A stretch of 64,000 bases of DNA from Hyphomicrobiales bacterium (GTDB taxonomy: Bacteria > Pseudomonadota > Alphaproteobacteria > Rhizobiales > NORP267). The translations under genes were made by a program, and so were the position numbers. Location: positions 62,001 to 126,000 of the forward strand of contig JAJFHA010000015.1 of NCBI GenBank assembly GCA_021775875.1, in the 5' to 3' direction. Below, piece after piece: positions 1 to 64,000 of the stretch (its first letter is position 1; every line of letters begins with the position of its first letter). The notes below the pieces were generated by a model. That model was given only the letters and a program-made list of their open reading frames with translations. It was not told where the DNA came from and did no database searches.

Positions 1-598
1 GGTTGAAACTTTAAAAGGATTTATCGGTGCAAACAAAGTTGGCATGGCGGTTGCTGGTCATACCTCGGCGGTTGCCAAAATGGCAGGCATTGAGCTGCCG
101 GTTGAAAGCCATGTGTTGCAAGCCTTTGTCAGCGAAGGGATTAAACCGCTGATCGACACTGTGGTCACATTCGGTGCCGGGCATTTCTATATCAGCCAAT
201 CCGACAAGGGCGGGCTGGTTTTTGGCGGTGATCTGGATGGTTACAATTCCTACGCCCAGCGCGGCAACATGCCGATGATGGAACATGTCATGGCAGGCGG
301 GATGGCGATCATGCCAGCGATTGGCCGGGTGCGGATGCTGCGCCATTGGGGCGGCATCATGGATATGAGTTTCGATGGCAGCCCGTTCATCTGCAAGACC
401 GGGATCGACAGCCTCTATCTGAATGGTGGCTGGTGTTATGGCGGCTTCAAGGCGACGCCAGCGTCGGGCTGGTGTTTTGCCCACACGATCGCGAAAGACG
501 CCCCACACGAATTGAACGCAGCTTTTACGATCGAGCGATTTCGTGAAGGTCGCATGATCGATGAAAAAGGCGTCGGGCCAAATCCATGGGTGCAATAG
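1..598 (+). CDS. soxB: Sarcosine oxidase beta subunit, C-terminal part (5' cut by window edge)
   Basis: The reading frame is open from base 2 and ends at a TAG, giving the last 198 residues of a protein that is normally about 410 long. The beta subunit of heterotetrameric sarcosine oxidase holds FAD and covalent FMN and oxidises sarcosine (N-methylglycine) in the cytoplasm. The formaldehyde-level carbon is passed to tetrahydrofolate in the alpha subunit. Visible family features are the VTFGAGHFYISQSDKGG stretch, the LRHWGGIMDM segment and the GGWCYGGFKATPASG segment near the C-terminus. soxD follows after 9 bases and then soxA and soxG, the standard B-D-A-G order, so the call is firm even though the N-terminal FAD-binding half is outside the window. 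Confidence 0.95.
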   Translation, partial: VETLKGFIGANKVGMAVAGHTSAVAKMAGIELPVESHVLQAFVSEGIKPLIDTVVTFGAGHFYISQSDKGGLVFGGDLDGYNSYAQRGNMPMMEHVMAGGMAIMPAIGRVRMLRHWGGIMDMSFDGSPFICKTGIDSLYLNGGWCYGGFKATPASGWCFAHTIAKDAPHELNAAFTIERFREGRMIDEKGVGPNPWVQ

Positions 599-607
599 GG
601 GCTGATC

Positions 608-895
608 ATGCATCAGATTGATTGCCCCTGGTGTGGGGTTCGCGATGAAACCGAGTTTCAGTATCAGGGCGATGCGACCGTGATACGACCCGCGCCTGAC
701 GCCAGTGAAGAGACGTTTTTCAAATACGTATATGTGCGGGATAACCCAAAAGGCTGGCACACCGAATGGTGGCACCATCTGGGAGGATGCCGCCAATGGG
801 TAAAGGTTGTGCGTCATACCGTCAGCCATGAAATTCACGCCACCGGGCGCGCTCAAGACAAATTACCGGTTCCGGATGAGGGGCCGAAATCATGA
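608..895 (+). CDS. soxD: Sarcosine oxidase delta subunit
   Basis: This 95-residue protein is the small zinc-binding subunit of heterotetrameric sarcosine oxidase. Cys6 and Cys9 (CPWCG), a histidine cluster (His51, His56, His57) and Cys61 match the three-Cys/one-His zinc site known for the family. The rest is the usual short, aromatic-rich fold (FFKYVYVRDNPKGWHTEWW). The start ATG lies 9 bases after the soxB stop. The stop overlaps the soxA start in an ATGA, so translation is probably coupled. Length and position in the operon are typical and nothing looks altered. Confidence 0.95.
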   Translation: MHQIDCPWCGVRDETEFQYQGDATVIRPAPDASEETFFKYVYVRDNPKGWHTEWWHHLGGCRQWVKVVRHTVSHEIHATGRAQDKLPVPDEGPKS

Positions 896-3876
896 CCCGG
901 CAATCAAACCGGCTTGAAGCAGGTGGCTCCCGGATTGAGCGGGACAAACCGCTCAATTTTACCTTTGACGGCAAACGTTATTTCGGGTTTCAAGGGGATA
1001 CGCTGGCATCTGCCCTGATCGCCAACGGCGTCAAACTGATGGGCCGCTCGTTCAAATATCATCGCCCACGCGGGGTGATGACGGCGGGGTCGGAAGAACC
1101 AAACGCCCTTGTTGAATTACGTATTGGTGCCAGACGGGAACCAAACACCCGGGCCACCATGGTGGAGCTTTACGATGGCCTGACGGCGGCGTCCCAGAAC
1201 CGCTCACCGTCGTTGAAATTTGATCTGATGTCGGTCAACCAGCTTTTCAGCAGGTTCATGACCGCCGGGTTTTACTATAAGACCTTCATGTGCCCGGCGT
1301 CATTCTGGGAGAGCTTTTACGAAAAAATCATTCGGCGGTCGGCGGGCCTTGGCCGGGCTGCGGAAAAAGCTGACCCGGACAGTTACGACCATGCCCATGC
1401 CCATTGTGATGTGCTGATAGTTGGTGCGGGACCGGCTGGACTGGCAGCAGCGCTCGCGGCGGGCCGAACCGGTGCGCGGGTCATGCTGGTTGAGGAGCAA
1501 CCATCGCCCGGTGGCGCGGTTTCGCTGATCCGCGATGATATTGACGGGATGGCGGCGGGTGACTGGGTTCGGCAGTCTTTCGAGGCGCTTGAAAGCCTCG
1601 ATAATGTAACCATCATGCTGCGGACGACCCTGGTCGGTTATTACGATCACAATGTTCTGGCGGCGCTGGAACGGGTGTCTGACCATTTGGCGAAACCTGG
1701 TCCCCATCAACCCCGCCAACGGTTGTGGACGATCCGGGCCAAGGAAGTGGTGCTTGCCTGCGGGTCTCACGAACGCATGCTGACCTTTGATAATAACGAC
1801 AAGCCCGGTGTGATGCTTTCAAGCGCCGTGCGCCATTTTGTTGACCGGTTTGGCGCGACACCCGGTAAGCGGATCGTGATCTGCACTAACAATGATGACG
1901 CCTATGCAACCGCTTTGGCGCTTAAAAACTCCGGGGTTGAAGTAGTACTGATAGCGGATGCCCGTCCCACCCTTGGGGCAGCAGGGCAGAGTGCACTGGC
2001 GGCTGGAATCAGGGTTGAGACAAACACACTTCCGGCAAAAGCGCTTGGCTGGCACCGGGTTTCCGGGCTTACTTTACAACGTGCAGATGGTTCTGGCCGT
2101 GAGAAGGTATCCTGCGACTGTATCGCGGTGTCGGCTGGGTTTTCGCCGGACGTTAATCTTGCCAGTCAGACCGGCGCTGCGCCTTTGTGGCGTGAAGACT
2201 TACAAGGCTTTGTTCCGGCAAAACCGATCCGCCGTGAACGCTCCGCTGGCGCCGGCAATGGCACGTTTGATTTGCGCGGATGCCTTGCAGAAGGACATGC
2301 CGCCGGGCTGGATGCGGTTCGTGCCGTGGGTCTGAAAGTTGGCCACAGTAAAGCCGCACCAAAAGTCGAGACAACAGGAATATCAGCCCCGCTTGCCGTC
2401 TGGCGCTGCCCTGGAAATGGCAAGGCGTTTGTTGATTTTCAAAATGATGTCACGGCAAAAGATATCCAGCTTGCCCATCAGGAAGGCTTTGTATCGGTCG
2501 AACATGTCAAGCGCTACACAACGCTCGGCATGTCGACGGATCAGGGCAAAATGTCGAACGTCAATGGCATCGCATTGTTGGCCGAAGCCCGGGGACAGGA
2601 TATCCCGGAGGTTGGCACCACCCGTTTCCGTCCGCCCTATGTTCCGGTGGCGATTGGGGCATTTGCAGGCCATGAACGGGGCAAGGAATTTCAGCCTACC
2701 CGGCGCACGGCGATGCACACCTGTCACGAAAAACTCGGTGCGGTGTTTGTTGAGGCCGGGCAATGGCTGCGCCCGCAATATTACCCTCAGCCCGGCGAGG
2801 AGATAACGGAAACCATCTGGCGTGAAAGCATGCAGGTGCGCAAGACCGCCGGGATTTGCGATGTTTCAACACTAGGCAAAATCGAAATATTCGGTCCCGA
2901 CGCGGCTGAATTTCTCAACCGGCTCTATATCAATGGCTGGAAAATGCTGGCTGTCGGCAAGGCGCGCTACGGCCTGATGCTGCGCGAAGATGGTTACGTC
3001 TTTGATGACGGCACTACATCGCGCCTCGCTGACGATCATTTTTTCATGACCACCACCACCGCCAATGCAGCGCGGGTGCTGGCCCATATGGAACATGCAT
3101 CGCAAGTTCTGTGGCCGGATATGGATGTGCATTTCTGCTCGGTGACGGAGCAATGGTGCGGGGTTGCAGTTGCCGGCCCGAATGCGCGGAAAATTCTTTC
3201 CGAGGCGTTTGGTGATGCGATCGATATGTCCGACCAGAGCTTGCCCTTCATGGGGGTCGAGACATTTACCTGGCGAGGTATCACAGCGCGGATATTCCGA
3301 ATCAGTTTTTCCGGTGAACTGGCCTACGAGATCAACGTAGGGTGGCGCTATGGCGAAGCGATGTGGGGTGCCATTTGGGCGGCAGGCAAGGCGCACGACC
3401 TTATCCCCTACGGCACCGAAGCGTTGAATGTGTTGCGGATCGAGAAGGGCCATGTGGCCGGCAACGAACTGGACGGGCGCACGACTGCCGCCGATATGGG
3501 GCTTGGCCGGATGATGTCCGGCAAGAAGCCTTTCATCGGAAAATCCTTGGCGGCCCGCGAAGAGATGATGGCATCCGACCGGGCGACATTGGTTGGTATC
3601 AAACTGGCGCAAAAAGACGGGCGGTTGCGCGGCGGTGCCCATCTGGTGATCGAGAAAGAAAATACTGATCTGGAATCAAGCCTTGGATGGGTGACGTCTG
3701 TTGCCGATAGCCCGGCGCTTGGGTGCTGGATCGGGCTTGGCTATCTCAAAGGCGGGCTTGGGGCGCATGAAGGGGCGCGGCTCAATGCGGTTTATCCGCT
3801 ATATGATGAGGCGGTCGAGATAGAGATTTGCTCTCCCCATTTTTTCGACCCCACGGGAGGTCGGCTTGATGGTTGA
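892..3876 (+). CDS. soxA: Sarcosine oxidase alpha subunit
   Basis: A 994-residue protein with the full alpha-subunit layout. An N-terminal ferredoxin-like domain spans about residues 20-105. A Rossmann NAD(P)/FAD-type motif (GAGPAGLAAALAAG) sits near residue 177. A C-terminal GcvT-like tetrahydrofolate domain begins around residue 610. In this family the alpha subunit binds NAD and transfers the sarcosine methyl carbon to THF, giving 5,10-methylene-THF plus glycine and hydrogen peroxide. Its start overlaps soxD by 4 bases and its end overlaps soxG by 8, indicating a tightly coupled operon. folD, which interconverts the THF product, lies about 4 kb downstream. No frameshift is visible. Confidence 0.95.
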   Translation: MTRQSNRLEAGGSRIERDKPLNFTFDGKRYFGFQGDTLASALIANGVKLMGRSFKYHRPRGVMTAGSEEPNALVELRIGARREPNTRATMVELYDGLTAASQNRSPSLKFDLMSVNQLFSRFMTAGFYYKTFMCPASFWESFYEKIIRRSAGLGRAAEKADPDSYDHAHAHCDVLIVGAGPAGLAAALAAGRTGARVMLVEEQPSPGGAVSLIRDDIDGMAAGDWVRQSFEALESLDNVTIMLRTTLVGYYDHNVLAALERVSDHLAKPGPHQPRQRLWTIRAKEVVLACGSHERMLTFDNNDKPGVMLSSAVRHFVDRFGATPGKRIVICTNNDDAYATALALKNSGVEVVLIADARPTLGAAGQSALAAGIRVETNTLPAKALGWHRVSGLTLQRADGSGREKVSCDCIAVSAGFSPDVNLASQTGAAPLWREDLQGFVPAKPIRRERSAGAGNGTFDLRGCLAEGHAAGLDAVRAVGLKVGHSKAAPKVETTGISAPLAVWRCPGNGKAFVDFQNDVTAKDIQLAHQEGFVSVEHVKRYTTLGMSTDQGKMSNVNGIALLAEARGQDIPEVGTTRFRPPYVPVAIGAFAGHERGKEFQPTRRTAMHTCHEKLGAVFVEAGQWLRPQYYPQPGEEITETIWRESMQVRKTAGICDVSTLGKIEIFGPDAAEFLNRLYINGWKMLAVGKARYGLMLREDGYVFDDGTTSRLADDHFFMTTTTANAARVLAHMEHASQVLWPDMDVHFCSVTEQWCGVAVAGPNARKILSEAFGDAIDMSDQSLPFMGVETFTWRGITARIFRISFSGELAYEINVGWRYGEAMWGAIWAAGKAHDLIPYGTEALNVLRIEKGHVAGNELDGRTTAADMGLGRMMSGKKPFIGKSLAAREEMMASDRATLVGIKLAQKDGRLRGGAHLVIEKENTDLESSLGWVTSVADSPALGCWIGLGYLKGGLGAHEGARLNAVYPLYDEAVEIEICSPHFFDPTGGRLDG

Positions 3877-4471
3877 ACGTGCGCCAGATTTTGTCGCAGT
3901 GACGCCGCTCGGTGATTTTGAACCCTTCACGCGGGGAGCTGGTGATGGAGTGGGCGTGAATTTGTCGGTTCAACCCGCTAGAGCCATGGTCCAGCTATTT
4001 GCCCGAAATGGCAAAGCAGATGATGTTGCCAAAAATCTGAAACTGGAAGCCCGTCCGGGACAGGCGACTATTTGCAAGAATTTTGTGACTTTTCCTTTGT
4101 CATCCGGACAATGGCTGCTGGTTTCGAATGCCGACGACCCGGAAAAATTTGCCCCGGCGATTGAGAAGAAAATATCTGGCATTGGATATATTTCAGAGCA
4201 AAGTGATGCGCGAATATGTATCCGGGTGTCAGGTCTCAAGGCCCGTGATCTGATGTCACGCGGGTGCCGTCTGGACCTTCATGAAAGTGTTATTTCAAAG
4301 GGCTTCTGCGCCCAGACCCAGATGGCGCAGGTTGGTGTGTTGATCCATCAGGTGGACGACGCGCCAATATATGATCTCTATGTCTATGCTGGTTTCGCGA
4401 AGCCCTTCTGGCAATGGCTGATTGATATCAGCTCCCAATTCGGGATTAGCGCAGAAAATAAAGGCGAATGA
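3869..4471 (+). CDS. soxG: Sarcosine oxidase gamma subunit
   Basis: A 200-residue protein at the standard last position of soxBDAG. The gamma subunit is a GcvT-like structural partner that packs against the alpha C-terminal domain; no independent catalysis is known. The ATG at 3869 is preferred over a TTG three bases earlier because GGGAGG ends 8 bases upstream of it. It overlaps the soxA end by 8 bases. The sequence is weakly conserved, as usual for this subunit (LSVQPARAMVQLF, SSGQWLLVSNADD, IRVSGLKARDLMSRGC), so the call leans on context as well as these blocks. Confidence 0.9.
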   Translation: MVERAPDFVAVTPLGDFEPFTRGAGDGVGVNLSVQPARAMVQLFARNGKADDVAKNLKLEARPGQATICKNFVTFPLSSGQWLLVSNADDPEKFAPAIEKKISGIGYISEQSDARICIRVSGLKARDLMSRGCRLDLHESVISKGFCAQTQMAQVGVLIHQVDDAPIYDLYVYAGFAKPFWQWLIDISSQFGISAENKGE

Positions 4472-4574
4472 TTTCCGAACAAGTGAACATTGTGCAGTTG
4501 AAATAGCGCGGCGTTTGCTTGCATATTTCAACAATCGTCTAATTGTAAAATTTTTCACTGATCGGAATCGTCAA

Positions 4575-5195
4575 ATGTCAGACATCGAGTATTTTTATTC
4601 AGCCCATTCCGTGTTTGCTTATCTGGGGTCGGCCCGGTTCATGGAAATTGCGGCGGCGGCGGGGCGGACCATTGTCCATAAACCAGTGATTTTGGACGAT
4701 GTTGTGGAGGCCGTAACGCCGGTTGATTTTATCGCACGGAGCAAGGCGCACCGTGCCTATTATTTCGGGCGTGAAGTCGAGCGCTGGGCTGAATTTCGTA
4801 ATGTCCCGTTGAAGCTCGGTATGCCGTCAAATCACCGCAACGATATGAGTCTGGTGAATTCAATGCTGATCGCCGCCACCTTGCAGGGGCATAATGTTGA
4901 TCAATTGTCGCATTCCCTGCTCATGGCCCATTGGGCAGACCATGCGGATCTGGCGGATAAAGCCAATCTGGCCCGGCTTGCCGGTGAAGCCGGGTTGGAC
5001 GGTGTAGCTCTTCTTGATGCAGCGACGAGTGAAGCGGTAAAAGCCGTTTACGTGGCCAATACGGCGGAAGCGGTTGAACGTTCGGTATTCGGGTCGCCGA
5101 CCTATATGGTTGATGGCGACATGTTTTATGGCCAGGACCGCCTCGAATTTGTTGAACGCGCTTTGCAAAAACCATTCGCCAAAAACTGGCCCTAG
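4575..5195 (+). CDS. 2-hydroxychromene-2-carboxylate isomerase-like (DsbA-fold, kappa-GST family) protein
   Basis: A 206-residue protein of the DsbA-like thioredoxin fold. The N-terminal strand/helix (IEYFYSAHSVFAYLGSARF) has the start seen in NahD-type isomerases and kappa GSTs, where a serine near residue 10 activates glutathione. The cis-proline segment FGSPTYMVDG and the GQDRLEFVE tail complete the signature. Known members isomerise hydroxychromene carboxylate in naphthalene degradation, but most bacterial copies have no known substrate and no aromatic pathway lies nearby. The frame is open upstream to about 4422, but ATG 4575 begins exactly where family homology begins. It follows soxG by about 100 bases on the same strand. 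A second family member lies at 13608. Confidence 0.82.
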   Translation: MSDIEYFYSAHSVFAYLGSARFMEIAAAAGRTIVHKPVILDDVVEAVTPVDFIARSKAHRAYYFGREVERWAEFRNVPLKLGMPSNHRNDMSLVNSMLIAATLQGHNVDQLSHSLLMAHWADHADLADKANLARLAGEAGLDGVALLDAATSEAVKAVYVANTAEAVERSVFGSPTYMVDGDMFYGQDRLEFVERALQKPFAKNWP

Positions 5196-5288
5196 AAATT
5201 TTCGTCGAAAGCGTAGCCCGTGCCGCGCATGATACGGACTGGATCATTGTCACTGTTCTTGTTGTCCAGTTAATTGAAACGGACCCAA

Positions 5289-6737
5289 TCAGGTGTCGTT
5301 CAGCGACCCGCGCCGGATACCGATATTGCTGCGGTAAGATTGCGCCGCCTGGCTGATCGGTGAGGGCGCAACGATGGCGCGGATTTTTACCTGTTCGTGG
5401 GGTTCGATATTCCCGGCGCTGCGTTCGCCGCCACCATCTTCACCCCATAGAAGAACGACTTCGGTGCCGTGCTCGGTGAATTCAGCGTCGATGCTCGCCA
5501 GCGACATCATGGCTTTTTCGTTGACGGTGTAGCCTGGATAGGTTGCCAGTCCGATCATGTTGCCGTCTTTGTCGGTCACCTTGTCGTAATGCATTCTGGC
5601 ATTTGCGGCGAGCGGTATGGTGATTGGCAAAGGGTTGGCGCCGTCTTCGAGCTGGCTCTGCATCACGCCCAATACGTCTTCGGCATTCCAGATCAGGGTC
5701 ACTTTTTTTCGGTGCGGTTGGTCCTTAATTTTTTCCAGCGCTTCGCGACCGATATAATCATGGTCGAATTTCACCAGATGCCCATAATTGAGATCAAACG
5801 GGGTCAGATAATAATCCTCGATATTTGACGAATAGAAGCTTCCCCCCAGCGACATTCGCATGGCGGCGTGTTTCGCCGATAGCCATTCGCGATACCCTTT
5901 CATGCCTTCGCTGGTATAGACCGCAGAGACCGGGACCGCCCACCAGCCGGACTCGATTACGGTTGTGAAATAGGCAATGGAACCGATCTGGCGCAGGCCA
6001 TATTCCTTGCCGGCAGCGACGAGTGCGGATTTCACCGTCTTGCGGTCCTCCCAGGGGCCGGAAAGCTCCAACCCCGGCACGCCACCCATGGAATGGCGCA
6101 TTCCGCGCACCTTGCAGTCGGCAATGTTGAGGGTGTCGGATTTGAAGAATTTGATCTCGGGCAGCGGGCCGCCATGCAGCTCCTCCAGCAGCTTCCAGGC
6201 ATTGGGGCCTTCTACCTGATAGCGATAAAAATGACGCTTTTTCTCTTTGTTGAGCGCCCACATCGGATCGAGTTCTGATTTTACATCATAATCGAGCGTT
6301 TCAGCATTATACTGGACCCAGTCGGTCGTGCCGGGGTTGCCGACCACGAGGAAATGATCTTCCTCAAGGCGGTAAAGGATTGCATCGCCAATGACAAAAC
6401 CATCAGGCGAGCAGGTCAGAAGCTGTTTTGCGGCGCCGACGCCGAAATTCCTGAACGTGTTGACGGATAAATATTGGCACAGATCAAGCGCGCCGGGCCC
6501 GCGCAGGTGCAGGCTGTGCATGTGATAGCTCTGGTCGTGCAATGCGATTGTATTGCGCCACGACCATTGCTCATCCCGCCACGTGGTGAATTCGGGGCGT
6601 ACTGCATCACCTGGCATCATCTGGGTGTGGATCGTCAGCGCGTTTTTTGGCGCATTGCGAAACAGGTGATCGACAACATTCGGCACCTGTTCGATCAGAT
6701 CGTTCAGTGTCTGGGGCTGGTTATTATTGTCGGTCAT
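5289..6737 (-). CDS. LigM/DesA-like tetrahydrofolate-dependent O-demethylase homologue (GcvT family)
   Basis: A 482-residue protein of the GcvT/aminomethyltransferase superfamily. By eye it is closest to LigM (vanillate) and DesA (syringate) demethylases rather than to GcvT or DmdA: WRDEQWSWRN, HDQSYHM, ESGWWAVPVSAVYT, GGSFYSSNIEDYY, VKFDHDYIGREALE and LWGEDGGG all have close LigM counterparts. LigM moves an aryl O-methyl group to THF using a catalytic tyrosine. Tyr274 (AVYTSEG) falls in the matching region and is the likely equivalent, although I could not align it formally. The natural substrate cannot be read from the sequence: no ring-cleavage genes are present, but sarcosine oxidase, folD and uraD are neighbours. 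It diverges from uraD across a striking inverted repeat. Confidence 0.82.
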   Translation of the reverse strand: MTDNNNQPQTLNDLIEQVPNVVDHLFRNAPKNALTIHTQMMPGDAVRPEFTTWRDEQWSWRNTIALHDQSYHMHSLHLRGPGALDLCQYLSVNTFRNFGVGAAKQLLTCSPDGFVIGDAILYRLEEDHFLVVGNPGTTDWVQYNAETLDYDVKSELDPMWALNKEKKRHFYRYQVEGPNAWKLLEELHGGPLPEIKFFKSDTLNIADCKVRGMRHSMGGVPGLELSGPWEDRKTVKSALVAAGKEYGLRQIGSIAYFTTVIESGWWAVPVSAVYTSEGMKGYREWLSAKHAAMRMSLGGSFYSSNIEDYYLTPFDLNYGHLVKFDHDYIGREALEKIKDQPHRKKVTLIWNAEDVLGVMQSQLEDGANPLPITIPLAANARMHYDKVTDKDGNMIGLATYPGYTVNEKAMMSLASIDAEFTEHGTEVVLLWGEDGGGERSAGNIEPHEQVKIRAIVAPSPISQAAQSYRSNIGIRRGSLNDT

Positions 6738-6794
6738 GGTGACATCCTGTCCTGTTCAAGCGCAATTATCTGCGGGATTGTGGTTTGAATAAAA

Positions 6795-6843
6795 TCTATA
6801 GCTCTATAGAAAAATATGCAACCTGTTTCTATAGAGCTATAGA
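6795..6843. promoter_or_regulatory. 18-bp perfect inverted repeat, candidate operator between the LigM-like gene and uraD
   Basis: The left arm (6795-6812) and the right arm (6826-6843) are exact reverse complements separated by 13 bases. Each arm holds two copies of the self-complementary hexamer CTATAG, so the site contains four CTATAG units. It sits in the 221-base gap between two divergent starts, closer to the minus-strand gene. The arrangement suits cooperative binding of a dimeric regulator controlling both genes. No regulator gene adjoins it. Confidence 0.65.
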
Positions 6844-6958
6844 AAATTGAGACAAATGGCTTCAGCATATTAATATCGGGCGAAAACTGTTTTGCGACTT
6901 GAAAGCTGTGAAGGAAACGAACCATTTGTATAATGGGGTTCAGGAAAAAGAGAGTGTC

Positions 6959-7465
6959 ATGAAACCATCGCAGATGAACGAACAGAATTTTGTCGAGGTG
7001 TTTGGCTCGGTTTATGAACATTCTCCCTGGATCGCGATTGCTGCCCACCGATCAGGGCTGACGTCTGATCAGGATGATCCGGCGGCCTTGGCCGGGATGA
7101 TGGCAGGGATTGTTGATGGGGCTTCCAAAACCCAAAAGCTGGAATTGTTACGGGCGCACCCGGACCTTGTTGGTAAACTGGCGCAGCGCGGAGAACTGAC
7201 AGAGGCGTCCGTTGAAGAGCAAGCAGGCGCGGGCCTCGATCAATGTACGCCTGAAGAATTTGTCGCCTTTCAGGACTTGAACACACGATATACCGAGAAA
7301 TTCGGTTTTCCCTTCATTATAGCGGTACGTGGATATGAACGCCTGGAAATTCTTGAAATATTCAAGACACGTGTTGACCATGATCCAGAGCAGGAATTTG
7401 CCGCGGCGCTTGACCAGGTTGACCGGATTGCTGCTTTGCGCATCGGCCAGATTTTGGCAACTTGA
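6959..7465 (+). CDS. uraD: 2-oxo-4-hydroxy-4-carboxy-5-ureidoimidazoline (OHCU) decarboxylase
   Basis: A 168-residue protein that decarboxylates OHCU to S-allantoin, the last step of urate breakdown. The start ATG at 6959 gives the usual length; the frame is open 60 bases further up without family homology. His67 (RAHPDL) and Glu87 (SVEEQAG) fall at the numbering of the known catalytic His and Glu. The conserved FGFPFIIAVRG block is also present. The partner enzymes urate oxidase and HIU hydrolase are not in the window, so uraD stands alone here. It may be co-regulated with the divergent LigM-like gene through the shared inverted repeat. Confidence 0.9.
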   Translation: MKPSQMNEQNFVEVFGSVYEHSPWIAIAAHRSGLTSDQDDPAALAGMMAGIVDGASKTQKLELLRAHPDLVGKLAQRGELTEASVEEQAGAGLDQCTPEEFVAFQDLNTRYTEKFGFPFIIAVRGYERLEILEIFKTRVDHDPEQEFAAALDQVDRIAALRIGQILAT

Positions 7466-7552
7466 TAAAAACCTCAATCTTGTTGAAAGCCTTGCAGTTG
7501 CCGGGTCGCGGGGTTACATGTCGGGGACGCAACAGCATGAACTGGACCGGCC

Positions 7553-7831
7553 ATGAATTCTATTGTTTTTCTGATCCTCAATATCCTCCAGATCTATGTC
7601 TGGGTGATTATAGCGAGCGCTGTTTTAAGCTGGCTGATTGCTTTTAACGTGGTCAATACCCAGAATCGGTTTGTCTATATGGTAGCGGATACGTTGCGGC
7701 GTTTGACCGAGCCTGTATTGGCACCGATCCGGCGGATCATGCCGGACCTTGGCGGCATTGATGTCTCGCCGGTAATTTTGATCCTGTTGCTGTTTTTCGC
7801 GCAAAATCTTATTTTTGAATATCTGATCTGA
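7553..7831 (+). CDS. YggT family membrane protein
   Basis: A 92-residue protein with two hydrophobic spans (about residues 4-28 and 70-90) flanking a polar linker. The linker carries the YggT signature (RRLTEPVLAPIRRIMPDLGG), and SPVILILLLFFAQNL follows. YggT proteins are inner-membrane proteins of unclear role, linked to osmotic stress and cell-envelope assembly. The DUF167 gene follows after about 20 bases, a pairing also seen in E. coli (yggT-yggU), which supports both calls. The gene is intact and of normal length. Confidence 0.9.
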   Translation: MNSIVFLILNILQIYVWVIIASAVLSWLIAFNVVNTQNRFVYMVADTLRRLTEPVLAPIRRIMPDLGGIDVSPVILILLLFFAQNLIFEYLI

Positions 7832-7850
7832 GGAACCTCCAGGTTTGGCG

Positions 7851-8156
7851 ATGGAAATTGTTCCCGACGGATTGATTTTCCATGTGCGATTGACGCCGCG
7901 CACGGCCCATGACCGGGTCGATAGTGTCGAGACCCGCGACGATGGACGCCACGTGATCAATGCCCGGGTGCGGGCGGTGCCGGAAGACGGTAAGGCCAAC
8001 AAAGCGCTTTTGAAGCTTTTTGCCAAATGCCTGTCGTATCCAGTTGGCAAATTGTCGCTGCGCGGGGGCCATAAATCCCGGATCAAGAAGATTTTTGTCG
8101 AGGGCGATGGTGATGACCTTGCGGCCCACTTAACGAGTTATTTGAAAAATTTTTAG
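7851..8156 (+). CDS. DUF167 (YggU) family protein
   Basis: A 101-residue cytoplasmic protein of the YggU/DUF167 family. Characteristic blocks are [13 protein letters not shown], the [24 protein letters not shown] core and [21 protein letters not shown] near the end. The molecular function of the family is unknown. ATG 7851 is preferred over the TTG six bases upstream. It sits between yggT and folD with short gaps (19 and 14 bases), so the three are probably co-transcribed. Confidence 0.88.
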
Positions 8157-8170
8157 AGGGCAAAAATACA

Positions 8171-9052
8171 ATGATTATCGACGGGAAAGCGGTGGCTGCG
8201 GATATCAGGGGCCGGGTCGGAGAGGCGGTTACGGCATTGCGTGCCGAGCATGATTTGCAACCGGGCCTGGCTGTGGTGCTGGTAGGCGCTGATCCGGCAA
8301 GTGAAGTTTATGTGCGCAACAAAGGCAAGCAGACCGTTGAAGCGGGGATGCAATCTTTCGAGCATCGCCTTGATGTGGATACAGATGAATCCACCCTTTT
8401 GGCGCTTGTTGAAAAATTGAATGCCGATCCTGCTATCCACGGCATCCTTGTTCAATTGCCGTTGCCTGACCAGATTGATGAAGACAAGGTGATTAACGCG
8501 ATCAATCCGGACAAGGATGTGGACGGGTTCCATATTCTCAATGCCGGTCGGTTGGCAACCGGTCAGCAGAGCCTGGTTCCCTGCACACCTGCCGGATGCG
8601 TTATTCTGGCGCGTCGGGCGCTCGGGGATTTGTCAGGACTTGATGCGGTGATTGTCGGGCGCTCGAATATTGTCGGCAAACCGTTGGCGCAATTGCTGCT
8701 AAAGGAAAACTGCACGGTTACAATTGCCCATTCACGCACCCGCAATCTGGAAGATGTTTGCCGCCGCGCCGATATATTGGTGGCGGCGGTGGGACGGCCC
8801 AACATGATTTTGGGCGATTGGGTCAAGCCGGGCGCTTGCGTTATCGATGTGGGGATCAACCGGATCGAAGGCGAAAATGGAAAAACCCGGCTGGTTGGCG
8901 ATGTGGATTTTGCATCAGCGGAAAAAGTTGCCGGATCTATCACGCCGGTGCCGGGTGGCGTTGGTCCGATGACGATCGCATTGCTGCTTGCAAATACCGT
9001 TGTGGCAGCTTGCGCCATCAACAATATTGAAGCCCCTGATCTGTTTAAATAG
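8171..9052 (+). CDS. folD: Bifunctional methylene-THF dehydrogenase / methenyl-THF cyclohydrolase
   Basis: A 293-residue FolD, the normal length. It interconverts 5,10-methylene-THF, methenyl-THF and 10-formyl-THF with NADP. Signatures seen are [14 protein letters not shown] (active-site Tyr and Lys), [17 protein letters not shown], the nucleotide-binding [16 protein letters not shown] and [10 protein letters not shown] near the C-terminus. Its place downstream of sarcosine oxidase and a THF-dependent demethylase homologue suits handling of THF-bound one-carbon units. It is also an essential-type housekeeping gene, so the proximity may not mean dedicated use. Confidence 0.97.
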
Positions 9053-9183
9053 GAAAATTTATACGCGTCTTTTTTGCAAACCTGTTGTTCCTTGTTGCCA
9101 TTTTGGCGCGGGATTTTGTTTGCGGTGAAGATGATGTGGTGATTATCGGTGTGGAATAGCCCGGCAAATCTTTATTCCGGCAC

Positions 9184-9690
9184 TCATGGCCACAGATAGG
9201 CGATTTTTTCCAAAACCGCGTCGCCCATATTTTCCTTTGTCCGGGCGACTTCCTTTCCGCCGAGCGCTTTATAGAACCGGCATCCTATTTCGTTGGCTTC
9301 CAGCGCCCAAACAATGCACCCCGCGCCATGTTTGCGAATGGCATCGTCACAGGCATGCTCGAACAGGGTGCGGCCCAGACCGGCACCGTGAAATTCCGGC
9401 AGGATATAGCATTCGTAAATCTCGGCTTTGGCGGGCAGGTCCGGTTTGCGGCAACGGCCCCAGGTCGCGTAACCGACCAACACGCCATCATATTCAATCA
9501 CGCTTATGGGGCTATCAACGGACAAGGCCCAGCGCCACCAGGAATCCAGTCTGATAGCGACCATCCTATCGAGGGTCGGTCCCGGGATGATGCCTGTATA
9601 GGCGAAGCGCCATGCAATTTCGCGAACTTCGGCAAGTATTTTCGCGTCAGACCGCTTGCCCCGGCGCACGGATATTGTCGCTGGTTTCAT
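9184..9690 (-). CDS. GNAT family N-acetyltransferase
   Basis: A 168-residue acetyltransferase of the GCN5-related fold. The acetyl-CoA pyrophosphate-binding motif is at ILPEFHGAGLGRTLFEHA, preceded by the strand IYECY and followed by NEIGCRFYKALGGKEVARTK, the usual alpha4/beta6 region. The substrate cannot be predicted. The start at 9690 (MKPATISVRR) is chosen because the longer frame runs back into the typA 3' end. It lies 22 bases downstream of the typA stop on the same strand and may be read from the typA transcript. Confidence 0.85.
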   Translation of the reverse strand: MKPATISVRRGKRSDAKILAEVREIAWRFAYTGIIPGPTLDRMVAIRLDSWWRWALSVDSPISVIEYDGVLVGYATWGRCRKPDLPAKAEIYECYILPEFHGAGLGRTLFEHACDDAIRKHGAGCIVWALEANEIGCRFYKALGGKEVARTKENMGDAVLEKIAYLWP

Positions 9691-9712
9691 GGCAGACAGT
9701 CTAGGGGGCTGA

Positions 9713-11542
9713 CTAGCTGGCCTCCAGGCTTTTTTGCTGGCGCGACGCGCGTTTGCGATCATGAGTATCGAGGATGGCTTTTCTGAGCCGGATCGATTTT
9801 GGTGTTACTTCCACCAATTCATCGTCAGAAATAAACGCAAGCGCCTGATCCAGCGACAAAATAATCGGCGGTGACAGGGCCACTGCGTCATCCTTGCCGG
9901 AAGCGCGGATATTGGTCAGCTTTTTGGCCTTTAGCGGATTGACCTCAAGATCGTTGCCACGGGTATGTTCGCCGATAATCATACCGGGATAAACCGGCGA
10001 GCCGGGTTCGATCATGATCGGGCCGCGATCTTCGAGGTTCCAAAGCGCAAAGGCGACCGATTTGCCGATCGCGTTGGAGATCATGACGCCCGTATGGCGG
10101 AACGGTACCGGGCCCAGATAGGGGGCGTAGCGCAGAAACGCGCGGTTCAGTATAGCGGTACCGCGGGTGTCGGTCATTAATTCGCCGTTATAGCCGATCA
10201 GGCCACGGGTCGGAGAATGAAAGACCAAACGTGTGCGGCCTGTGCCCGAAGGTGACATGTCCATCAATTCGCTGCGTCGTTCCGATAACTTCTGAACAAT
10301 TGCACCGGTATATTCTTCGTCCACATCAATGGTGACTTCTTCAATCGGCTCCAGGCTTTCACCGGTTGCTTCATCATCATGAGCTACGATCCGGGGGCGT
10401 CCGATACATAATTCAAAGCCTTCGCGGCGCATTGTTTCGATCAAAACCGCAAGCTGCAATTCGCCACGCCCGGCAACTTCATAGGCATCGCCGCCTGGAA
10501 GTTGCGTGATCTGCAGTGCGATATTGCCTTCGGCTTCGCGCATCAGCCGATCACGGATAACCCGGCTTTGAACCTTGTCGCCTTCATTGCCGGCTAGAGG
10601 GCCGTCGTTGATGCGAAAGGTCATGGTGAGCGTTGGCGGATCAATCGGTTGAGACGGAGCCGGATCGGCATCGGCGCTGGTGCTGATCGTATCGGCGACG
10701 GTTGCGACACCAAGTCCGGCAATGGCAACGATATCACCGGCTGAAGCGCTCTCTACAGGCGTGCGCTCAAGGCCGCGAAATGCCAGAACTTTCGATACCC
10801 GGCCGCGTTCAACTTCTTTGCCGTCACGTGATTTTACAAACACATTGGCATTGGGGCTGATCGATCCGGACAGGATGCGTCCGGTCAGGATCCGGCCAAG
10901 ATACGGGTTGGCTTCGAGTGTTGTCGCGAGCAACCGGAACGGGCCTTCTTCAACGACGGGTTCGGGCACATGGTCGATAACTAAATCAAACAGCGCGTTC
11001 AGATCGTCTTTGGGACCTTCCGGCTCTTTTGCCATCCAGCCATCTTTGGCTGAACCGTAAAGGATCGGGAAATCCAGTTGCTCTTCACTGGCACCAAGTG
11101 CTGCGAACAGATCAAAGGTTGCGTCCACCACATGGGAATGACGTTCGTCCGGCTTATCGATTTTGTTGACAGCGACGATGGGGCGCATGCCCAGTTTGAG
11201 TGCCTTGGCAACAACAAACTTGGTTTGCGGCATCGGGCCTTCTGCGGCATCGATCAGAACGACAACGCCGTCTACCATATTGAGAATACGCTCGACCTCG
11301 CCGCCAAAATCGGCATGGCCCGGGGTATCAACGATATTGATCCGCACATCCTGCCATTCCACCGAGGTGACCTTGGCAAGAATCGTGATCCCGCGTTCGC
11401 GCTCAAGATCGTTGGAATCCATGGCGCGTTCGTCGATCTGCTGATTGTCACGAAAGGTCCCGGATTGCGCCAGAATACGGTCGATCAGAGTGGTTTTGCC
11501 ATGGTCCACATGGGCAATGATGGCAATGTTGCGGATGTTCAT
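9713..11542 (-). CDS. typA: Translational GTPase TypA/BipA
   Basis: A 609-residue GTPase of the elongation-factor family, the usual BipA length. G1 is [12 protein letters not shown] near residue 10, G2 lies in [12 protein letters not shown]3 is [14 protein letters not shown] and G4 is [11 protein letters not shown]-Tu domain II, EF-G-like domains and the BipA-specific C-terminal domain ([17 protein letters not shown]) follow. BipA binds the 70S ribosome and aids 50S assembly and stress or cold adaptation. It ends with a lysine/arginine-rich tail typical of the family. It diverges from the small secreted protein gene at 11750 across about 200 bases. Confidence 0.97.
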
Positions 11543-11749
11543 GAGTGTCTACCAATTTTGAAACAGGGGTCTCCCTATCACGATTTGTTGCATTGCAATA
11601 GAAATCTTATGGTCACATTTCCTGTTTGATTAACACAGAGGTCGTTAGTTAAGAAAAACGGCGCGAAAGACCTTGCCAATTTAGCTGTTGCTAAAGACAA
11701 TAGCGAAGCTTCAAATGTGGTCAGGATGGGGATGGGTCAAGGACCCGGA

Positions 11750-12112
11750 ATGAAAGAAACGATGTACTTGTCCCGCCCAATAAATGTCTCCGCTGCTCTG
11801 GTCGCCGGGTGTTTATGGCTGGTTTTCGCCACCGGACAAGCTGCGGCGTTGGAGCGCCGGGTCGTGATTGTCAACGATACCAGTTTTGATCTCATTGAGT
11901 TTTACGGGTCCAATGTGGGCTCTGATTCCTGGGAAGAAGATATTCTCGGGCAAAATATATTGCCCGCCGGGGCCTCATTCATCGTCAATTTTGACGATGG
12001 ATCAGGCTATTGCATGTTTGATTTTATGGGCATTTTTGAAGATGGCGATGAGGTCATCAAGCGCCGGGTCAATGTGTGCCGGATCAGGTCTATCCACTTT
12101 GCCAGTGATTAG
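11750..12112 (+). CDS. Small secreted protein of unknown function
   Basis: A 120-residue protein with an N-terminal signal peptide (hydrophobic AALVAGCLWLVFATGQAAA ending in a likely Ala-x-Ala cleavage site near residue 31). The mature part is about 90 residues and acidic, with two cysteines (GYCMFDF, NVCRIR) that could form a disulfide. The block RRVVIVNDTSFDLIEFYGS and the DILG..LPAG..FDDG pattern look like a conserved domain, but I do not recognise its function. ATG 11750 is chosen; ATG 11762 is also possible and would shorten only the n-region. It converges on argG. Confidence 0.7.
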   Translation: MKETMYLSRPINVSAALVAGCLWLVFATGQAAALERRVVIVNDTSFDLIEFYGSNVGSDSWEEDILGQNILPAGASFIVNFDDGSGYCMFDFMGIFEDGDEVIKRRVNVCRIRSIHFASD

Positions 12113-12248
12113 CTCTGCTGCAATCGTGGTTCATGCCGGGCGTTCAGGTGCAGACCGGTATTTGTTCTGTAACGTGCCTTCGTTTATCCAGGAAAACGCC
12201 CCGGTTAATCCGCGGCATTCTTGCCCGAATCTGGCTCCTTCATTGCAT

Positions 12249-13463
12249 TCATTGCCGCCGGTTGCGGTTGGCGAGCAATTTCAGCCGCAGGGCATTGAGC
12301 TTGATAAAGCCTTCGGCATCCTGTTGATCATATTGTCCGGCATCATCCTCGAAGGTCACGATTTTTTCTGAATAAAGCGAGCGGGCGCTTTCGCGACCCA
12401 GAACTGTAATGTTGCCTTTATAAAGCCCGAGGCGCACGTTGCCCTCGACATGTTGCTGGCTAAGGTCGATTGCCGCCTGCAACATCTCGCGCTCGGGCGA
12501 GAACCAGAAACCGAAATAGATCAGTTCCGCATAACGCGGCATCAATTCGTCCTTGAGATGGGCAGCGCCCCGATCAAGGGTGATTGACTCAATCGCCCGG
12601 TGAGCGGCAAGCAAAATTGTGCCACCGGGGGTTTCATAGACACCGCGGGATTTCATGCCGACAAAGCGATTTTCAACAAGGTCGATCCGGCCAATGCCAT
12701 TGTCCCGGCCAAGTTCGTTCAGCCGGGTCAGCATATTTGCTGGCGACAATTGTTCGCCGTCAATGGAAACAGGATTGCCTTTCTCAAATCCGATTTCAAT
12801 CTCGGTTGTTTTGTCGGGAGCCTGTTCCGGCGAAATGGTGCGCTGGAAAACATATTCGGGCGGGGACATCCAGGGATCTTCCAGAACTTTGCCTTCCGAC
12901 GATGAATGCAGAAGATTTGCGTCTACCGAAAAGGGCGCTTCGCCGCGCTTGTCGGTCGGGACCGGGATATCGTTGGTTTCAGCATAGGCAATGAGATCAG
13001 TCCTTGATTTGAAATCCCATTCCCGCCACGGCGCGATGATCTTGATTTCCGGGTCGAGCGCATAACAGGACAATTCAAACCTGACCTGATCGTTGCCCTT
13101 GCCGGTGGCGCCATGGGCGACCGCGTCGGCGCCTACCTCGTGGGCGATTTCGATCTGGCGCTTTGCGATCAGCGGGCGGGCAATTGCGGTGCCCAGCAAA
13201 TAAACGCCTTCATAAAGCGCGTTGGCGCGGAACATCGGGAATACATAATTTTCGACAAAATCCTCCCGGACATCTTCGATGAAAATATCCTTACAGCCCA
13301 TTTTCTCGGCTTTCGCCCGGGCCGGTTCGATTTCTTCCCCCTGGCCAAGGTCAGCGGTGAAGGTCACCACCTCGCAATCATAGGTGTTTTGCAGCCATTT
13401 CAGGATGATCGAGGTATCGAGGCCGCCGGAATAGGCGAGGACAACTTTTTTGACTGACGACAT
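12249..13463 (-). CDS. argG: Argininosuccinate synthase
   Basis: A 404-residue ArgG, which joins citrulline and aspartate with ATP to make argininosuccinate in arginine synthesis. The N-terminal PP-loop AYSGGLDTS binds ATP. Other family blocks are TADLGQGEE, the [13 protein letters not shown] loop and [20 protein letters not shown]. The long upstream extension of the frame has no homology, so the start is set at 13463 (MSSVKKVV). argH is not in the window. The roughly 145-base gap to the divergent gene at 13608 must hold both promoters. Confidence 0.97.
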
Positions 13464-13607
13464 GAAAACGCTTTCTATGATTGACCGGCTAAGAAGGATG
13501 GGTGCCCGGCACCACGGTGCCGCAATATAAACGGCTGCGGGTTGACGGCAAGCCTGACTTTCAGGAACTTTACACATTCGCGATCATTTTTGGGAGCAGG
13601 AAAGCAT

Positions 13608-14207
13608 ATGGGAAAACTGGATTTCTGGTACGAATTTGGATCGACCTATTCCTATTTGACAGCGATGCGGATCGAAACTCTGGCGGCTGAAGCTGGCGTT
13701 GACGTGCGGTGGCGACCATTTTTGCTGGGTCCGATTTTTCGGGCTCAGGGGATGGATGATTCCCCGTTCAATATTTATCCGGTCAAAGGCGCGTATATGT
13801 GGCGGGATATGGAGCGTCAGGCCGCACGGCTAGGGGTGCCGTTTCGCGCGCCCATTAGTTTTCCACAAAACGGGCTGTTGGCGGCGCGCGTTGCTATATC
13901 GTGCGGTGATGCGGATTGGGTCCGCGCCTTCTCAAAAGGCGTTTATCAGGCAGAATTTGTCGATTGCCTGTCGATTTCGGATGTTGCTGTTATTTCCAAT
14001 GTGCTGCAAAAATGCGGACAGGATGCAGACACGGTTCTTGAACAAGCTTCAAGTGATCAGGTCAAAAGCAGTCTTCGGGCTGTGACCGATGAGGCGAGCG
14101 CTGCGGGGATATTTGGCGCACCAAGTTTTACAACCAAAGATGGCGAATTATTCTGGGGGAATGACAGGCTAAAAGAAGCGCTGGAATGGGCGCAGAAAAT
14201 TGCCTAA
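13608..14207 (+). CDS. 2-hydroxychromene-2-carboxylate isomerase-like (DsbA-fold) protein
   Basis: A 199-residue DsbA-fold protein paralogous to the gene at 4575. The N-terminal FWYEFGSTYSYL corresponds to the glutathione-activating Ser/Thr region of NahD-like isomerases. The C-terminal FGAPSF cis-proline motif and FWGNDRLKEALEWA match the family. The ATG at 13608 has GGGAGCAGG about 10 bases upstream and begins exactly at the domain. Function beyond glutathione-dependent isomerase or transferase chemistry is unknown. Its stop overlaps by 4 bases the stop of the convergent membrane-protein gene. Confidence 0.83.
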   Translation: MGKLDFWYEFGSTYSYLTAMRIETLAAEAGVDVRWRPFLLGPIFRAQGMDDSPFNIYPVKGAYMWRDMERQAARLGVPFRAPISFPQNGLLAARVAISCGDADWVRAFSKGVYQAEFVDCLSISDVAVISNVLQKCGQDADTVLEQASSDQVKSSLRAVTDEASAAGIFGAPSFTTKDGELFWGNDRLKEALEWAQKIA

Positions 14208-14725
14208 TCGTCTTCGTCGTTGCCACTAATATGGAAGGCACTACCAGCTGAATTTCCAGCGACCACCCAATAGGCGAGACCACCAGCCAGGCCGGTGGCG
14301 GATATCACCAGAAGCGCTCTGTTGCCATTGATAATTTGTCGAAACGCGTCGCCGAGGTCCTGACTGATTTCCCGAAACAGGCCCTGCTCGCTGATCCAGA
14401 CAAATTCGATCACGATTTCCCTGAAAATTGGCAGTTCGAACAAGGTCCAGCTGCCAAGTGCTGTCAGAGCGCCGACAATGGCGTAAAAAATCCAGGACCG
14501 GAGGCGGAACAATTCGGCAAAGACAATGATGATTGCGGAAGGGGCAATGGCGATAAATCCAAAAACGGCCCCTAACGGAATTCCAACAAACAGAGCTTCC
14601 AATAATGAAATCCCACTGGCGACTGATACTGCGAGGGCGGCGGAGAAAGTCGTGCCCGCTGTGACTGCTGCCAAAAAATAGCCAAAGGATATCAGGAATA
14701 ACCGGGCGATAATGCGGACGATCAT
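14204..14725 (-). CDS. Hypothetical membrane protein
   Basis: A 173-residue protein with three or four hydrophobic segments (about residues 5-30, 38-70, 78-98 and 138-158). Between the last two is a hydrophilic stretch that could face either side of the membrane. I do not recognise the family. Its start overlaps the rlmN stop by 4 bases in an ATGA arrangement, so it is translationally coupled to rlmN. It ends in an acidic GNDEDD tail. Base composition does not differ visibly from its neighbours. Confidence 0.7.
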
Positions 14726-15897
14726 TTGGCTGCAGTGCGCTCTTTGACGGATAGACGTTCGCTTGCAGATTTAAGCTGGCCGCAGGCGGCCATGATATCG
14801 CGTCCGCGCGGGGTGCGGACCGGGCTGGCATATCCGGCCCGGTTGACGATATCGGAGAATTTTTCGATTTGGTCCCAATCGGAACATTCATAATCGGTGC
14901 CGGGCCAGGGGTTAAACGGGATCAGGTTGATTTTGGCCGGGATGCCCTTCAACAGTCTGACCAGTTCGCGGGCATCGCTTGCGGAATCATTGATCCCTTT
15001 CAGCATGACATATTCAAAGGTAATGCGTCTGGCGTTCGAGACGCCCGGATAGTTCCGGCAGGCTTCGAGTAATTCGGCTATCGGGAACTTGCGGTTGATC
15101 GGCACCAATTCGTCGCGCAGATCATCACGGACCGCGTGCAGCGAAATTGCCAGCATGGTGCCAGCTTCTTCGCCCCAGCGCGAAATCTCAGGAACCACCC
15201 CAGACGTTGATAACGTGATCCGTCGCCTAGAATGGCTCAGACCTTCGTTATCGTTGGCGATGGCCATAGCGTCCCGCACGGCATCAAAGTTATAAAGCGG
15301 TTCGCCCATCCCCATCAGGACGATATTTGTGATTTTACGCTCGCTATCGGGGAGGTTTTCCTTCTGGGCGGCTTCCGCACCCGGCCAGTCGCCAAGCTCA
15401 TCACGCGCCAGCATTATCTGTCCGGCAATTTCGCCGGGTGTCAGATTGCGCACTAAGCGCTGGGTTCCGGTATGGCAAAAAGTGCAGGACAACGTGCAGC
15501 CGATCTGGCTTGAGATACATAACGTGCCACGGTTTTCTTCCGGGATATAGACGGTCTCGATTTCAGACGAGCGGGCGACGCCGTTTGAAGGTACGCGGAG
15601 CAGCCATTTGCGGGTGCCGTCGCTGGATTTCTGGCCGGTGACAATTTCTGGCCGGTCAAGGGTGAAATGTTGCGATAGTTCAGCACGCAGATCTTTCGGC
15701 ACATTCTCCATCAAATCGAAATCGCGGATACCGTGGCCGTATACCCAGCGCCAAATCTGGCTGCTGCGCATCCGAAGCTGGCGTTCCGGGATACCAATGT
15801 CTTTCAACAGATCCTGCAACCCGGTGCGGGACTGGCCGACCAGAGATGGGCGCACGTGCTGCGTGCTGGCATGATTTATTGAAGCAAGTTCGGTCAC
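14722..15897 (-). CDS. rlmN: Dual-specificity 23S rRNA/tRNA adenine-C2 methyltransferase RlmN
   Basis: A 391-residue radical-SAM enzyme that methylates C2 of A2503 in 23S rRNA and A37 of some tRNAs. The CxxxCxxC cluster motif reads CTLSCTFC, around residue 130. [11 protein letters not shown], the [12 protein letters not shown] block and LIPFNPWPG follow. A C-terminal Cys within [10 protein letters not shown] is the expected methyl-carrying cysteine. The length is slightly above the E. coli protein (384). The start chosen ([11 protein letters not shown]) gives a normal N-terminal accessory domain. It is co-directional and coupled with the downstream membrane-protein gene. Confidence 0.96.
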
Positions 15898-15982
15898 ATT
15901 GTTACAGTCATAATTAAAGACAGACCCATCATATCACATGAGGGGCGGGTAGCAGATTTGGAATTAAGCCGTTAATGCAGGA

Positions 15983-16495
15983 TCAACTACAAGCGCTGTT
16001 CAGGCGTGCCAAGGCGGCCGTAATGCCGGACAGAGAATAGGTGTCGGTGGTAACAGTGCCGCGTGAAGATGTACCGCGCACAATCATCGTTGATCCGCGC
16101 CGCATGGCATCGATCAAGCGGGTTTGTTCAGCGACATCCTCGATCCAGGCTTTGTCGCCGCGGGTGAATAGCGTGAAGGTATCCGACCCGATCTGGACCG
16201 TTGTTTTGCTATCTTCCTGATATGGGTAGCCGGTTACAACCGAAACCTGATTGGGGATATTGTCGGAGGGACGCCGGGTTACATAAAAATAGACCGGATC
16301 ACGGCTGACATTTTTTGGTTCCATGTCTTTTGGCTGGGAGACCACAAAACAGGTCTTATTATTGTCAACGGTTGCTGAAAATGCCGCCCAGTCGCGGTCT
16401 TGCCCTACGGGCTGAATATTTTGGGCCTGTGCTGTACTGATCGTCATTAAAATGGCGACTGAGAATGACAGCTTTCTGATCACGTTGTTCAGCAC
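15983..16495 (-). CDS. Invasion-associated locus B (IalB) family periplasmic protein
   Basis: A 170-residue secreted protein. The signal peptide LSFSVAILMTISTAQAQ is cleaved around residue 25. The mature domain carries IalB-family features: W-A-F near the start (DWAAFSATVDNNKTCFVVSQP), VYFYVTRRPSD, the GSDTFTLFTRGDKAWIED block, MRRGSTMIVRGTS and SLSGITAALARL with a final Cys. Family members are common in alphaproteobacteria and resemble Bartonella IalB. Their function in free-living bacteria is unknown. Two cysteines, near the middle and at the C-terminus, could pair. Confidence 0.8.
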   Translation of the reverse strand: MLNNVIRKLSFSVAILMTISTAQAQNIQPVGQDRDWAAFSATVDNNKTCFVVSQPKDMEPKNVSRDPVYFYVTRRPSDNIPNQVSVVTGYPYQEDSKTTVQIGSDTFTLFTRGDKAWIEDVAEQTRLIDAMRRGSTMIVRGTSSRGTVTTDTYSLSGITAALARLNSACS

Positions 16496-16783
16496 TCGAT
16501 TTCTCCAGATATTTTCCCGAACCCGGGCCGATAACTTTGCCTGGGTCTATTGTAGTTTGAATTATTAACACCGCGTTAACTGGCAGGCCAAAGGTTCATC
16601 AGACTTAGGCCTCTGCGCCGGTATATGCCAGCGCGGATTGGGGTGCAACCTGAAGACAAATGACGGCGAGAATTTGACGTTAGGACCTGATCTTTTTTTC
16701 CGCTATTGATTTCTATTGACGGGTAACCCTGATGGGGGGATTTGTCTATGGATGAAATTATAGCGGAATAAAGGGACGCGGGC

Positions 16784-17758
16784 ATGAAAGCAGTATTGTG
16801 TAAATCGTATGGGCCACCCGAAAGCCTCGTGGTGGAAGAGATATCCGATCCTGTTGTGGGAAAAGGCGAAATCCTCACCGAAGTTACAGCGGCTTCACTG
16901 AATTTTTTCGATACCCTGATTATCCAGGGTAAATACCAGGTCAAACCACCATTGCCGTTTTCGCCGGGCGCTGAATATGCCGGGCGCGTTGTGGAAGTTG
17001 GCGAAGGCGTAAGCGGTTTCGCTCCCGGTGATCGGGTTATGTCTTATGCCGGACATGGGGCGTGCCGGGAAAAGATAGTTGCTGATGCGGCGAGGCATGT
17101 ACCTATCCCGGACGGTGTTTCAGACGAAGTGGCATCCGGGTTGATTGTCACCTACGGCACATCGATCCATGGCCTCCGGGACCGGGCCAATCTGCAGCCC
17201 GGCGAAACCCTTGCGGTGTTGGGGGCGTCTGGTGGCGTCGGGGTCTCTGCCATCGAGATCGGCAAAGCCATGGGGGCGCGGGTGATTGCATGCGCCTCTT
17301 CAGATGAAAAACTTGGCTTTTGCAAAGAGCATGGGGCCGATGAAGGCATCAATTATTCCAAACACGATCTGAAAGACGCCCTGAAAGCTGCGACCGACGG
17401 CAAGGGTGCTGATGTCATTTATGACCCGGTCGGGGGCGATTTTTCCGAAGCCGCGCTCAGGGCAACCGCATGGGGCGGGCGGTTTCTGGTAATAGGGTTT
17501 GCCACCGGAGATATCCCGCGCATCCCGCTCAATCTGACCCTGCTCAAAGGCTGCTCGGTGATGGGGGTCTTCTGGGGGTCCTTTATCGCCCGCGACCCGG
17601 CCGGGTATCAGGCCAATAACAGGCAAATCCTTGATTGGGTTCTGGAGGGGAAATTAAAGCCCCATGTCCACGGGGTTTATTCGCTGGATAAAACCAGTGA
17701 CGCAATTGGCGCCATTGCCCGGCGCGAAGTGATGGGGAAACTTGTCGTCAAGCCCTGA
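16784..17758 (+). CDS. NADPH:quinone oxidoreductase family protein (MDR superfamily)
   Basis: A 324-residue zinc-independent medium-chain dehydrogenase/reductase. It starts at MKAVLCKSYGPPESL, has the GroES-like domain with PFSPGAEYAGRVVEVGEGV, and a Rossmann domain with AVLGASGGVGVSAIEIGKAMGARV around residues 145-165. YDPVGGDF and the C-terminal DAIGAIARREVMGKLVVKP fit quinone oxidoreductase or acryloyl-CoA-reductase-like members. The catalytic zinc ligands of alcohol dehydrogenases are absent. The precise substrate is uncertain. Its stop is 5 bases from the end of the convergent DUF1232 gene. Confidence 0.88.
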   Translation: MKAVLCKSYGPPESLVVEEISDPVVGKGEILTEVTAASLNFFDTLIIQGKYQVKPPLPFSPGAEYAGRVVEVGEGVSGFAPGDRVMSYAGHGACREKIVADAARHVPIPDGVSDEVASGLIVTYGTSIHGLRDRANLQPGETLAVLGASGGVGVSAIEIGKAMGARVIACASSDEKLGFCKEHGADEGINYSKHDLKDALKAATDGKGADVIYDPVGGDFSEAALRATAWGGRFLVIGFATGDIPRIPLNLTLLKGCSVMGVFWGSFIARDPAGYQANNRQILDWVLEGKLKPHVHGVYSLDKTSDAIGAIARREVMGKLVVKP

Positions 17759-17762
17759 TGCT

Positions 17763-18194
17763 TCAGGCGGCGGAATTCTGATCCGGGGTCATTTCTTCTT
17801 CACCATCCAGTGCCTGGCGGGCTTTGAGGCGGTGTTCGGGCAATATGCTATTACGCACAAGGGCGATTGCTGTGGCGACAACGGCGGCATCGTCGGTAAA
17901 GCCGAGGCCCAGAATAATATCCGGGATCAGGTCTGCCGGCATGATAAAGTAGGCCAAAGCGGCCAACAGGGTGCCACGCACCCGGAACGGGGTGTTTTTG
18001 TCAAAGGCGCAATAATAGGCAGCAATGGCATCTTCGGAAAACGGAATCCAGCGAGCATAACGGGCAATCTTGGCCCAAAACCCCTTTTGGACCCGGGTTT
18101 CGTTGCGGGCCATCACCTGCGGCAGATTGCTGTCGGCCAATACCTGGTCGGCATTTTCCTGCAATTCCTTATCTCCCCGCGTCGGGCCCTTCAT
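17763..18194 (-). CDS. DUF1232 (YkvA-like) family protein
   Basis: A 143-residue protein with the DUF1232 core: a hydrophobic helix ending in ALAYFIMPADLIPDIILGLGFTDDAAVVA, with the diagnostic P-x-D-L-I-P-D motif. The function of the family is unknown; members are thought to be membrane-associated. N- and C-terminal regions are polar. It is convergent with the quinone oxidoreductase gene and divergent from the SDR gene at 18358. No operon partner is evident. Confidence 0.85.
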   Translation of the reverse strand: MKGPTRGDKELQENADQVLADSNLPQVMARNETRVQKGFWAKIARYARWIPFSEDAIAAYYCAFDKNTPFRVRGTLLAALAYFIMPADLIPDIILGLGFTDDAAVVATAIALVRNSILPEHRLKARQALDGEEEMTPDQNSAA

Positions 18195-18357
18195 TCCGTA
18201 CCCTTTATCTTGTTCATCAAATTCACAGATTTACAGATGGGGCTTTATGGTGCCTCGCGCAAGTTTTCCTGTTTGCCGAATGCGCGTAAGTTGCCTTCTT
18301 TGCGCAATCAGGTATGACCGCATCAGAAGCGAATTACAGGGAAAGCAGGAGATAAAC

Positions 18358-19143
18358 ATGGAACTTGGATCAAGCCTTTCAGCAATTGTCACAGGCGGGG
18401 CGTCCGGCCTTGGCGAAGCTACAGCACGCAATCTGACGGAAGCTGGCGTCAGAGTATCGATTTTTGACATGCAGGAAGATCGCGGTGAAGCTTTGGCGGC
18501 TGAAATCGGCGTCAATTTCTGCAAATGCGATGTGACCGATGAAGCCAGCGTTGACGCGGCCCTTGAAAAGGCGCGCGCCGCCAACGGTCAGGAACGTATC
18601 CTGATAAATTGCGCCGGCATCGCCTTCGCCCAGAAAACGGCCAGCCGTAAACGAGATTCAGATGTGATCATGCCCCATGACCTGGCTGCATTCACCAAAG
18701 TCATTCATGTCAACCTGATCGGCACATTCCATATGGCGTCAAAATGTTCGGCTGGTATGATGAGCACGGACCCGATCACCGAAGATGGCGGGCGCGGTGT
18801 TATCGTCTCAACCGCATCGGTAGCGGCTGTCGAAGGGCAGATTGGTCAGGCAGCATATGCCGCGTCAAAAGGCGGTGTTGCGGCGCTGACCATGCCGATG
18901 GCGCGTGATCTCTCTCGGGAAGGCATCCGCGTTATGGCGATCCTGCCGGGGCTTTTCTATACCCCAATGTTCGACACCCTGCCGAAAGACGTGCAAGACG
19001 CGCTCGGTGCCAGCGTGCCGTTCCCGTCACGCCTTGGCAAACCGGCTGAATATGCCACTCTTGTTCGCCATATTTGCGAAAACGATATGCTGAACGGCGA
19101 GACTATCCGTCTCGATGGCGCGCTCAGAATGGCTCCACGCTAG
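18358..19143 (+). CDS. Short-chain dehydrogenase, 3-hydroxyacyl-CoA dehydrogenase type-2 (HSD10)-like
   Basis: A 261-residue classical SDR. The nucleotide-binding motif is VTGGASGLGEATA near residue 12, FDMQED indicates NAD preference, NCAGIA is the structural motif, and the catalytic tetrad includes Ser (VSTASVAA) and YAASK. The insert after NCAGIA (KTASRKRDSDVIMPHDLAAF) and the overall pattern resemble HSD10/3-hydroxyacyl-CoA dehydrogenase type-2 enzymes of branched-chain acyl-CoA oxidation. The start is at 18358, with AGGAG 6 bases upstream; a much longer open frame upstream is antisense to the DUF1232 gene and is not used. Confidence 0.88.
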   Translation: MELGSSLSAIVTGGASGLGEATARNLTEAGVRVSIFDMQEDRGEALAAEIGVNFCKCDVTDEASVDAALEKARAANGQERILINCAGIAFAQKTASRKRDSDVIMPHDLAAFTKVIHVNLIGTFHMASKCSAGMMSTDPITEDGGRGVIVSTASVAAVEGQIGQAAYAASKGGVAALTMPMARDLSREGIRVMAILPGLFYTPMFDTLPKDVQDALGASVPFPSRLGKPAEYATLVRHICENDMLNGETIRLDGALRMAPR

Positions 19144-19146
19144 GGC

Positions 19147-19437
19147 TCAGTCTGCCAATTGATCCATTTTTCGGGCGAGGTTGATATCTTTCATGGTCAG
19201 CCCGCCCGCGTCATGGGTGGCAAGCGTTACATCAACCTTTGAATAGACATTGAACCATTCCGGATGATGGTCCATTTTTTCGGCTTCAAGCGCGATCCGG
19301 GTCATCCATCCGAAGGCTGCGTTAAAGTCAGCGAATCTGTAGGATTTGGAAATGGCGTCACGACCGTCGGTTTCGGACCAGCCTTCAAGGGCTGCAAGCG
19401 CTTCGCGGCGCTTGTCTCCGGTTAGTTTGTCGGCCAT
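19147..19437 (-). CDS. phhB: 4a-hydroxytetrahydrobiopterin dehydratase (pterin-4a-carbinolamine dehydratase)
   Basis: A 96-residue PCD/DCoH protein. The signature [18 protein letters not shown] carries the conserved histidines and the Pro-Glu-Trp, followed by [10 protein letters not shown]. It recycles the pterin carbinolamine formed by aromatic amino acid hydroxylases. No phenylalanine hydroxylase is in the window, and many bacteria carry this protein for molybdopterin or unknown roles. It diverges from the phosphatase gene at 19501 across 63 bases. Confidence 0.92.
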
Positions 19438-19500
19438 GATTTTGTCCTTTCTTCATCAGATTTCCTGATCCATAAAATCAGGCTGGAGGTTTGCGCACAA

Positions 19501-19974
19501 ATGAAAACCGGAATCCTGTTTGTCTGTCTCGGGAATATCTGCCGCTCGCCGCAAGCTGAAGGGGTTATGCGCCATCTGGTTGAAGTCAAAGGGCTGGGGG
19601 ATCGGTTCGAGATCGATTCAGCCGGCACCGGCAATTGGCATGTGGGCAATGCGCCAGACCAGCGGGCAGTTGAGACTGCACGCAACAACGGCGTTGATAT
19701 ATCCGGCCTGAAGGCGCGACAGGTCCGTGCGGAAGATTTCGAAAAATTTGATTACGTGTTCGCGATGGACCGGGACAATCTGGCGGATATGGAACAAATG
19801 GCCTCAGGGGCGGGTTTGTCTCCCCATTTGTTTCTGGAATTTGCCGGAACCAATGATCTTCAGGATGTGCCGGATCCCTATTTTGGCGGTACGGGTTTTG
19901 CGGACGTTTACCGGCTAATTGAAGCCGGATGTTCTGGAATTTTGAAGCATATTCAAAAAGAGAGCAAAACCTGA
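19501..19974 (+). CDS. Low-molecular-weight protein-tyrosine phosphatase
   Basis: A 157-residue cytoplasmic phosphatase. The P-loop CLGNICRSP (C-x5-R-S) holds the nucleophile Cys near residue 10, and the general-acid Asp lies in VPDPYFGG near residue 130. The fold is complete: the IDSAGTGNWHVG block and DYVFAMDRDNLADM are both typical. Whether it acts on protein tyrosine or arginine phosphate, or on small molecules, cannot be told. No tyrosine-kinase or exopolysaccharide operon adjoins it. It converges on thpR with no gap. Confidence 0.93.
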   Translation: MKTGILFVCLGNICRSPQAEGVMRHLVEVKGLGDRFEIDSAGTGNWHVGNAPDQRAVETARNNGVDISGLKARQVRAEDFEKFDYVFAMDRDNLADMEQMASGAGLSPHLFLEFAGTNDLQDVPDPYFGGTGFADVYRLIEAGCSGILKHIQKESKT

Positions 19975-20514
19975 TCAGACTTGCGTCAGGTCGAACCGTT
20001 GCTCCACCACATACGGGCCGCCGCCGCGCGAGGGCCGGGCCGAAAAAATGGCAAAGCTGTCGATGGGGAACAGTTTGCTCGTAAAATCTCCATTGTTAGC
20101 GAGCCATCCGGCGATCGCTGTGCTCGATATGCCATTGACCCTGGCGAGGGTAATGTGGGGCGTGAATTTACGGGTTTCCGGAGCACACCCAGCGCGTTGT
20201 GCCAATTTTTCGATTGAATTTTGCAATACGTCCAGTTGCGGGTTTGCCTTGATGCGGGCGAATATCGCGCGGGGCTTTGTGCCGCCAAAGGCATCCAGCC
20301 CGTCAATGGCCAGTGATAAAACTGGTTTGTGAAGGGCGCTAAAAAGCGTTCCGATATCGCTTGCCAGACCGGCGTCGATTTCGCCGAAGAAACGCAAGGT
20401 GACATGATAATCAGTCGGTTCTATCCAGCGAGCCTTTTTCAAACCGCTACGTATCAGTGCTAGGCGATCTGAAATCTCAGACGGTATTTCCAATCCGGCA
20501 AACAGGCGCGGCAT
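19975..20514 (-). CDS. thpR: RNA 2',3'-cyclic phosphodiesterase
   Basis: A 179-residue 2H phosphoesterase of the LigT/ThpR group. The two catalytic H-x-T motifs are present as YHVTLRFFGE near residue 40 and PHITLAR near residue 125. The N-terminal RLFAGLEIP is the family start. These enzymes open 2',3'-cyclic phosphates at RNA ends and can ligate tRNA halves in vitro. The length is normal. It lies on the same strand as tesA, about 115 bases downstream of it, with no obvious shared role. Confidence 0.92.
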   Translation of the reverse strand: MPRLFAGLEIPSEISDRLALIRSGLKKARWIEPTDYHVTLRFFGEIDAGLASDIGTLFSALHKPVLSLAIDGLDAFGGTKPRAIFARIKANPQLDVLQNSIEKLAQRAGCAPETRKFTPHITLARVNGISSTAIAGWLANNGDFTSKLFPIDSFAIFSARPSRGGGPYVVEQRFDLTQV

Positions 20515-20628
20515 CGCGGATCACGGACAGGAATTGGCGTGGAGGTTGTGAATGTCATCAACTGCCAGGCCTGGTTGTTCAATTTTGGAAAACATCATTT
20601 TCTTGCCTACTTCCCCAAAAGCAATCGC

Positions 20629-21270
20629 TTAAAGCTTTGCTTCAATTTCTGCAATCAGCAACTCGACGCTTGGCACCATGCGTTCCACGATTCTGGCAAC
20701 CCCGTCCGCTGAAGGGTGGATGCCGTCCATCTGGTTTAAATCAGCACTACCGGCAACGCCATCCAGGAAAAACGGATAGAGAAGAATTTCGTACTTTGCC
20801 GCCATATCCGGGTAGATCGGATCAAACTTCGCCGCATAAATTTCTCCCATATTCAGCGGGGCTCGCATGCCCGCTATCAGGATCGCCATATTTCGGGTTT
20901 TGAGCCGGGTCAGAATTTCGTCCAGGGCGGCGCGGGTAATTTCCGGGTCAATGCCGCGCAAGGCGTCGTTGGCGCCAAGTTCGACAATAATGCCGTCAGC
21001 AGGTTCGTTTAAAGTCCAGTCAAGCCGCGACAATCCGCTGGTTGCGGTATCGCCTGAAACCCCGGCATTGATGATCGATACGTCGTGCCCCCGGGCGCGC
21101 AATGCAGCTTCAAGTTGAGATGGGAAGGCATCAGCCTGTGGTAACCCAAAACCGGCTGACAGGCTGTCGCCATAAGCGATGATCCGGAGTGTCTCACTTG
21201 CCTGAGCTGCAGGAATAGTGAGGCCCGCCCACAGCATCAGGGCGATAACAAAAAGGTTGCGTGCCCGCAT
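20629..21270 (-). CDS. tesA: Periplasmic SGNH arylesterase / thioesterase I-type hydrolase
   Basis: A 213-residue GDSL hydrolase with a signal peptide (FVIALMLWAGLTIPAAQAS). All SGNH blocks are seen: Ser in AYGDSLSAGFGL, Gly in GVSGDTATSG, Asn in LGANDALRG, and the Asp/His pair in DGIHPSADG. TesA-type enzymes hydrolyse acyl esters and lysophospholipids in the periplasm. The start is set at 21270 (MRARNLF) because the extra 32 upstream residues are polar and would bury the signal peptide. It diverges from the ABC exporter genes, the same arrangement as tesA/ybbA-ybbP in E. coli. Confidence 0.92.
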   Translation of the reverse strand: MRARNLFVIALMLWAGLTIPAAQASETLRIIAYGDSLSAGFGLPQADAFPSQLEAALRARGHDVSIINAGVSGDTATSGLSRLDWTLNEPADGIIVELGANDALRGIDPEITRAALDEILTRLKTRNMAILIAGMRAPLNMGEIYAAKFDPIYPDMAAKYEILLYPFFLDGVAGSADLNQMDGIHPSADGVARIVERMVPSVELLIAEIEAKL

Positions 21271-21366
21271 CTGGAAAATGGGTATAGTTTGCCTATCTAT
21301 TATCAATGATCTGATGGGTCCGCGCGCAAGACGGAGTTTGGGGCGGGGTTTGTGTAAGGATGTCAC

Positions 21367-22089
21367 TTGTTGAATTCCAATAATGTAATCGACCTGAAAA
21401 ACGTGTCCCTGACGCTTGGCAGCGGTGCACGTCAGGTTGAAATATTGCGTGGTCTTGATCTACAGGTCAAATCGGGCGAAGCCGTGGCGCTGATCGGCCC
21501 GAGCGGGTCTGGTAAATCCACGCTGCTCTCTGTTACTGGAGGACTGGAGCGGCCCGATCAGGGCCAGGTGATGATTGCCGGGCATGATATCACGTCGCTG
21601 AATGAAGATCAGTTGGCATTGTTCAGGCGCGACAATGTCGGCATTGTGTTTCAGTCATTTCATCTTATTCCCAATATGACGGCGTTGGAAAATGTTGCTG
21701 TGCCGCTGGAATTTGCCGGGCGGGTAGACGCCTTTGCCCGCGCCGCAGATATGCTTGCCCGCGTCGGTCTTGGAGACCGGACCGGGCATTATCCAACCGA
21801 ATTGTCCGGCGGTGAGCAGCAACGGGTGGCGCTATCGCGGGCGCTCGCGATTGAACCGCATCTTCTGCTTGCCGACGAGCCGACTGGCAATCTGGATGCG
21901 GCCACGGGGGCGGATATTGTGGAGCTTATTTTTGAGCTTCGTGAAGAGCATGATACCAGTCTGGTTCTGGTGACCCATGATCCAACATTGGCGGCGCGGT
22001 GCGACCGGGTATTCGCTCTCGAAGATGGCCGGGCTGTATTACAAAAGAAAACCAAAACCCCTCGGCGGCAACCGGTCAAAGCCTCATGA
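21367..22089 (+). CDS. ybbA: ABC transporter ATP-binding protein, YbbA type
   Basis: A 240-residue ATPase of the LolD/MacB-like MacB-FtsX group. Walker A is GPSGSGKST, the signature is LSGGEQQRVALSRAL and Walker B is LLLADEPTGNLD; the D-loop and the switch His (VLVTHDPTLA) are intact. The start is a TTG at 21367 (or the next TTG) with AAGGA 6 bases upstream. The nearby ATG at 21360 is out of frame. The stop overlaps the permease start in an ATGA. Together with the permease it forms an exporter or mechanotransmission ABC complex acting at the inner membrane; the substrate is unknown. Confidence 0.92.
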   Translation: MLNSNNVIDLKNVSLTLGSGARQVEILRGLDLQVKSGEAVALIGPSGSGKSTLLSVTGGLERPDQGQVMIAGHDITSLNEDQLALFRRDNVGIVFQSFHLIPNMTALENVAVPLEFAGRVDAFARAADMLARVGLGDRTGHYPTELSGGEQQRVALSRALAIEPHLLLADEPTGNLDAATGADIVELIFELREEHDTSLVLVTHDPTLAARCDRVFALEDGRAVLQKKTKTPRRQPVKAS

Positions 22090-24635
22090 TCGCGAATATG
22101 AGTTTGGCATTGCGGTTGGCGGGGCGAGAATTGCGCGGCGGACTTCGCGGTTTCATTGTGTTTTTGGCCTGTCTCTCGCTCGGCGTCGGGGCAATCGCCG
22201 GAGTTGGATCGGTATCCCGCGCCCTTCTGGATGGGCTTGGCCAACAGGGACAGGTTATCCTTGGCGGCGATATGTCTTTGTCGCTTATTCACCGCACGGC
22301 CAACGAAGCAGAGCGCCGCTGGCTGGAAAACGAGGGCGATATATCCGAGATTGCAACGCTTCGCGCCATGGTGCGAATGGGTGACGATCAGGCGCTGGCC
22401 GAGATCAAGGCGGTGGATCATGCCTATCCGCTTTATGGCGCGGTGACGTTGGCTCAAGGGGGCCGCCTTGAAGATGCCGTCTCGACCAAAGACGGCGTTT
22501 TCGGTATCGTGGTTGAAGACGTTCTGCTTGGCCGCCTTCAGCTTGAAGCGGGAGATATTGTCCGGATCGGCGATGCGGAATTTGAAATCCGTGACCAGAT
22601 TTCCGGCGAGCCTGACAAACTATCTTCGGGTCTGATATTTGGTCCCCGGGTGATGATGAGTGTTGCAGGCTTAAATGCCACGGGGTTGGTACGGCCGGGC
22701 AGTCTGGTGCGTTGGTTTTACCGGATCAGATTGGCTGGCGACGGATTGCAGCCCGGTCGTCTGGAAAATTTTGAACAGGCGGTGACAACCGCACTGCCCG
22801 ATGCCGGGTGGCAAATCCGCAACCGGCTGAATGCATCGCCGCGGGTCGCTACCGCGATTGAACGGTTCACCCGGATTTTGACATTGGTCGGGCTTACCGC
22901 CCTGATCGTTGGTGGGGTTGGGGTTGCCAACGCGGTCCATGCCCATCTCAACGGCAAGCGCAACGTTATCGCTACCCTGAAATGTCTGGGGGCGCCGGGG
23001 CGGCAGATTTTTCTGATTTATTTTTTCCAGATCATGATATTGGCTGCCGCCGGAACCGTGATCGGTCTGCTATTGGGGACCGTCATTCAGCTTGTCGCAG
23101 CGAGCGTATTGGACGGGGTGTTGCCGTTTGCCGGGCGGATATTGCCTTACCCCGAGCCGCTCATGTTGGCCGCACTATACGGCATGCTGGTGGCGGTGGC
23201 GTTTTCGCTCTGGCCGCTTGGCCGTGCACAGGATGTGTCGGTTGCCAGCCTAATCCGGGATCAGGTTGAGGATGTACGCCGCTGGCCGCGCATTGGGTAT
23301 ATTCTCGCGGCGATCACCATGATTGGCATCATCGCGGCGCTCGCAATATTCACATCATCCAACAGCAATATAGCCCTGACATTCGTGGTGGCGTCCGGTG
23401 TTGTTTTGTTCGTATTGCGATTGGTGGCGCTGGCGATCATGGCAATTGCCCGCAGGTTGCCGTCTCTCGGATCGCCGGAAATGCGGCTTGCGGTCGCCAA
23501 TATCCACAGGCCCGGATCACTCACCGGCACTGTTGTTCTATCTCTTGGTCTTGGCCTGACATTGCTGGTTTCGCTTGCCCTGATCGATGGCAATCTGACC
23601 CGGCAATTGACCGGGCAGATTCCGGACAAGGCGCCGAATTTTTTCTTTGTCGATGTACAGCGGAGCGAAGCCGCGCAGTTTGGTGATTTGATTTCTGAAA
23701 TCGCCCCCGGAGCCGAATATCGAACGGTTCCGATGCTGCGGGGCCGGATTGTGTCTCTCAATAATGTTGCCACGGCTGATATCAACGCGCCACCGGACAA
23801 GCGCTGGGCCTTATCTGGCGACCGGGGCATCACCTATTCAAGTGTGCTCCCTGAAAGTTCCGAACTTGCTGAGGGAGATTGGTGGGATGAAAATTATTCA
23901 GGGCCGCCGCTGGTCTCGTTTGAATCCGAATTGGCGGAGGCCTTTGGTCTCTCGATCGGTGATCCGATTGTGGTCAATGTCATGGGCCGTGAAATAACGG
24001 CGCAGATTGCAAATCTCCGCGTGGTCAGATGGGGTAGCCTGACGATCAATTTTGTCATGGTGTTTTCGCCAAACACTTTTGCGGGTGCGCCGCACATGAA
24101 TTTGGCGACGCTTGAACTTGAAGAAGACGGCGCTGAAATTGCCAGTCGTGAAATCGAAGTGATGCGCGATGTGGGAGCGGCGTTTCCTCATGTGACCGTG
24201 ATCCGCGTCAAGGAAGCGATGGAAGCCGCCAACGCGCTGCTGTCCCAGATCATGTGGGGGATCAGGGCGGTCAGCAGTGTGACCCTGATTGCCAGTATTC
24301 TGGTTCTGGGCGGTGCGCTTGCCGCCGGACATCGCCACCGCTTGTATGATGCTGTCGTGCTGAAAACTTTCGGTGCCACCCGAAACCGATTGCTGGCGGC
24401 ATTTGGACTGGAATTTTTGATCCTGGGTCTGGTCACGGCTGTTCTGGCGCTGATCGGCGGCAGCATCGCGGCGGAATTTGTCCTGACCCAACTGATGGAC
24501 GGGGATTATGAGTTTATCCCGCTGGTGGCCGGAATGGCGGTTCTGGGTGCGGTTGGTTTCACGGTTATTCTGGGTCTCGTGGGCACGTGGCGCATTCTGG
24601 GTGAAAAACCCGCCCGGGTTCTGCGTGATCTATAG
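22086..24635 (+). CDS. ybbP: ABC transporter permease, YbbP type (FtsX-like, two FtsX domains)
   Basis: An 849-residue permease. After one N-terminal membrane span (LRGFIVFLACLSLGVGAIAG) comes a large periplasmic domain. Then follow two FtsX modules, one with spans at about residues 265-400 and one at the C-terminus, separated by a second periplasmic region, giving about ten spans in total. This is the YbbP layout. Residues such as NAVHAHLNGKRNVIATLKCLGAPG and the repeated YDAVVLKTFGATRNRLL are the cytoplasmic coupling helices contacting the ATPase. The start ATG overlaps the ybbA stop; the upstream open frame is a shadow of ybbA. Confidence 0.92.
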   Translation: MIANMSLALRLAGRELRGGLRGFIVFLACLSLGVGAIAGVGSVSRALLDGLGQQGQVILGGDMSLSLIHRTANEAERRWLENEGDISEIATLRAMVRMGDDQALAEIKAVDHAYPLYGAVTLAQGGRLEDAVSTKDGVFGIVVEDVLLGRLQLEAGDIVRIGDAEFEIRDQISGEPDKLSSGLIFGPRVMMSVAGLNATGLVRPGSLVRWFYRIRLAGDGLQPGRLENFEQAVTTALPDAGWQIRNRLNASPRVATAIERFTRILTLVGLTALIVGGVGVANAVHAHLNGKRNVIATLKCLGAPGRQIFLIYFFQIMILAAAGTVIGLLLGTVIQLVAASVLDGVLPFAGRILPYPEPLMLAALYGMLVAVAFSLWPLGRAQDVSVASLIRDQVEDVRRWPRIGYILAAITMIGIIAALAIFTSSNSNIALTFVVASGVVLFVLRLVALAIMAIARRLPSLGSPEMRLAVANIHRPGSLTGTVVLSLGLGLTLLVSLALIDGNLTRQLTGQIPDKAPNFFFVDVQRSEAAQFGDLISEIAPGAEYRTVPMLRGRIVSLNNVATADINAPPDKRWALSGDRGITYSSVLPESSELAEGDWWDENYSGPPLVSFESELAEAFGLSIGDPIVVNVMGREITAQIANLRVVRWGSLTINFVMVFSPNTFAGAPHMNLATLELEEDGAEIASREIEVMRDVGAAFPHVTVIRVKEAMEAANALLSQIMWGIRAVSSVTLIASILVLGGALAAGHRHRLYDAVVLKTFGATRNRLLAAFGLEFLILGLVTAVLALIGGSIAAEFVLTQLMDGDYEFIPLVAGMAVLGAVGFTVILGLVGTWRILGEKPARVLRDL

Positions 24636-24684
24636 GTCATTCCGGGTTAGGATATTTCCGACCTTGTGAAGGGAGGGAATTTTT

Positions 24685-25200
24685 ATGTTCATTTTTTTAC
24701 GCACCATAGTTTTACCTGTTGTTTCGGTGTTGATGATCTTCTCCGGAACTGTTTTGGCCAACGCTCAAAGCAACGCAGATGCTTGCATAGACTATGTTGA
24801 CGACGAGCTTCATTTGCGGACCGGGAATAAAAACACCCCTCTGGTGCAGGTCGTGGAATATATAGCGGTGATGGGTGACCGTGATCTCCGCAATTCCAGC
24901 GGCACCCGGTTGACAGATTACAGAGCCATCCTACAGCAGGACCGGGCCAATCTGCATAATTCGGGAATTGCCGACCGATTTGATGACTTTGTCGAGGATT
25001 TTGATGATTATTTTACAACCCTGGACCGTCGCAAGCTGCTCTCAACCGCACAATATTACTTTGATTGCTGGATGTCGCCAGAAACGATCTCCAGTATGCA
25101 GAGTGATATAGTTTCGGGAAAAGTGGCCGGATTAGTAAGGGTCATCGTGTTTCGTCAGGCGCATGGGGGTCTGGGGATAACAATTTCACTGGTTGGATGA
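24685..25200 (+). CDS. Secreted hypothetical protein
   Basis: A 171-residue protein with a clear signal peptide (VLPVVSVLMIFSGTVLANAQS, cleavage near residue 28). The mature part is mainly polar and helical. It has one Cys near the new N-terminus (DACIDYVDDE) and one about 100 residues later (YFDCWMSPET), which could form a disulfide. I do not recognise the domain. It starts about 50 bases after ybbP on the same strand, with GGGAGGG upstream of the ATG, so it may be co-transcribed with the exporter. About 155 bases without a gene follow it before the Bax-inhibitor gene. Confidence 0.7.
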   Translation: MFIFLRTIVLPVVSVLMIFSGTVLANAQSNADACIDYVDDELHLRTGNKNTPLVQVVEYIAVMGDRDLRNSSGTRLTDYRAILQQDRANLHNSGIADRFDDFVEDFDDYFTTLDRRKLLSTAQYYFDCWMSPETISSMQSDIVSGKVAGLVRVIVFRQAHGGLGITISLVG

Positions 25201-25355
25201 TCAAGCTTATATTTACCGATCTTTCGCTGGAACCCTTGCCTGAAACCGGTTTCACACCCATATTAGGCTTGTTGGAACTGGATTGTGATCCGGGGCCAGA
25301 TGAATTTTGTGTGGCTGGTCGCCAATAGACTGGCGCAAATCAAGGGGAATTGAAA

Positions 25356-26105
25356 ATGGCTGAATTTGAACGTCAATATGGCCGCACTGGCTCTATGGCG
25401 CAAACCGGAGAGATTGATGAGGGCCTGCGCTCTTATATGCTCCGGGTTTACAATTATATGGCGATTGGCCTTGGTATTACCGGCTTTGCTGCTGTTGGTG
25501 CCTATATGATGGCCGTGGTTAGCACCGCTGCCGGGCCTCAGCTAACCGATTTTGGTGTGATGCTCTATACCAGCCCGCTTCGCTGGGTTGTGATGTTGGC
25601 ACCATTGGGTATGGTATTCCTGTTGAGTGCGCGCATCCATAAGATGAGTGTATCAGCAGCGCAACTGACCTTTTGGGTTTTTGCTGGTCTGATGGGGGTA
25701 TCCCTGTCATCGATCTTCCTAGTCTATACCCACACGTCCATCGGCCATGTGTTTTTCGTCACCGCTGCTTCGTTCGGGGCGCTCAGCCTGTTCGGTTATA
25801 CCACCAAGCGGGATATTTCAGGGTGGGGATCGTTCCTGTTCATGGGGCTGATCGGCATTATCATCGCCTCGGTGGTAAATATATTCATCGGCTCAAGCGC
25901 CATGCAATTTGCCATATCGGTGATCGGTGTATTGGTTTTTGCGGGCCTTACGGCTTACGACACCCAGCAGATCAAGGAAATGTATTACGCACAGGATGAT
26001 GGCACCGTTACCGGTCGCAAAGCGATTATGGGTGCGTTGCGGTTGTATCTTGATTTCATCAACCTGTTCATCATGCTGCTGAGCCTGTTTGGCAATCGCA
26101 ATTAG
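25356..26105 (+). CDS. Bax inhibitor-1/YccA (BI-1) family membrane protein
   Basis: A 249-residue protein with seven predicted membrane spans from about residue 30. The family pattern includes RSYMLRVYNYMAIGLGITGFAA at the first span, the GLTAYDTQQIKEMY motif before the sixth span, and GALRLYLDFINLFIMLLSLFG at the end. Known members are pH-sensitive calcium leak channels or YccA-like FtsH modulators. ATG 25356 has AAGGGGA upstream; TTG 25350 is an alternative. A strong intrinsic terminator follows 22 bases after the stop, so this looks like a single-gene transcription unit. Confidence 0.93.
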   Translation: MAEFERQYGRTGSMAQTGEIDEGLRSYMLRVYNYMAIGLGITGFAAVGAYMMAVVSTAAGPQLTDFGVMLYTSPLRWVVMLAPLGMVFLLSARIHKMSVSAAQLTFWVFAGLMGVSLSSIFLVYTHTSIGHVFFVTAASFGALSLFGYTTKRDISGWGSFLFMGLIGIIIASVVNIFIGSSAMQFAISVIGVLVFAGLTAYDTQQIKEMYYAQDDGTVTGRKAIMGALRLYLDFINLFIMLLSLFGNRN

Positions 26106-26127
26106 GTTTTGCCAACATAACAAATTC

Positions 26128-26168
26128 AAAACCCCGGTCCTTGGATTGTCATTGGCCGGGGTTTTTAT
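26128..26168 (+). terminator. Intrinsic terminator after the BI-1 gene
   Basis: A 10-bp perfect stem (AAAACCCCGG at 26128-26137 with CCGGGGTTTT at 26156-26165) and an 18-base loop end in a T-rich tail. Because the stem itself starts with A-tract bases, it could also terminate the minus-strand DUF2794 transcript that ends at 26187. Confidence 0.9.
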
Positions 26169-26186
26169 TTGTCTCGGGTTTTGATC

Positions 26187-26570
26187 TCAGCTTTTGACGA
26201 GCTTAAGGCGGCGGTCAAGCACCTTCATGACCTGGACCAGATCATGTCCGCGCCGGAGAATTTGGCCGGCGGATGTACTGACGCTGAAAGCACCCTGGCG
26301 ACGTGCGAGTTTGGGGTTCTTTTCGATCCGGTAAAGCGGGACTTCGCTGGCGTGGCGAAAAATAGAGAAAATTGCCCGGTCAGTATGGTGGTCGATGGCG
26401 TAATCCCGCCATTCCCCTTCGGCGACTTTTCTCCCATACAGAGATAAGATCTGGTTCAATTCGATGCGGTTGAAAGAAAGCGGCATCGTGGACTTAGCCT
26501 TTTGGGTGCTCCGGCCATTTTTTTGCGCCGTCGCACCACGGCTTATTGATATGGGTTCACTCTCACTCAT
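26187..26570 (-). CDS. DUF2794 family protein
   Basis: A 127-residue protein recognised as the alphaproteobacterial DUF2794 family. After a variable N-terminus comes the conserved block SFNRIELNQILSLYGRKVAEGEWRDYAI, then HHTDRAIFSIFRHASEVPLYRIEKNPKLARRQGAFSV and LRRGHDLVQVMKVLDRRLKLVK. The function is unknown. It is convergent with the BI-1 gene and shares the bidirectional terminator. Its own promoter must lie in the long gap before htpG. Confidence 0.85.
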   Translation of the reverse strand: MSESEPISISRGATAQKNGRSTQKAKSTMPLSFNRIELNQILSLYGRKVAEGEWRDYAIDHHTDRAIFSIFRHASEVPLYRIEKNPKLARRQGAFSVSTSAGQILRRGHDLVQVMKVLDRRLKLVKS

Positions 26571-26970
26571 GGCGCCTCCTCCCGGTTGGTTTGATTTTCA
26601 TCATGAAATGCGAGGATTGCAACAAAAGATTGCTGGTTCGCCTGAATCAGACCTTTGTATTATCACATTTTTGTCGCATTTCCGTCGCGGACCAGCCGCA
26701 AACAATGGCGATAGTTCAATCGTTGCCTCTTGGCCCGGTTCTCGTCTGGTTTCGGTTTTCGCAGCCCCCCAGCCCCCCGAGACCCATTTTTGGGAATCGG
26801 GCCAAACTTCAAAAAATTGTTCAGTTGCGTAAAGCGTAACCTCGAGGCCAGATTTATCCGGCCTTTTTTTGTTTTGCTTTTCCCATGGGGTTGAATCCAC
26901 AGCCCTATTACCGATATTCCTGGTCAAGAGTCCCTATGGTCCGCTGAGTTGGAATGGTGAAGAGGTAATT
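26571..26970. other. 400-base intergenic region between DUF2794 gene and htpG, with an orphan terminator
   Basis: This region holds the promoters of the two divergent genes. It also contains a plus-strand hairpin plus seven T's at 26845-26870 with no recognised gene ahead of it. A short plus-strand frame (ATG 26603 to TAA 26839, 78 codons, beginning MKCEDCNK) ends six bases before that hairpin. Its codon use is not convincingly that of this genome, so I leave open whether the transcript is a small RNA or a small CxxC protein. Confidence 0.5.
26845..26870 (+). terminator. Orphan intrinsic terminator upstream of htpG
   Basis: The stem AGGCC/GGCCT with a 10-base loop is followed directly by TTTTTTT. 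It reads on the plus strand and lies about 100 bases before the htpG start. The nearest plus-strand gene upstream (BI-1) has its own terminator at 26128, so this one points to an unannotated short transcript. Confidence 0.7.
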
Positions 26971-28893
26971 ATGAGCAAGGCAAATGAAACGGCGACGACG
27001 AATGACGGTGATAATCATGCCTTTCAGGCTGACACCGCAAAATTGCTGCACCTGCTGATCCATTCGGTTTATTCCGACAAGGATATTTTCCTGCGTGAGC
27101 TGGTCTCCAATGCGGCGGATGCCTGCGACAAGCTTCGCTATCAGGCGATCGCCAAGCCGGACCTTTTGGCAGGCGATACTGATCTCAAGGTTATTGTTAC
27201 CCTCGACAAAGAAAACAAGCGGATCAGCGTTGCTGATAACGGCATCGGCATGGGCAAGGCAGAACTTGTTGCCAATCTGGGTACAATTGCGCGTTCAGGC
27301 ACGCGCGCCTTTGTTGACAAGCTGAAGGAGGCCAATGACGGCAATAACCTGATCGGGCAATTTGGTGTCGGGTTTTATTCGGCCTTCATGGTAGCCGACC
27401 AGATTGAAGTTTTCAGTGTGGCGGCAGGCAGTAAATCAGCCTGGTGCTGGCAATCCGATGGTGAACAATCTTTCACCGTTTCTCCGGTCAAGAAAAGCGA
27501 CGCCCATTGGCGCGCGCGGGGCACCGAAATTAATCTCCATATCTCGCAAGATGGCGCTGATTATCTGGACGTCAACCGGATGCGGGCGATCATGGAAACC
27601 TATTCCAGCCATATCGCGGTTCCGGTTTTTCTGGTCGAAATCAAAGATGGTGAAACGGGCGAGCCGATGCAGGTTGGTGACGCCACCGCGATTTGGATGC
27701 GGCCAAAAAAAGATATCAAGGACACCGAATACAAAGATTTTTACGGCCAGGTTTCAGGCCAGTATGAAGACCCTCTTGCGACAATCCATTACCGGGCCGA
27801 GGGGCGTCAGGAATATTCAGTGCTGGCATTTTTGCCCGCCAGCCAGCCGTTTGATCTGTTTGACCCAGCCCGCAAAAGCCGGTTGAAGCTTTATGTGCGG
27901 CGCGTGTTTATCACCGATGAAGCTGATATCCTGCCTTCCTATTTGCGGTTCGTGCGCGGTATTATTGATTCTGAAGACCTGCCGCTGAATATCAATCGGG
28001 AGATGCTCCAGCAAAATCCGCTATTGGCTGCGATTGGTACAGGTGTCGCCAAGCGGGTTTTGAAAGAAATTGGGGATATTGCAAAAAACGATTCCGAAAA
28101 ATTTGAAACCTTCTGGGATGCATTCGGGCCGGTGCTCAAGGAAGGGCTTTATGAAGACCTGGCCAAACGGGACGAATTGTTCGAGCTAACCCGGTTTAAG
28201 ACCAGCTCATCGAAGGACAAGTGGCGGTCGCTCAAAGATTATGTCGCTGACATGAAAGACAAGCAGGCGGCGATTTATTATATGACCGGGACAGATGCGG
28301 CGCGGTTGGAAAACAGCCCGCAGCTTGAAGGGTACCGGGCACGCGGGATCGAAGTGTTGCTGCTGTCCGATCCCGTCGACAGCTTTTGGGTGGTGACCGC
28401 GCTTGGATTTGACGGCAAGCCGTTTAAATCTGTGACGCAAGGGGGAGAAGACCTTGATGAGATTGAGGCCGTTGAAGACAAAACGGATGCTGATAAAAGT
28501 GCCCCGGAACTGGCAAAGCTCCTGACCCGGTTCAAGGAAATCCTTGGCGATGTTGTGGTCGCCGTTAACAAATCAACCCGGCTGACGGATAGTGTTTCAT
28601 GCCTGGTGGCGCCAGCCGAGGGGCCGGATCGGTCGCTTGAAAAAATTCTGGCAAGGCAATCCGGCGAGGACGTGGATAGCGCACCGGTTTTGGAAATCAA
28701 TCCAACGCATCCGCTGATCCTGGAACTTGCCGAAAAAATCGGCCAGGCAGACGGCATTGCGCCAGAGCTTGCTGAAGACATGGCCTGGCTTTTGTTTGAT
28801 CAGGCGCGTATTGCGGATGGGGAAGCGCCGCATGATCCGGCAGCGTTCAGCCAGCGGTTCAGCCGTCGTATTGCGGAAAATTTAAAGTCGTAA
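26971..28893 (+). CDS. htpG: Chaperone HtpG (bacterial Hsp90)
   Basis: A 640-residue Hsp90. The N-terminal GHKL ATPase motifs are NAADACDKLRYQ, DNGIGMGKAELVANLGTIARSG and GQFGVGFYSAFMVAD. The middle domain has the RVFITDEADILPSYLRFVRG and NREMLQQNP blocks with the catalytic-loop arginine. The C-terminal dimerisation domain is complete. It acts in the cytoplasm as an ATP-dependent chaperone. The start at 26971 gives the normal N-terminus (FQADTAKLLHLLIHSVY) with GAAGAGG ahead of it. It is convergent with the DUF1223 gene. Confidence 0.97.
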   Translation: MSKANETATTNDGDNHAFQADTAKLLHLLIHSVYSDKDIFLRELVSNAADACDKLRYQAIAKPDLLAGDTDLKVIVTLDKENKRISVADNGIGMGKAELVANLGTIARSGTRAFVDKLKEANDGNNLIGQFGVGFYSAFMVADQIEVFSVAAGSKSAWCWQSDGEQSFTVSPVKKSDAHWRARGTEINLHISQDGADYLDVNRMRAIMETYSSHIAVPVFLVEIKDGETGEPMQVGDATAIWMRPKKDIKDTEYKDFYGQVSGQYEDPLATIHYRAEGRQEYSVLAFLPASQPFDLFDPARKSRLKLYVRRVFITDEADILPSYLRFVRGIIDSEDLPLNINREMLQQNPLLAAIGTGVAKRVLKEIGDIAKNDSEKFETFWDAFGPVLKEGLYEDLAKRDELFELTRFKTSSSKDKWRSLKDYVADMKDKQAAIYYMTGTDAARLENSPQLEGYRARGIEVLLLSDPVDSFWVVTALGFDGKPFKSVTQGGEDLDEIEAVEDKTDADKSAPELAKLLTRFKEILGDVVVAVNKSTRLTDSVSCLVAPAEGPDRSLEKILARQSGEDVDSAPVLEINPTHPLILELAEKIGQADGIAPELAEDMAWLLFDQARIADGEAPHDPAAFSQRFSRRIAENLKS

Positions 28894-28902
28894 GAACCGG
28901 GT

Positions 28903-29652
28903 CTACCAATTGTCCAAAATCGCCGCGCCGATGATCGGACCGGCCGGACCTGATTGAAGCAGGACCGCGCAGCCTTCGTGACCGCGGCTCATAATTTCGG
29001 CTTTTGGCAGGGTAAAAACCGCCTGGTCGCCGTTCCATGTGCCAACCGGCGTCATTTCCCGCACAACATTGGTGTAGGTGATCGTATGCCCGGCATTCTC
29101 ACCTCTGGCGACCGGAACCTCGATCTGATTTTCAAACAATAGAAGCCACACGGTACCGCTTTGGTAGTTTCCACCCGCCGCAGCGCTTGCCACATTGATG
29201 ATGATGTTGTTGTCGGTGCTTTCCATATCAACGGAGACATTGTGAGCTTCCATGCTGGATTTGGTGATAGCAACTTTGTCGTCAATGACCTTTTGATCAT
29301 AGCCTGGCGCAGCGGCAATCCCGTTAATGACGACCTGAGGGGTATAGATCATCCGGTCTCCGCGGATGGACGCGTAATCGCGCTGGCGCCGGGAATTGGC
29401 CGGGCTGGCCAGTGTATCTGTCCAGCCAAGATAATCCCAATAATCGACGGGCATGGAGAGGGCAAGAATCTCTTGATGGCCGGCATATTCGGCAAGCAAT
29501 TCGTCAGCGGGTGGGCAGGAAGAACAGCCCTGACTGGTGAAAAGTTCAATAACCGTTGTTGCCGAACGGGCCTGACTGGGAGCTGGTGTCAGGGCAATAA
29601 TTGCAGCTGCAAAAAAGAGCAGAAAAATAGAAAGAAAACGAATTTTGATCAT
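28903..29652 (-). CDS. DUF1223 family secreted thioredoxin-like protein
   Basis: A 249-residue protein with a signal peptide (FLSIFLLFFAAAIIALTPAPSQA). It is followed at once by the DUF1223 signature VIELFTSQGCSSCPPADELLAEYA, in which CSSC resembles a thioredoxin CxxC pair. The PVDYWDYLGWTDTLASP and YTPQVVINGI blocks confirm the family. DUF1223 proteins are common in alphaproteobacteria; a periplasmic redox role is inferred from the fold but not proven. The start at 29652 (MIKIRF) fits the signal peptide; the longer frame adds 19 unlikely residues. Confidence 0.87.
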   Translation of the reverse strand: MIKIRFLSIFLLFFAAAIIALTPAPSQARSATTVIELFTSQGCSSCPPADELLAEYAGHQEILALSMPVDYWDYLGWTDTLASPANSRRQRDYASIRGDRMIYTPQVVINGIAAAPGYDQKVIDDKVAITKSSMEAHNVSVDMESTDNNIIINVASAAAGGNYQSGTVWLLLFENQIEVPVARGENAGHTITYTNVVREMTPVGTWNGDQAVFTLPKAEIMSRGHEGCAVLLQSGPAGPIIGAAILDNW

Positions 29653-29747
29653 GATTATTGATTGCAAATGATTGTAGCGCCAAGAACGGACATTGTTATC
29701 CGGGTCCAAGGCTACGTGTAGTTGAAATCAATTGCCAGTAACGAACC

Positions 29748-29783
29748 GGTGACGTGACCGACATTGCGGATGGTCACGTCACC
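29748..29783. repeat. 12-bp perfect inverted repeat downstream of acnA
   Basis: GGTGACGTGACC (29748-29759) and GGTCACGTCACC (29772-29783) are exact reverse complements with a 12-base spacer. The repeat lies 38 bases past the acnA stop and about 95 bases upstream of the DUF1223 start. There is no T-tract on either side, so it is not a standard terminator. It could be an mRNA-stabilising 3' hairpin, a Rho-dependent end or an operator for the DUF1223 gene. Confidence 0.7.
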
Positions 29784-29821
29784 AGAGTCCTGATCCTAAT
29801 CCATTCGTCCAAATTTTAATT

Positions 29822-32515
29822 CTAAGCGGACAAATTATTGAGGACGAATTGCAGAATACCGCCGCTCTTGTAATAATCCAACTCATCCAGAGTATCGATC
29901 CGACACAATAAGCCGATCATTTTGCTTTTGCCGTCGGTATAGGTGATTTTGGCGCTCAACTTCGCCCGTGGTTTGAGTTTGTCCAGTCCCAGAATGGTGA
30001 CCTGTTCATCGCCTTTTAATTTGAGTTTGGTCCAGGATTGGCCGTCTTCAAATACAAGCGGCAAGACGCCCATTCCGATCAGGTTTGAGCGATGGATGCG
30101 CTCGAATGATTCTGTAATAACAGCCTTGACGCCAAGCAGGTAGGTGCCTTTTGCGGCCCAGTCGCGGCTTGACCCGGAGCCATATTCCTTGCCGGCAAAA
30201 ATCACCAAGGGTGTATTTTGCTTTTTATATTGCATAGCCGCATCGTAAATAGGCATCTGCTTGGCGGAGGGGTAATGGACGGTCACACCGCCCTCAACAC
30301 CCGGCACCATCTGGTTCTTGATGCGGATATTGGCGAAAGTGCCGCGCATCATCACTTCATGGTTGCCGCGTCTGGAGCCATAGGAATTGAATTCCGCTTG
30401 CGGCACTTTTTTAGCAGTCAGATATTTGCCGGCCGGGCTATTTTTCTGGATCGCACCGGCTGGTGAAATATGGTCGGTGGTGATTGAATCAAGGAACAGG
30501 CCGAGGATATTGGCATTTTCAATTTTGTCATCATTTGCTTCATCCTGCCCACCTTCAAAATAGGGCGGGTGCTGCACATAGGTGGATTTTGCGTCCCAGC
30601 TATAGGTCAGGCTTTTCTCGGTCTTGATCTTGCGCCATTGGGCGTCGCCCTTGAAGACATCGCCATACCGGTCGCGGAACATGGCCCGGGTGACCGATTT
30701 GCGGGCAACATCTGCAATCTCCTTATTTGAAGGCCAGATGTCCTTCAGATAAACCGGATTGCCCTTCTTGTCGGTGCCAAGCGGGTCTTTGGTCAGGTCA
30801 ATGTTCAGGGTGCCGGCCAGAGCGTAGGCCACAACGAGGGGCGGGGAGGCCAGGAAGTTTGCGCGGATATCCTGGCTGATGCGGCCTTCAAAGTTACGGT
30901 TTCCGGAGAGAACCGAGCACGCAACCAGATCGTTTTTGTTGATTGCCTTTGAAATTTCTTCAGGCAGCGGCCCCGAATTGCCGATACAGGTGGTGCAACC
31001 GTAACCGACCAGATCGAAACCCAGTTTGTTGAGATCTTTTTGCAAACCGGCCCGGACCAGATAATCCGTCACAACCTTGCTGCCGGGGGCGAGCGAGGTT
31101 TTGACCCACGGCTTCACGGTCAATCCGCGCGCCACAGCGTTGCGGGCGACAAGGCCAGCACCAAGCATCACAGACGGGTTGGACGTATTGGTACAGGATG
31201 TGATGGCGGCGATCACAACGTCGCCATCGCCGAGATCAAAATTGGCATCCTTGATCTTGTGGCGTTTTGCAGGTCCGGCTTTTTTGAATTCCTGTTTGAG
31301 CATTTTGCCAAATGCTACATCAGCGCCGGCTAGATCGAGACGATCTTGTGGGCGTTTGGGTCCGGAAATGCTCGGAATTACCTCCGACATATCCAGCTCA
31401 AGCGAACTGGTGAAAATCGGATCGGGCGTTGATCTGGTGCGATACATGCCCTGGGCTTTGGCGTATTTTTCAACCAGGTCGATACGTGCGGATTTTCGGT
31501 TGGTCGATTTGAGGTAATTCACAGTGTCGCTGTCGATCGGAAAAAAGCCGCAGGTGGCACCATATTCCGGGGCCATGTTGGCCAGAGTTGCCTGATCTTC
31601 CAATGTGAGATGATCGAGGCCGGGACCAAAAAATTCAACGAATTTACCGACCACGCCTTCGGCTCGCAGCATTTCAACAACCTTGAGAACAAGGTCGGTG
31701 GCCGTAACACCTTCGCGAATTTTACCGGTCAGCTTGAACCCGATCACTTCGGGGATCAGCATGGAAATTGGTTGCCCGAGCATGGCGGCTTCGGCTTCGA
31801 TGCCGCCAACGCCCCAGCCTAATACAGACAGACCGTTGATCATGGTGGTGTGGCTGTCGGTGCCCACAAGCGAATCCGGGTATGCGGTCTCGACCGTTTT
31901 GCCGTCGCGGCGTTCCTTTTTGGTCCACACGGTTTGCGCCAGATATTCCAGATTGACCTGATGGCAGATGCCGGTTCCGGGTGGCACGACGCGGAAATTA
32001 TCAAAGGCCTCGCCGCCCCAGCGCAAAAATTCATAACGCTCGCCGTTGCGCTCATATTCGCGCCCGACATTGGCCTTGAAAGCTTTGGAATTGCCAAAAA
32101 AGTCCACCATCACGGAATGGTCGATCACAAGATCAACCGGAGAAAGCGGGTTGATTTTCTTTGGGTTCCCACCGCGTTTTTCCATGGCCGTGCGCATGGC
32201 GGCCAGATCAACGACAGCTGGAACGCCGGTGAAATCCTGCATCAGAACCCGCGCTGGCCGGAATGCAATTTCCCGGGTGGATTTGCGCCGGGTCAGCCAT
32301 TTCGCCATAGCGCGGATATCGTCAGCGGTGACCGAGCGGCCATCTTCGTTGCGTAGTAGATTTTCGAGCAGTACTTTTAAAGAAAATGGCAGACGCGAAA
32401 TGCCTTCAAGGCCGTTTTTCTCAGCCGCCTTCAGGCTGAAATATTCGTAGACCTTGTTGCCGACTTTCAGGTTTTTGCGGGATTTGAATGTATTTGGATG
32501 TTGGGATGCAGTCAC
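29822..32515 (-). CDS. acnA: Aconitate hydratase A
   Basis: An 897-residue monomeric aconitase converting citrate to isocitrate in the TCA cycle. The [4Fe-4S] ligands are the Cys in [10 protein letters not shown] and the pair in [13 protein letters not shown]. The substrate-binding blocks [29 protein letters not shown] and [18 protein letters not shown] are intact. I choose a GTG start at 32515 ([14 protein letters not shown]) because AAGGAA lies 10 bases upstream and the length then matches the family; an ATG at 32587 would add 24 basic residues. It diverges from ccmA, a common alphaproteobacterial arrangement. Confidence 0.97.
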
Positions 32516-32747
32516 AGGATCAGGTTCCTTGTTCGCCGATTTTTCTTGCCGCCGGGAACGTGTCGCAACGTGTAAATTGTACGACATGCCGGGCGCAATT
32601 GCGTTAGCCCCTTAAAGGCGCGATAACACGAACTCATGTATGGAACCCTGTTAACCAGCCAGCCGGGCAAAGTCGAGACCTGCTTATGATTTTTGGAGAA
32701 ATTTCCGCAGCTTTTGTCGCCCAACCGGTGCTGCGGGAACAATTTTA

Positions 32748-33353
32748 ATGCAGCTATTGCTTCACGATCTTGCTGTGGCCCGCGGCGAGCGGGTTCTGGT
32801 CCGTGACCTGAACCTCTCTGTCAGCGCGGGCAGTTCACTTTTGCTTGAAGGGGCGAATGGCAGCGGCAAGACCAGCCTGTTGCGGGTGATTGCCGGGCTG
32901 TTGCGTCCCTGGCAGGGCGAAGTGGTGCTGGAAGGAAGTAAAGACGAAGACGCGTCTGTAGCCGAACAATCTCATTTTTTTGGCCATGCCGATGGCGTCA
33001 AAGGCAATCTGACGATTGTCGAAAATTTGCGGTTCTGGCAAAATTATATCGGCGATGGCGTGGTCGATGATGATCCGCTTGACGTTTTCGGACTTGGCGA
33101 ACTTTGTGATGTGCCGGCGCATTTTTTGTCCGCCGGTCAGAAACGTAAACTCGGACTTTTGCGCCTCCTGGCTGCACGGCGTCCGGTCTGGTTGCTGGAT
33201 GAACCAAACGTATCGCTTGATGGGGATGCTTGCGATATTTTAGCCGGATTGATGAAACGGCATGTGGCTGAGGGGGGCATTCTGGTCGTCGCCAGCCATG
33301 TGGATGTGGGCATTTCGTTTGACCAAACCCGTCAGTTGGGGCGCGCAGCATGA
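32748..33353 (+). CDS. ccmA: Heme exporter ATP-binding protein CcmA
   Basis: A 201-residue ABC ATPase of the CcmABCD complex that releases heme-loaded CcmE for cytochrome c maturation. Walker A is GANGSGKTSLLRV, the signature segment LSAGQKRKLGLLRLL is the CcmA-type variant, and Walker B is PVWLLDEPNVSLD. Overlap with ccmB is 4 bases. About 230 bases separate the gene from the acnA start and must hold both promoters. Confidence 0.95.
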   Translation: MQLLLHDLAVARGERVLVRDLNLSVSAGSSLLLEGANGSGKTSLLRVIAGLLRPWQGEVVLEGSKDEDASVAEQSHFFGHADGVKGNLTIVENLRFWQNYIGDGVVDDDPLDVFGLGELCDVPAHFLSAGQKRKLGLLRLLAARRPVWLLDEPNVSLDGDACDILAGLMKRHVAEGGILVVASHVDVGISFDQTRQLGRAA

Positions 33354-34018
33354 CCGCATTTCGTGCCCTCCTTTACCGGGATATTTTACTGGCGTTGCGG
33401 CTTGGTGGTGGCGTGACCCTTGCGATCGGTTTCTTTCTGCTGGTGATTGCGGTTTTCACATTTGGCATTGGACCGGACTTGCCGTTGCTGGCACGGATCG
33501 CGCCGGGGATGTTGTGGGCGGCGATGCTTTTAAGTGCATTATTGACCCTGGACCGGTTGATGCAGGCAGACTTCGAAGACGGGTCGCTCGATATTATGGC
33601 CGGAGCCACGCTGAATCTGGAATTGGGGTTTGCAGCCAAAGCACTTGCGCATTGGCTGACCACCGGTGTGCCGTTAAGTCTGGCGGCACCGTTGTTAGGC
33701 TTCCTGGTCAATCTTGATCCGGGTGCCATTATCCCCCTTGTCGCGACTATGCTGGTCGGGACAATCGCGATCAGTTTCACCGGTATGATCGGCGCGGCAC
33801 TTACTGTTGCGTTGCGGCGCGGCGGGTTGTTGACGGCCATTCTGGTTTTGCCGCTTTATGTGCCGGTACTGATATTCGGGGTTAGCGCAGTGCAGGCGGC
33901 GCTTGGGGGGCCGACATCATTCACGTCGCCATTTTTGCTGTTGTGTGCAATTTCTCTAGCCAGTCTGGTACTCGGCCCGGTGGCCTCGGCCGCCGCGATC
34001 CGCACATCGTGGCAATGA
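33350..34018 (+). CDS. ccmB: Heme exporter membrane protein CcmB
   Basis: A 222-residue inner-membrane protein with six spans. It is the permease-like partner of CcmA in cytochrome c maturation system I. Family features are the N-terminal FRALLYRDILLALRLGGG, FEDGSLDIMAGATLNLE between spans 2 and 3, and LPLYVPVLIFGVSAVQAA near the end. It is translationally coupled to ccmA (ATGA overlap). The gap to ccmC is about 80 bases and holds no gene. Confidence 0.95.
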   Translation: MTAFRALLYRDILLALRLGGGVTLAIGFFLLVIAVFTFGIGPDLPLLARIAPGMLWAAMLLSALLTLDRLMQADFEDGSLDIMAGATLNLELGFAAKALAHWLTTGVPLSLAAPLLGFLVNLDPGAIIPLVATMLVGTIAISFTGMIGAALTVALRRGGLLTAILVLPLYVPVLIFGVSAVQAALGGPTSFTSPFLLLCAISLASLVLGPVASAAAIRTSWQ

Positions 34019-34097
34019 TAAAAAATAGTGACCGGGGGTAGCATTTATGAGATTTGGTCGCATTGCAAAGCGGAACCAGGGAGCCTAGATAACGGGA

Positions 34098-34829
34098 ATG
34101 ATCAAGCTCGCCAATCCAAGTAATTTTTTGGCTTTCGCCAATAAGATTATGCCCTGGTTGATTGCAGCCAGTGTGGCAATTGTCGCCTATGGTTTGTATC
34201 TGGCACTTTATGTGTCGCCGCCTGATTATCAGCAGGGCGAAACCGTGCGGATCATGTTCTTGCACGTGCCGTTCGCCTGGGGGGCAATGGCGGGGTACAC
34301 GCTGATTGCACTATCCGCCCTCGGCACTCTTGTATGGCGGCATCCGCTGGCTGATGTGGCGGCGCGCGCCGCCGCGCCAATCGGGGCGGCGTTTACGTTT
34401 GTGGCGCTGGCGACCGGTTCAATCTGGGGCAAACCGATGTGGGGCACCTGGTGGGTTTGGGATGCTCGTCTAACCTCGTTTCTTTTGCTGTTTTTTCTCT
34501 ATCTTGGTCTGATTTCCCTGTGGCAAACGATTGAAGAACCATCTCGCGCAGCGCGTAGCGCTGCCATATTGGCGCTGGTCGGATTCATAAATATCCCGGT
34601 GATCAAGTTTTCGGTTGATTGGTGGAATACACTTCACCAGCCAGCCAGTGTCATCCGGGTTGGTGGCTCGGCCATCCATAATGATATTCTGGTGCCGTTA
34701 CTGGTGATGGCGCTGGGGGCGACGTTGGTGTTTATCACATTGCATGTAGCAGCGATGCGGAACGAAATTCTCCGGAGGCGGATCAGAACCTTGATCCGGA
34801 GTCAGGTTGAAGGCGGGGTAGAGGTATGA
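34098..34829 (+). CDS. ccmC: Heme-handling protein CcmC
   Basis: A 243-residue membrane protein with six spans. The periplasmic tryptophan-rich WWD motif is MWGTWWVWDARLTSFLLLF. The heme-ligating histidines of the family sit in FLHVPFAW (first loop) and in the region DWWNTLHQPASV. CcmC presents heme to CcmE. The stop overlaps the ccmD start by 4 bases. ccmE and ccmF/H are not in this window. Confidence 0.96.
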   Translation: MIKLANPSNFLAFANKIMPWLIAASVAIVAYGLYLALYVSPPDYQQGETVRIMFLHVPFAWGAMAGYTLIALSALGTLVWRHPLADVAARAAAPIGAAFTFVALATGSIWGKPMWGTWWVWDARLTSFLLLFFLYLGLISLWQTIEEPSRAARSAAILALVGFINIPVIKFSVDWWNTLHQPASVIRVGGSAIHNDILVPLLVMALGATLVFITLHVAAMRNEILRRRIRTLIRSQVEGGVEV

Positions 34830-34981
34830 CCCATCTGCAATATGTAACGTCGGCCTATCTGATTGCAGCTTTGGTCGTGATCCTTCTGATTGTGCGAATA
34901 GCATTCGATTATCGTGGCCAGAAGCGCAAACTTGCCGATCTTGAAGCACGTGGTGTGCGTCGGCGCTCGGGGCAGTCGTGA
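34826..34981 (+). CDS. ccmD: Heme exporter protein CcmD
   Basis: A short gene of 51 codons between ccmC and ccmG, overlapping both by 4 bases. The product has one membrane span (AYLIAALVVILLIVRIAF) followed by a basic tail (DYRGQKRKLADLEARG), the standard CcmD layout. CcmD helps release holo-CcmE from the CcmAB/C complex. Position, size and topology identify it even though the family is poorly conserved in sequence. Confidence 0.9.
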   Translation: MTHLQYVTSAYLIAALVVILLIVRIAFDYRGQKRKLADLEARGVRRRSGQS

Positions 34982-35571
34982 GCGATACGCGGCCTGAAAA
35001 AAATACAACCGGGTTTCGGCCCGGATTGATGATTTTGCCGCTTGCGATTTTCGCAATTCTGGCGATCATTCTTTATTTCAGGCTGTTTGGATCTGACCCG
35101 TCGCAAATTCCGTCCGCTTTGATTAACAAACAAGCACCTGAATTTTCGCTTCCGGCAATTTCCGGTCTTGTCGGACCAGATAATTCTGCGGTGCCTGGAT
35201 TTTCAAGCGCAGACCTTGCGGGTGGTGAGGTGAGCATTGTCAATGTCTGGGCGTCGTGGTGTGTGCCGTGTCGGGATGAACACCCACTTCTGACATCTCT
35301 GGGGCAGGATTTCGGGATCACAATTTACGGGATCAATTACAAAGACAGCCCTGAAAATGCGCGGCAATTTCTTACCCAACTGGGCAACCCTTACCGGGCC
35401 ATTGGGACAGACCGTGATGGGCGTGCGTCCATTGACTGGGGGCTTTATGGGGTGCCGGAATCCTTCATCGTGACCGGCGATGGGGTGATCGCCTACAAAC
35501 ATGTGGGTCCATTGACGGCGGACATTATCAATTCGATCATTCTTCCCGAGATTGAAAAAGCCCGCCATTAA
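34978..35571 (+). CDS. ccmG: Thiol:disulfide interchange protein CcmG/DsbE
   Basis: A 197-residue membrane-anchored periplasmic thioredoxin-like protein that reduces apocytochrome c cysteines. An N-terminal anchor (LMILPLAIFAILAIILYF) is followed by the thioredoxin domain with the active site WASWCVPCRDEHP. The CcmG-specific INYKDSPENARQFL and YGVPESFIV (cis-Pro) blocks follow. The start is GTG at 34978, overlapping the ccmD stop by 4 bases. It is the last gene of the ccmABCDG unit. Confidence 0.95.
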   Translation: MSDTRPEKNTTGFRPGLMILPLAIFAILAIILYFRLFGSDPSQIPSALINKQAPEFSLPAISGLVGPDNSAVPGFSSADLAGGEVSIVNVWASWCVPCRDEHPLLTSLGQDFGITIYGINYKDSPENARQFLTQLGNPYRAIGTDRDGRASIDWGLYGVPESFIVTGDGVIAYKHVGPLTADIINSIILPEIEKARH

Positions 35572-35604
35572 TTGCCTATTTTAGCGCCGTGGAGGGGTAT
35601 AAAA

Positions 35605-35621
35605 TTAACCCTTTGTTAACC
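35605..35621. promoter_or_regulatory. CtrA-type box TTAA-N7-TTAACC
   Basis: TTAA, seven bases (CCCTTTG), then TTAACC exactly match the full CtrA consensus of alphaproteobacteria. A further half-site on the opposite strand (GGTTAA) is at 35645. The box lies about 85-100 bases before the small gene at 35707 and just past ccmG, so it most likely serves the small gene. Confidence 0.65.
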
Positions 35622-35706
35622 ATGAATTGTGCATGATAACTTTTGGTTAACTATACCGATTTTCCGGTTTTAACTAAAACTAGCAGCAATAAAACAAGCA
35701 GCAATC

Positions 35707-36123
35707 ATGTCCGTTATTCTCAATCCAGCCCTCGTCGCGGCCCGCGCCTATGTGCGCCCGACCCCGCTTCCTGCAAAGGGCGGGTTTGTGATTGATCCCG
35801 ATGCTTCGCCAGCGCGCCAGCGCGGGGTAGAGGCTTCAAACCGTAGAACAGCGCCAGCGATTGAAATAAGCCTGAGTCCTGAAGCACTTGATCTGTTGGC
35901 CAAGGCCCGCGCGAATGTGCGCGATGGCGGAAGCACGCAAACGCGAAGTGCGACCAATAGTGATGCAGTTAAAGTCAACAGCAGGGGGTTGAGTTTCGAC
36001 GATTTCGTCGCGGCGCAAAAACCTCCGCCAGTCTCTACTTACCCAGTGCCTGGGTCGGTGCCTGATTCCTTATCAGATCGGGCTCATCTCCGGCCCGGCA
36101 GTCAATTGGATATTACGCTCTGA
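35707..36123 (+). CDS. Hypothetical protein preceded by a CtrA-type box
   Basis: A 138-residue protein with no signal peptide or membrane span and low complexity outside the middle. The only domain-like part is IEISLSPEALDLLAKARANV near residue 57. The N-terminus (MSVILNPALVAARAYVRPT) and the Pro/Ser-rich tail look unstructured. I do not recognise it. The ribosome-binding site is weak; a tandem AGCAGCAAT lies just before the ATG. The upstream CtrA box suggests cell-cycle or motility-linked expression, which is inference only. Confidence 0.6.
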   Translation: MSVILNPALVAARAYVRPTPLPAKGGFVIDPDASPARQRGVEASNRRTAPAIEISLSPEALDLLAKARANVRDGGSTQTRSATNSDAVKVNSRGLSFDDFVAAQKPPPVSTYPVPGSVPDSLSDRAHLRPGSQLDITL

Positions 36124-36124
36124 A

Positions 36125-36685
36125 TTATCCAAATTTCTGGTGCTGGCTAGCGTCTGGATCTTGTCCCTGCCGATTTGCTCCGGTCTGAGAATTGCTGATA
36201 GCACCATCACGACCATGGGCATCCGTACCGTTGTTCCCATCGCCCTTGCTTGAAATTATCGCTTTTAACGCTCGCATAAATGCTTCGCGTGTTTCGATAG
36301 GAATTGCGGCAAGGATACGTGTGTCTGCGCGTGCTGCATTTGGTTTGTATTCATCAAAAATCGATTGCCCCTCAGGAGACAGGCGAATGGCATAGGCACG
36401 CTGGTCTGCTTCGGTGCGACGACGCGACAAAAGCCCTTTTTTTAACATTCTGCGTACAATGTCAGCCAGAGTGGAGCGATCTATGCCGGTTACATCCACA
36501 AGATCAGTTTGTGATAGATCCAAATGGCGTCCAACTACTGACAAAACCGCGAATTGACGCGAAGTTAACCCGCTATTGCCGACTTCATCGGCGAATATTT
36601 CGGTCGCTAACTGCCCCACCTTGTGCAAAAGATGAATAGAAGATTCGTTGAGAGGATCATCATCCTGAATATCAGATAAAGTCAT
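36125..36685 (-). CDS. MarR family transcriptional regulator
   Basis: A 186-residue winged-helix regulator. The MarR core runs from SIHLLHKVGQLATEIF through SGLTSRQFAVLSVVG and the recognition helix region LVDVTGIDRSTLADIVRRMLKKGLLSRRR to the wing with DQRAYAIRLSPEG. The C-terminal 40 residues are a polar Gly/Asn/Gln-rich tail that is unusual for the family and probably disordered. The start at 36685 (MTLSDIQ) is preferred. The target is unknown; an AT-rich gap upstream holds an inverted repeat that may be its own operator. Confidence 0.88.
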   Translation of the reverse strand: MTLSDIQDDDPLNESSIHLLHKVGQLATEIFADEVGNSGLTSRQFAVLSVVGRHLDLSQTDLVDVTGIDRSTLADIVRRMLKKGLLSRRRTEADQRAYAIRLSPEGQSIFDEYKPNAARADTRILAAIPIETREAFMRALKAIISSKGDGNNGTDAHGRDGAISNSQTGANRQGQDPDASQHQKFG

Positions 36686-36877
36686 GATTATACTCGCTGC
36701 CTCGGTATTTTTTATCCGGCAACGGTTGGAAAAATTCTGGAAAATGCTGACCGTCATCGGAATTCGTATCCATACTGTGGCTCAGTATGCTGAGAAAACC
36801 TATTCACAATGGAACTCGGGAGATCACAATTTAGTTAGAATTTTTGTCCTCATATTGAACATGCATAGTAATCATAT

Positions 36878-36894
36878 GAATATGGCATATATTC
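36878..36894. promoter_or_regulatory. Candidate MarR-type operator (inverted repeat GAATAT-N5-ATATTC)
   Basis: The 17-bp palindrome GAATAT-GGCAT-ATATTC sits in the 271-base, strikingly AT-rich gap between yciB and the marR-family gene. Its size and position are what MarR autorepression would need. Low-complexity AT sequence makes chance palindromes more likely here, so confidence is limited. Confidence 0.35.
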
Positions 36895-36956
36895 CTGTAG
36901 TAAAAAATCAACGCTTATATGAATAAATTTATACAATTAATTAGTATGTTGACATA

Positions 36957-37532
36957 TTATTTTTTCAGATCCGGAAGTTGATATTTACTGAGTAAAGGTG
37001 TTTGTGCAATGGCAAATAATATTGTCAGGGGCAAGATGCCAAACACTTTATAATTGACCCAAAGGTCAGTTGAAAAATTGCGCCAGACAAATTCGTTCCC
37101 GATTGCCATTGCAATAAAGAACAGAATCCAGTGCAGGGTCAATCGGCGCCAGCCTTCATCGGTCAGGTTGAAAGCTGCTGCGAACAGCATTTTCAGTGGG
37201 TTTCGACCAAACATGAGCCCGCCGCCCAGAAGCCCGGCGAACAACAGATTGACGATGGTTGGTTTGAGCTTGATGAAGGTTTCATCCTGCAGCCAGACGG
37301 TAAGCCCACCAAAGATGAAAATGATAATTGCCGTGAAAAGCGGCATTGGCGCGATCCGACGCACGAGATACCAACTGACCGTAAGGGAAACGGCGGTTGT
37401 TGCCATGAAAACAGATGTGGCAGCAAAAATACCCTGGAAATAATAAACCGCGAAGAAGATTAACAACGGTCCGAATTCAACCATGAATTTCAGGCCCGGC
37501 TGCATTTCGCGGGCATCATTTTTGTCGTTCAT
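36957..37532 (-). CDS. yciB: Inner-membrane protein YciB / intracellular septation protein A
   Basis: A 191-residue membrane protein with five or six spans. Family blocks are LKFMVEFGPLLIFFAVYYF near the start, KPTIVNLLFAGLLGGG and the GWRRLTLHWILFFIAMAIGNEFVWRNFSTDLWVNYKVFG stretch. YciB/IspA affects cell-envelope integrity and septation; its mechanism is unclear. It overlaps the ftsY stop by 4 bases and is the last gene of the dapF-mtaB-ftsY-yciB unit. Confidence 0.92.
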   Translation of the reverse strand: MNDKNDAREMQPGLKFMVEFGPLLIFFAVYYFQGIFAATSVFMATTAVSLTVSWYLVRRIAPMPLFTAIIIFIFGGLTVWLQDETFIKLKPTIVNLLFAGLLGGGLMFGRNPLKMLFAAAFNLTDEGWRRLTLHWILFFIAMAIGNEFVWRNFSTDLWVNYKVFGILPLTILFAIAQTPLLSKYQLPDLKK

Positions 37533-39058
37533 TGAGGTTCCTCATCAAGCCCGGCAATGGCTTCAGCAAATTGCACGGCGTCAAATGGCTGCAAATCATC
37601 AAGGGTTTCGCCAATGCCGATGGCGTGAACAGGGAGTTTGTATTTTGCCGCGATTGCAACAAGGATGCCGCCGCGCGCGGTGCCATCCAGTTTCGTCATG
37701 ACGAGACCCGAGACATGGGCGACGTTTTTGAAAATCTCGACTTGTTGCAAAGCATTCTGGCCGGTGGTGGCGTCCAGAGTGAGGAGTACATCGTGGGGGG
37801 CACTCTCATCCTGCTTGCCGATGACGCGGACCAGTTTTTCCAGTTCGGCCATCAGGTCGGTCTGGTTCTGCAATCTGCCAGCGGTATCGATCATCAGGAT
37901 ATCGATATTCTGGTCCCGGGCGGCGGTGATGGCATCATAGGCGAGGCCCGACGAATCCGCGCCCTCGTTGCCGGATATTACTGGTGCACCAACACGTTCG
38001 CCCCAGATTTTGAGCTGGGCGATGGCAGCGGCGCGGAAGGTATCGCCTGCTGCCAGCATGACGCTCTTGCCTTCGTCGCGAAACTTGGCGGCCAATTTGC
38101 CGATGGTGGTGGTCTTGCCGGTGCCATTGACGCCAACCACAAGGATGATGTGAGGTTTGTGGGCGCCGGAAATTTCCAGTGGTTGGGCCACGGGCGCGAG
38201 CACTTTTGCAACCTCGGCGCTTAAAATCTCGCGCACTTCCCGGTCTGTGACTTCCTTGTCATGGCGGTCTTTTGCCAGCGCCTCGGTGATGTTCATGGCC
38301 GTTTCGACGCCAAGGTCGGCCTGAATCAAGACATCTTCGAGGTCCTGCAATGTGTCTTCGTCGAGCTTGCGCTTGGTGAAGACCGAAGTGATATTTTCCT
38401 TGAGCTGGTTCGAAGACCGCGACAGGCCGGATTTCAGTCGGGCGAACCAACCCTTTTTTTCCGGCAGCTCTTCCGGTTCCGGCTCTGGTGCCGGGGTTGG
38501 CGCAGGCTCTGAAGCAGCTGGCACGGGCGTGCTCTCGACCAAGGGAGCTGGATCAGGTTCCTGCACCGGCTTTGGCGTGGGTGGAGGGGCCGGCGCTTCA
38601 ATCTTCGGCTCTTCAACCTTGGGAACTTCAACCTCTGTTTCCTTGACCTTTGGCTTATCCACTTTCGGTTTTTTTGCCTTGGGTTTTGCGGCTTTTGGTT
38701 TGGTCGGCGAAGGCGTTTTAGTTGTTGGCTTTTTCGCTGTGGGCTTGGCTGCGGGTGTTTCAATTACCTCAACCGGGGTTGCTGGAACAGATTTGGAGAC
38801 GGGCGCTTTCGTCGCTTTTTTCTTAGGTGCCACTTTTGGTTTGGCAGGAGCCTTGGTCTTTGCCTTAGCTGATACCTTTGGTTTAGCGGGGGCTTTTGCT
38901 TTTGGCTTCGGAGTTGCCTTTTTCTTTTCCTGCTTGGGCGCGGTCTCTTTAACTGCAATTTCAGGAGCTGTTGCGTCCGGCGTCTCGGGCTGTTCCTCTT
39001 TGCCGCGCAAGCGATTGAACATGCGGCCGAGAAAACCTTTGGGTTTTTCTTCAACCAT
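37529..39058 (-). CDS. ftsY: Signal recognition particle receptor FtsY
   Basis: A 509-residue SRP receptor GTPase. The C-terminal NG domain is complete: G1 GVNGTGKTTTIGKLA, DTFRAAA, DTAGRLQNQ and TKLDGTARGG, with an amphipathic helix (KKGWFARLKSGLSRSSNQLKE) before it for membrane contact. The first roughly 200 residues are a low-complexity Lys/Ala/Pro/Glu-rich region with imperfect KPK-type repeats, longer than in most alphaproteobacteria. It partners Ffh, encoded about 2.4 kb away on the other strand. It overlaps yciB and abuts mtaB. Confidence 0.96.
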   Translation of the reverse strand: MVEEKPKGFLGRMFNRLRGKEEQPETPDATAPEIAVKETAPKQEKKKATPKPKAKAPAKPKVSAKAKTKAPAKPKVAPKKKATKAPVSKSVPATPVEVIETPAAKPTAKKPTTKTPSPTKPKAAKPKAKKPKVDKPKVKETEVEVPKVEEPKIEAPAPPPTPKPVQEPDPAPLVESTPVPAASEPAPTPAPEPEPEELPEKKGWFARLKSGLSRSSNQLKENITSVFTKRKLDEDTLQDLEDVLIQADLGVETAMNITEALAKDRHDKEVTDREVREILSAEVAKVLAPVAQPLEISGAHKPHIILVVGVNGTGKTTTIGKLAAKFRDEGKSVMLAAGDTFRAAAIAQLKIWGERVGAPVISGNEGADSSGLAYDAITAARDQNIDILMIDTAGRLQNQTDLMAELEKLVRVIGKQDESAPHDVLLTLDATTGQNALQQVEIFKNVAHVSGLVMTKLDGTARGGILVAIAAKYKLPVHAIGIGETLDDLQPFDAVQFAEAIAGLDEEPQ

Positions 39059-40317
39059 CAGATGCGAATTCCCTGCAAGGCGCCGTCAATGCCGGATCGA
39101 ATCTCAACCGGGATGATAGCTCCGGGGAGGGCGCCATGGTCGATTGAAACCGGAGCAAATTCGGGGGTGCGACCCATATCGCCGCGCTCAACCAGCAATC
39201 TGGTTCTGGTGCCGGTGAGGCGCTGATTGAGTTTTTGGGTCATCATCTCACCTTCGGCGCGTAATATTTTGGCGCGTGCCTTGATGACTTGGCGTGAAAC
39301 CTGCGGCATGCGGGCGGCCGGTGTTCCCTGCTTTGGAGAATAGGGAAAAACGTGAAGCCAGGTCAGGCCGCATTCGCGGATAATGGTTCTGGAATTTTCA
39401 AACATTTCGTCAGTTTCGGTCGGGAAGCCGGCGATAATATCAGCCCCGAATACCATTTCCGGACGCGCATTTCTGATTTTATCGCAAAAGCGAATGGCGT
39501 CTTCGCGGGTATGGCGGCGCTTCATGCGTTTCAAAATCATGTTGTCGCCCGATTGCAGCGACAGATGCAGATGCGGCATCAGGCGTTGTTCGTTGACGAT
39601 CAGATCGAGCAGGATATCGTCCACCTCGATGGAGTCTATGGAAGAAATCCGCAATCGTGGCAGGTCCGGCACCTGATCAAGAATTGTTTTGACCAGACGG
39701 CCAAGGGAAGGTTTCCCCGGCAGGTCCGGGCCATAGGATGTGATATCAACGCCGGTCAGTACAATTTCATTGAAGCCATTTTCGACAAGATGTCTGATCT
39801 GGTGAATAGCATCGCCCATGGGCACCGAGCGTGAATTTCCCCGGGCAAACGGGATAATACAAAAAGTGCACCGATGGTCGCAGCCATTCTGGATTTGCAC
39901 AAAGGCCCGTGCCCGGGCGCTAAACCCGTCGATCAGGTGGGAGGCGGTCTCGGTCACCGACATGATGTCGTTGACCTGGATTTTCTCTTCGGCCTCAAGG
40001 CCAAACGCATTTGGCTGGTAACTGGCCGCGTCCAGCTTTTCAGTGTTGCCGAGAACCAGATCAACTTCCGCCATGGCGGCAAAAGTTTCTGGCTCAACCT
40101 GGGCAGCGCAGCCGGTCACGATAATCCGCTTGTCCGGATGTTCACGACGGGCTTTGCGGATTGCCTGGCGGGCCTGTCGAACGGCTTCGTTGGTGACAGC
40201 GCAAGTGTTGAAGACAATGGTTGATTGTGCGTCCGACGCGGCTAAATGCGCATCTATGATTTTGGATTCGTAAGCGTTTAACCGACAGCCAAAGGTCTGG
40301 ATATTTTCTTCATTCAT
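39058..40317 (-). CDS. mtaB: tRNA (t6A37) methylthiotransferase MtaB
   Basis: A 419-residue radical-SAM methylthiotransferase that makes ms2t6A at position 37 of ANN-decoding tRNAs. The N-terminal cluster cysteines are in FGCRLN, NTCAVT and TGCAAQ. The radical-SAM motif is CDHRCTFC. LHLSLQSGD and PTETDEMFENS are both family blocks, and a TRAM-like C-terminus is present. The start is taken as the ATG at 40317, inside the dapF stop (TGATG-type overlap); a GTG one codon upstream is possible. Confidence 0.93.
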   Translation of the reverse strand: MNEENIQTFGCRLNAYESKIIDAHLAASDAQSTIVFNTCAVTNEAVRQARQAIRKARREHPDKRIIVTGCAAQVEPETFAAMAEVDLVLGNTEKLDAASYQPNAFGLEAEEKIQVNDIMSVTETASHLIDGFSARARAFVQIQNGCDHRCTFCIIPFARGNSRSVPMGDAIHQIRHLVENGFNEIVLTGVDITSYGPDLPGKPSLGRLVKTILDQVPDLPRLRISSIDSIEVDDILLDLIVNEQRLMPHLHLSLQSGDNMILKRMKRRHTREDAIRFCDKIRNARPEMVFGADIIAGFPTETDEMFENSRTIIRECGLTWLHVFPYSPKQGTPAARMPQVSRQVIKARAKILRAEGEMMTQKLNQRLTGTRTRLLVERGDMGRTPEFAPVSIDHGALPGAIIPVEIRSGIDGALQGIRI

Positions 40318-41183
40318 CACGCAGATACCGGTCCGCGCATGGCGTCTTCGATGATGCCTTCAAATTCGGTTTCATATGGGCCGGTCATGATGATGTGATC
40401 ATCTTCGCGCCATTCCATTTCCAGATCGCCGCCCGGGAGAGTGACAATAACCTTGCGTCCGGCCAGTCCCTTGCGGGCGGCTGCAACGGTTACGGCGCAG
40501 GCTGCAGTGCCGCAGGCGCTGGTCAGGCCGACGCCGCGCTCCCATGTTCGTAACGTGATCGCGCCGGGGCTGGTAATCTGGGCAAGGCTGATATTCGCGC
40601 CTTCGGGAAAGATCGGATGGTGTTCCAGAAGTGGTCCGAACCCTGCGAGATCGTGCGCTTCCACATCGTCGACCCAGAAAATCGCGTGCGGGTTGCCAAC
40701 ATTAACGACGCTCGGGCTATGGACCAGCGGGGCATCGATCGGCCCGACCTGCAATTCAATCGCTCTGGTATCGGCGAATGGTTCGCTCAAGGGGATATCC
40801 TGCCATTCAAACCGGGGCCGACCCATATCGACGCGGATTTTGCCGTCGCCAGCAGGGGCACATTGGAGTAACCCGCCATTGGTATCTATGCGGGCGCTGT
40901 CGTTACCGGTTTCGGCAAACAACAAGCTGGCGACACAGCGGGTGGCGTTGCCGCAGGATTCAACTTCGCCGCCATCCCGGTTATGGATGCGCATAAACAG
41001 ATCGGCTTTGGTTGAAGGTTCGAGAATAATGAACTGGTCGCAGCCGATGCCGGTTTCGCGGTTTGAGATGCGGCGAATGTCGTCTTCCGACAGGTTTACA
41101 GGCGCAGTTCGGCCATCAACCACGACAAAATCATTGCCGAGGCCGTTCATTTTCACAAAGGGTATGCCAGTTTGCATGCTCAT
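40317..41183 (-). CDS. dapF: Diaminopimelate epimerase
   Basis: A 288-residue enzyme that interconverts LL- and meso-diaminopimelate for lysine and peptidoglycan synthesis. Both catalytic cysteines are present: ESCGNATRC and SACGTAACAV. The N-terminal FVKMNGLGNDFVVVD is the family start. The frame is open far upstream, but the start is set at 41183 (MSMQTGIPF), with 41177 as alternative. It is the first gene of the minus-strand unit dapF-mtaB-ftsY-yciB. Confidence 0.96.
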   Translation of the reverse strand: MSMQTGIPFVKMNGLGNDFVVVDGRTAPVNLSEDDIRRISNRETGIGCDQFIILEPSTKADLFMRIHNRDGGEVESCGNATRCVASLLFAETGNDSARIDTNGGLLQCAPAGDGKIRVDMGRPRFEWQDIPLSEPFADTRAIELQVGPIDAPLVHSPSVVNVGNPHAIFWVDDVEAHDLAGFGPLLEHHPIFPEGANISLAQITSPGAITLRTWERGVGLTSACGTAACAVTVAAARKGLAGRKVIVTLPGGDLEMEWREDDHIIMTGPYETEFEGIIEDAMRGPVSA

Positions 41184-41483
41184 GATCCGGTTATATGGGC
41201 AATCGCGCCGGAAACGCCAGCATTTTGCGCATTCTTTCGGTTCAACGTCTCTCGGCCTGGCTTGACTTAAAATCCCAGTGTCATTAGGTTCCCGGCATCC
41301 TGAAGACCTTATGTGTCTTGGGGCTGCTATGCACATGGAAGCTATATGAGGCTGACCGGGAGGCATGGGGGTCAACACCCGTCAGCGAGTATTCGCCCAC
41401 GGGTGTGTTTTGCGTTGGCCTTGAGCAGTTCCTGATCGTTGGATTTCAGAGTGAGCCGAAATCTCGGCTTAGGGATAAGAGAT
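41184..41483. other. Divergent dapF/ffh intergenic region with candidate structured RNA
   Basis: No protein gene is seen here. On the plus strand TTGACT (41262) and TAGGTT (41285) lie 17 bases apart, a promoter-like pair. They are followed by a 9-bp stem with one mismatch (41299-41307 with 41315-41323) and an extended hairpin ending in GTTTTG (41375-41411). Together they would give a transcript of about 115 bases ending before the ffh ribosome-binding site. I could not match it to the SRP RNA, 6S RNA or a riboswitch. Confidence 0.5.
41297..41411 (+). ncRNA. Candidate small RNA between dapF and ffh
   Basis: The start is inferred from the promoter-like pair ending at 41290. The end is inferred from the hairpin ACACCCGT/ACGGGTGT (41375-41382 with 41399-41406), whose loop contains a second perfect stem GCGA/TCGC, followed by four T's. 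The span has no good reading frame. It could instead be the ffh 5' leader. Identity is unknown; the conserved GGAA loop of SRP RNA is absent on both strands. Confidence 0.35.
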
Positions 41484-42968
41484 ATGTTTGAGAGCCTTTC
41501 AGATCGCCTTACAGGCATTTTCGACAAGCTGACCGGTCGCGGTGCGCTTAACGAAGCCGATGTGAATTTGGCACTTCGCGAAGTACGCCGGGCGCTGATT
41601 GAAGCTGATGTAGCGCTCGAAGTGGTGCGTGCCTTTGTCGACAAGGTGCGCGAACGGGCGGTTGGCGCGGAAGTTCTGAAATCCGTGACGCCGGGCCAGC
41701 AGGTCGTCAAGATCGTCAATGACGCGCTTGTCGATATGCTTGGGTCTGATGCCGAACCGATTGATCTGAAAGCCAGTGCGCCGGTCGGGATCATGATGGT
41801 CGGGCTGCAAGGTTCCGGTAAAACCACCACATCGGCAAAAATCGCGCTTCGGCTCCAGGAAAAAGAAAAGCGCAAGGTTCTGATGGCGTCACTCGATGTG
41901 CGCCGTCCGGCAGCGCAGGAACAGTTGCGCGTCCTTGGCGAGCAGACCGGGGTGACGACGCTGCCGGTTGTTGAGGGACAGATGCCGGTCCAGATCGCGA
42001 AGCGGGCCCATGAAGCGGCAAAGCTTGGCGGCTATGACGTTGTCATTCTCGATACGGCGGGTCGGCTCCATGTGGACGAACCGCTGATGCTTGAGATGGC
42101 CGAGATCAAGGCCGCGACCAGCCCGCATGAAATTCTTTTGGTTGCCGATGCCCTGACCGGGCAGGACGCGGTTAATGTGGCACGTTCGTTTGATGAACGC
42201 GTCGGGGTTACCGGCATTGTGCTGACCCGGGTTGAAGGTGACGGGCGCGGTGGTGCGGCGCTCTCGATGCGTGCCGTTACCGGCAAGCCGATCAAGCTGG
42301 TGGGTGTCGGCGAGAAAATGGACGCCCTTGAAGAGTTTCACCCGGAACGGATAGCCAATCGTATTCTCGGCATGGGCGATGTGGTCAGCCTTGTTGAAAA
42401 GGCAGCCGAGACGCTTGATGCCGACAAGGCGGAAAAAATTGCCGCCAAAATGAAGAAGGGGATGTTTGATCTGGATGATCTGGCGGACCAGTTGGTTCAG
42501 ATGAAAAAGATCGGCGGTATTGGCGGCGTGCTCAACATGTTGCCGGGGGTTGGCAAGATCAAGAAGCAGCTTGATGCGGCAAATCTGGACGAATCCATCA
42601 TCAAGCGTCAGGGCGCGATCATTTCTTCGATGACGAAAGCTGAACGCAAAACCCCGAAACTGCTCAATGCGAGCCGCAAAAAGCGGGTTGCGGCCGGGTC
42701 CGGTACCAGCGTGCAAGAGATCAACAAATTATTGAAAATGCACCGCCAGATGGCCGACATGATGAAGCGCATGGGCAAAGGCAAGGGTGGCCTTGCCGGC
42801 ATGTTCGGTGGTGGTGGAATGCCTGAAATGCCCGCTGATATGGCGGGGCAAATGCCGCAGGGCCTGCCCGGTGGAATGCCGGGGCAAGGCGCAATGCCTG
42901 CAAGATTGCCTGGCCTTGGTGGCGGGATGCCCGGTCTTCCCAAGGGACCGATGGGCCGCAAGAAATAA
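41484..42968 (+). CDS. ffh: Signal recognition particle protein Ffh
   Basis: A 494-residue SRP54 GTPase. The N domain starts MFESLSDRLTGIFDKLTG, G1 is GLQGSGKTTTSAKIA near residue 107, G3 is DTAGRLHVDE, G4 is TRVEGDGRGG, and the GIGGVLNMLPG linker precedes the M domain. The methionine-rich M domain has HRQMADMMKRMGKGKGG and ends in a repetitive Gly/Met/Pro tail. The start at 41484 has AGGGATAAGAG upstream; the longer frame adds 15 unconserved residues. It leads the unit ffh-rpsP-rimM-trmD-rplS. Confidence 0.97.
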   Translation: MFESLSDRLTGIFDKLTGRGALNEADVNLALREVRRALIEADVALEVVRAFVDKVRERAVGAEVLKSVTPGQQVVKIVNDALVDMLGSDAEPIDLKASAPVGIMMVGLQGSGKTTTSAKIALRLQEKEKRKVLMASLDVRRPAAQEQLRVLGEQTGVTTLPVVEGQMPVQIAKRAHEAAKLGGYDVVILDTAGRLHVDEPLMLEMAEIKAATSPHEILLVADALTGQDAVNVARSFDERVGVTGIVLTRVEGDGRGGAALSMRAVTGKPIKLVGVGEKMDALEEFHPERIANRILGMGDVVSLVEKAAETLDADKAEKIAAKMKKGMFDLDDLADQLVQMKKIGGIGGVLNMLPGVGKIKKQLDAANLDESIIKRQGAIISSMTKAERKTPKLLNASRKKRVAAGSGTSVQEINKLLKMHRQMADMMKRMGKGKGGLAGMFGGGGMPEMPADMAGQMPQGLPGGMPGQGAMPARLPGLGGGMPGLPKGPMGRKK

Positions 42969-43014
42969 CGAAATTCGAATAACCAACAAACAGACGATAA
43001 AAGGAAATTAATCT

Positions 43015-43509
43015 ATGACACTTCGTATCAGACTTGCCCGTGGCGGCACCAAGAAACGCCCGCATTACCGCGTTGTTATTGCGGACAGCCGCAGCCCGCG
43101 TGACGGGCGTTTCATCGAGCGCGTTGGCTATCACAACCCGCTCGTCCCCAAAGATCATCCTGAGCGGATCAACCTCAATGTGGAGCGAATCAAATATTGG
43201 CTCTCCAAGGGTGCTCAGCCAAGCGATCGGGTGATGCGGTTTCTTGATGATGCCGATATCATGAAGCGGCCAGCGCGTAACAACCCGGAAAAAGCCAAGC
43301 CGAAGGCAAAAGCTCTTGAGCGGATTGAAACCAAAAAGCAGGCTGCTGAGGAAGCTGCCGCCGCTGCTGAGGAAGCTGCTGCCGCTCCGGAAGAAGTTGT
43401 AGAAGAAGCTCCGGTGGAAGAAACTTCGACTGAAGAAGCTCCAGCGGAAGAAGTTGTGGCTGAAGAGGCACCGGCGGAAGCTGCAGAAGAAGAAAAAGCT
43501 GACGGCTGA
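43015..43509 (+). CDS. rpsP: 30S ribosomal protein S16 with acidic C-terminal extension
   Basis: A 164-residue S16. The conserved domain covers residues 1-80 ([51 protein letters not shown]). Instead of stopping near 80-90 it continues with a basic linker and about 60 residues of almost pure Glu/Ala/Val/Pro. Such tails are known in alphaproteobacterial S16, but this one is at the long end. The role of the tail is unknown. It lies 46 bases after ffh. Confidence 0.96.
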
Positions 43510-43533
43510 TCTTATCAATCGTGAGGTCCGGGA

Positions 43534-44058
43534 ATGACGAAACAGGCAGGAAGCAAAGTCTGTGTCGGAGTCATTTCCGGGGCGCACGGGGTACGCGGTG
43601 AGGTCAAGGTAGCGACCTTCACCGAAACTCCGGACGGGCTAACCGCCTATGGACCATTGCAGGATAAATCCGGAAATCGCACGTTCGACCTTTCTGTTGT
43701 TCGGGTGAACGAAAAGCATTTGGTTTGCCGGATCAAGGGCGTTGGTGACCGCGATGTGGCCGGGGCACTTCGGGGTACGGAATTGTACGTAGCGCGTGAC
43801 CAGATGCCGGAGCTCGAAGACGGGGTCTGGTATTATTCTGATCTTGAGGGGCTTGCGGTCCATGACCCGGATGGCACCATTGTCGGCAATGTTTTGGCTG
43901 TCCAGAATTATGGCGCCGGGGACCTTCTGGAGATTGATATGTCGGGAGCTAAATCCAGTGTGCTGATACTTTTCAGCGAGGAAAATGTGCCTGACATTGA
44001 TATCACCAATGGGTTGGTCCGGTTGGCTATCCCTATCAAGGAATTGACCGGTGACTGA
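43534..44058 (+). CDS. rimM: Ribosome maturation factor RimM
   Basis: A 174-residue RimM, which binds S19 and aids maturation of the 30S head. The N-terminal [16 protein letters not shown] and the PRC-barrel domain with [17 protein letters not shown] and [12 protein letters not shown] identify it. It sits between rpsP and trmD as in most bacteria. Its last 8 bases overlap the trmD start. Confidence 0.96.
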
Positions 44059-44776
44059 TTTTCCCTGGCAGGCGCGGGTTCTAACCCTTTTCCCGGATAT
44101 GTTTCCGGGTCCTCTGGGTGTCAGCCTGGCTGGTCGGGCGCTGGAAAATAACATCTGGGCTCTGGCCGCACGCGATATCAGGAATTTTGCTACCGATAAA
44201 CATCGCTCTGTAGACGATACGCCAGCAGGTGGCGGGCCGGGCATGGTGATGCGGGCGGATATTGTGGCAGCGGCGATTGATGAAGCTGCGGCTGAATTGC
44301 CTGACGTGCCGCTGGTCTATCTTACCCCCCGGGGTGCGACATTGACACAGAGCAGGGTGCAAGACTTTGCCAAAGGTGCCGGTATGATTTTGCTGTGCGG
44401 GCGGTTTGAAGGGCTTGATGAGCGGGTGATTGAAGCGCGTAATGTGGAAGAAATTTCCATTGGCGATTATGTGCTTGCCGGCGGTGAAGTGGCGGCGATG
44501 GTGTTGCTGGAAGCGATTATTCGCTTGTTGCCGGGGGTTATGGGGAGCGGGCAATCTGGACTTGAAGAGAGTTTTGAGACCGGATTGCTGGAGTATCCAC
44601 ATTATACCAGACCCCGGGAATTTGAAGGAATTGGCATCCCGGAGGTGCTGACAAGTGGCGATCATGGCAAGGTATCTGCGTGGCGTCAGGCAATGGCCGA
44701 ACAGGTGACAAAGGAGCGCAGGCCCGACCTTTGGGCGGCGCACATCGGGCGTAAAAGTGACGGAGACGACAATTAG
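44051..44776 (+). CDS. trmD: tRNA (guanine-N1)-methyltransferase TrmD
   Basis: A 241-residue SPOUT methyltransferase that makes m1G37. The knot region holds [25 protein letters not shown] and [34 protein letters not shown] and [12 protein letters not shown] are further signatures. The start is GTG at 44051, within the end of rimM (8-base overlap), which implies coupled translation. The next gene, rplS, is about 185 bases away. Confidence 0.96.
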
Positions 44777-44960
44777 GACCGGGGCACAATCATTTTACTG
44801 GATTTTCCGGTAATTTTTTCATGCTCCGGGAATCGACAAAGGAACAAAACTCGCGTAGTGAATGCGCCAGATTTCGTTCATGCACGGACTGAAGGCAATC
44901 GCGCCGGGCGCGCGACGTGAAATCCTGTGCAAAGATAAAGTAGATAAGGTAGTTGATGAC

Positions 44961-45353
44961 ATGAATATCATCCAGGAAATTGAACAAGAACACGCGGCCG
45001 AACTCGCTGCAAAACGTGCGATCCCGGAATTCCGGCCTGGCGACACCCTAAAGGTGAATGTGCGGGTGACAGAGGGTGAACGCACCCGTATCCAGGCCTA
45101 TCAAGGGGTTTGTATTGCGCGCTCAGGCGCTGGCATCCACGAGAGCTTCACGGTCCGCAAGATTTCGTTCAATGAAGGCGTTGAGCGGGTCTTCCCGGTT
45201 TATGGCCCGATGATTGAATCAATCGAAGTTATGCGGAAAGGCAAGGTGCGCCGCGCCAAGCTTTATTATCTGCGCGGTCGCCGCGGCAAGTCTGCCCGGA
45301 TTGCTGAGCGCCAGGACTATCGCAAACCGGAAGCTGCCAGCAAATCCAAGTGA
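44961..45353 (+). CDS. rplS: 50S ribosomal protein L19
   Basis: A 130-residue L19 with the standard blocks [58 protein letters not shown] and [17 protein letters not shown]. The start at 44961 gives the usual length. The frame is open for 33 codons upstream but shows no L19 homology. The 184-base gap after trmD may contain a separate promoter. Confidence 0.96.
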
Positions 45354-45380
45354 TCTTGCTGACCTGATTTTGATCAGCTT

Positions 45381-45439
45381 GGGCCGGGCATTCCCGCCCT
45401 GGCATAACAATTGGCATTTGCCATAAGGGCGTTTGCCAA
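45381..45439 (+). promoter_or_regulatory. Two hairpins in the rplS-leuC gap
   Basis: The first (45381-45399) pairs GGGC-GGG with CCC-GCCC around CATT and lies close after the rplS stop; it lacks a T-tract. The second (45411-45439) pairs TTGGCA with TGCCAA and GCC with GGC inside, and ends just before the leuC ribosome-binding site (GGGGGCTGGG). The second could control access to leuC translation. No leucine-rich leader peptide is present. Confidence 0.4.
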
Positions 45440-45452
45440 GGGGGCTGGGTAA

Positions 45453-46859
45453 ATGGCTGGACCACGTACACTTTACGACAAAATCTGGAGCGACCATCTG
45501 GTTCGCGAAGATGAAGACGGCTCCGCGCTGATCTATATTGATCGCCATCTGATCCACGAAGTTACCAGCCCGCAGGCTTTTGAAGGCCTTCGCATGGCTG
45601 GACGTAAAGTTCGCTGCCCGGAAAAAACCCTTGCCGTTGTCGATCACAATATCCCGACGCTGGATCGCAGCCAGGGGATTTCCGATCCTGAATCCGCTTT
45701 GCAGATCGAAACGCTGGCAAAAAATTGCGCTGATTTCGGTGTCGAATATTTTGATGAATCAGATGAACGCCAAGGCGTCGTTCATGTGATCGGCCCGGAA
45801 CAGGGATTTACGTTACCTGGAACAACCATCGTTTGTGGCGACAGCCATACCGCGACCCACGGTGCGTTTGGCGCGTTGGCAATGGGCATCGGCACCTCTG
45901 AAGTGGAGCATGTGCTGGCGACCCAGACGCTTATCGGCAGAAAAGAAAAAAACATGCGGATCGTCGTCGATGGCGAATTGCCTGACGGCGTTGGCGCCAA
46001 GGATATTATCCTGTCGATCATCGGCGAAATCGGTACCGCTGGCGGCACCGGCAAGGTGATCGAATATGCTGGCTCCGCGATCAGATCACTTTCCATGGAA
46101 GGCCGCATGACGGTTTGCAATATGTCGATTGAGGGCGGTGCCCGGGCCGGGATGATTGCACCGGATGAGACAACCTACGAGTATTTCAGAGGCCGTCCGC
46201 GCGCGCCACAGGGTGCCGAATTTGATTCTGCTGTTGAATATTGGAAAACGCTTTGCACCGATGATGGCGCCGAGTTTGAGAGTGAAATCCGCCTTGATGC
46301 TTCCAAATTACCGCCGATTGTGACCTGGGGCACCAGCCCTGAAAATGTGGTTTCGATCCTGGGTCAGGTTCCTGACCCGACAAAAATCGCAGATGAAGCC
46401 CGCCGCCGGGCCATGCAACGGGCATTGGCTTATATGGATCTGGCACCTGGCACCAACATGGTCGATGTTGAAATTGACCGCGCCTTTATCGGCTCCTGCA
46501 CCAACGGGCGGATCGAAGACATGCGTGCGGCGGCCGCAATTGTAGCTGGCAAAAAGGTAAGCGACCGGGTCAACGCGCTCGTCGTACCAGGCTCAGGCCT
46601 TGTTAAGGCACAAGCCGAAGCTGAGGGCCTCGACAAGATTTTCACGACGGCCGGATTTGAATGGCGGGAGCCCGGATGTTCCATGTGCCTTGCCATGAAT
46701 GACGACAAGCTCAAGCCCGGCGAGCGGTGCGCTTCAACCTCGAACCGGAATTTTGAAGGCCGTCAGGGCTATCGCGGACGCACCCATCTGGTGTCACCTG
46801 CCATGGCGGCGGCTGCTGCAATTGCCGGGCATTTTGTCGATATCCGGGATTGGAACTAG
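45453..46859 (+). CDS. leuC: 3-isopropylmalate dehydratase large subunit
   Basis: A 468-residue aconitase-family protein of leucine synthesis, which isomerises 2- to 3-isopropylmalate with LeuD. The [4Fe-4S] ligands are in [12 protein letters not shown] and [13 protein letters not shown]. The blocks [19 protein letters not shown] and [12 protein letters not shown] are intact. It starts a run leuC-(small gene)-leuD-leuB-hydratase on the plus strand. leuA is not in the window. Confidence 0.97.
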
Positions 46860-46878
46860 ACAAATACAGGCGGATTGC

Positions 46879-47139
46879 ATGACGGATCAGCGCGAAGGGA
46901 TAAATAAGGAACGCCAACGCCGGGCGTTGCGCGACCTTGACCGGGTCACGGAGCAATCCGAGACCATCGGGACCAGCCAGTTTTCACGCTCCGCCAACCG
47001 CGCCCGCGACCATTTGATGGGTGTCGAGGATAGCGCCTCTGACCCAACTGAAATTTGGGGAAAACGGATCGGGCGGTTGCTGGGGCTGGCCTTTGTAATT
47101 GGTTTGGCGGTACATCTTTATCTGAAATATGTGGCTTGA
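46879..47139 (+). CDS. Small single-span membrane protein between leuC and leuD
   Basis: An 86-residue protein. The first 60 residues are highly charged ([20 protein letters not shown]) and probably cytoplasmic. The C-terminus is one membrane span ([23 protein letters not shown]), giving a tail-anchored layout. I do not know the family. It begins about 20 bases after leuC and ends 15 bases before leuD, so it is within the leu unit; its codon use resembles its neighbours, which supports a real gene. The upstream extension of the frame inside leuC is a shadow. Confidence 0.65.
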
Positions 47140-47153
47140 ACGGGATAGAAAAA

Positions 47154-47759
47154 ATGGAAAAATTCAAGACCCTTAGCGGCGTCGCAGCGCCCCTCGAGAT
47201 CATGAATATCGATACCGACATGATCATCCCGAAACAATATCTGAAAACCATTGCCCGGACCGGCCTTGGCAAAGGGTTGTTCTCGGAATTGCGCTACGAT
47301 GATGACGGCAACGACGTGCCGGATTTTGTGCTCAACCAACCGGCCTACAAGAATGCAAAAATTCTGGTTGCGGGTGATAATTTCGGCTGCGGATCAAGCC
47401 GCGAACATGCGCCCTGGGCGTTGAAGGATTTTGGTATCCGCTGCATCATCTCAACGTCGTTTGCGGATATTTTTTACAATAACTGCTTCAAGAATTCGGT
47501 GCTGCCTATCCAGCTACCCCAGGAAGATGTCGACAAGTTGATGGATGACGCAAATCGCGGTGCCAACGCCATTGTCTCGATTGATCTGGAAGCCCAGGAA
47601 ATTCGTGGCCCTGATGGCGGGGTGATTCATTTTGATATCGATCCGTTCCGCAAACATTGCCTGCTGAACGGTCTCGACGATATCGGGCTGACGCTGGAAG
47701 AAGCGGACAGCATCGATAGTTTTGAAAAAACGGCCAGCGCGGAACGTCCCTGGCTGTAA
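47154..47759 (+). CDS. leuD: 3-isopropylmalate dehydratase small subunit
   Basis: A 201-residue LeuD, the swivelling domain partner of LeuC. Signatures are [22 protein letters not shown], the substrate-binding loop [20 protein letters not shown], and [20 protein letters not shown]. The start is at 47154. Length and blocks are typical. leuB follows after 28 bases. Confidence 0.97.
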
Positions 47760-47787
47760 ACAATAAAATCAATTGAGGTAATAATCT

Positions 47788-48897
47788 GTGACAACTTTTA
47801 ATCTGCTTTTGCTTCCCGGTGACGGTATTGGCCCTGAAGTTATGGGTGAAACCCGTCGTCTGATCTCCTGGCTCAACGAGAATGGCGATGACCGGTTCGA
47901 GGTGCAGGAAGGCCTTGTTGGCGGCTCTTGCTTTGATGCCCATGGAATATCCATTCAGGATGAGACGGTAGACGCCGCGCAAAAGGCCGACGCCGTTCTG
48001 TTTGGTGCCGTTGGCGGACCGAAATGGGATGACGTTGATTATGACGTGCGCCCGGAAGCTGGTCTGTTGCGCTTGCGCAAAGACCTTGAATTATTTGCCA
48101 ATCTGCGCCCGGCCATTTGCTATCCGGCGCTTGCAGACGCCTCTTCGCTTAAGCGTGAGCTTGTCGAGGGGCTGGATATCCTGATCGTGCGCGAACTCAC
48201 CGGCGGGGTTTATTTCGGCGAACCGAAAACCATCACTGATATTGGCAACGGCCAGAAACGGGCGATTGATACGCAGGTTTATGATACCTACGAGATCGAG
48301 CGGATTTCGCGGGTGGCTTTTGATCTGGCGAAAAAGCGCCGCAACAAAGTGTCCAGCTCTGAAAAACGCAACGTTATGAAATCCGGTGTGCTCTGGAACG
48401 AAGTGGTGACGCAGGTCCACGCAAAAGAATTTGCCGACGTCGAACTTGAACATGTGCTGGCGGATAATTGCGGCATGCAGCTGGTGCGCAACCCGAAACA
48501 ATATGATGTGATTGTCACCGATAATCTGTTTGGCGACATGCTGTCCGATATTGCCGCCATGCTGACCGGGTCGCTTGGTATGCTGCCGTCGGCGTCGCTT
48601 GGTGCGGCGGACGCGAAAACCGGAAAACGCAAATCTCTTTATGAACCGGTTCACGGATCAGCGCCGGATATTGCAGGGCAAGGCCTCGCAAACCCGATTG
48701 CGATGATCGGGTCGTTTGCGATGGCGCTGCGCTATTCGCTCAACCGGGTTGAACTGGCTGACAGAATCGAAGCGGCAATTGCTTCAGTGCTTGATGATGG
48801 GCTACGCACCGCTGACATCATGCAGGACGGCATGCGCCAGGTATCTACCAGTGAAATGGGTGACGCCATTATCGAGGCCCTTGGCACTGAGGGCTGA
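47788..48897 (+). CDS. leuB: 3-isopropylmalate dehydrogenase
   Basis: A 369-residue decarboxylating dehydrogenase that completes the leucine pathway step before transamination. Family blocks are [37 protein letters not shown], the metal-binding [22 protein letters not shown] and the NAD-specific [18 protein letters not shown]. The start is GTG at 47788 with TGAGG upstream. The next gene begins 5 bases after its stop, so the two are co-transcribed. Confidence 0.97.
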
Positions 48898-48902
48898 TCA
48901 CC

Positions 48903-49691
48903 ATGACCGGACCTACGGAATTTGACGCGAATGCCGCTGCCCAACATCTGTTGGATGGCCATCGAGACAAAACCGTCTTCAAGCCGTTTGCCGCTGAATT
49001 CGGGATCGACGATCTGGACAAGGCCTATACGGTCCAGGATTTGTTTGTCGCAGGCACGGGTCTGGCAAGAGCCGGGTACAAGATCGGCCTGACATCGAAA
49101 AAAATGCAGGCCATGGTCAATATCGACCAGCCGATTGGCGGCGTGGTTTTTGCCGACCGGGTGACGCAGACACCGGCCAAACTTTCGGGTGCCGATTTTG
49201 GTCGCCTTGGTCTGGAGTTTGAAATTGCAGTTCGGTTGGGTCGCGATATCAACGCTGGTAATTTGCCGAAAGACCGCGATGGAATTGCGGCATTTGTCGA
49301 AGCCGTTGGCCCGGCATTTGAAGTTATCGAAGACCGGAGTGCGGATTATTCCGATCTGGATATTTTCTCGATCCTTGCTGACAATAGCTGGAACTGGGGC
49401 GCGGTGCTTGGCGAGATGAAACCGTATGACGGTGATCTCGCAGCGGTGCGCGGCGTGCTCACGATCAACGGCGAAATAGTCGGTGAGGGGGTTGGCGGAG
49501 ATGTACTCGGCCATCCATTCGAGCCGCTTTTATGGCTGGCACGACATCTGGTGAAACGCGGCGGAGGTTTGAAAGCAGGCGATCTGGTTCTGACCGGTAG
49601 CCTGTTGCAATCGCGGTTTCCGAACCCCGGTGATGTCTATGAGTTTGACGTTGAAGAATTGGGTGGTGTGAAGGTGTCGATTACCAGCTAA
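48903..49691 (+). CDS. 2-keto-4-pentenoate hydratase-like (FAH superfamily) protein
   Basis: A 262-residue protein of the hydratase/decarboxylase branch of the fumarylacetoacetate hydrolase superfamily. Seen are YKIGLTSKKMQAMVNIDQPIGGVVFADR near residue 60, EFEIAVRLGRDI with the metal-binding Glu pair, AFEVIEDRSADYS, and GDLVLTGSLLQSRFPNPGD near the end. Relatives act on 2-oxo-4-pentenoate or 4-oxalocrotonate in meta-cleavage pathways, but no such pathway is nearby and it is tied to leuB by a 5-base gap. The actual substrate is unknown. Confidence 0.85.
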   Translation: MTGPTEFDANAAAQHLLDGHRDKTVFKPFAAEFGIDDLDKAYTVQDLFVAGTGLARAGYKIGLTSKKMQAMVNIDQPIGGVVFADRVTQTPAKLSGADFGRLGLEFEIAVRLGRDINAGNLPKDRDGIAAFVEAVGPAFEVIEDRSADYSDLDIFSILADNSWNWGAVLGEMKPYDGDLAAVRGVLTINGEIVGEGVGGDVLGHPFEPLLWLARHLVKRGGGLKAGDLVLTGSLLQSRFPNPGDVYEFDVEELGGVKVSITS

Positions 49692-49851
49692 TTCTGCCCG
49701 GTCAGGACCGGTGTTACGGAATCAATCTGGAATTAGAATAGTTATAAACTATTGATATAATTGATTTTTATTAGATCAATTCGTATTACTTGAACCAGTG
49801 ATTGGCTTGGCGGCATCTGGCGTGCCAGGCGTATAGTTCAGGAGAAACCCG

Positions 49852-50169
49852 ATGACACATACTGCTTTGCCTTCCCTGTTTCTGTCAACTGCATTGGTTT
49901 GTGTGAGCGCCTTGCCTGCTGTTGCCGAAGATTGCGCGTTCGACTATGAGATTTTTGAATATTCGGTTTCCCACATAGATATGGAAGAATGCCCGGATGT
50001 GGCTATGGCCGAAACCGCCTTTTGCCGGGCCAATATTGGTGGTGAGGATATCCACGTCTATTATTTTTCAAATGACGGCGGGCGGTGCCTGCTGAAAGTG
50101 GAATCGTACGGCGAGGGTGAATATTCGCTGACTTTCCCGCCGCAGGAGAAAGAAGACCGGTCCGACTAA
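49852..50169 (+). CDS. Small secreted cysteine-containing protein
   Basis: A 105-residue protein with a signal peptide (LPSLFLSTALVCVSALPAVAE, cleavage near residue 25). The acidic mature domain of about 80 residues has four cysteines (EDC, EEC, AFC, GRC), enough for two disulfides. The family is not recognised, though the pattern of small acidic Cys-rich exported proteins is common in marine alphaproteobacteria. It stands alone between an AT-rich gap and the asd leader region. Confidence 0.65.
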   Translation: MTHTALPSLFLSTALVCVSALPAVAEDCAFDYEIFEYSVSHIDMEECPDVAMAETAFCRANIGGEDIHVYYFSNDGGRCLLKVESYGEGEYSLTFPPQEKEDRSD

Positions 50170-50191
50170 GCTGATCGCCATCCACTATTTA

Positions 50192-50197
50192 TTGACA
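50192..50197 (+). promoter_or_regulatory. Promoter -35-like element of the asd leader
   Basis: A perfect TTGACA lies 76 bases before the leader mini-ORF. No convincing -10 hexamer is seen at 16-18 bases (TTCCTC at 17), so this is only a plausible transcription start region. Confidence 0.35.
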
Positions 50198-50267
50198 AAT
50201 GCGCGGGCATGGTGTTCCTCACGCCTGTGTTTCCAGTAAGCACATTCAGCAGGAGCCTGTCAGGTCG

Positions 50268-50327
50268 ATGACTAGTACGACAATTACAATTATGACACCG
50301 AAACGCACGGTTAAAACCGGCGCGTAA
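50268..50327 (+). CDS. Candidate Thr/Ile-rich attenuator leader peptide upstream of asd
   Basis: A 19-codon frame encoding MTSTTITIMTPKRTVKTGA, with seven Thr, two Ile and one internal Met codon. It resembles the E. coli thr operon leader (STTITTTITI). AGGAG lies 12 bases upstream of the ATG. The stop is 90 bases before the asd ATG. Two mutually exclusive hairpins (50336-50364 and 50345-50369) follow. Asd feeds threonine, isoleucine, methionine and lysine synthesis, so regulation by charged tRNA-Thr/Ile would make sense. No T-tract follows the hairpins, so termination may be Rho-type or control may be translational. Confidence 0.55.
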   Translation: MTSTTITIMTPKRTVKTGA

Positions 50328-50335
50328 GCCCTGCA

Positions 50336-50369
50336 TTCCCCGCATCTTCTTCCCGGCGGGGGAAGGAGG
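50336..50369 (+). promoter_or_regulatory. Competing hairpins between the leader peptide and asd
   Basis: One fold pairs TTCCCCGC (50336-50343) with GC-GGGGAA (50356-50364, one bulged G). The other pairs TCTTCTTCCC (50345-50354) with GGGAAGGAGG (50360-50369), allowing G-T pairs. The two cannot coexist. The second hides a GGAAGGAGG purine tract. Confidence 0.45.
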
Positions 50370-50416
50370 TGAAACTCAGATCAAACGGGGAGAAAATTGA
50401 ATTCAGGAGAATAACC

Positions 50417-51445
50417 ATGAGCTACAGGATCGCCGTTGCCGGTGCGACCGGAAATGTGGGACAGGAAATGCTCGCCATTCTGGAAGAGCGCCTATTCCCG
50501 GCATCTGAAGTTATCCCGTTGGCATCCAGCCGCTCGGTTGGCCGCGATGTTTCATACGGCGACCGGATTTTGAAATGCAAGGATCTGGCGAATTTCGATT
50601 TCACAGGCGTTGATTTATGCCTGATGTCAGCCGGTGGCGATGTCTCCAGGGAATGGTCGCCGAAAATTGCCGCCAAGGGCTGCGTCGTAATCGATAATTC
50701 GTCGGCCTTTCGCTACGAAGCGGACGTGCCGCTGGTGGTTCCGGAAGTGAATGCGTCTGACGTTGACGGTTTCGCCCAGCGCAATATTATCGCCAACCCG
50801 AATTGCTCGACCGCCCAGCTTGTTGTGGCGCTAAAGCCGCTGCATGACGCCTTCGGGATCAAGCGGGTGGTGGTCTCCACTTATCAATCCGTGTCGGGGG
50901 CCGGCAAGGAAGCGATTGATGAATTGTGGAACCAGACCAAGGGTATTTTCGTCACCGATATGCCAACGCCGAAAGTGTTTCCGCGGCAAATTGCATTCAA
51001 CGTAATCCCGCATATCGATACGTTCATGGAGGACGGCACGACGCGGGAAGAATGGAAAATGGTCGCCGAGACCAAAAAAATTCTTGATCCGAAAATCAAG
51101 CTGACTGCGACCTGCGTCCGGGTGCCGGTTTTCGTTGGTCATTCAGAAGCGATCAATATCGAGTTCGAAAAGCCGGTTAATGTTGAAGAAGCGCGAAACG
51201 TGTTGCGCGAAGCACCGGGCTGTATGGTGATCGACAAGCATATTGACGGCGGCTATGTAACGCCGATTGAATGCGTTGGTGATTTCGCCACTTTCATTTC
51301 CCGGATCAGGGAAGATATCACAGTCGAGAATGGTCTCAATATCTGGGTGGTATCCGACAATCTTCGCAAGGGCGCGGCGTTGAATACGGTGCAGATTGCG
51401 GAAACCATGATCAATCGCGGGTTGCTGAAGCCAAAAGCTGCTTAA
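50417..51445 (+). CDS. asd: Aspartate-semialdehyde dehydrogenase
   Basis: A 342-residue NADP-dependent enzyme that reduces aspartyl phosphate to aspartate semialdehyde, the branch point for Lys, Met, Thr and diaminopimelate. The nucleotide motif is GATGNVGQEM, the catalytic Cys is Cys130 (NPNCSTAQL), and the acid-base His lies in VPVFVGHSEAINIEFE. The start at 50417 has AGGAG 7 bases upstream. The last 27 codons plus stop are repeated about 1 kb downstream with synonymous differences only, which marks the junction of an inserted segment. Confidence 0.97.
   Translation: MSYRIAVAGATGNVGQEMLAILEERLFPASEVIPLASSRSVGRDVSYGDRILKCKDLANFDFTGVDLCLMSAGGDVSREWSPKIAAKGCVVIDNSSAFRYEADVPLVVPEVNASDVDGFAQRNIIANPNCSTAQLVVALKPLHDAFGIKRVVVSTYQSVSGAGKEAIDELWNQTKGIFVTDMPTPKVFPRQIAFNVIPHIDTFMEDGTTREEWKMVAETKKILDPKIKLTATCVRVPVFVGHSEAINIEFEKPVNVEEARNVLREAPGCMVIDKHIDGGYVTPIECVGDFATFISRIREDITVENGLNIWVVSDNLRKGAALNTVQIAETMINRGLLKPKAA
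51362..51445 (+). repeat. Direct repeat copy A: functional 3' end of asd
   Basis: These 84 bases are the last 27 codons plus stop of the intact asd. They match copy B (52390-52473) at 75 of 84 positions. All nine differences leave the amino acid unchanged (for example CGC/CGT, GTG/GTC, CTG/TTG). Confidence 0.95.
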
Positions 51446-52389
51446 GAGACTTATTGCAGCAATTGTCTTATCTCAAAGTAAATCTAGCTACCTACCGTAT
51501 GAAAAATTTTTTGGAATCGTGCTAGATGGGTGGTTATGCCTGAAGAATTGCAAACCCCGAAACTGATCGCTTCTTTTTCCTGGATCTGGAGGCACCCTGT
51601 TCTGACTGGATTTGCGGTCATTGTGCCAATCGCATATGCCGCGTTTTCAGCTCTGAAAGATACGTTTGATTTCTATTTTTGGGCACAGACAAACTGGGAC
51701 TGGATAGTTAATCTTTCAAATTCTCAATATTTTGATTGGGTAGTAGTAGCTAGCCTGTTTCTTTTAATTTTTCTTCTGATTGGAAGGGCAGCTAAGAAAG
51801 ACCAGTTAGAAGCGCAGAAAATCATTACACGGAACAAAGTTCATGCTGCAGAGCGATTGCAAATTGAATCAATGGCGAATGCACGATTTGATAATCTTAC
51901 AGTGAGGTTGGCCAAAATTGGTGAGTTGTGGACATTGGATAGGAGATTAGCTGATTTAAGAGAGCAAAGGATGGCACAAGATCGGGCAGGAAAAAAAATT
52001 GTTCAAAACCTTCTAGATAGAGCTATGGCACCTGATACCCGTGATATTGCCGGGGCCTTAACAATGGAGATGGGGGATTATAAATTTTTCAGTGAAAAGG
52101 CGTTGGATCTAGTTGAGGAGTGTTTGAAGGAATTGGATCCAGGGTGGAGCAGGGAAGTCAAAGTGGATGATTTTCCTCCGCCAGAAACGGATTTAAAACA
52201 GATTGAGAAGTGCGGCAGATGGCGTGACGTTTATATTCAACATCAGGCTTATGTTCGGAAGTTGATATTTGACCTAGATAAAGCCATCGAATTGACCCAC
52301 AGAAAATGCGTAGAAACAAAGAGGGATGCAGAAGCTTTGTTCGAGGGTTAAGTATGAAACGAAAATCAAATTAAATTTGAAAATTTATC
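51446..52389. mobile_element. Inserted AT-rich segment between two asd 3' ends
   Basis: A segment of about 0.94 kb bounded by direct repeats of the asd 3' end. It carries a single gene and no integrase or transposase. Two 60-base lines counted inside it have 38-42% GC, against about 60% in a neighbouring line. The structure resembles a small integrative element or a site-specific cargo exchange that rebuilds the target gene's end, but the recombination mechanism is inferred. Confidence 0.7.
51536..52351 (+). CDS. Orphan membrane-anchored protein carried by the asd insertion
   Basis: A 271-residue protein (or 273 from GTG 51530). Two membrane spans lie near the N-terminus, about residues 21-40 (PVLTGFAVIVPIAYAAFSAL) and 66-83 (YFDWVVVASLFLLIFLLIG). 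About 185 residues of charged, mostly helical sequence follow and should face the cytoplasm, including likely coiled-coil parts (RRLADLREQRMAQDRAGKK and the C-terminal DLDKAIELTHRKCVETKRD). I recognise no catalytic motif or family. Its AT-rich codons differ sharply from its neighbours, a sign of transfer. As sole cargo of an insertion it may be an accessory trait such as defence or an immunity function, which is speculation. Confidence 0.75.
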   Translation: MPEELQTPKLIASFSWIWRHPVLTGFAVIVPIAYAAFSALKDTFDFYFWAQTNWDWIVNLSNSQYFDWVVVASLFLLIFLLIGRAAKKDQLEAQKIITRNKVHAAERLQIESMANARFDNLTVRLAKIGELWTLDRRLADLREQRMAQDRAGKKIVQNLLDRAMAPDTRDIAGALTMEMGDYKFFSEKALDLVEECLKELDPGWSREVKVDDFPPPETDLKQIEKCGRWRDVYIQHQAYVRKLIFDLDKAIELTHRKCVETKRDAEALFEG

Positions 52390-52473
52390 CTACGTAAGGG
52401 CGCGGCGTTGAATACGGTCCAGATTGCCGAGACCATGATCAATCGCGGGTTGTTGAAACCGAAAGCTGCCTAA
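52390..52473 (+). pseudogene. Direct repeat copy B: detached asd 3' end remnant
   Basis: An 84-base fragment that reads as the last 27 Asd residues (LRKGAALNTVQ... KPKAA) and stop, with no gene body before it. It lies only 12 bases from the stop of the convergent SGNH-like gene, which suggests that this is the original position of the asd end before insertion. Nine synonymous differences from copy A point to a diverged donor allele rather than a simple tandem duplication. Confidence 0.9.
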
Positions 52474-52485
52474 AGGAAACGCGAC

Positions 52486-53712
52486 TTAGCGTACTTCCTC
52501 CACGATACGCTCTGCACCGTCACCGGTAAGTTTGCCCCATTCCTGCCTGAGCCATGTCATGAATTCGGGATTGTCTAAAGCCCATGCATCAATACCGTCG
52601 CGGGTATTGGTCAGATGGTCCACAATGTTGGCTTGGGTGGGACGGACGCCAAACCCGCCTGGAACCGGGTGAGGCAAGGGCTGGTCGAAAATTCGGGCAA
52701 GAATATTGTCGCCGACTGGGGTTATGTAATGAGAAGCCTCTGCATGCCATTGCATCATGGTGGAAGCTTCTTCTTCCGGAACAGATTCACTTGTAATGTT
52801 GTTTAGGTAGCCAAAATCCAAAAATTCAAATCTGCCTTCACCGTCTCCAAATTCAGCTGTGAGATCGGTCAGAAACCGTTTCATCTCTTCATAAGCTGGC
52901 CATGCGCCGGACAGCCGGTAATCCTGGAGACGGTAAATGTGAGCCGGTTGCAGAAAAATTGTAAACCGCACACCTGTCTCATGGAGCTGGCGTGCGGTTT
53001 CGCGCAGCCTGTCCAGTCGTTCAAAACGCTCATTCCGAGTGGTGATTTGCACTTGGGTCATGATGTTGAGCATGACAATCGTTGATCGCATGAATAGATC
53101 ATTCTGGTTGACGGGTATTGGTTCAACTTCTCTTGTTTGCGTAAAGCCATTTATTTTGTTGTCGAGTCTTTCATTCGACAGATATCTTGCCAGATATCTG
53201 AAAAGACCTGCTGTGGCATTTTCGGAAAACAGATATCGGACATATCCGGACAGGCGCGATTCTCCTGCGAAAACCGAGAATGGATAATCCGCCATATGCG
53301 GTTCCGGGGAATAAAAATAATCGAAATCTAGCCCCCAGATTATATGGCGGACACTCGGAACATTCGCTGCCGCGTAGCGTGCCATTTCTCCCAATTCATA
53401 CCCGCGCGCGCCGGGCACCGAGGCGTTGTAAACATTGTGTCCTTCCAGAAATGAAATGTCAGGGTTCAGGGTGGCATTGACCCGTGACGAACCGAGAAAC
53501 AATATTTCCGGCTGCAACTGAGTCAGGTACAATCCCTTGACGACCCGGTTACCTTGTGCGCCAAGGCGATACTGGTGACTATTGAAGCCGCTATCGGGGA
53601 GAAGTCGGGTGCCAAACAGGCCGTAAGGGTCGACAATAAGGGACAGGGAAACTTGCAAAAACACAAGCAGGCCGAGTATGGAAAACAGGATTTTTAGGTA
53701 GCGGCGCGCCAT
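52486..53712 (-). CDS. Membrane-anchored SGNH/AlgJ-like protein, partner of the MBOAT acyltransferase
   Basis: A 408-residue protein with an N-terminal signal anchor (LKILFSILGLLVFLQVSLSLIV) and a large periplasmic domain. ILFLGSSRVNATLNP near residue 75 resembles the nucleophile block of SGNH-like acetylation proteins, and the WHAEASHYITPVGDNIL segment near residue 340 would supply the distal His. Such proteins accept an acyl group passed through the membrane by an MBOAT and transfer it to a polysaccharide. It directly follows the MBOAT gene (11-base gap). The start at 53712 (MARRYLK) is chosen because the upstream part lies inside the MBOAT gene. Confidence 0.75.
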   Translation of the reverse strand: MARRYLKILFSILGLLVFLQVSLSLIVDPYGLFGTRLLPDSGFNSHQYRLGAQGNRVVKGLYLTQLQPEILFLGSSRVNATLNPDISFLEGHNVYNASVPGARGYELGEMARYAAANVPSVRHIIWGLDFDYFYSPEPHMADYPFSVFAGESRLSGYVRYLFSENATAGLFRYLARYLSNERLDNKINGFTQTREVEPIPVNQNDLFMRSTIVMLNIMTQVQITTRNERFERLDRLRETARQLHETGVRFTIFLQPAHIYRLQDYRLSGAWPAYEEMKRFLTDLTAEFGDGEGRFEFLDFGYLNNITSESVPEEEASTMMQWHAEASHYITPVGDNILARIFDQPLPHPVPGGFGVRPTQANIVDHLTNTRDGIDAWALDNPEFMTWLRQEWGKLTGDGAERIVEEVR

Positions 53713-53723
53713 TTGTTTGAACC

Positions 53724-55187
53724 CTAGAACTGAAAATACAGAAATTCGGACGTGACCCAGGACAGAACAAGCGCAACAAAAGCCATGCAACCAAACAGCG
53801 TTGCCCGCCACCATGTGGGGGTCCATTGCAAACGACGTAATGGTGCGAACGGTATGTCTTCGATTTTCTCATCAACAACCGGCTTGAAGGCCCGGAACAA
53901 TTGTTGGGTATTTGGTGCCAATGCACAAAAAACAATCAACGCCAGAGAGATAAATATCGTGCGTGATTTATCGATCATGTCGACGGGTGTTTCCACCCCG
54001 TTCAATCCAAGCATGCCGGTATAGACATTGACCGCGCCATCGAAGGATTCCGCCCTGAAGGTGACCCAGGCGATGATTATGGCGGCCATTGTTAGCGACC
54101 ATGCAATGACCCTTGGCATACGAAATGATGTAACCGATTGCCATAGATGAGCGATGACCAGGTAAGCGCCATGCAATGATCCCCAGGCAATGTAGGTCCA
54201 TCCGGCGCCATGCCAGAGACCGCCAAGGAACATGACAATCATCAAGTTGGCATAACGCCGCCCGGTACCTTTCCGGTTGCCGCCAAGCGGGTAATAAAGA
54301 TAGTCGCGCAAGAATCGCGAAAGCGTAATATGCCAGCGTCGCCAAAAATCCATAATGGAAACCGCTCGGTAGGGGGACGCAAAATTCATCGGCAGGCGCA
54401 ACCCGAACATCAGCGCGAGGCCGATGGCCATGTCGCTATACCCGGAAAAATCAAAATAGATCTGCACCGTATATGCCAGTGCAGCCTGCCAGCCGGCAAT
54501 CAGCCCGATCGGGGTGCCGGTTTCGGCAAGCTCAAACACGCGGGTTGAATAGGTTGCCATCTGATCGGCGATCACGATCTTTTTGCACAGGCCAATTATG
54601 AAAATGGTGATCCCGACGGCTAGATCCTGCCAGATGTCGCGGGCTGCTTTCAGCTTTGAGAATTGCGGCACCATTTCGCCGTGATGGACAATCGGCCCGG
54701 CGATCAATTGCGGGAAGAAGCTGACAAACAGGCTGTAATTCAGCAAATCCGGCAGGCTGGCTTTGCGCTGGTGGATATCGACGAGGAACGCGATCTGCTG
54801 GAACGTAAAGAAGGAAATGGCGAGGGGCAGAATGATATTCTGTAAAGCCAAATCACTACCTGAAACATTATTGATCGTTGAGATGGCAAAATCGAAATAT
54901 TTGAAAACGCCAATCAGGCTGAGATTGAGAATGATGCCGATGGTCAATACAGCTTTTCTTCGCGCGCCGTCTGTGGATTGAATGAGCCAGGCACCGCCGT
55001 AATTTGCCAGGATTGAAGCGATCAGCAGGAGCAGATATGCGGGCCGCCACCAGCCATAGAAAATAAAAGACGCAATGACCAACCAGGTCACTAGGGCGCG
55101 GACCGGCATTTTTTCGCGCATCAAATAGAACCCGGCGAGGGTAATTGGCAAGAAAACCAGAATAAAAATTCCGGAAGGAAACAACAT
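53724..55187 (-). CDS. MBOAT family membrane-bound O-acyltransferase
   Basis: A 487-residue protein with about eleven membrane spans. It carries the AlgI/DltB-type signatures FWRRWHITLSRFLRDYLYY, YPLGGNRKG and MFLGGLWHGAGWTYIAWG with the invariant His. Members move acetyl or other acyl groups across the inner membrane for modification of exopolysaccharides or wall polymers. No alginate or other polysaccharide synthesis genes are in the window, so the acceptor is unknown. It forms a two-gene unit with the SGNH-like gene downstream. Confidence 0.92.
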   Translation of the reverse strand: MLFPSGIFILVFLPITLAGFYLMREKMPVRALVTWLVIASFIFYGWWRPAYLLLLIASILANYGGAWLIQSTDGARRKAVLTIGIILNLSLIGVFKYFDFAISTINNVSGSDLALQNIILPLAISFFTFQQIAFLVDIHQRKASLPDLLNYSLFVSFFPQLIAGPIVHHGEMVPQFSKLKAARDIWQDLAVGITIFIIGLCKKIVIADQMATYSTRVFELAETGTPIGLIAGWQAALAYTVQIYFDFSGYSDMAIGLALMFGLRLPMNFASPYRAVSIMDFWRRWHITLSRFLRDYLYYPLGGNRKGTGRRYANLMIVMFLGGLWHGAGWTYIAWGSLHGAYLVIAHLWQSVTSFRMPRVIAWSLTMAAIIIAWVTFRAESFDGAVNVYTGMLGLNGVETPVDMIDKSRTIFISLALIVFCALAPNTQQLFRAFKPVVDEKIEDIPFAPLRRLQWTPTWWRATLFGCMAFVALVLSWVTSEFLYFQF

Positions 55188-55257
55188 CAGTATGGCCCTG
55201 TTATAGTTTCTGGGCCTGTATAATCAGTATACTGAATGAAAGAAAGTCGGAATTAAA

Positions 55258-56193
55258 CTATCTTGACGTGATCAACGCCGGATCGGTGTTGGAGCCGCAT
55301 AACAATATGCCGACGCGTTCGTCTTTTTCGGGCTGGTAGATGCCAGACGTCAGGGCAGCGAGTGCGGCCGCACCGCCGGGTTCGGCGATCAACCGCAACC
55401 GGTTCCAGATCATGCCTTGGGCCTTGCGGATTTCGGCATCCGGGACAGTGAGAGATTTGGTGACAAATTCCTGCGCGAGCGGGAACATCAGATCGCCGAC
55501 GCTGCGAGCACCGAGGGAATCTGCAGCCACGCCTGACACATCGACGTCGACCGGATGACCCGCCACCAAAGCGGCGTTCAGGGCGCAGGAGGTTTCGGGT
55601 TCAACCGCGATGACCCGGCAATTGCCGCTATACCAGGCGGCCATGCCGCCGATCAGCCCACCGCCACCAACAGCTACAAAAACCGTGTCCAGATTTTCCA
55701 CCTGTAACTGCCATTCGCGGGCGACTGTGCCCTGGCCCGCCAAGGTTGAGGGCTGGTCATAGGCGTGAACTGACAAAGCGCCGGAATCCAGTTGGAAGGC
55801 TTCGCATGCCTTCAGGGCGTCGGCGTAAAGTGCGCCGCCGATATGGATCGTGGCACCGTAAGATTTGATCAGGTCGGTTTTGGTTTTACCGGTTACTTCG
55901 GGGACAAAAATGTTGGCAGGGACACCGCATTGTTTGGCGGCAAAGGCGATTGCCGCGCCGTGATTGCCCCCTGATGCCGCCACCACGCCGATAGCTGGCA
56001 CATTGCCTGACAGAAGGCTGTTCATGGCCCCGCGGGCTTTGAATGAACCTGAATTCTGGAGCAATTCGAGCTTCAAATTCAGCGGATGATTGATGCCGAA
56101 ACTATCGGCATCCAGATTGATGACGGGGGTCTTTCGGACCTTGCCTTCGATGCGTCTGGCGGCAGCTTCGATGTCTTCGCGGTTGATGCTCAT
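55258..56193 (-). CDS. PLP-dependent threonine/serine dehydratase-like enzyme
   Basis: A 311-residue fold-type II PLP enzyme. The Schiff-base lysine is in SGSFKARGAMNSLL near residue 50, the phosphate-binding and asparagine loop is ASGGNHGAAIAFAAK, and the glycine loop VAVGGGGLIGGMAAW is present. It lacks the C-terminal ACT regulatory domain of biosynthetic IlvA, so a catabolic threonine or serine ammonia-lyase, or a racemase-like role, is likely. It overlaps pdxY by 4 bases, which fits co-supply of the cofactor. Confidence 0.87.
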   Translation of the reverse strand: MSINREDIEAAARRIEGKVRKTPVINLDADSFGINHPLNLKLELLQNSGSFKARGAMNSLLSGNVPAIGVVAASGGNHGAAIAFAAKQCGVPANIFVPEVTGKTKTDLIKSYGATIHIGGALYADALKACEAFQLDSGALSVHAYDQPSTLAGQGTVAREWQLQVENLDTVFVAVGGGGLIGGMAAWYSGNCRVIAVEPETSCALNAALVAGHPVDVDVSGVAADSLGARSVGDLMFPLAQEFVTKSLTVPDAEIRKAQGMIWNRLRLIAEPGGAAALAALTSGIYQPEKDERVGILLCGSNTDPALITSR

Positions 56194-57053
56194 GATTGAT
56201 TTGTACCTGAAGTGAATGAAATGTCCGGTGTCAGAACGGCGTCCCGTATATCGGACAAGGAAAGATTATCATTTTCGGCCCCAGCCTTTTTTCTGGCCAG
56301 CGAAAACAGGCAAGAAGATGCGCGTTCAAAAGCTGATTTGAGCAGGTCAGGCTGTAACGATCTGTCGCCACCGGCTTTTGTGAAATGTCCCAGCGCCAGG
56401 GTGGTAAATAAATCGCCAGTTCCGTGGGGGACAGATGCAAATAATTCATGACTGATACTGATGGCCGCACCATTCTGGATCAAGATATTGGAAATTGTGG
56501 TGTCGTTTTTGCCCGGCACCGAGGTTGCGAGCACAACACGGCAATCCAGCGCGTCAGCAGCTTTGTCGGCTTCTTCCGGGCCAGATATGCTCTGCTTTGT
56601 TAGCCAGCCAAGTTCGAATGCGTTGGGGCTTAGAACATCTGCAATTGGGACAAGGTGCATGGCCATTGCCATGGCGATTGCTTCATCCACGTAAAGCCCG
56701 CCGGGATTATCTCCCATTACGGGATCACACCAATAACAGGCTTTGTTGTTTGCGACTTTAACGCGGGATACAATATCAGCGCAAACCTCAACTTGTTCTG
56801 GTGATGTGAGATAGCCTGTCAGGACACCATCAATCTGGCTGAGCCAGTCATTTTCCTCAAAAGCTGCAAATTGTGCTGCTATATCCCCCGGCGCGGTTTC
56901 TCGGCCCACCCAATGGGGATGGGCCTTGTGGCTGGACAGCAAAATAGTCGGGATTGTCCACACTTCAACACCAAGCAGGTGCATTACTGCCAGCGTCGCG
57001 GAATTGCCCACATAGCCCCGGGCGACCTGACTTGAAATGCAAAGTATGGCCAA
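56190..57053 (-). CDS. pdxY: Pyridoxal kinase
   Basis: A 287-residue ribokinase-fold kinase that makes PLP from pyridoxal. The N-terminal SSQVARGYVGNSATLAVMHLLGVEVWTIPT is strongly PdxY/PdxK-like. CDPVMGDNPGGLYVDE is the central metal/ATP region and VPHGTGDLFTTLALGHF carries the anion-hole GTGD with the catalytic Asp. It lies between an FAD oxidoreductase and a PLP enzyme with a 17-base gap and a 4-base overlap, so a dedicated role in cofactor salvage for this operon is plausible. Confidence 0.92.
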   Translation of the reverse strand: MAILCISSQVARGYVGNSATLAVMHLLGVEVWTIPTILLSSHKAHPHWVGRETAPGDIAAQFAAFEENDWLSQIDGVLTGYLTSPEQVEVCADIVSRVKVANNKACYWCDPVMGDNPGGLYVDEAIAMAMAMHLVPIADVLSPNAFELGWLTKQSISGPEEADKAADALDCRVVLATSVPGKNDTTISNILIQNGAAISISHELFASVPHGTGDLFTTLALGHFTKAGGDRSLQPDLLKSAFERASSCLFSLARKKAGAENDNLSLSDIRDAVLTPDISFTSGTNQS

Positions 57054-57070
57054 GAAAATCGCTCGCTCTC

Positions 57071-58237
57071 TCAGATTATATTATGCTCGAATAACGGGCG
57101 GTTTTCCGGAATCCGGTCATAGGTGAATTTCGACAGGTCGATGGTCTTGTAATCCCCATGGACAATCCGCTCGGCGATGCCGCGCCCGGTGCCAACCGAA
57201 TGTTGCAGGCCATGGCCGGAAAACCCGGTAGCGAACCAGAAATTTGCCACTTCGTTATGAGGCCCGATGACCGCGTTCTGGTCGAGGCAATGATAATCAT
57301 AATGCCCGGCCCAGGCGTGTACCGCCTTGATGGCCTCAAAGGCCGGGATGCGATGAGCCAAAGCTGGCCAGACAAATTCTTCGAACTGGGAATGCACAAC
57401 GTCGAGATCTTCAACGCTCGGGTCGTCTTCTTCAGGCGGCGAATAGCCAGCAATGAACATGCGACCTTCGGGGCGCATCCATACTCTGGACGGATCAGCG
57501 ATCAGGGGGATGTCCACGTCTGCCCTGCAATCAATGACAAAGACCGTGCGCTTTCTTGGTTCAACTTCAAGATGAATATCGGCCATGGCGGCGAGCTTGC
57601 CAGCGTGCGGCCCGGCGGCATCGATCAGCATACCGCAGGAAATTATGTCGCCATCAGCCAACGTGACACTTTCAATGCTGTTGTTAATCCGGGAAATATT
57701 CTCGACTTCGCCGTGGATATAATCCACCCCAGCGGCCCGGGCGGCGCGTTTCAGGGTGCCAAGCAGCAGCGCGCCATCAAGCCAGCCTTCACCTTCAAGG
57801 CCATAACAGGCGGCTGCGATCCCATCAGTGTTGATGGCTGGGAATCTCTGTTTGATTTCATCAGGTTCGAGGAGCACGATTTTGGCCCCCATACCGGTCT
57901 GGACTTTGTGATTAGCTTCAAGTTGTGTCCGGCCCTCTTGGCTGGCCATGATCATGTAGCCGCTTTTTTGAAACCCCAAATCAGCTTCCGGTCCGAAGCG
58001 TTTTGGCAGGCCTAAAAAAAACTCCAGACCAAACCGGGATAATTCAATATTTTCCGGAGTCGAAAATTGCTGGCGGATCGCCGATACTGACAAGGTGGAG
58101 GAGGCGCGTGTATAGGTGGGATCGCGTTCGACAACGGCGATGGAACCTTTGAAGCCTTCTTCGCGCAGGAAAAACGCAGTTGCTGATCCGAGCAGACCAC
58201 CGCCGCCGATCAAAATATCATAGGACTTTCCGCTCAC
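57071..58237 (-). CDS. FAD-dependent amine/amino-acid oxidoreductase (DAO family)
   Basis: A 388-residue flavoprotein. The dinucleotide motif is DILIGGGGLLGSATAFFL at residues 7-24, with the following acidic end VVERD. The DAO core continues with the GEVENI strand, IDAAGPHAGKLA and NFWFATGFSGHGLQHSVGTGRGIAE near the C-terminus, typical of sarcosine or glycine oxidase-like and dimethylglycine dehydrogenase-like enzymes. The substrate is unknown. It is the first gene of a three-gene minus-strand unit with pdxY and the dehydratase. Confidence 0.87.
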   Translation of the reverse strand: MSGKSYDILIGGGGLLGSATAFFLREEGFKGSIAVVERDPTYTRASSTLSVSAIRQQFSTPENIELSRFGLEFFLGLPKRFGPEADLGFQKSGYMIMASQEGRTQLEANHKVQTGMGAKIVLLEPDEIKQRFPAINTDGIAAACYGLEGEGWLDGALLLGTLKRAARAAGVDYIHGEVENISRINNSIESVTLADGDIISCGMLIDAAGPHAGKLAAMADIHLEVEPRKRTVFVIDCRADVDIPLIADPSRVWMRPEGRMFIAGYSPPEEDDPSVEDLDVVHSQFEEFVWPALAHRIPAFEAIKAVHAWAGHYDYHCLDQNAVIGPHNEVANFWFATGFSGHGLQHSVGTGRGIAERIVHGDYKTIDLSKFTYDRIPENRPLFEHNII

Positions 58238-58344
58238 TTGTATTCCCTTTCAAAAGACGCGACAAATCCGCCGGGATGGGTGGTCCTGTCGGATATCCAA
58301 GGATAGTGTGCCGCTGAATTGAACAAAGTGAAAGTGTGAAATTG

Positions 58345-59232
58345 ATGGCCAGTAATTTTAGGCCCCGGCGTTCCGTTTTGTATATGCCGGGTTCCAACGA
58401 GCGGGCGCTGGAAAAGGCCAAGGGATTGGCGGCTGATGCTCTGATCCTCGATCTTGAAGACGCAGTATCTCCGGACCAGAAAGATATTGCCCGGGCGCAG
58501 GTTTCAGCTGCGGTTTCAGGTGGTGGCTACGGTACGCGCGAACTTGTGGTTCGGATCAATGATCTGGATTCCCCCTGGGGCCAGGAAGATTTGGCGGCTG
58601 CGATTGAAGTGTCTCCGGACGCCATCCTTGTGCCCAAAGTCAGCACCGCGTCCGATATTCAGATTGCGGAAGAGATGATGACCAAAGCCGACGCGCCATC
58701 ATCGATCAAGCTCTGGGTCATGATGGAAACCCCGCTTGCGATGCTCAACGCCAAAGAGATTGCCGCTGAAGCGGCGCGGCTTGGCGGGCGGCTATCCTGC
58801 TTTGTCATGGGTACCAACGATCTTGCCAAGGAAACCGGTGCCAGCCTTGGGGGCAATCGGGAGGGCATGCTCGCATGGCTCTCGCTTTCCGTTGCCGCTG
58901 CCAAAGCCTACGGGATCGATGTCATCGATGGAGTGTATAACGATTTTCGCGATGAAGCCGGGTTTCGCTTTGAAACTGAGCAGGGCGCGCGGCTTGGTAT
59001 GGACGGCAAGACCTTGATCCATCCGGGTCAGATCGACATTGCCAATGATGTTTTTTCCCCCGCTCAAGAGCAAATCGAATGGGCGCGCAAAATCATCGCC
59101 GCCTTTGAAAATCCTGAAAATGCCGGCAAGGGCGTTATCACGGTGGAAGGGCGGATGGTAGAATTGCTGCACGCCGAAATGGCGAAGCGGACGGTTGCAA
59201 TTGCCGACGCCATTACCGCCCTGCAATCCTGA
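58345..59232 (+). CDS. HpcH/HpaI aldolase family protein, probable malyl-CoA lyase/thioesterase (CitE-like)
   Basis: A 295-residue CitE-like TIM-barrel protein. Blocks seen are RRSVLYMPGSNERALEKAKGL, DALILDLEDAVSPDQK (metal-binding Glu/Asp), VMMETPLAMLNAKEI, and GMDGKTLIHPGQIDIANDVFSP. It resembles the shorter malyl-CoA thioesterase type (Mcl2) more than Mcl1. Being directly upstream of mesaconyl-CoA hydratase supports a role in the ethylmalonyl-CoA pathway (beta-methylmalyl-CoA or malyl-CoA). The ATG at 58345 is used; a GTG three codons upstream is possible. It diverges from the FAD oxidoreductase gene. Confidence 0.85.
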   Translation: MASNFRPRRSVLYMPGSNERALEKAKGLAADALILDLEDAVSPDQKDIARAQVSAAVSGGGYGTRELVVRINDLDSPWGQEDLAAAIEVSPDAILVPKVSTASDIQIAEEMMTKADAPSSIKLWVMMETPLAMLNAKEIAAEAARLGGRLSCFVMGTNDLAKETGASLGGNREGMLAWLSLSVAAAKAYGIDVIDGVYNDFRDEAGFRFETEQGARLGMDGKTLIHPGQIDIANDVFSPAQEQIEWARKIIAAFENPENAGKGVITVEGRMVELLHAEMAKRTVAIADAITALQS

Positions 59233-59262
59233 GATTTGGCCTGAGATTTGGAGAAATATTTA

Positions 59263-60318
59263 ATGAGCAAGAATAGCCAGGGAAATTTCTTCGAGGATTT
59301 TGCTGTCGGGCAGGAAATCCATCATGCGACGCCGCGTACAATCACGAGCGGTGATGTGGCCCTGTATACATCGTTGTTCGGGTCGCGGTTTCCGGTGCAA
59401 TCGTCGCAAGCCCTGGCGCGGGATATCGGCTATGCCAGCGCCCCGGTCGATGACCTGTTGGTGTTTCACATCATATTTGGCAAGACGGTGCCGGATGTTT
59501 CCCTCAACGCCATCGCCAATCTTGGCTATGCCGAATGCCGGTTTCTGGTGCCGGTTGCGTGCGGCGATACGCTGAGCGCCGTTTCAGAAGTGATCGGATT
59601 GCGCGAAAATTCGTCCCGCAAAAGCGGCGTCGTTTACGTGCGTTCATCGGGGTTCAATCAGCACGGTGAAAAGGTGCTTGAATATGCCCGCTGGGTGATG
59701 ATCCGGAAACGGGACGAAGCTAGCCCGGCACCGGAAACCGTGGTTCCGCATCTGGAGAAGCAAGTGAATGCCGACAGTCTCGGGGACGCAATCCCTGTGC
59801 TTGATGTGTCCAAATACCCATCCTGGGTGGGCGGATCAGAATTCTTCTGGGACGATTATGAAATCGGCGAACAGATCGACCATGTGGACGCCATGACCGT
59901 GGAAGAGGCCGAGCACCAGATCGCGACCCGGCTTTATCAAAATACCGCAAAAGTTCATTTCAACCTTTTCGCACAAAAGGACGACCGCTTCGGGCGGCGG
60001 CTGATTTATGGTGGCCACGTTATGTCGCTGGCCCGCGCCTTGTCGTTTAACGGGCTTGGCAACGGCTCCCAGATTATGGCGATCAATGGCGGCCGCCATG
60101 TGGCTCCGCTATTTGCCGGTGATACGGTTTTTGCCTGGTCGGAAATTGTCGGCAAAGCCGAATTGCCGGGTCGTGATGATATCGGCGCGCTCCGTGTACG
60201 GACATTCGCGACGAGAGATTTGCCGTGCGGCACCTATCCGGGTCCCGTTGAAGGGGGTTACACCGACGGCGTTATTCTTGATCTGGATTATTGGGTTGCG
60301 ATGATCCGGCGGTCATGA
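59263..60318 (+). CDS. mch: Mesaconyl-CoA (2-methylfumaryl-CoA) hydratase
   Basis: A 351-residue double-hot-dog MaoC-type hydratase. The N-terminal half (FFEDFAVGQEIHHATPRTITSGDVALYTSLFGSR) and the C-terminal half (FWDDYEIGEQIDHV, RRLIYGGHVMSLARALSFNG) are both present. The hydratase turns mesaconyl-CoA into beta-methylmalyl-CoA, which the upstream CitE-like protein could cleave to glyoxylate and propionyl-CoA. The start at 59263 has GGAG upstream. Other ethylmalonyl-CoA pathway genes (ccr, ecm, mcd) are not in the window. Confidence 0.9.
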   Translation: MSKNSQGNFFEDFAVGQEIHHATPRTITSGDVALYTSLFGSRFPVQSSQALARDIGYASAPVDDLLVFHIIFGKTVPDVSLNAIANLGYAECRFLVPVACGDTLSAVSEVIGLRENSSRKSGVVYVRSSGFNQHGEKVLEYARWVMIRKRDEASPAPETVVPHLEKQVNADSLGDAIPVLDVSKYPSWVGGSEFFWDDYEIGEQIDHVDAMTVEEAEHQIATRLYQNTAKVHFNLFAQKDDRFGRRLIYGGHVMSLARALSFNGLGNGSQIMAINGGRHVAPLFAGDTVFAWSEIVGKAELPGRDDIGALRVRTFATRDLPCGTYPGPVEGGYTDGVILDLDYWVAMIRRS

Positions 60319-60364
60319 TCGTGATGGCGAATTTGGCCCGGCAACGACATACTGACAGGTTTGC

Positions 60365-60411
60365 GTTTTCGTCTGCGGCTCTGTAGAAGGACTGTTAGCA
60401 GGTGCGAAAAC
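60365..60411 (+). promoter_or_regulatory. Hairpin in the sdhC 5' leader
   Basis: GTTTTCG-T-CTGC (60365-60376) pairs with GCAG-GTG-CGAAAAC (60398-60411), giving 11 base pairs with a small internal loop. It ends about 17 bases before the GGGAGG of sdhC. It has no T-tract and could affect mRNA stability or translation. Confidence 0.4.
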
Positions 60412-60435
60412 ATTGCCGAATCGGGAGGCCGAAAT

Positions 60436-60843
60436 ATGTCCGGGAAATCTGTTTCAGATAACCGCCCCCTATCGCCCCATCTTCAAATTTACAAACCGAT
60501 ATTCACGATGGTCATGTCCATCATTCACCGCCTCACCGGGGTTGCGCTTTATTTTGGAACCTTGCTGCTTGCCTGGTGGTTGATGGCGGCGGCGACCGGT
60601 GCGACGTATTTTGATTTCGTCAACGGGTTTTTTGCCAGTTGGCTCGGTCGTCTCGTGCTGTTTGGCTATACGTGGGCGTTGTTGCACCATATGTTTGGCG
60701 GGTTTCGTCATTTCATCTGGGATACCGGGCGCGGGTTCAGCGAAAAGTCGAGGATGGCGCTTTCCAGATGGTCGCTTGCTGGCTCCATTGTGCTGACAAT
60801 TCTGCTTTGGGTTATCGCCTATTGGGCAAAGGGGAGCATGTGA
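60436..60843 (+). CDS. sdhC: Succinate dehydrogenase cytochrome b556 subunit
   Basis: A 135-residue membrane anchor with three spans. RPLSPHLQIYKP and the quinone-site region MSIIHRLTGVALYF are standard, and the heme-ligand His is in LLHHMFGGFRHFIWD. It is the first gene of the sdh operon. The start at 60436 has GGGAGG upstream; the longer upstream frame is unconserved. The stop overlaps the sdhD start by one base (TGATG). Confidence 0.95.
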   Translation: MSGKSVSDNRPLSPHLQIYKPIFTMVMSIIHRLTGVALYFGTLLLAWWLMAAATGATYFDFVNGFFASWLGRLVLFGYTWALLHHMFGGFRHFIWDTGRGFSEKSRMALSRWSLAGSIVLTILLWVIAYWAKGSM

Positions 60844-61223
60844 TGAATATGCGCACGCCAGGCAGCCGGGTGGCGGGTCTTGGGTCCGCCAAGGATGGCA
60901 CCGGCCATTTCTGGCAACAGCGGGTTACGGCGATCGCCAATGTGCCGCTTGTTATCCTGTTTCTTATTTTGGTTATCACACTCGCGGGGGCTTCCCACAA
61001 CGAAGTTGTCGCGGTTCTCGGGTCGCCGTTTGTGGCGGTGCTGATGTTACTCGGTATTGCCAGCGTCACCTATCATATGTGGCTTGGTATGCAGATTGTG
61101 ATCGAAGATTATATTCATGGCGAAGCAATGAAATATCTGCTGCTGATCAGCAACGGGTTTTTCTGCTCGCTGGTTGGCTTGAGCGCGGTCTTTGCGCTTC
61201 TCAAGATAAATTTTGGGGGCTGA
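60843..61223 (+). CDS. sdhD: Succinate dehydrogenase membrane anchor subunit
   Basis: A 126-residue three-span anchor, the partner of SdhC. The N-terminal SAKDGTGHFWQQRVTAIANVPL is the alphaproteobacterial SdhD start and TYHMWLGMQIVIEDYIHGE holds the heme and quinone-site residues. It begins on the last base of the sdhC stop and ends 6 bases before sdhA. Length and topology are normal. Confidence 0.95.
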   Translation: MNMRTPGSRVAGLGSAKDGTGHFWQQRVTAIANVPLVILFLILVITLAGASHNEVVAVLGSPFVAVLMLLGIASVTYHMWLGMQIVIEDYIHGEAMKYLLLISNGFFCSLVGLSAVFALLKINFGG

Positions 61224-61229
61224 TCAATA

Positions 61230-63047
61230 GTGGCTTACGATATTGTTCATCACAAATTTGACGTTGTTGTCGTTGGCGCTGGTGGCGCCGGATTGCGGGC
61301 AACTTTGGGGATGGCGGAACAGGGGTTGAAAACCGCCTGTATCTCAAAAGTTTTCCCGACCCGCTCCCATACCGTTGCGGCACAGGGAGGGATCGCTGCT
61401 TCGCTCTCCAACATGGGCGAAGACAGCTGGCAATGGCATATGTACGACACCGTCAAGGGATCAGACTGGCTCGGCGATAATGACGCCATGGAATATATGG
61501 CACGCGAAGCACCCAAGGCGGTTTACGAACTGGAACATTACGGGGTGCCGTTTTCGCGTACCGAAGAAGGCAAGATTTATCAGCGGCCATTTGGTGGCCA
61601 CATGATGAATTTCGGCGATGGCCCACCGGTCCAGCGCACCTGCGCCGCGGCTGACCGGACCGGTCACGCCATGCTGCATACCCTTTATGGCCAGTCGCTT
61701 CGGCACAATGCAGAATTTTATATCGAATATTTTGCCATCGACCTGATCATGGACGGCGATACCTGTACCGGTATTCTGGCCTGGAATCTCGATGACGGCA
61801 CCCTGCATTGCTTCAATGCCAAGATGGTAGTGCTGGCAACCGGGGGTTATGGCCGCTCGTATTTTTCCTGCACGTCCGCCCATACTTGTACTGGCGATGG
61901 CAACGGTATGGTTTCCCGCGCCGGGTTACCGCTCCAAGATATGGAATTCGTGCAGTTTCACCCGACCGGAATTTACGGTGCGGGTTGTCTGATTACCGAA
62001 GGCGCGCGCGGCGAAGGCGGTTACCTTGTCAATTCCGAAGGCGAACGGTTTATGGAGCGCTATGCGCCTTCCGCCAAGGATTTAGCATCCCGCGATGTGG
62101 TATCGCGCTGCATGACTTTGGAAATTCGCGAGGGCCGCGGTGTTGGTCGGAACAAGGATCATATCTTCCTGCATCTGGATCATCTTGATCCAGCGACTTT
62201 GGCCGAGCGGTTGCCTGGAATTTCAGAATCAGCGCGGATTTTCTCCGGTGTTGATCTGACCAAGGAGCCGATCCCGATCCTGCCGACGGTGCATTATAAT
62301 ATGGGCGGTATTCCGACCAATTATTGGGGCGAAGCACAAAATCCGACTGCCGAATCCCCGGACCGGGTGGTGCCCGGCTTGATGGCAGTAGGCGAAGCAG
62401 CCTGCGCTTCGGTGCATGGGGCCAACCGGCTTGGTTCAAATTCGCTGATCGATCTGGTGGTGTTTGGTCGTGCCGCCGCGATCCGTGCTGGCGAAGTTGT
62501 GGACCGCAAATCATCAATACCGCGTGCGGCGAGTGCCACACTCGACAAAATTGTCAACCGGTTCGACAGCCTTCGCTATGCTAATGGCAGTGCGCCAACG
62601 GCTGACGTGCGTCTGAAGATGCAGAAAATCATGCAGGAAGATGCCGCCGTATTCCGTACCCAGGAATCATTGGCGCAAGGCTGCAAACGTATCAATGAGA
62701 CTTGGAAAGACCTGTCCGACCTCAAGGTCACTGACAATTCGTTGGTATGGAATTCAGATCTTGTGGAAACCATGGAACTGGAAAACCTGATGGCCTGCGC
62801 CACCACCACGGTGCATGGCGCGGAAGCCCGCAAAGAAAGCCGGGGCGCCCATGCCCGTGAAGATTACAAGGATGGCCCGTTTGCCGGGCGCGACGATAAA
62901 AATTGGCGCAAGCACACATTGGCGTCTGTCGGCGAAACCGGAAAAGTGAATCTCACTTATCGCCCGGTTCGCACCGACCTTCTGACCAATGTGGATGAAG
63001 GCGGGATCGACCCGAAAAAAATCGCCCCCAAAGCCCGGGTATATTAG
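61230..63047 (+). CDS. sdhA: Succinate dehydrogenase flavoprotein subunit
   Basis: A 605-residue flavoprotein. The FAD motif is [20 protein letters not shown], and the covalent-FAD His is in [15 protein letters not shown]. The substrate loop with [21 protein letters not shown] and the [18 protein letters not shown] block are complete. It oxidises succinate to fumarate at the cytoplasmic face of complex II. The start is GTG at 61230. Unusually, sdhB does not follow directly: a 158-codon AT-rich gene lies between them. Confidence 0.97.
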
Positions 63048-63057
63048 AGGTGCTCTC

Positions 63058-63534
63058 ATGGAATTGGGTGTTTTAGAGTTTTTCAAAGGGGCACTATCTG
63101 CGGAAAACTGGATAGAGAAGACTGAAAAAAAGCAGATATTACGAGCGCTTCGAACAATTTATTTTTTCCCAGATAATTCCTTGAAATGGTTGGATAGATT
63201 AATTGAAACTGATGGGTGGGACGAAGAAGCATTCGCCAATCTGCAATCAATCTATGATGGCACAGCACCAAAAATAGAAGAAGCTATCGTACTATTGACA
63301 TCGGATTCAGTAGCTACGAACTTGCATATACCTTTAGAAATATTGAAAGAAATTAGAGTAGCGGCATCAATGAAACTAGGAATTCGATCACATTTCACTG
63401 CTATGTTTTTTGGAGTAGTGATTTTGAAAGATAGGGAATTAATTTACGATAATGCTGTTAGAGCACGTAAAGAAATTAGCGACTTGAATAAAAAACTATG
63501 TGAATTGGATGAGTTGGTTTCCAATGTTGGCTAG
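63058..63534 (+). CDS. Orphan AT-rich gene inserted between sdhA and sdhB
   Basis: A 158-residue protein with no signal peptide or clear membrane span. It appears mainly helical; the last 35 residues (VRARKEISDLNKKLCELDEL) may form a coiled coil. A short hydrophobic patch is HFTAMFFGVVIL. I recognise no family. Two 60-base lines counted here have 30-32% GC, far below sdhA. Its ATG is 10 bases after the sdhA stop, using AGAGG that may have been the original sdhB ribosome-binding site. ATTAGA occurs at both edges (63043 and 63564). It is a likely recent insertion that keeps the operon readable. Confidence 0.78.
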   Translation: MELGVLEFFKGALSAENWIEKTEKKQILRALRTIYFFPDNSLKWLDRLIETDGWDEEAFANLQSIYDGTAPKIEEAIVLLTSDSVATNLHIPLEILKEIRVAASMKLGIRSHFTAMFFGVVILKDRELIYDNAVRARKEISDLNKKLCELDELVSNVG

Positions 63535-63573
63535 ACAAGATGATATCGAGATTAAAAGGGGAAATTAGAATCC

Positions 63574-64000
63574 ATGGTTGAACTTTCGCTTCCCCAGAAT
63601 TCCCGGATCGGAAAAGGTCAGGTCTGGCCAACGCCAGCGGGTGCCGGCAATATCCGCGAAGTGCAGATTTATCGCTGGAATCCCGATGATGGCAAAAACC
63701 CCCGGGTTGATACCTATTTCATCGATCTGGATGATTGTGGGCCGATGATTCTGGACGGGCTGATCAAGATCAAGAACGAGATCGATCCTACCCTGACGTT
63801 CCGGCGTTCGTGCCGCGAAGGGATTTGTGGGTCCTGCGCCATGAATATCGATGGCACCAATACGCTGGCCTGCACCAAGGGGTTTGATGAGGTGAAGGGG
63901 ACGGTAAAAATTTATCCGCTGCCGCATCAGCCAGTGGTTAAAGACCTGATCCCGGATTTGACTAATTTTTATGCCCAGCACGCTTCAATTGAACCCTGGT
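63574..64000 (+). CDS. sdhB: Succinate dehydrogenase iron-sulfur subunit, N-terminal part (3' cut by window edge)
   Basis: The first 142 residues of a protein usually about 260 long. The plant-type [2Fe-2S] cysteines are in [22 protein letters not shown] near residue 75-95, and the region toward the C-terminal ferredoxin domain ([21 protein letters not shown]) has begun. It passes electrons from SdhA to the quinone. Its ribosome-binding site is AGGGG about 13 bases upstream, possibly supplied by the preceding inserted gene. The rest lies beyond the window. Confidence 0.96.

Follow-up and report, generated by a model that had tools for sequence, protein, structure and literature searches.

Introduction

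The systems closest to the locus reported here are integrative elements that enter at gene ends and gene clusters in which the 3′ part of a gene has been pushed downstream. According to excerpts of PMC5704250, most IMEs that encode a tyrosine recombinase target a gene end, 5′ or 3′, the attachment cores of integrative elements span 8–60 bp, and CIMEs that lost their integration genes have been described. Kirchberger et al. (2017) proposed homology-facilitated illegitimate recombination to explain how parts of genes were displaced in Vibrio T6SS clusters, a process that is rare according to the excerpted text (PMC5361080); the same text reports that a similar mechanism was also hypothesised for rhs 3′ regions. 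A search of titles and abstract openings returned no relevant case of insertion at asd, and a published case may still exist; asd is absent from the sites named in the excerpted part of a paper on a Mesorhizobium ICE (PMC8627217). Here we describe a locus in which asd is followed by a foreign-looking gene and then by a second version of its own last codons, and we weigh how this arrangement could have arisen.

Results

The locus lies in the window (the whole 64-kb stretch of DNA that was analysed), on contig C7 of a genome that we call G000. Its features, from asd to the next gene conserved in the genus, are these:

50417–51445, plus strand: intact asd, aspartate-semialdehyde dehydrogenase (Pfam PF02774, 2.1e-58; PF01118, 3.2e-31)
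51362–51445, plus strand: copy A, the functional last 27 codons and stop of asd
51446–51529: AT-rich spacer separating asd from the cargo ORF
51530–52351, plus strand: cargo ORF, an ORFan of 273 aa
52352–52389: AT-rich spacer immediately before copy B
52390–52473, plus strand: copy B, an orphan asd end with nine silent differences from copy A
52486–53826, minus strand: convergent ORF of 446 aa, without a match in Pfam or NCBIfam
53724–55187, minus strand: MBOAT-family O-acyltransferase (PF03062, 1.8e-33)
55258–56193, minus strand: serine/threonine dehydratase, the right border of the variable interval (NF006094, 4.9e-130)

Copies A and B are the sole direct repeat of at least 40 nt that a repeat search detected in the window. 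They are identical at 75 of 84 bases, and both encode the peptide LRKGAALNTVQIAETMINRGLLKPKAA, 27 residues followed by a stop. The mismatches occupy nine positions in nine codons, and all nine are synonymous. These observations bear out the initial annotation, which had placed the end of asd at 51445 and a detached copy of it, encoding the same residues with nine silent differences, at 52390–52473, 12 bases from the next convergent gene. Homology ends sharply at the upstream edges, where the 30 bases 5′ of copy A and the 30 bases 5′ of copy B agree at 6 positions, and the sequences 3′ of the two stop codons are without evident similarity. The open frame of copy B spans only 30 aa, which rules out that it is part of a longer gene, a possibility raised together with the original claim.

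At a 4:1 weight of transitions over each transversion, 31% of the possible one-base changes to copy A are silent, so that the probability of nine silent differences out of nine is ~2.6e-5. We therefore rejected copy B as a decayed tandem duplicate. Because the differences are purely silent, both copies would have stood in working genes until recently, and because copy B has no amino-acid change, the recombination event itself would be recent. Taken together, we consider it very probable that two diverged, working asd ends were joined not long ago.

The divergence of the two ends is close to that seen within the genus. The asd of G000 is 95% and 91% identical to those of two congeners. Compared with congener G002, its asd gene has 84 silent and 18 amino-acid-changing codons of 343 (silent divergence 0.245), and compared with congener G001 it has 135 silent codons of 343 (0.394); copies A and B differ silently at 9 of 28 codons (0.32). 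This value is within the range of the comparison with G002, in which 26% of overlapping 28-codon windows carry at least nine silent codons, and is below that with G001. Since the divergence is about that between congeners, one of the two ends came, therefore, from a relative at about species distance. Moreover, because the copies differ by silent changes alone, whereas amino-acid changes accompany the silent ones between G000 and G002, both ends appear to have been under coding selection until recently. The distances to the congeners favour neither copy as the native one: both are 11 bases from G002, and copies A and B are, respectively, 17 and 16 bases from G001.

The 944-bp segment between the copies (51446–52389) has a GC content of 40.8%, compared with 53.5% for the window, and contains the one 273-aa ORF, in agreement with the single-gene, AT-rich insertion described originally. 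Third-position GC of the cargo ORF is 0.398, against 0.52–0.67 in six neighbouring genes. No terminator-like site was found in 51300–52560. The cargo protein belongs to no family in Pfam, PADLOC or NCBIfam and has only two insignificant matches in PHROGs (E 0.33 and 4.1); with PADLOC empty and the PHROGs matches insignificant, we rejected it as a known defence or phage gene. At the sensitivity of the scan, no relatives were found in plasmids, phages, viral contigs and genome contigs, a collection from which records near the genome of the window were possibly excluded, and there were none in 60 related genomes besides G000. At the level of the class, 2 of 384 other genomes gave local matches, one over 44 residues (E 8e-4) and one over 73 residues (E 0.009). 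Both are 30% identical, the 44-residue match is interrupted by an internal stop, and we did not accept them as relatives. At the level of the phylum none of 397 other genomes (a set overlapping that of the class) had a relative, and the best match among solved structures had an E value of 1.4. Judged from its sequence, the cargo ORF is a foreign-looking ORFan without convincing relatives in anything searched. By eye, two hydrophobic stretches stand near its N end, and in a low-confidence AlphaFold model built from one sequence (mean pLDDT 56) a long helical part follows them. These features hint at a small protein of the inner membrane that is partly coiled. We noted an inverted match of 13 of 15 bases between the two spacers, equalled in 21 of 1000 shuffles. 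A transposon with terminal inverted repeats was rejected, as this match is marginal and its right arm extends five bases into copy B.

Variable intergenic spots between convergent conserved genes are a known pattern. The order of asd and the dehydratase is common to all three species of the genus (G000, G001 and G002), and the interval between the two genes measures 3,812 bp in G000, 1,276 bp in G001 and 5 bp in G002, where the site is empty and the stops of asd and the convergent dehydratase are that distance apart. Over its 6,097 bases, the G002 contig matches JAESRU010000087.1 (Hyphomicrobiales bacterium isolate NORP267, a MAG) without a difference. In G001 it contains one alpha/beta hydrolase gene (PF12146), whose best match among 30 other genomes is 30% identical (E 2.7e-21); 24 of the 30 have some hydrolase match. 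In G000 it contains the ORFan, copy B and the MBOAT gene with its 446-aa partner, which we take, by its place beside the MBOAT gene alone, to be SGNH/AlgX-like. This convergent pair (52486–55187) is absent from the same place in both congeners, and the earlier description of the locus as holding only one cargo gene may, therefore, be too narrow; other MBOAT-family members occur elsewhere in all three genomes. The junction between asd and the dehydratase appears to be variable, as convergent junctions often are.

The initial annotation had advised looking among close relatives for empty sites or for other cargo between two asd ends. The empty site (G002) and the other content (G001) were indeed found; however, short-word BLAST found no second asd end in the interval of G001. 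The proposal that a segment entered with its own diverged asd end, leaving the other end downstream, is supported by the silent-only divergence and by the empty site in G002. Separately, we observed that the 11 bases immediately after the stop of copy A (51446–51456) recur once, exactly, in G001, between the hydrolase gene and the dehydratase (stretch-local 5770–5780), which is perhaps a trace of the ancestral flank or else chance.

The last 81 residues of asd served as the query in a search of 297 genomes of the order. A match was present in 284 genomes and absent from 13, and 16 genomes gave two matches, G000 being the only one with a detached tail inside a contig. In eleven genomes (G039, G065, G090, G226 and seven others of the genus of G039) the second match is a further asd-like gene, diverged or full-length; those of the seven are 35–40% identical, in frames of 349–399 aa. 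The second match in G188 is weak (E 8.5e-4) and falls in a 648-aa frame, and in G052 one asd gene is apparently split over two contig ends without overlap. In G075, contigs C180 and C193 each carry an asd sequence that the contig edge interrupts; the two are different (72% over 85 bp of overlap) and are possibly due to a second gene or to contamination (5%). Five fragmented genomes (G052, G075, G142, G267 and G282) have asd cut by a contig edge at a point from residue 297 to residue 316, the other piece in G075 being cut at residue 271, and in three other genomes asd stops at residues 179, 205 and 221. The 81-residue query favours finding cuts at residues 297–316, near the start of copy B, and we draw nothing from their position. 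In viral contigs, a degenerate pattern of the asd tail had no exact match.

One of these genomes, G282, offers a candidate second case. On its contig C10, behind a full asd, stand a 136-aa ORF, a gene that we read from its sequence as HAD-like, and a transporter-like ORF (stretch-local 2590–4435). The 98-kb contig C8 begins at base 1 inside an asd tail (1–144), which matches the asd of C10 at 140 of 144 bases (97%), with three silent differences and one V-to-I change. Seven bases after the stop of this tail starts a relative of the HAD-like gene (152–538), 74% identical in DNA to the copy on C10. No relative of this gene was found around asd in five genomes of the same family (stretches of 2.9 to 8 kb each). 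The G282 genome is listed with 6% contamination. BLAST found no other similarity between C8 and C10, and only one match to C8, of 248 bp, turned up in 400 kb from 20 other contigs of G282; contamination by a close relative is, therefore, not obvious from these comparisons. Cut by the contig edge, the tail on C8 is possibly another displaced end of asd, or else a contamination.

We also compared the window and 20 further stretches of its own genome each with itself (439,355 bases, partly overlapping). Two further repeat pairs were found, both no more than a few kilobases away from tRNA genes and recombinase-like genes, and in neither could a duplicated protein-gene end be recognised by eye in ORF lists cut at 80 and 120 aa. 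On contig C3, the copies of a 222-nt direct repeat (87%; stretch-local 1505–1725 and 6702–6922) have between them a large serine recombinase (4884–6704) and an IS240-type transposase, and one copy touches the 3′ end of tRNA-Gln (6917–6990); the locus looks like an integrated element. On contig C13, a 157-nt direct repeat (85%; stretch-local 3635–3791 and 4483–4638) lies ~3 kb from a 586-aa integrase ORF (7609–9369) that adjoins tRNA-Gly (9452–9527), and the locus is probably one integrated element; by eye, the repeat resembles the upstream regions of two minus-strand genes. A search with PF00589 alone gave five tyrosine integrase matches in the genome and none on contig C7. The Pfam families of asd and of the MBOAT gene are not those of recombinases, and neither the cargo ORF nor the 446-aa ORF has a Pfam match. 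These results agree with the statement that the insertion has no integrase, as regards the ORF of the segment, which has no family, and matches to PF00589 on the contig.

Discussion

We observed two asd ends with purely silent divergence, a cargo of foreign composition, and an empty and an alternatively filled site in the congeners. With moderate confidence, we read the locus as the scar of a one-sided, homology-anchored recombination of congener DNA. The incoming DNA would have come from a congener at about species-level distance and carried the 3′ part of its asd followed by the ORFan. Homologous recombination inside asd would have joined it to the resident gene, and its non-homologous far end would have been joined illegitimately inside the resident asd near codon 315. 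As a result, the incoming end (copy A) would complete the gene, and the last 28 codons of the resident (copy B) would be left downstream as an orphan. Here we infer the direction (copy A foreign, copy B native), the route and the enzymes. The empty site in G002 supports such a route. It would need no core of identity, because silent differences start in the first two codons of copy B and the longest unchanged run, 7 codons, matches chance (runs of at least 7 in 41% of random placements; P 0.41). The related genes that follow each asd end in G282 would be as expected of the chromosomal DNA of a relative and not of an element. A homologous anchor on the left (asd) and a non-homologous junction at the left edge of copy B are both present, though the rival explanations predict them likewise. 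Besides the rarity of homology-facilitated illegitimate recombination, three observations count against the homology route: no microhomology is evident at the left edge of copy B when compared with copy A, which is not the true parental sequence; the distance to G002, 11 differences, is the same for copy A as for copy B; and the G282 tails are 97% identical but the genes that follow them 74%, which is not simply predicted.

An insertion whose recombinase has since been lost would look much the same as an asd-anchored scar. In such a site-specific integration, a small element or remnant with its attachment site at the asd 3′ end, served by a recombinase in trans or by one since lost, would rebuild the gene with copy A and leave copy B as the other attachment site, a CIME in effect. 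Consistent with this, asd is restored precisely as far as its stop, the foreign DNA is bordered by two direct repeats that share 23 identical bp close to their upstream edges, and the preference of IMEs for gene ends and the loss of integration genes from CIMEs (excerpts of PMC5704250) are precedents; the weak inverted match between the spacers and the second candidate tail in G282 also agree with it. The repeats, however, are imperfect at the very edge, and no att core above chance was found in copies A and B. The absence of PF00589 matches from the contig, of exact tail matches from viral contigs and of further within-contig detached tails from the 297 genomes, together with the lack of a second recognisable protein-gene-end duplication in the window and the 20 own-genome stretches, also argue against it, and we regard this explanation, the main rival, as possible, if rather unlikely.

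The same structure would result from a Campbell-type single crossover, in which a small circular DNA with an asd end and the ORFan recombines homologously within the 84 bp, without a dedicated recombinase. Host recombination would suffice for this, but a stretch of 84 bp with 89% identity lends itself poorly to homologous recombination and the cargo protein is unmatched in plasmid and phage collections; we find such a crossover highly improbable. Alternatively, the asd end might have been duplicated in tandem, on both sides of the insert or beside it, before gene conversion replaced the working end by a congener allele. If the conversion was recent, this would explain the silent-only differences, and the near likeness of the G282 tails is what a duplication would give; yet it needs two events, with copy B unchanged since the duplication, and seems to us improbable.

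Homology-anchored recombination of congener DNA, our preferred reading, describes a single event at this locus. It is doubtful, and on the whole unlikely, that the asd end is in general a recombinase-independent exchange slot, where an anchor of high asd identity lets the gene behind asd ride between species. If so, small cargo behind asd would turn over between species with asd intact, orphan ends would tally the swaps, and G282 would be a second instance. The initial suggestion that asd may be a slot for exchangeable small cargo draws on the three different contents in three congeners and on the one further candidate, in G282; as the slot of an integrative element it would be putative, with one within-contig tail in 297 genomes. 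Where an orphan gene end differs from the working one by silent changes alone, this points cleanly to a recent meeting of two functional alleles, and the distance of the donor can be read from the same differences. Should more such ends be found, cargo swaps at housekeeping genes could be counted where no integrase trace is left and where element finders miss them.

The arrangement resembles, from what excerpts of PMC5361080 describe, T6SS effector-immunity arrays and rhs C-terminal displacement, where likewise a constant upstream gene serves as anchor, new DNA arrives downstream, and the old 3′ part is pushed further downstream. Here, in contrast, the anchor is a housekeeping enzyme, both ends encode the same residues, so that the enzyme stays as it was and the novelty lies in the cargo alone, and there is one clear case with one candidate. 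CIMEs and integrative elements at gene ends, as excerpted from PMC5704250, likewise have a rebuilt gene end, a second copy of that end at the far border and foreign DNA between; at asd, no recombinase was found, a core is only a candidate, and the segment is under 1 kb with one gene. As in variable convergent spots, the interval between asd and the dehydratase differs among three congeners, being empty in one and occupied by one gene in another and by three in the third, but here a second asd end came along with one of these contents. We regard the orphan end of asd as a clearly marked case of an event of a familiar kind, and not as a new system.
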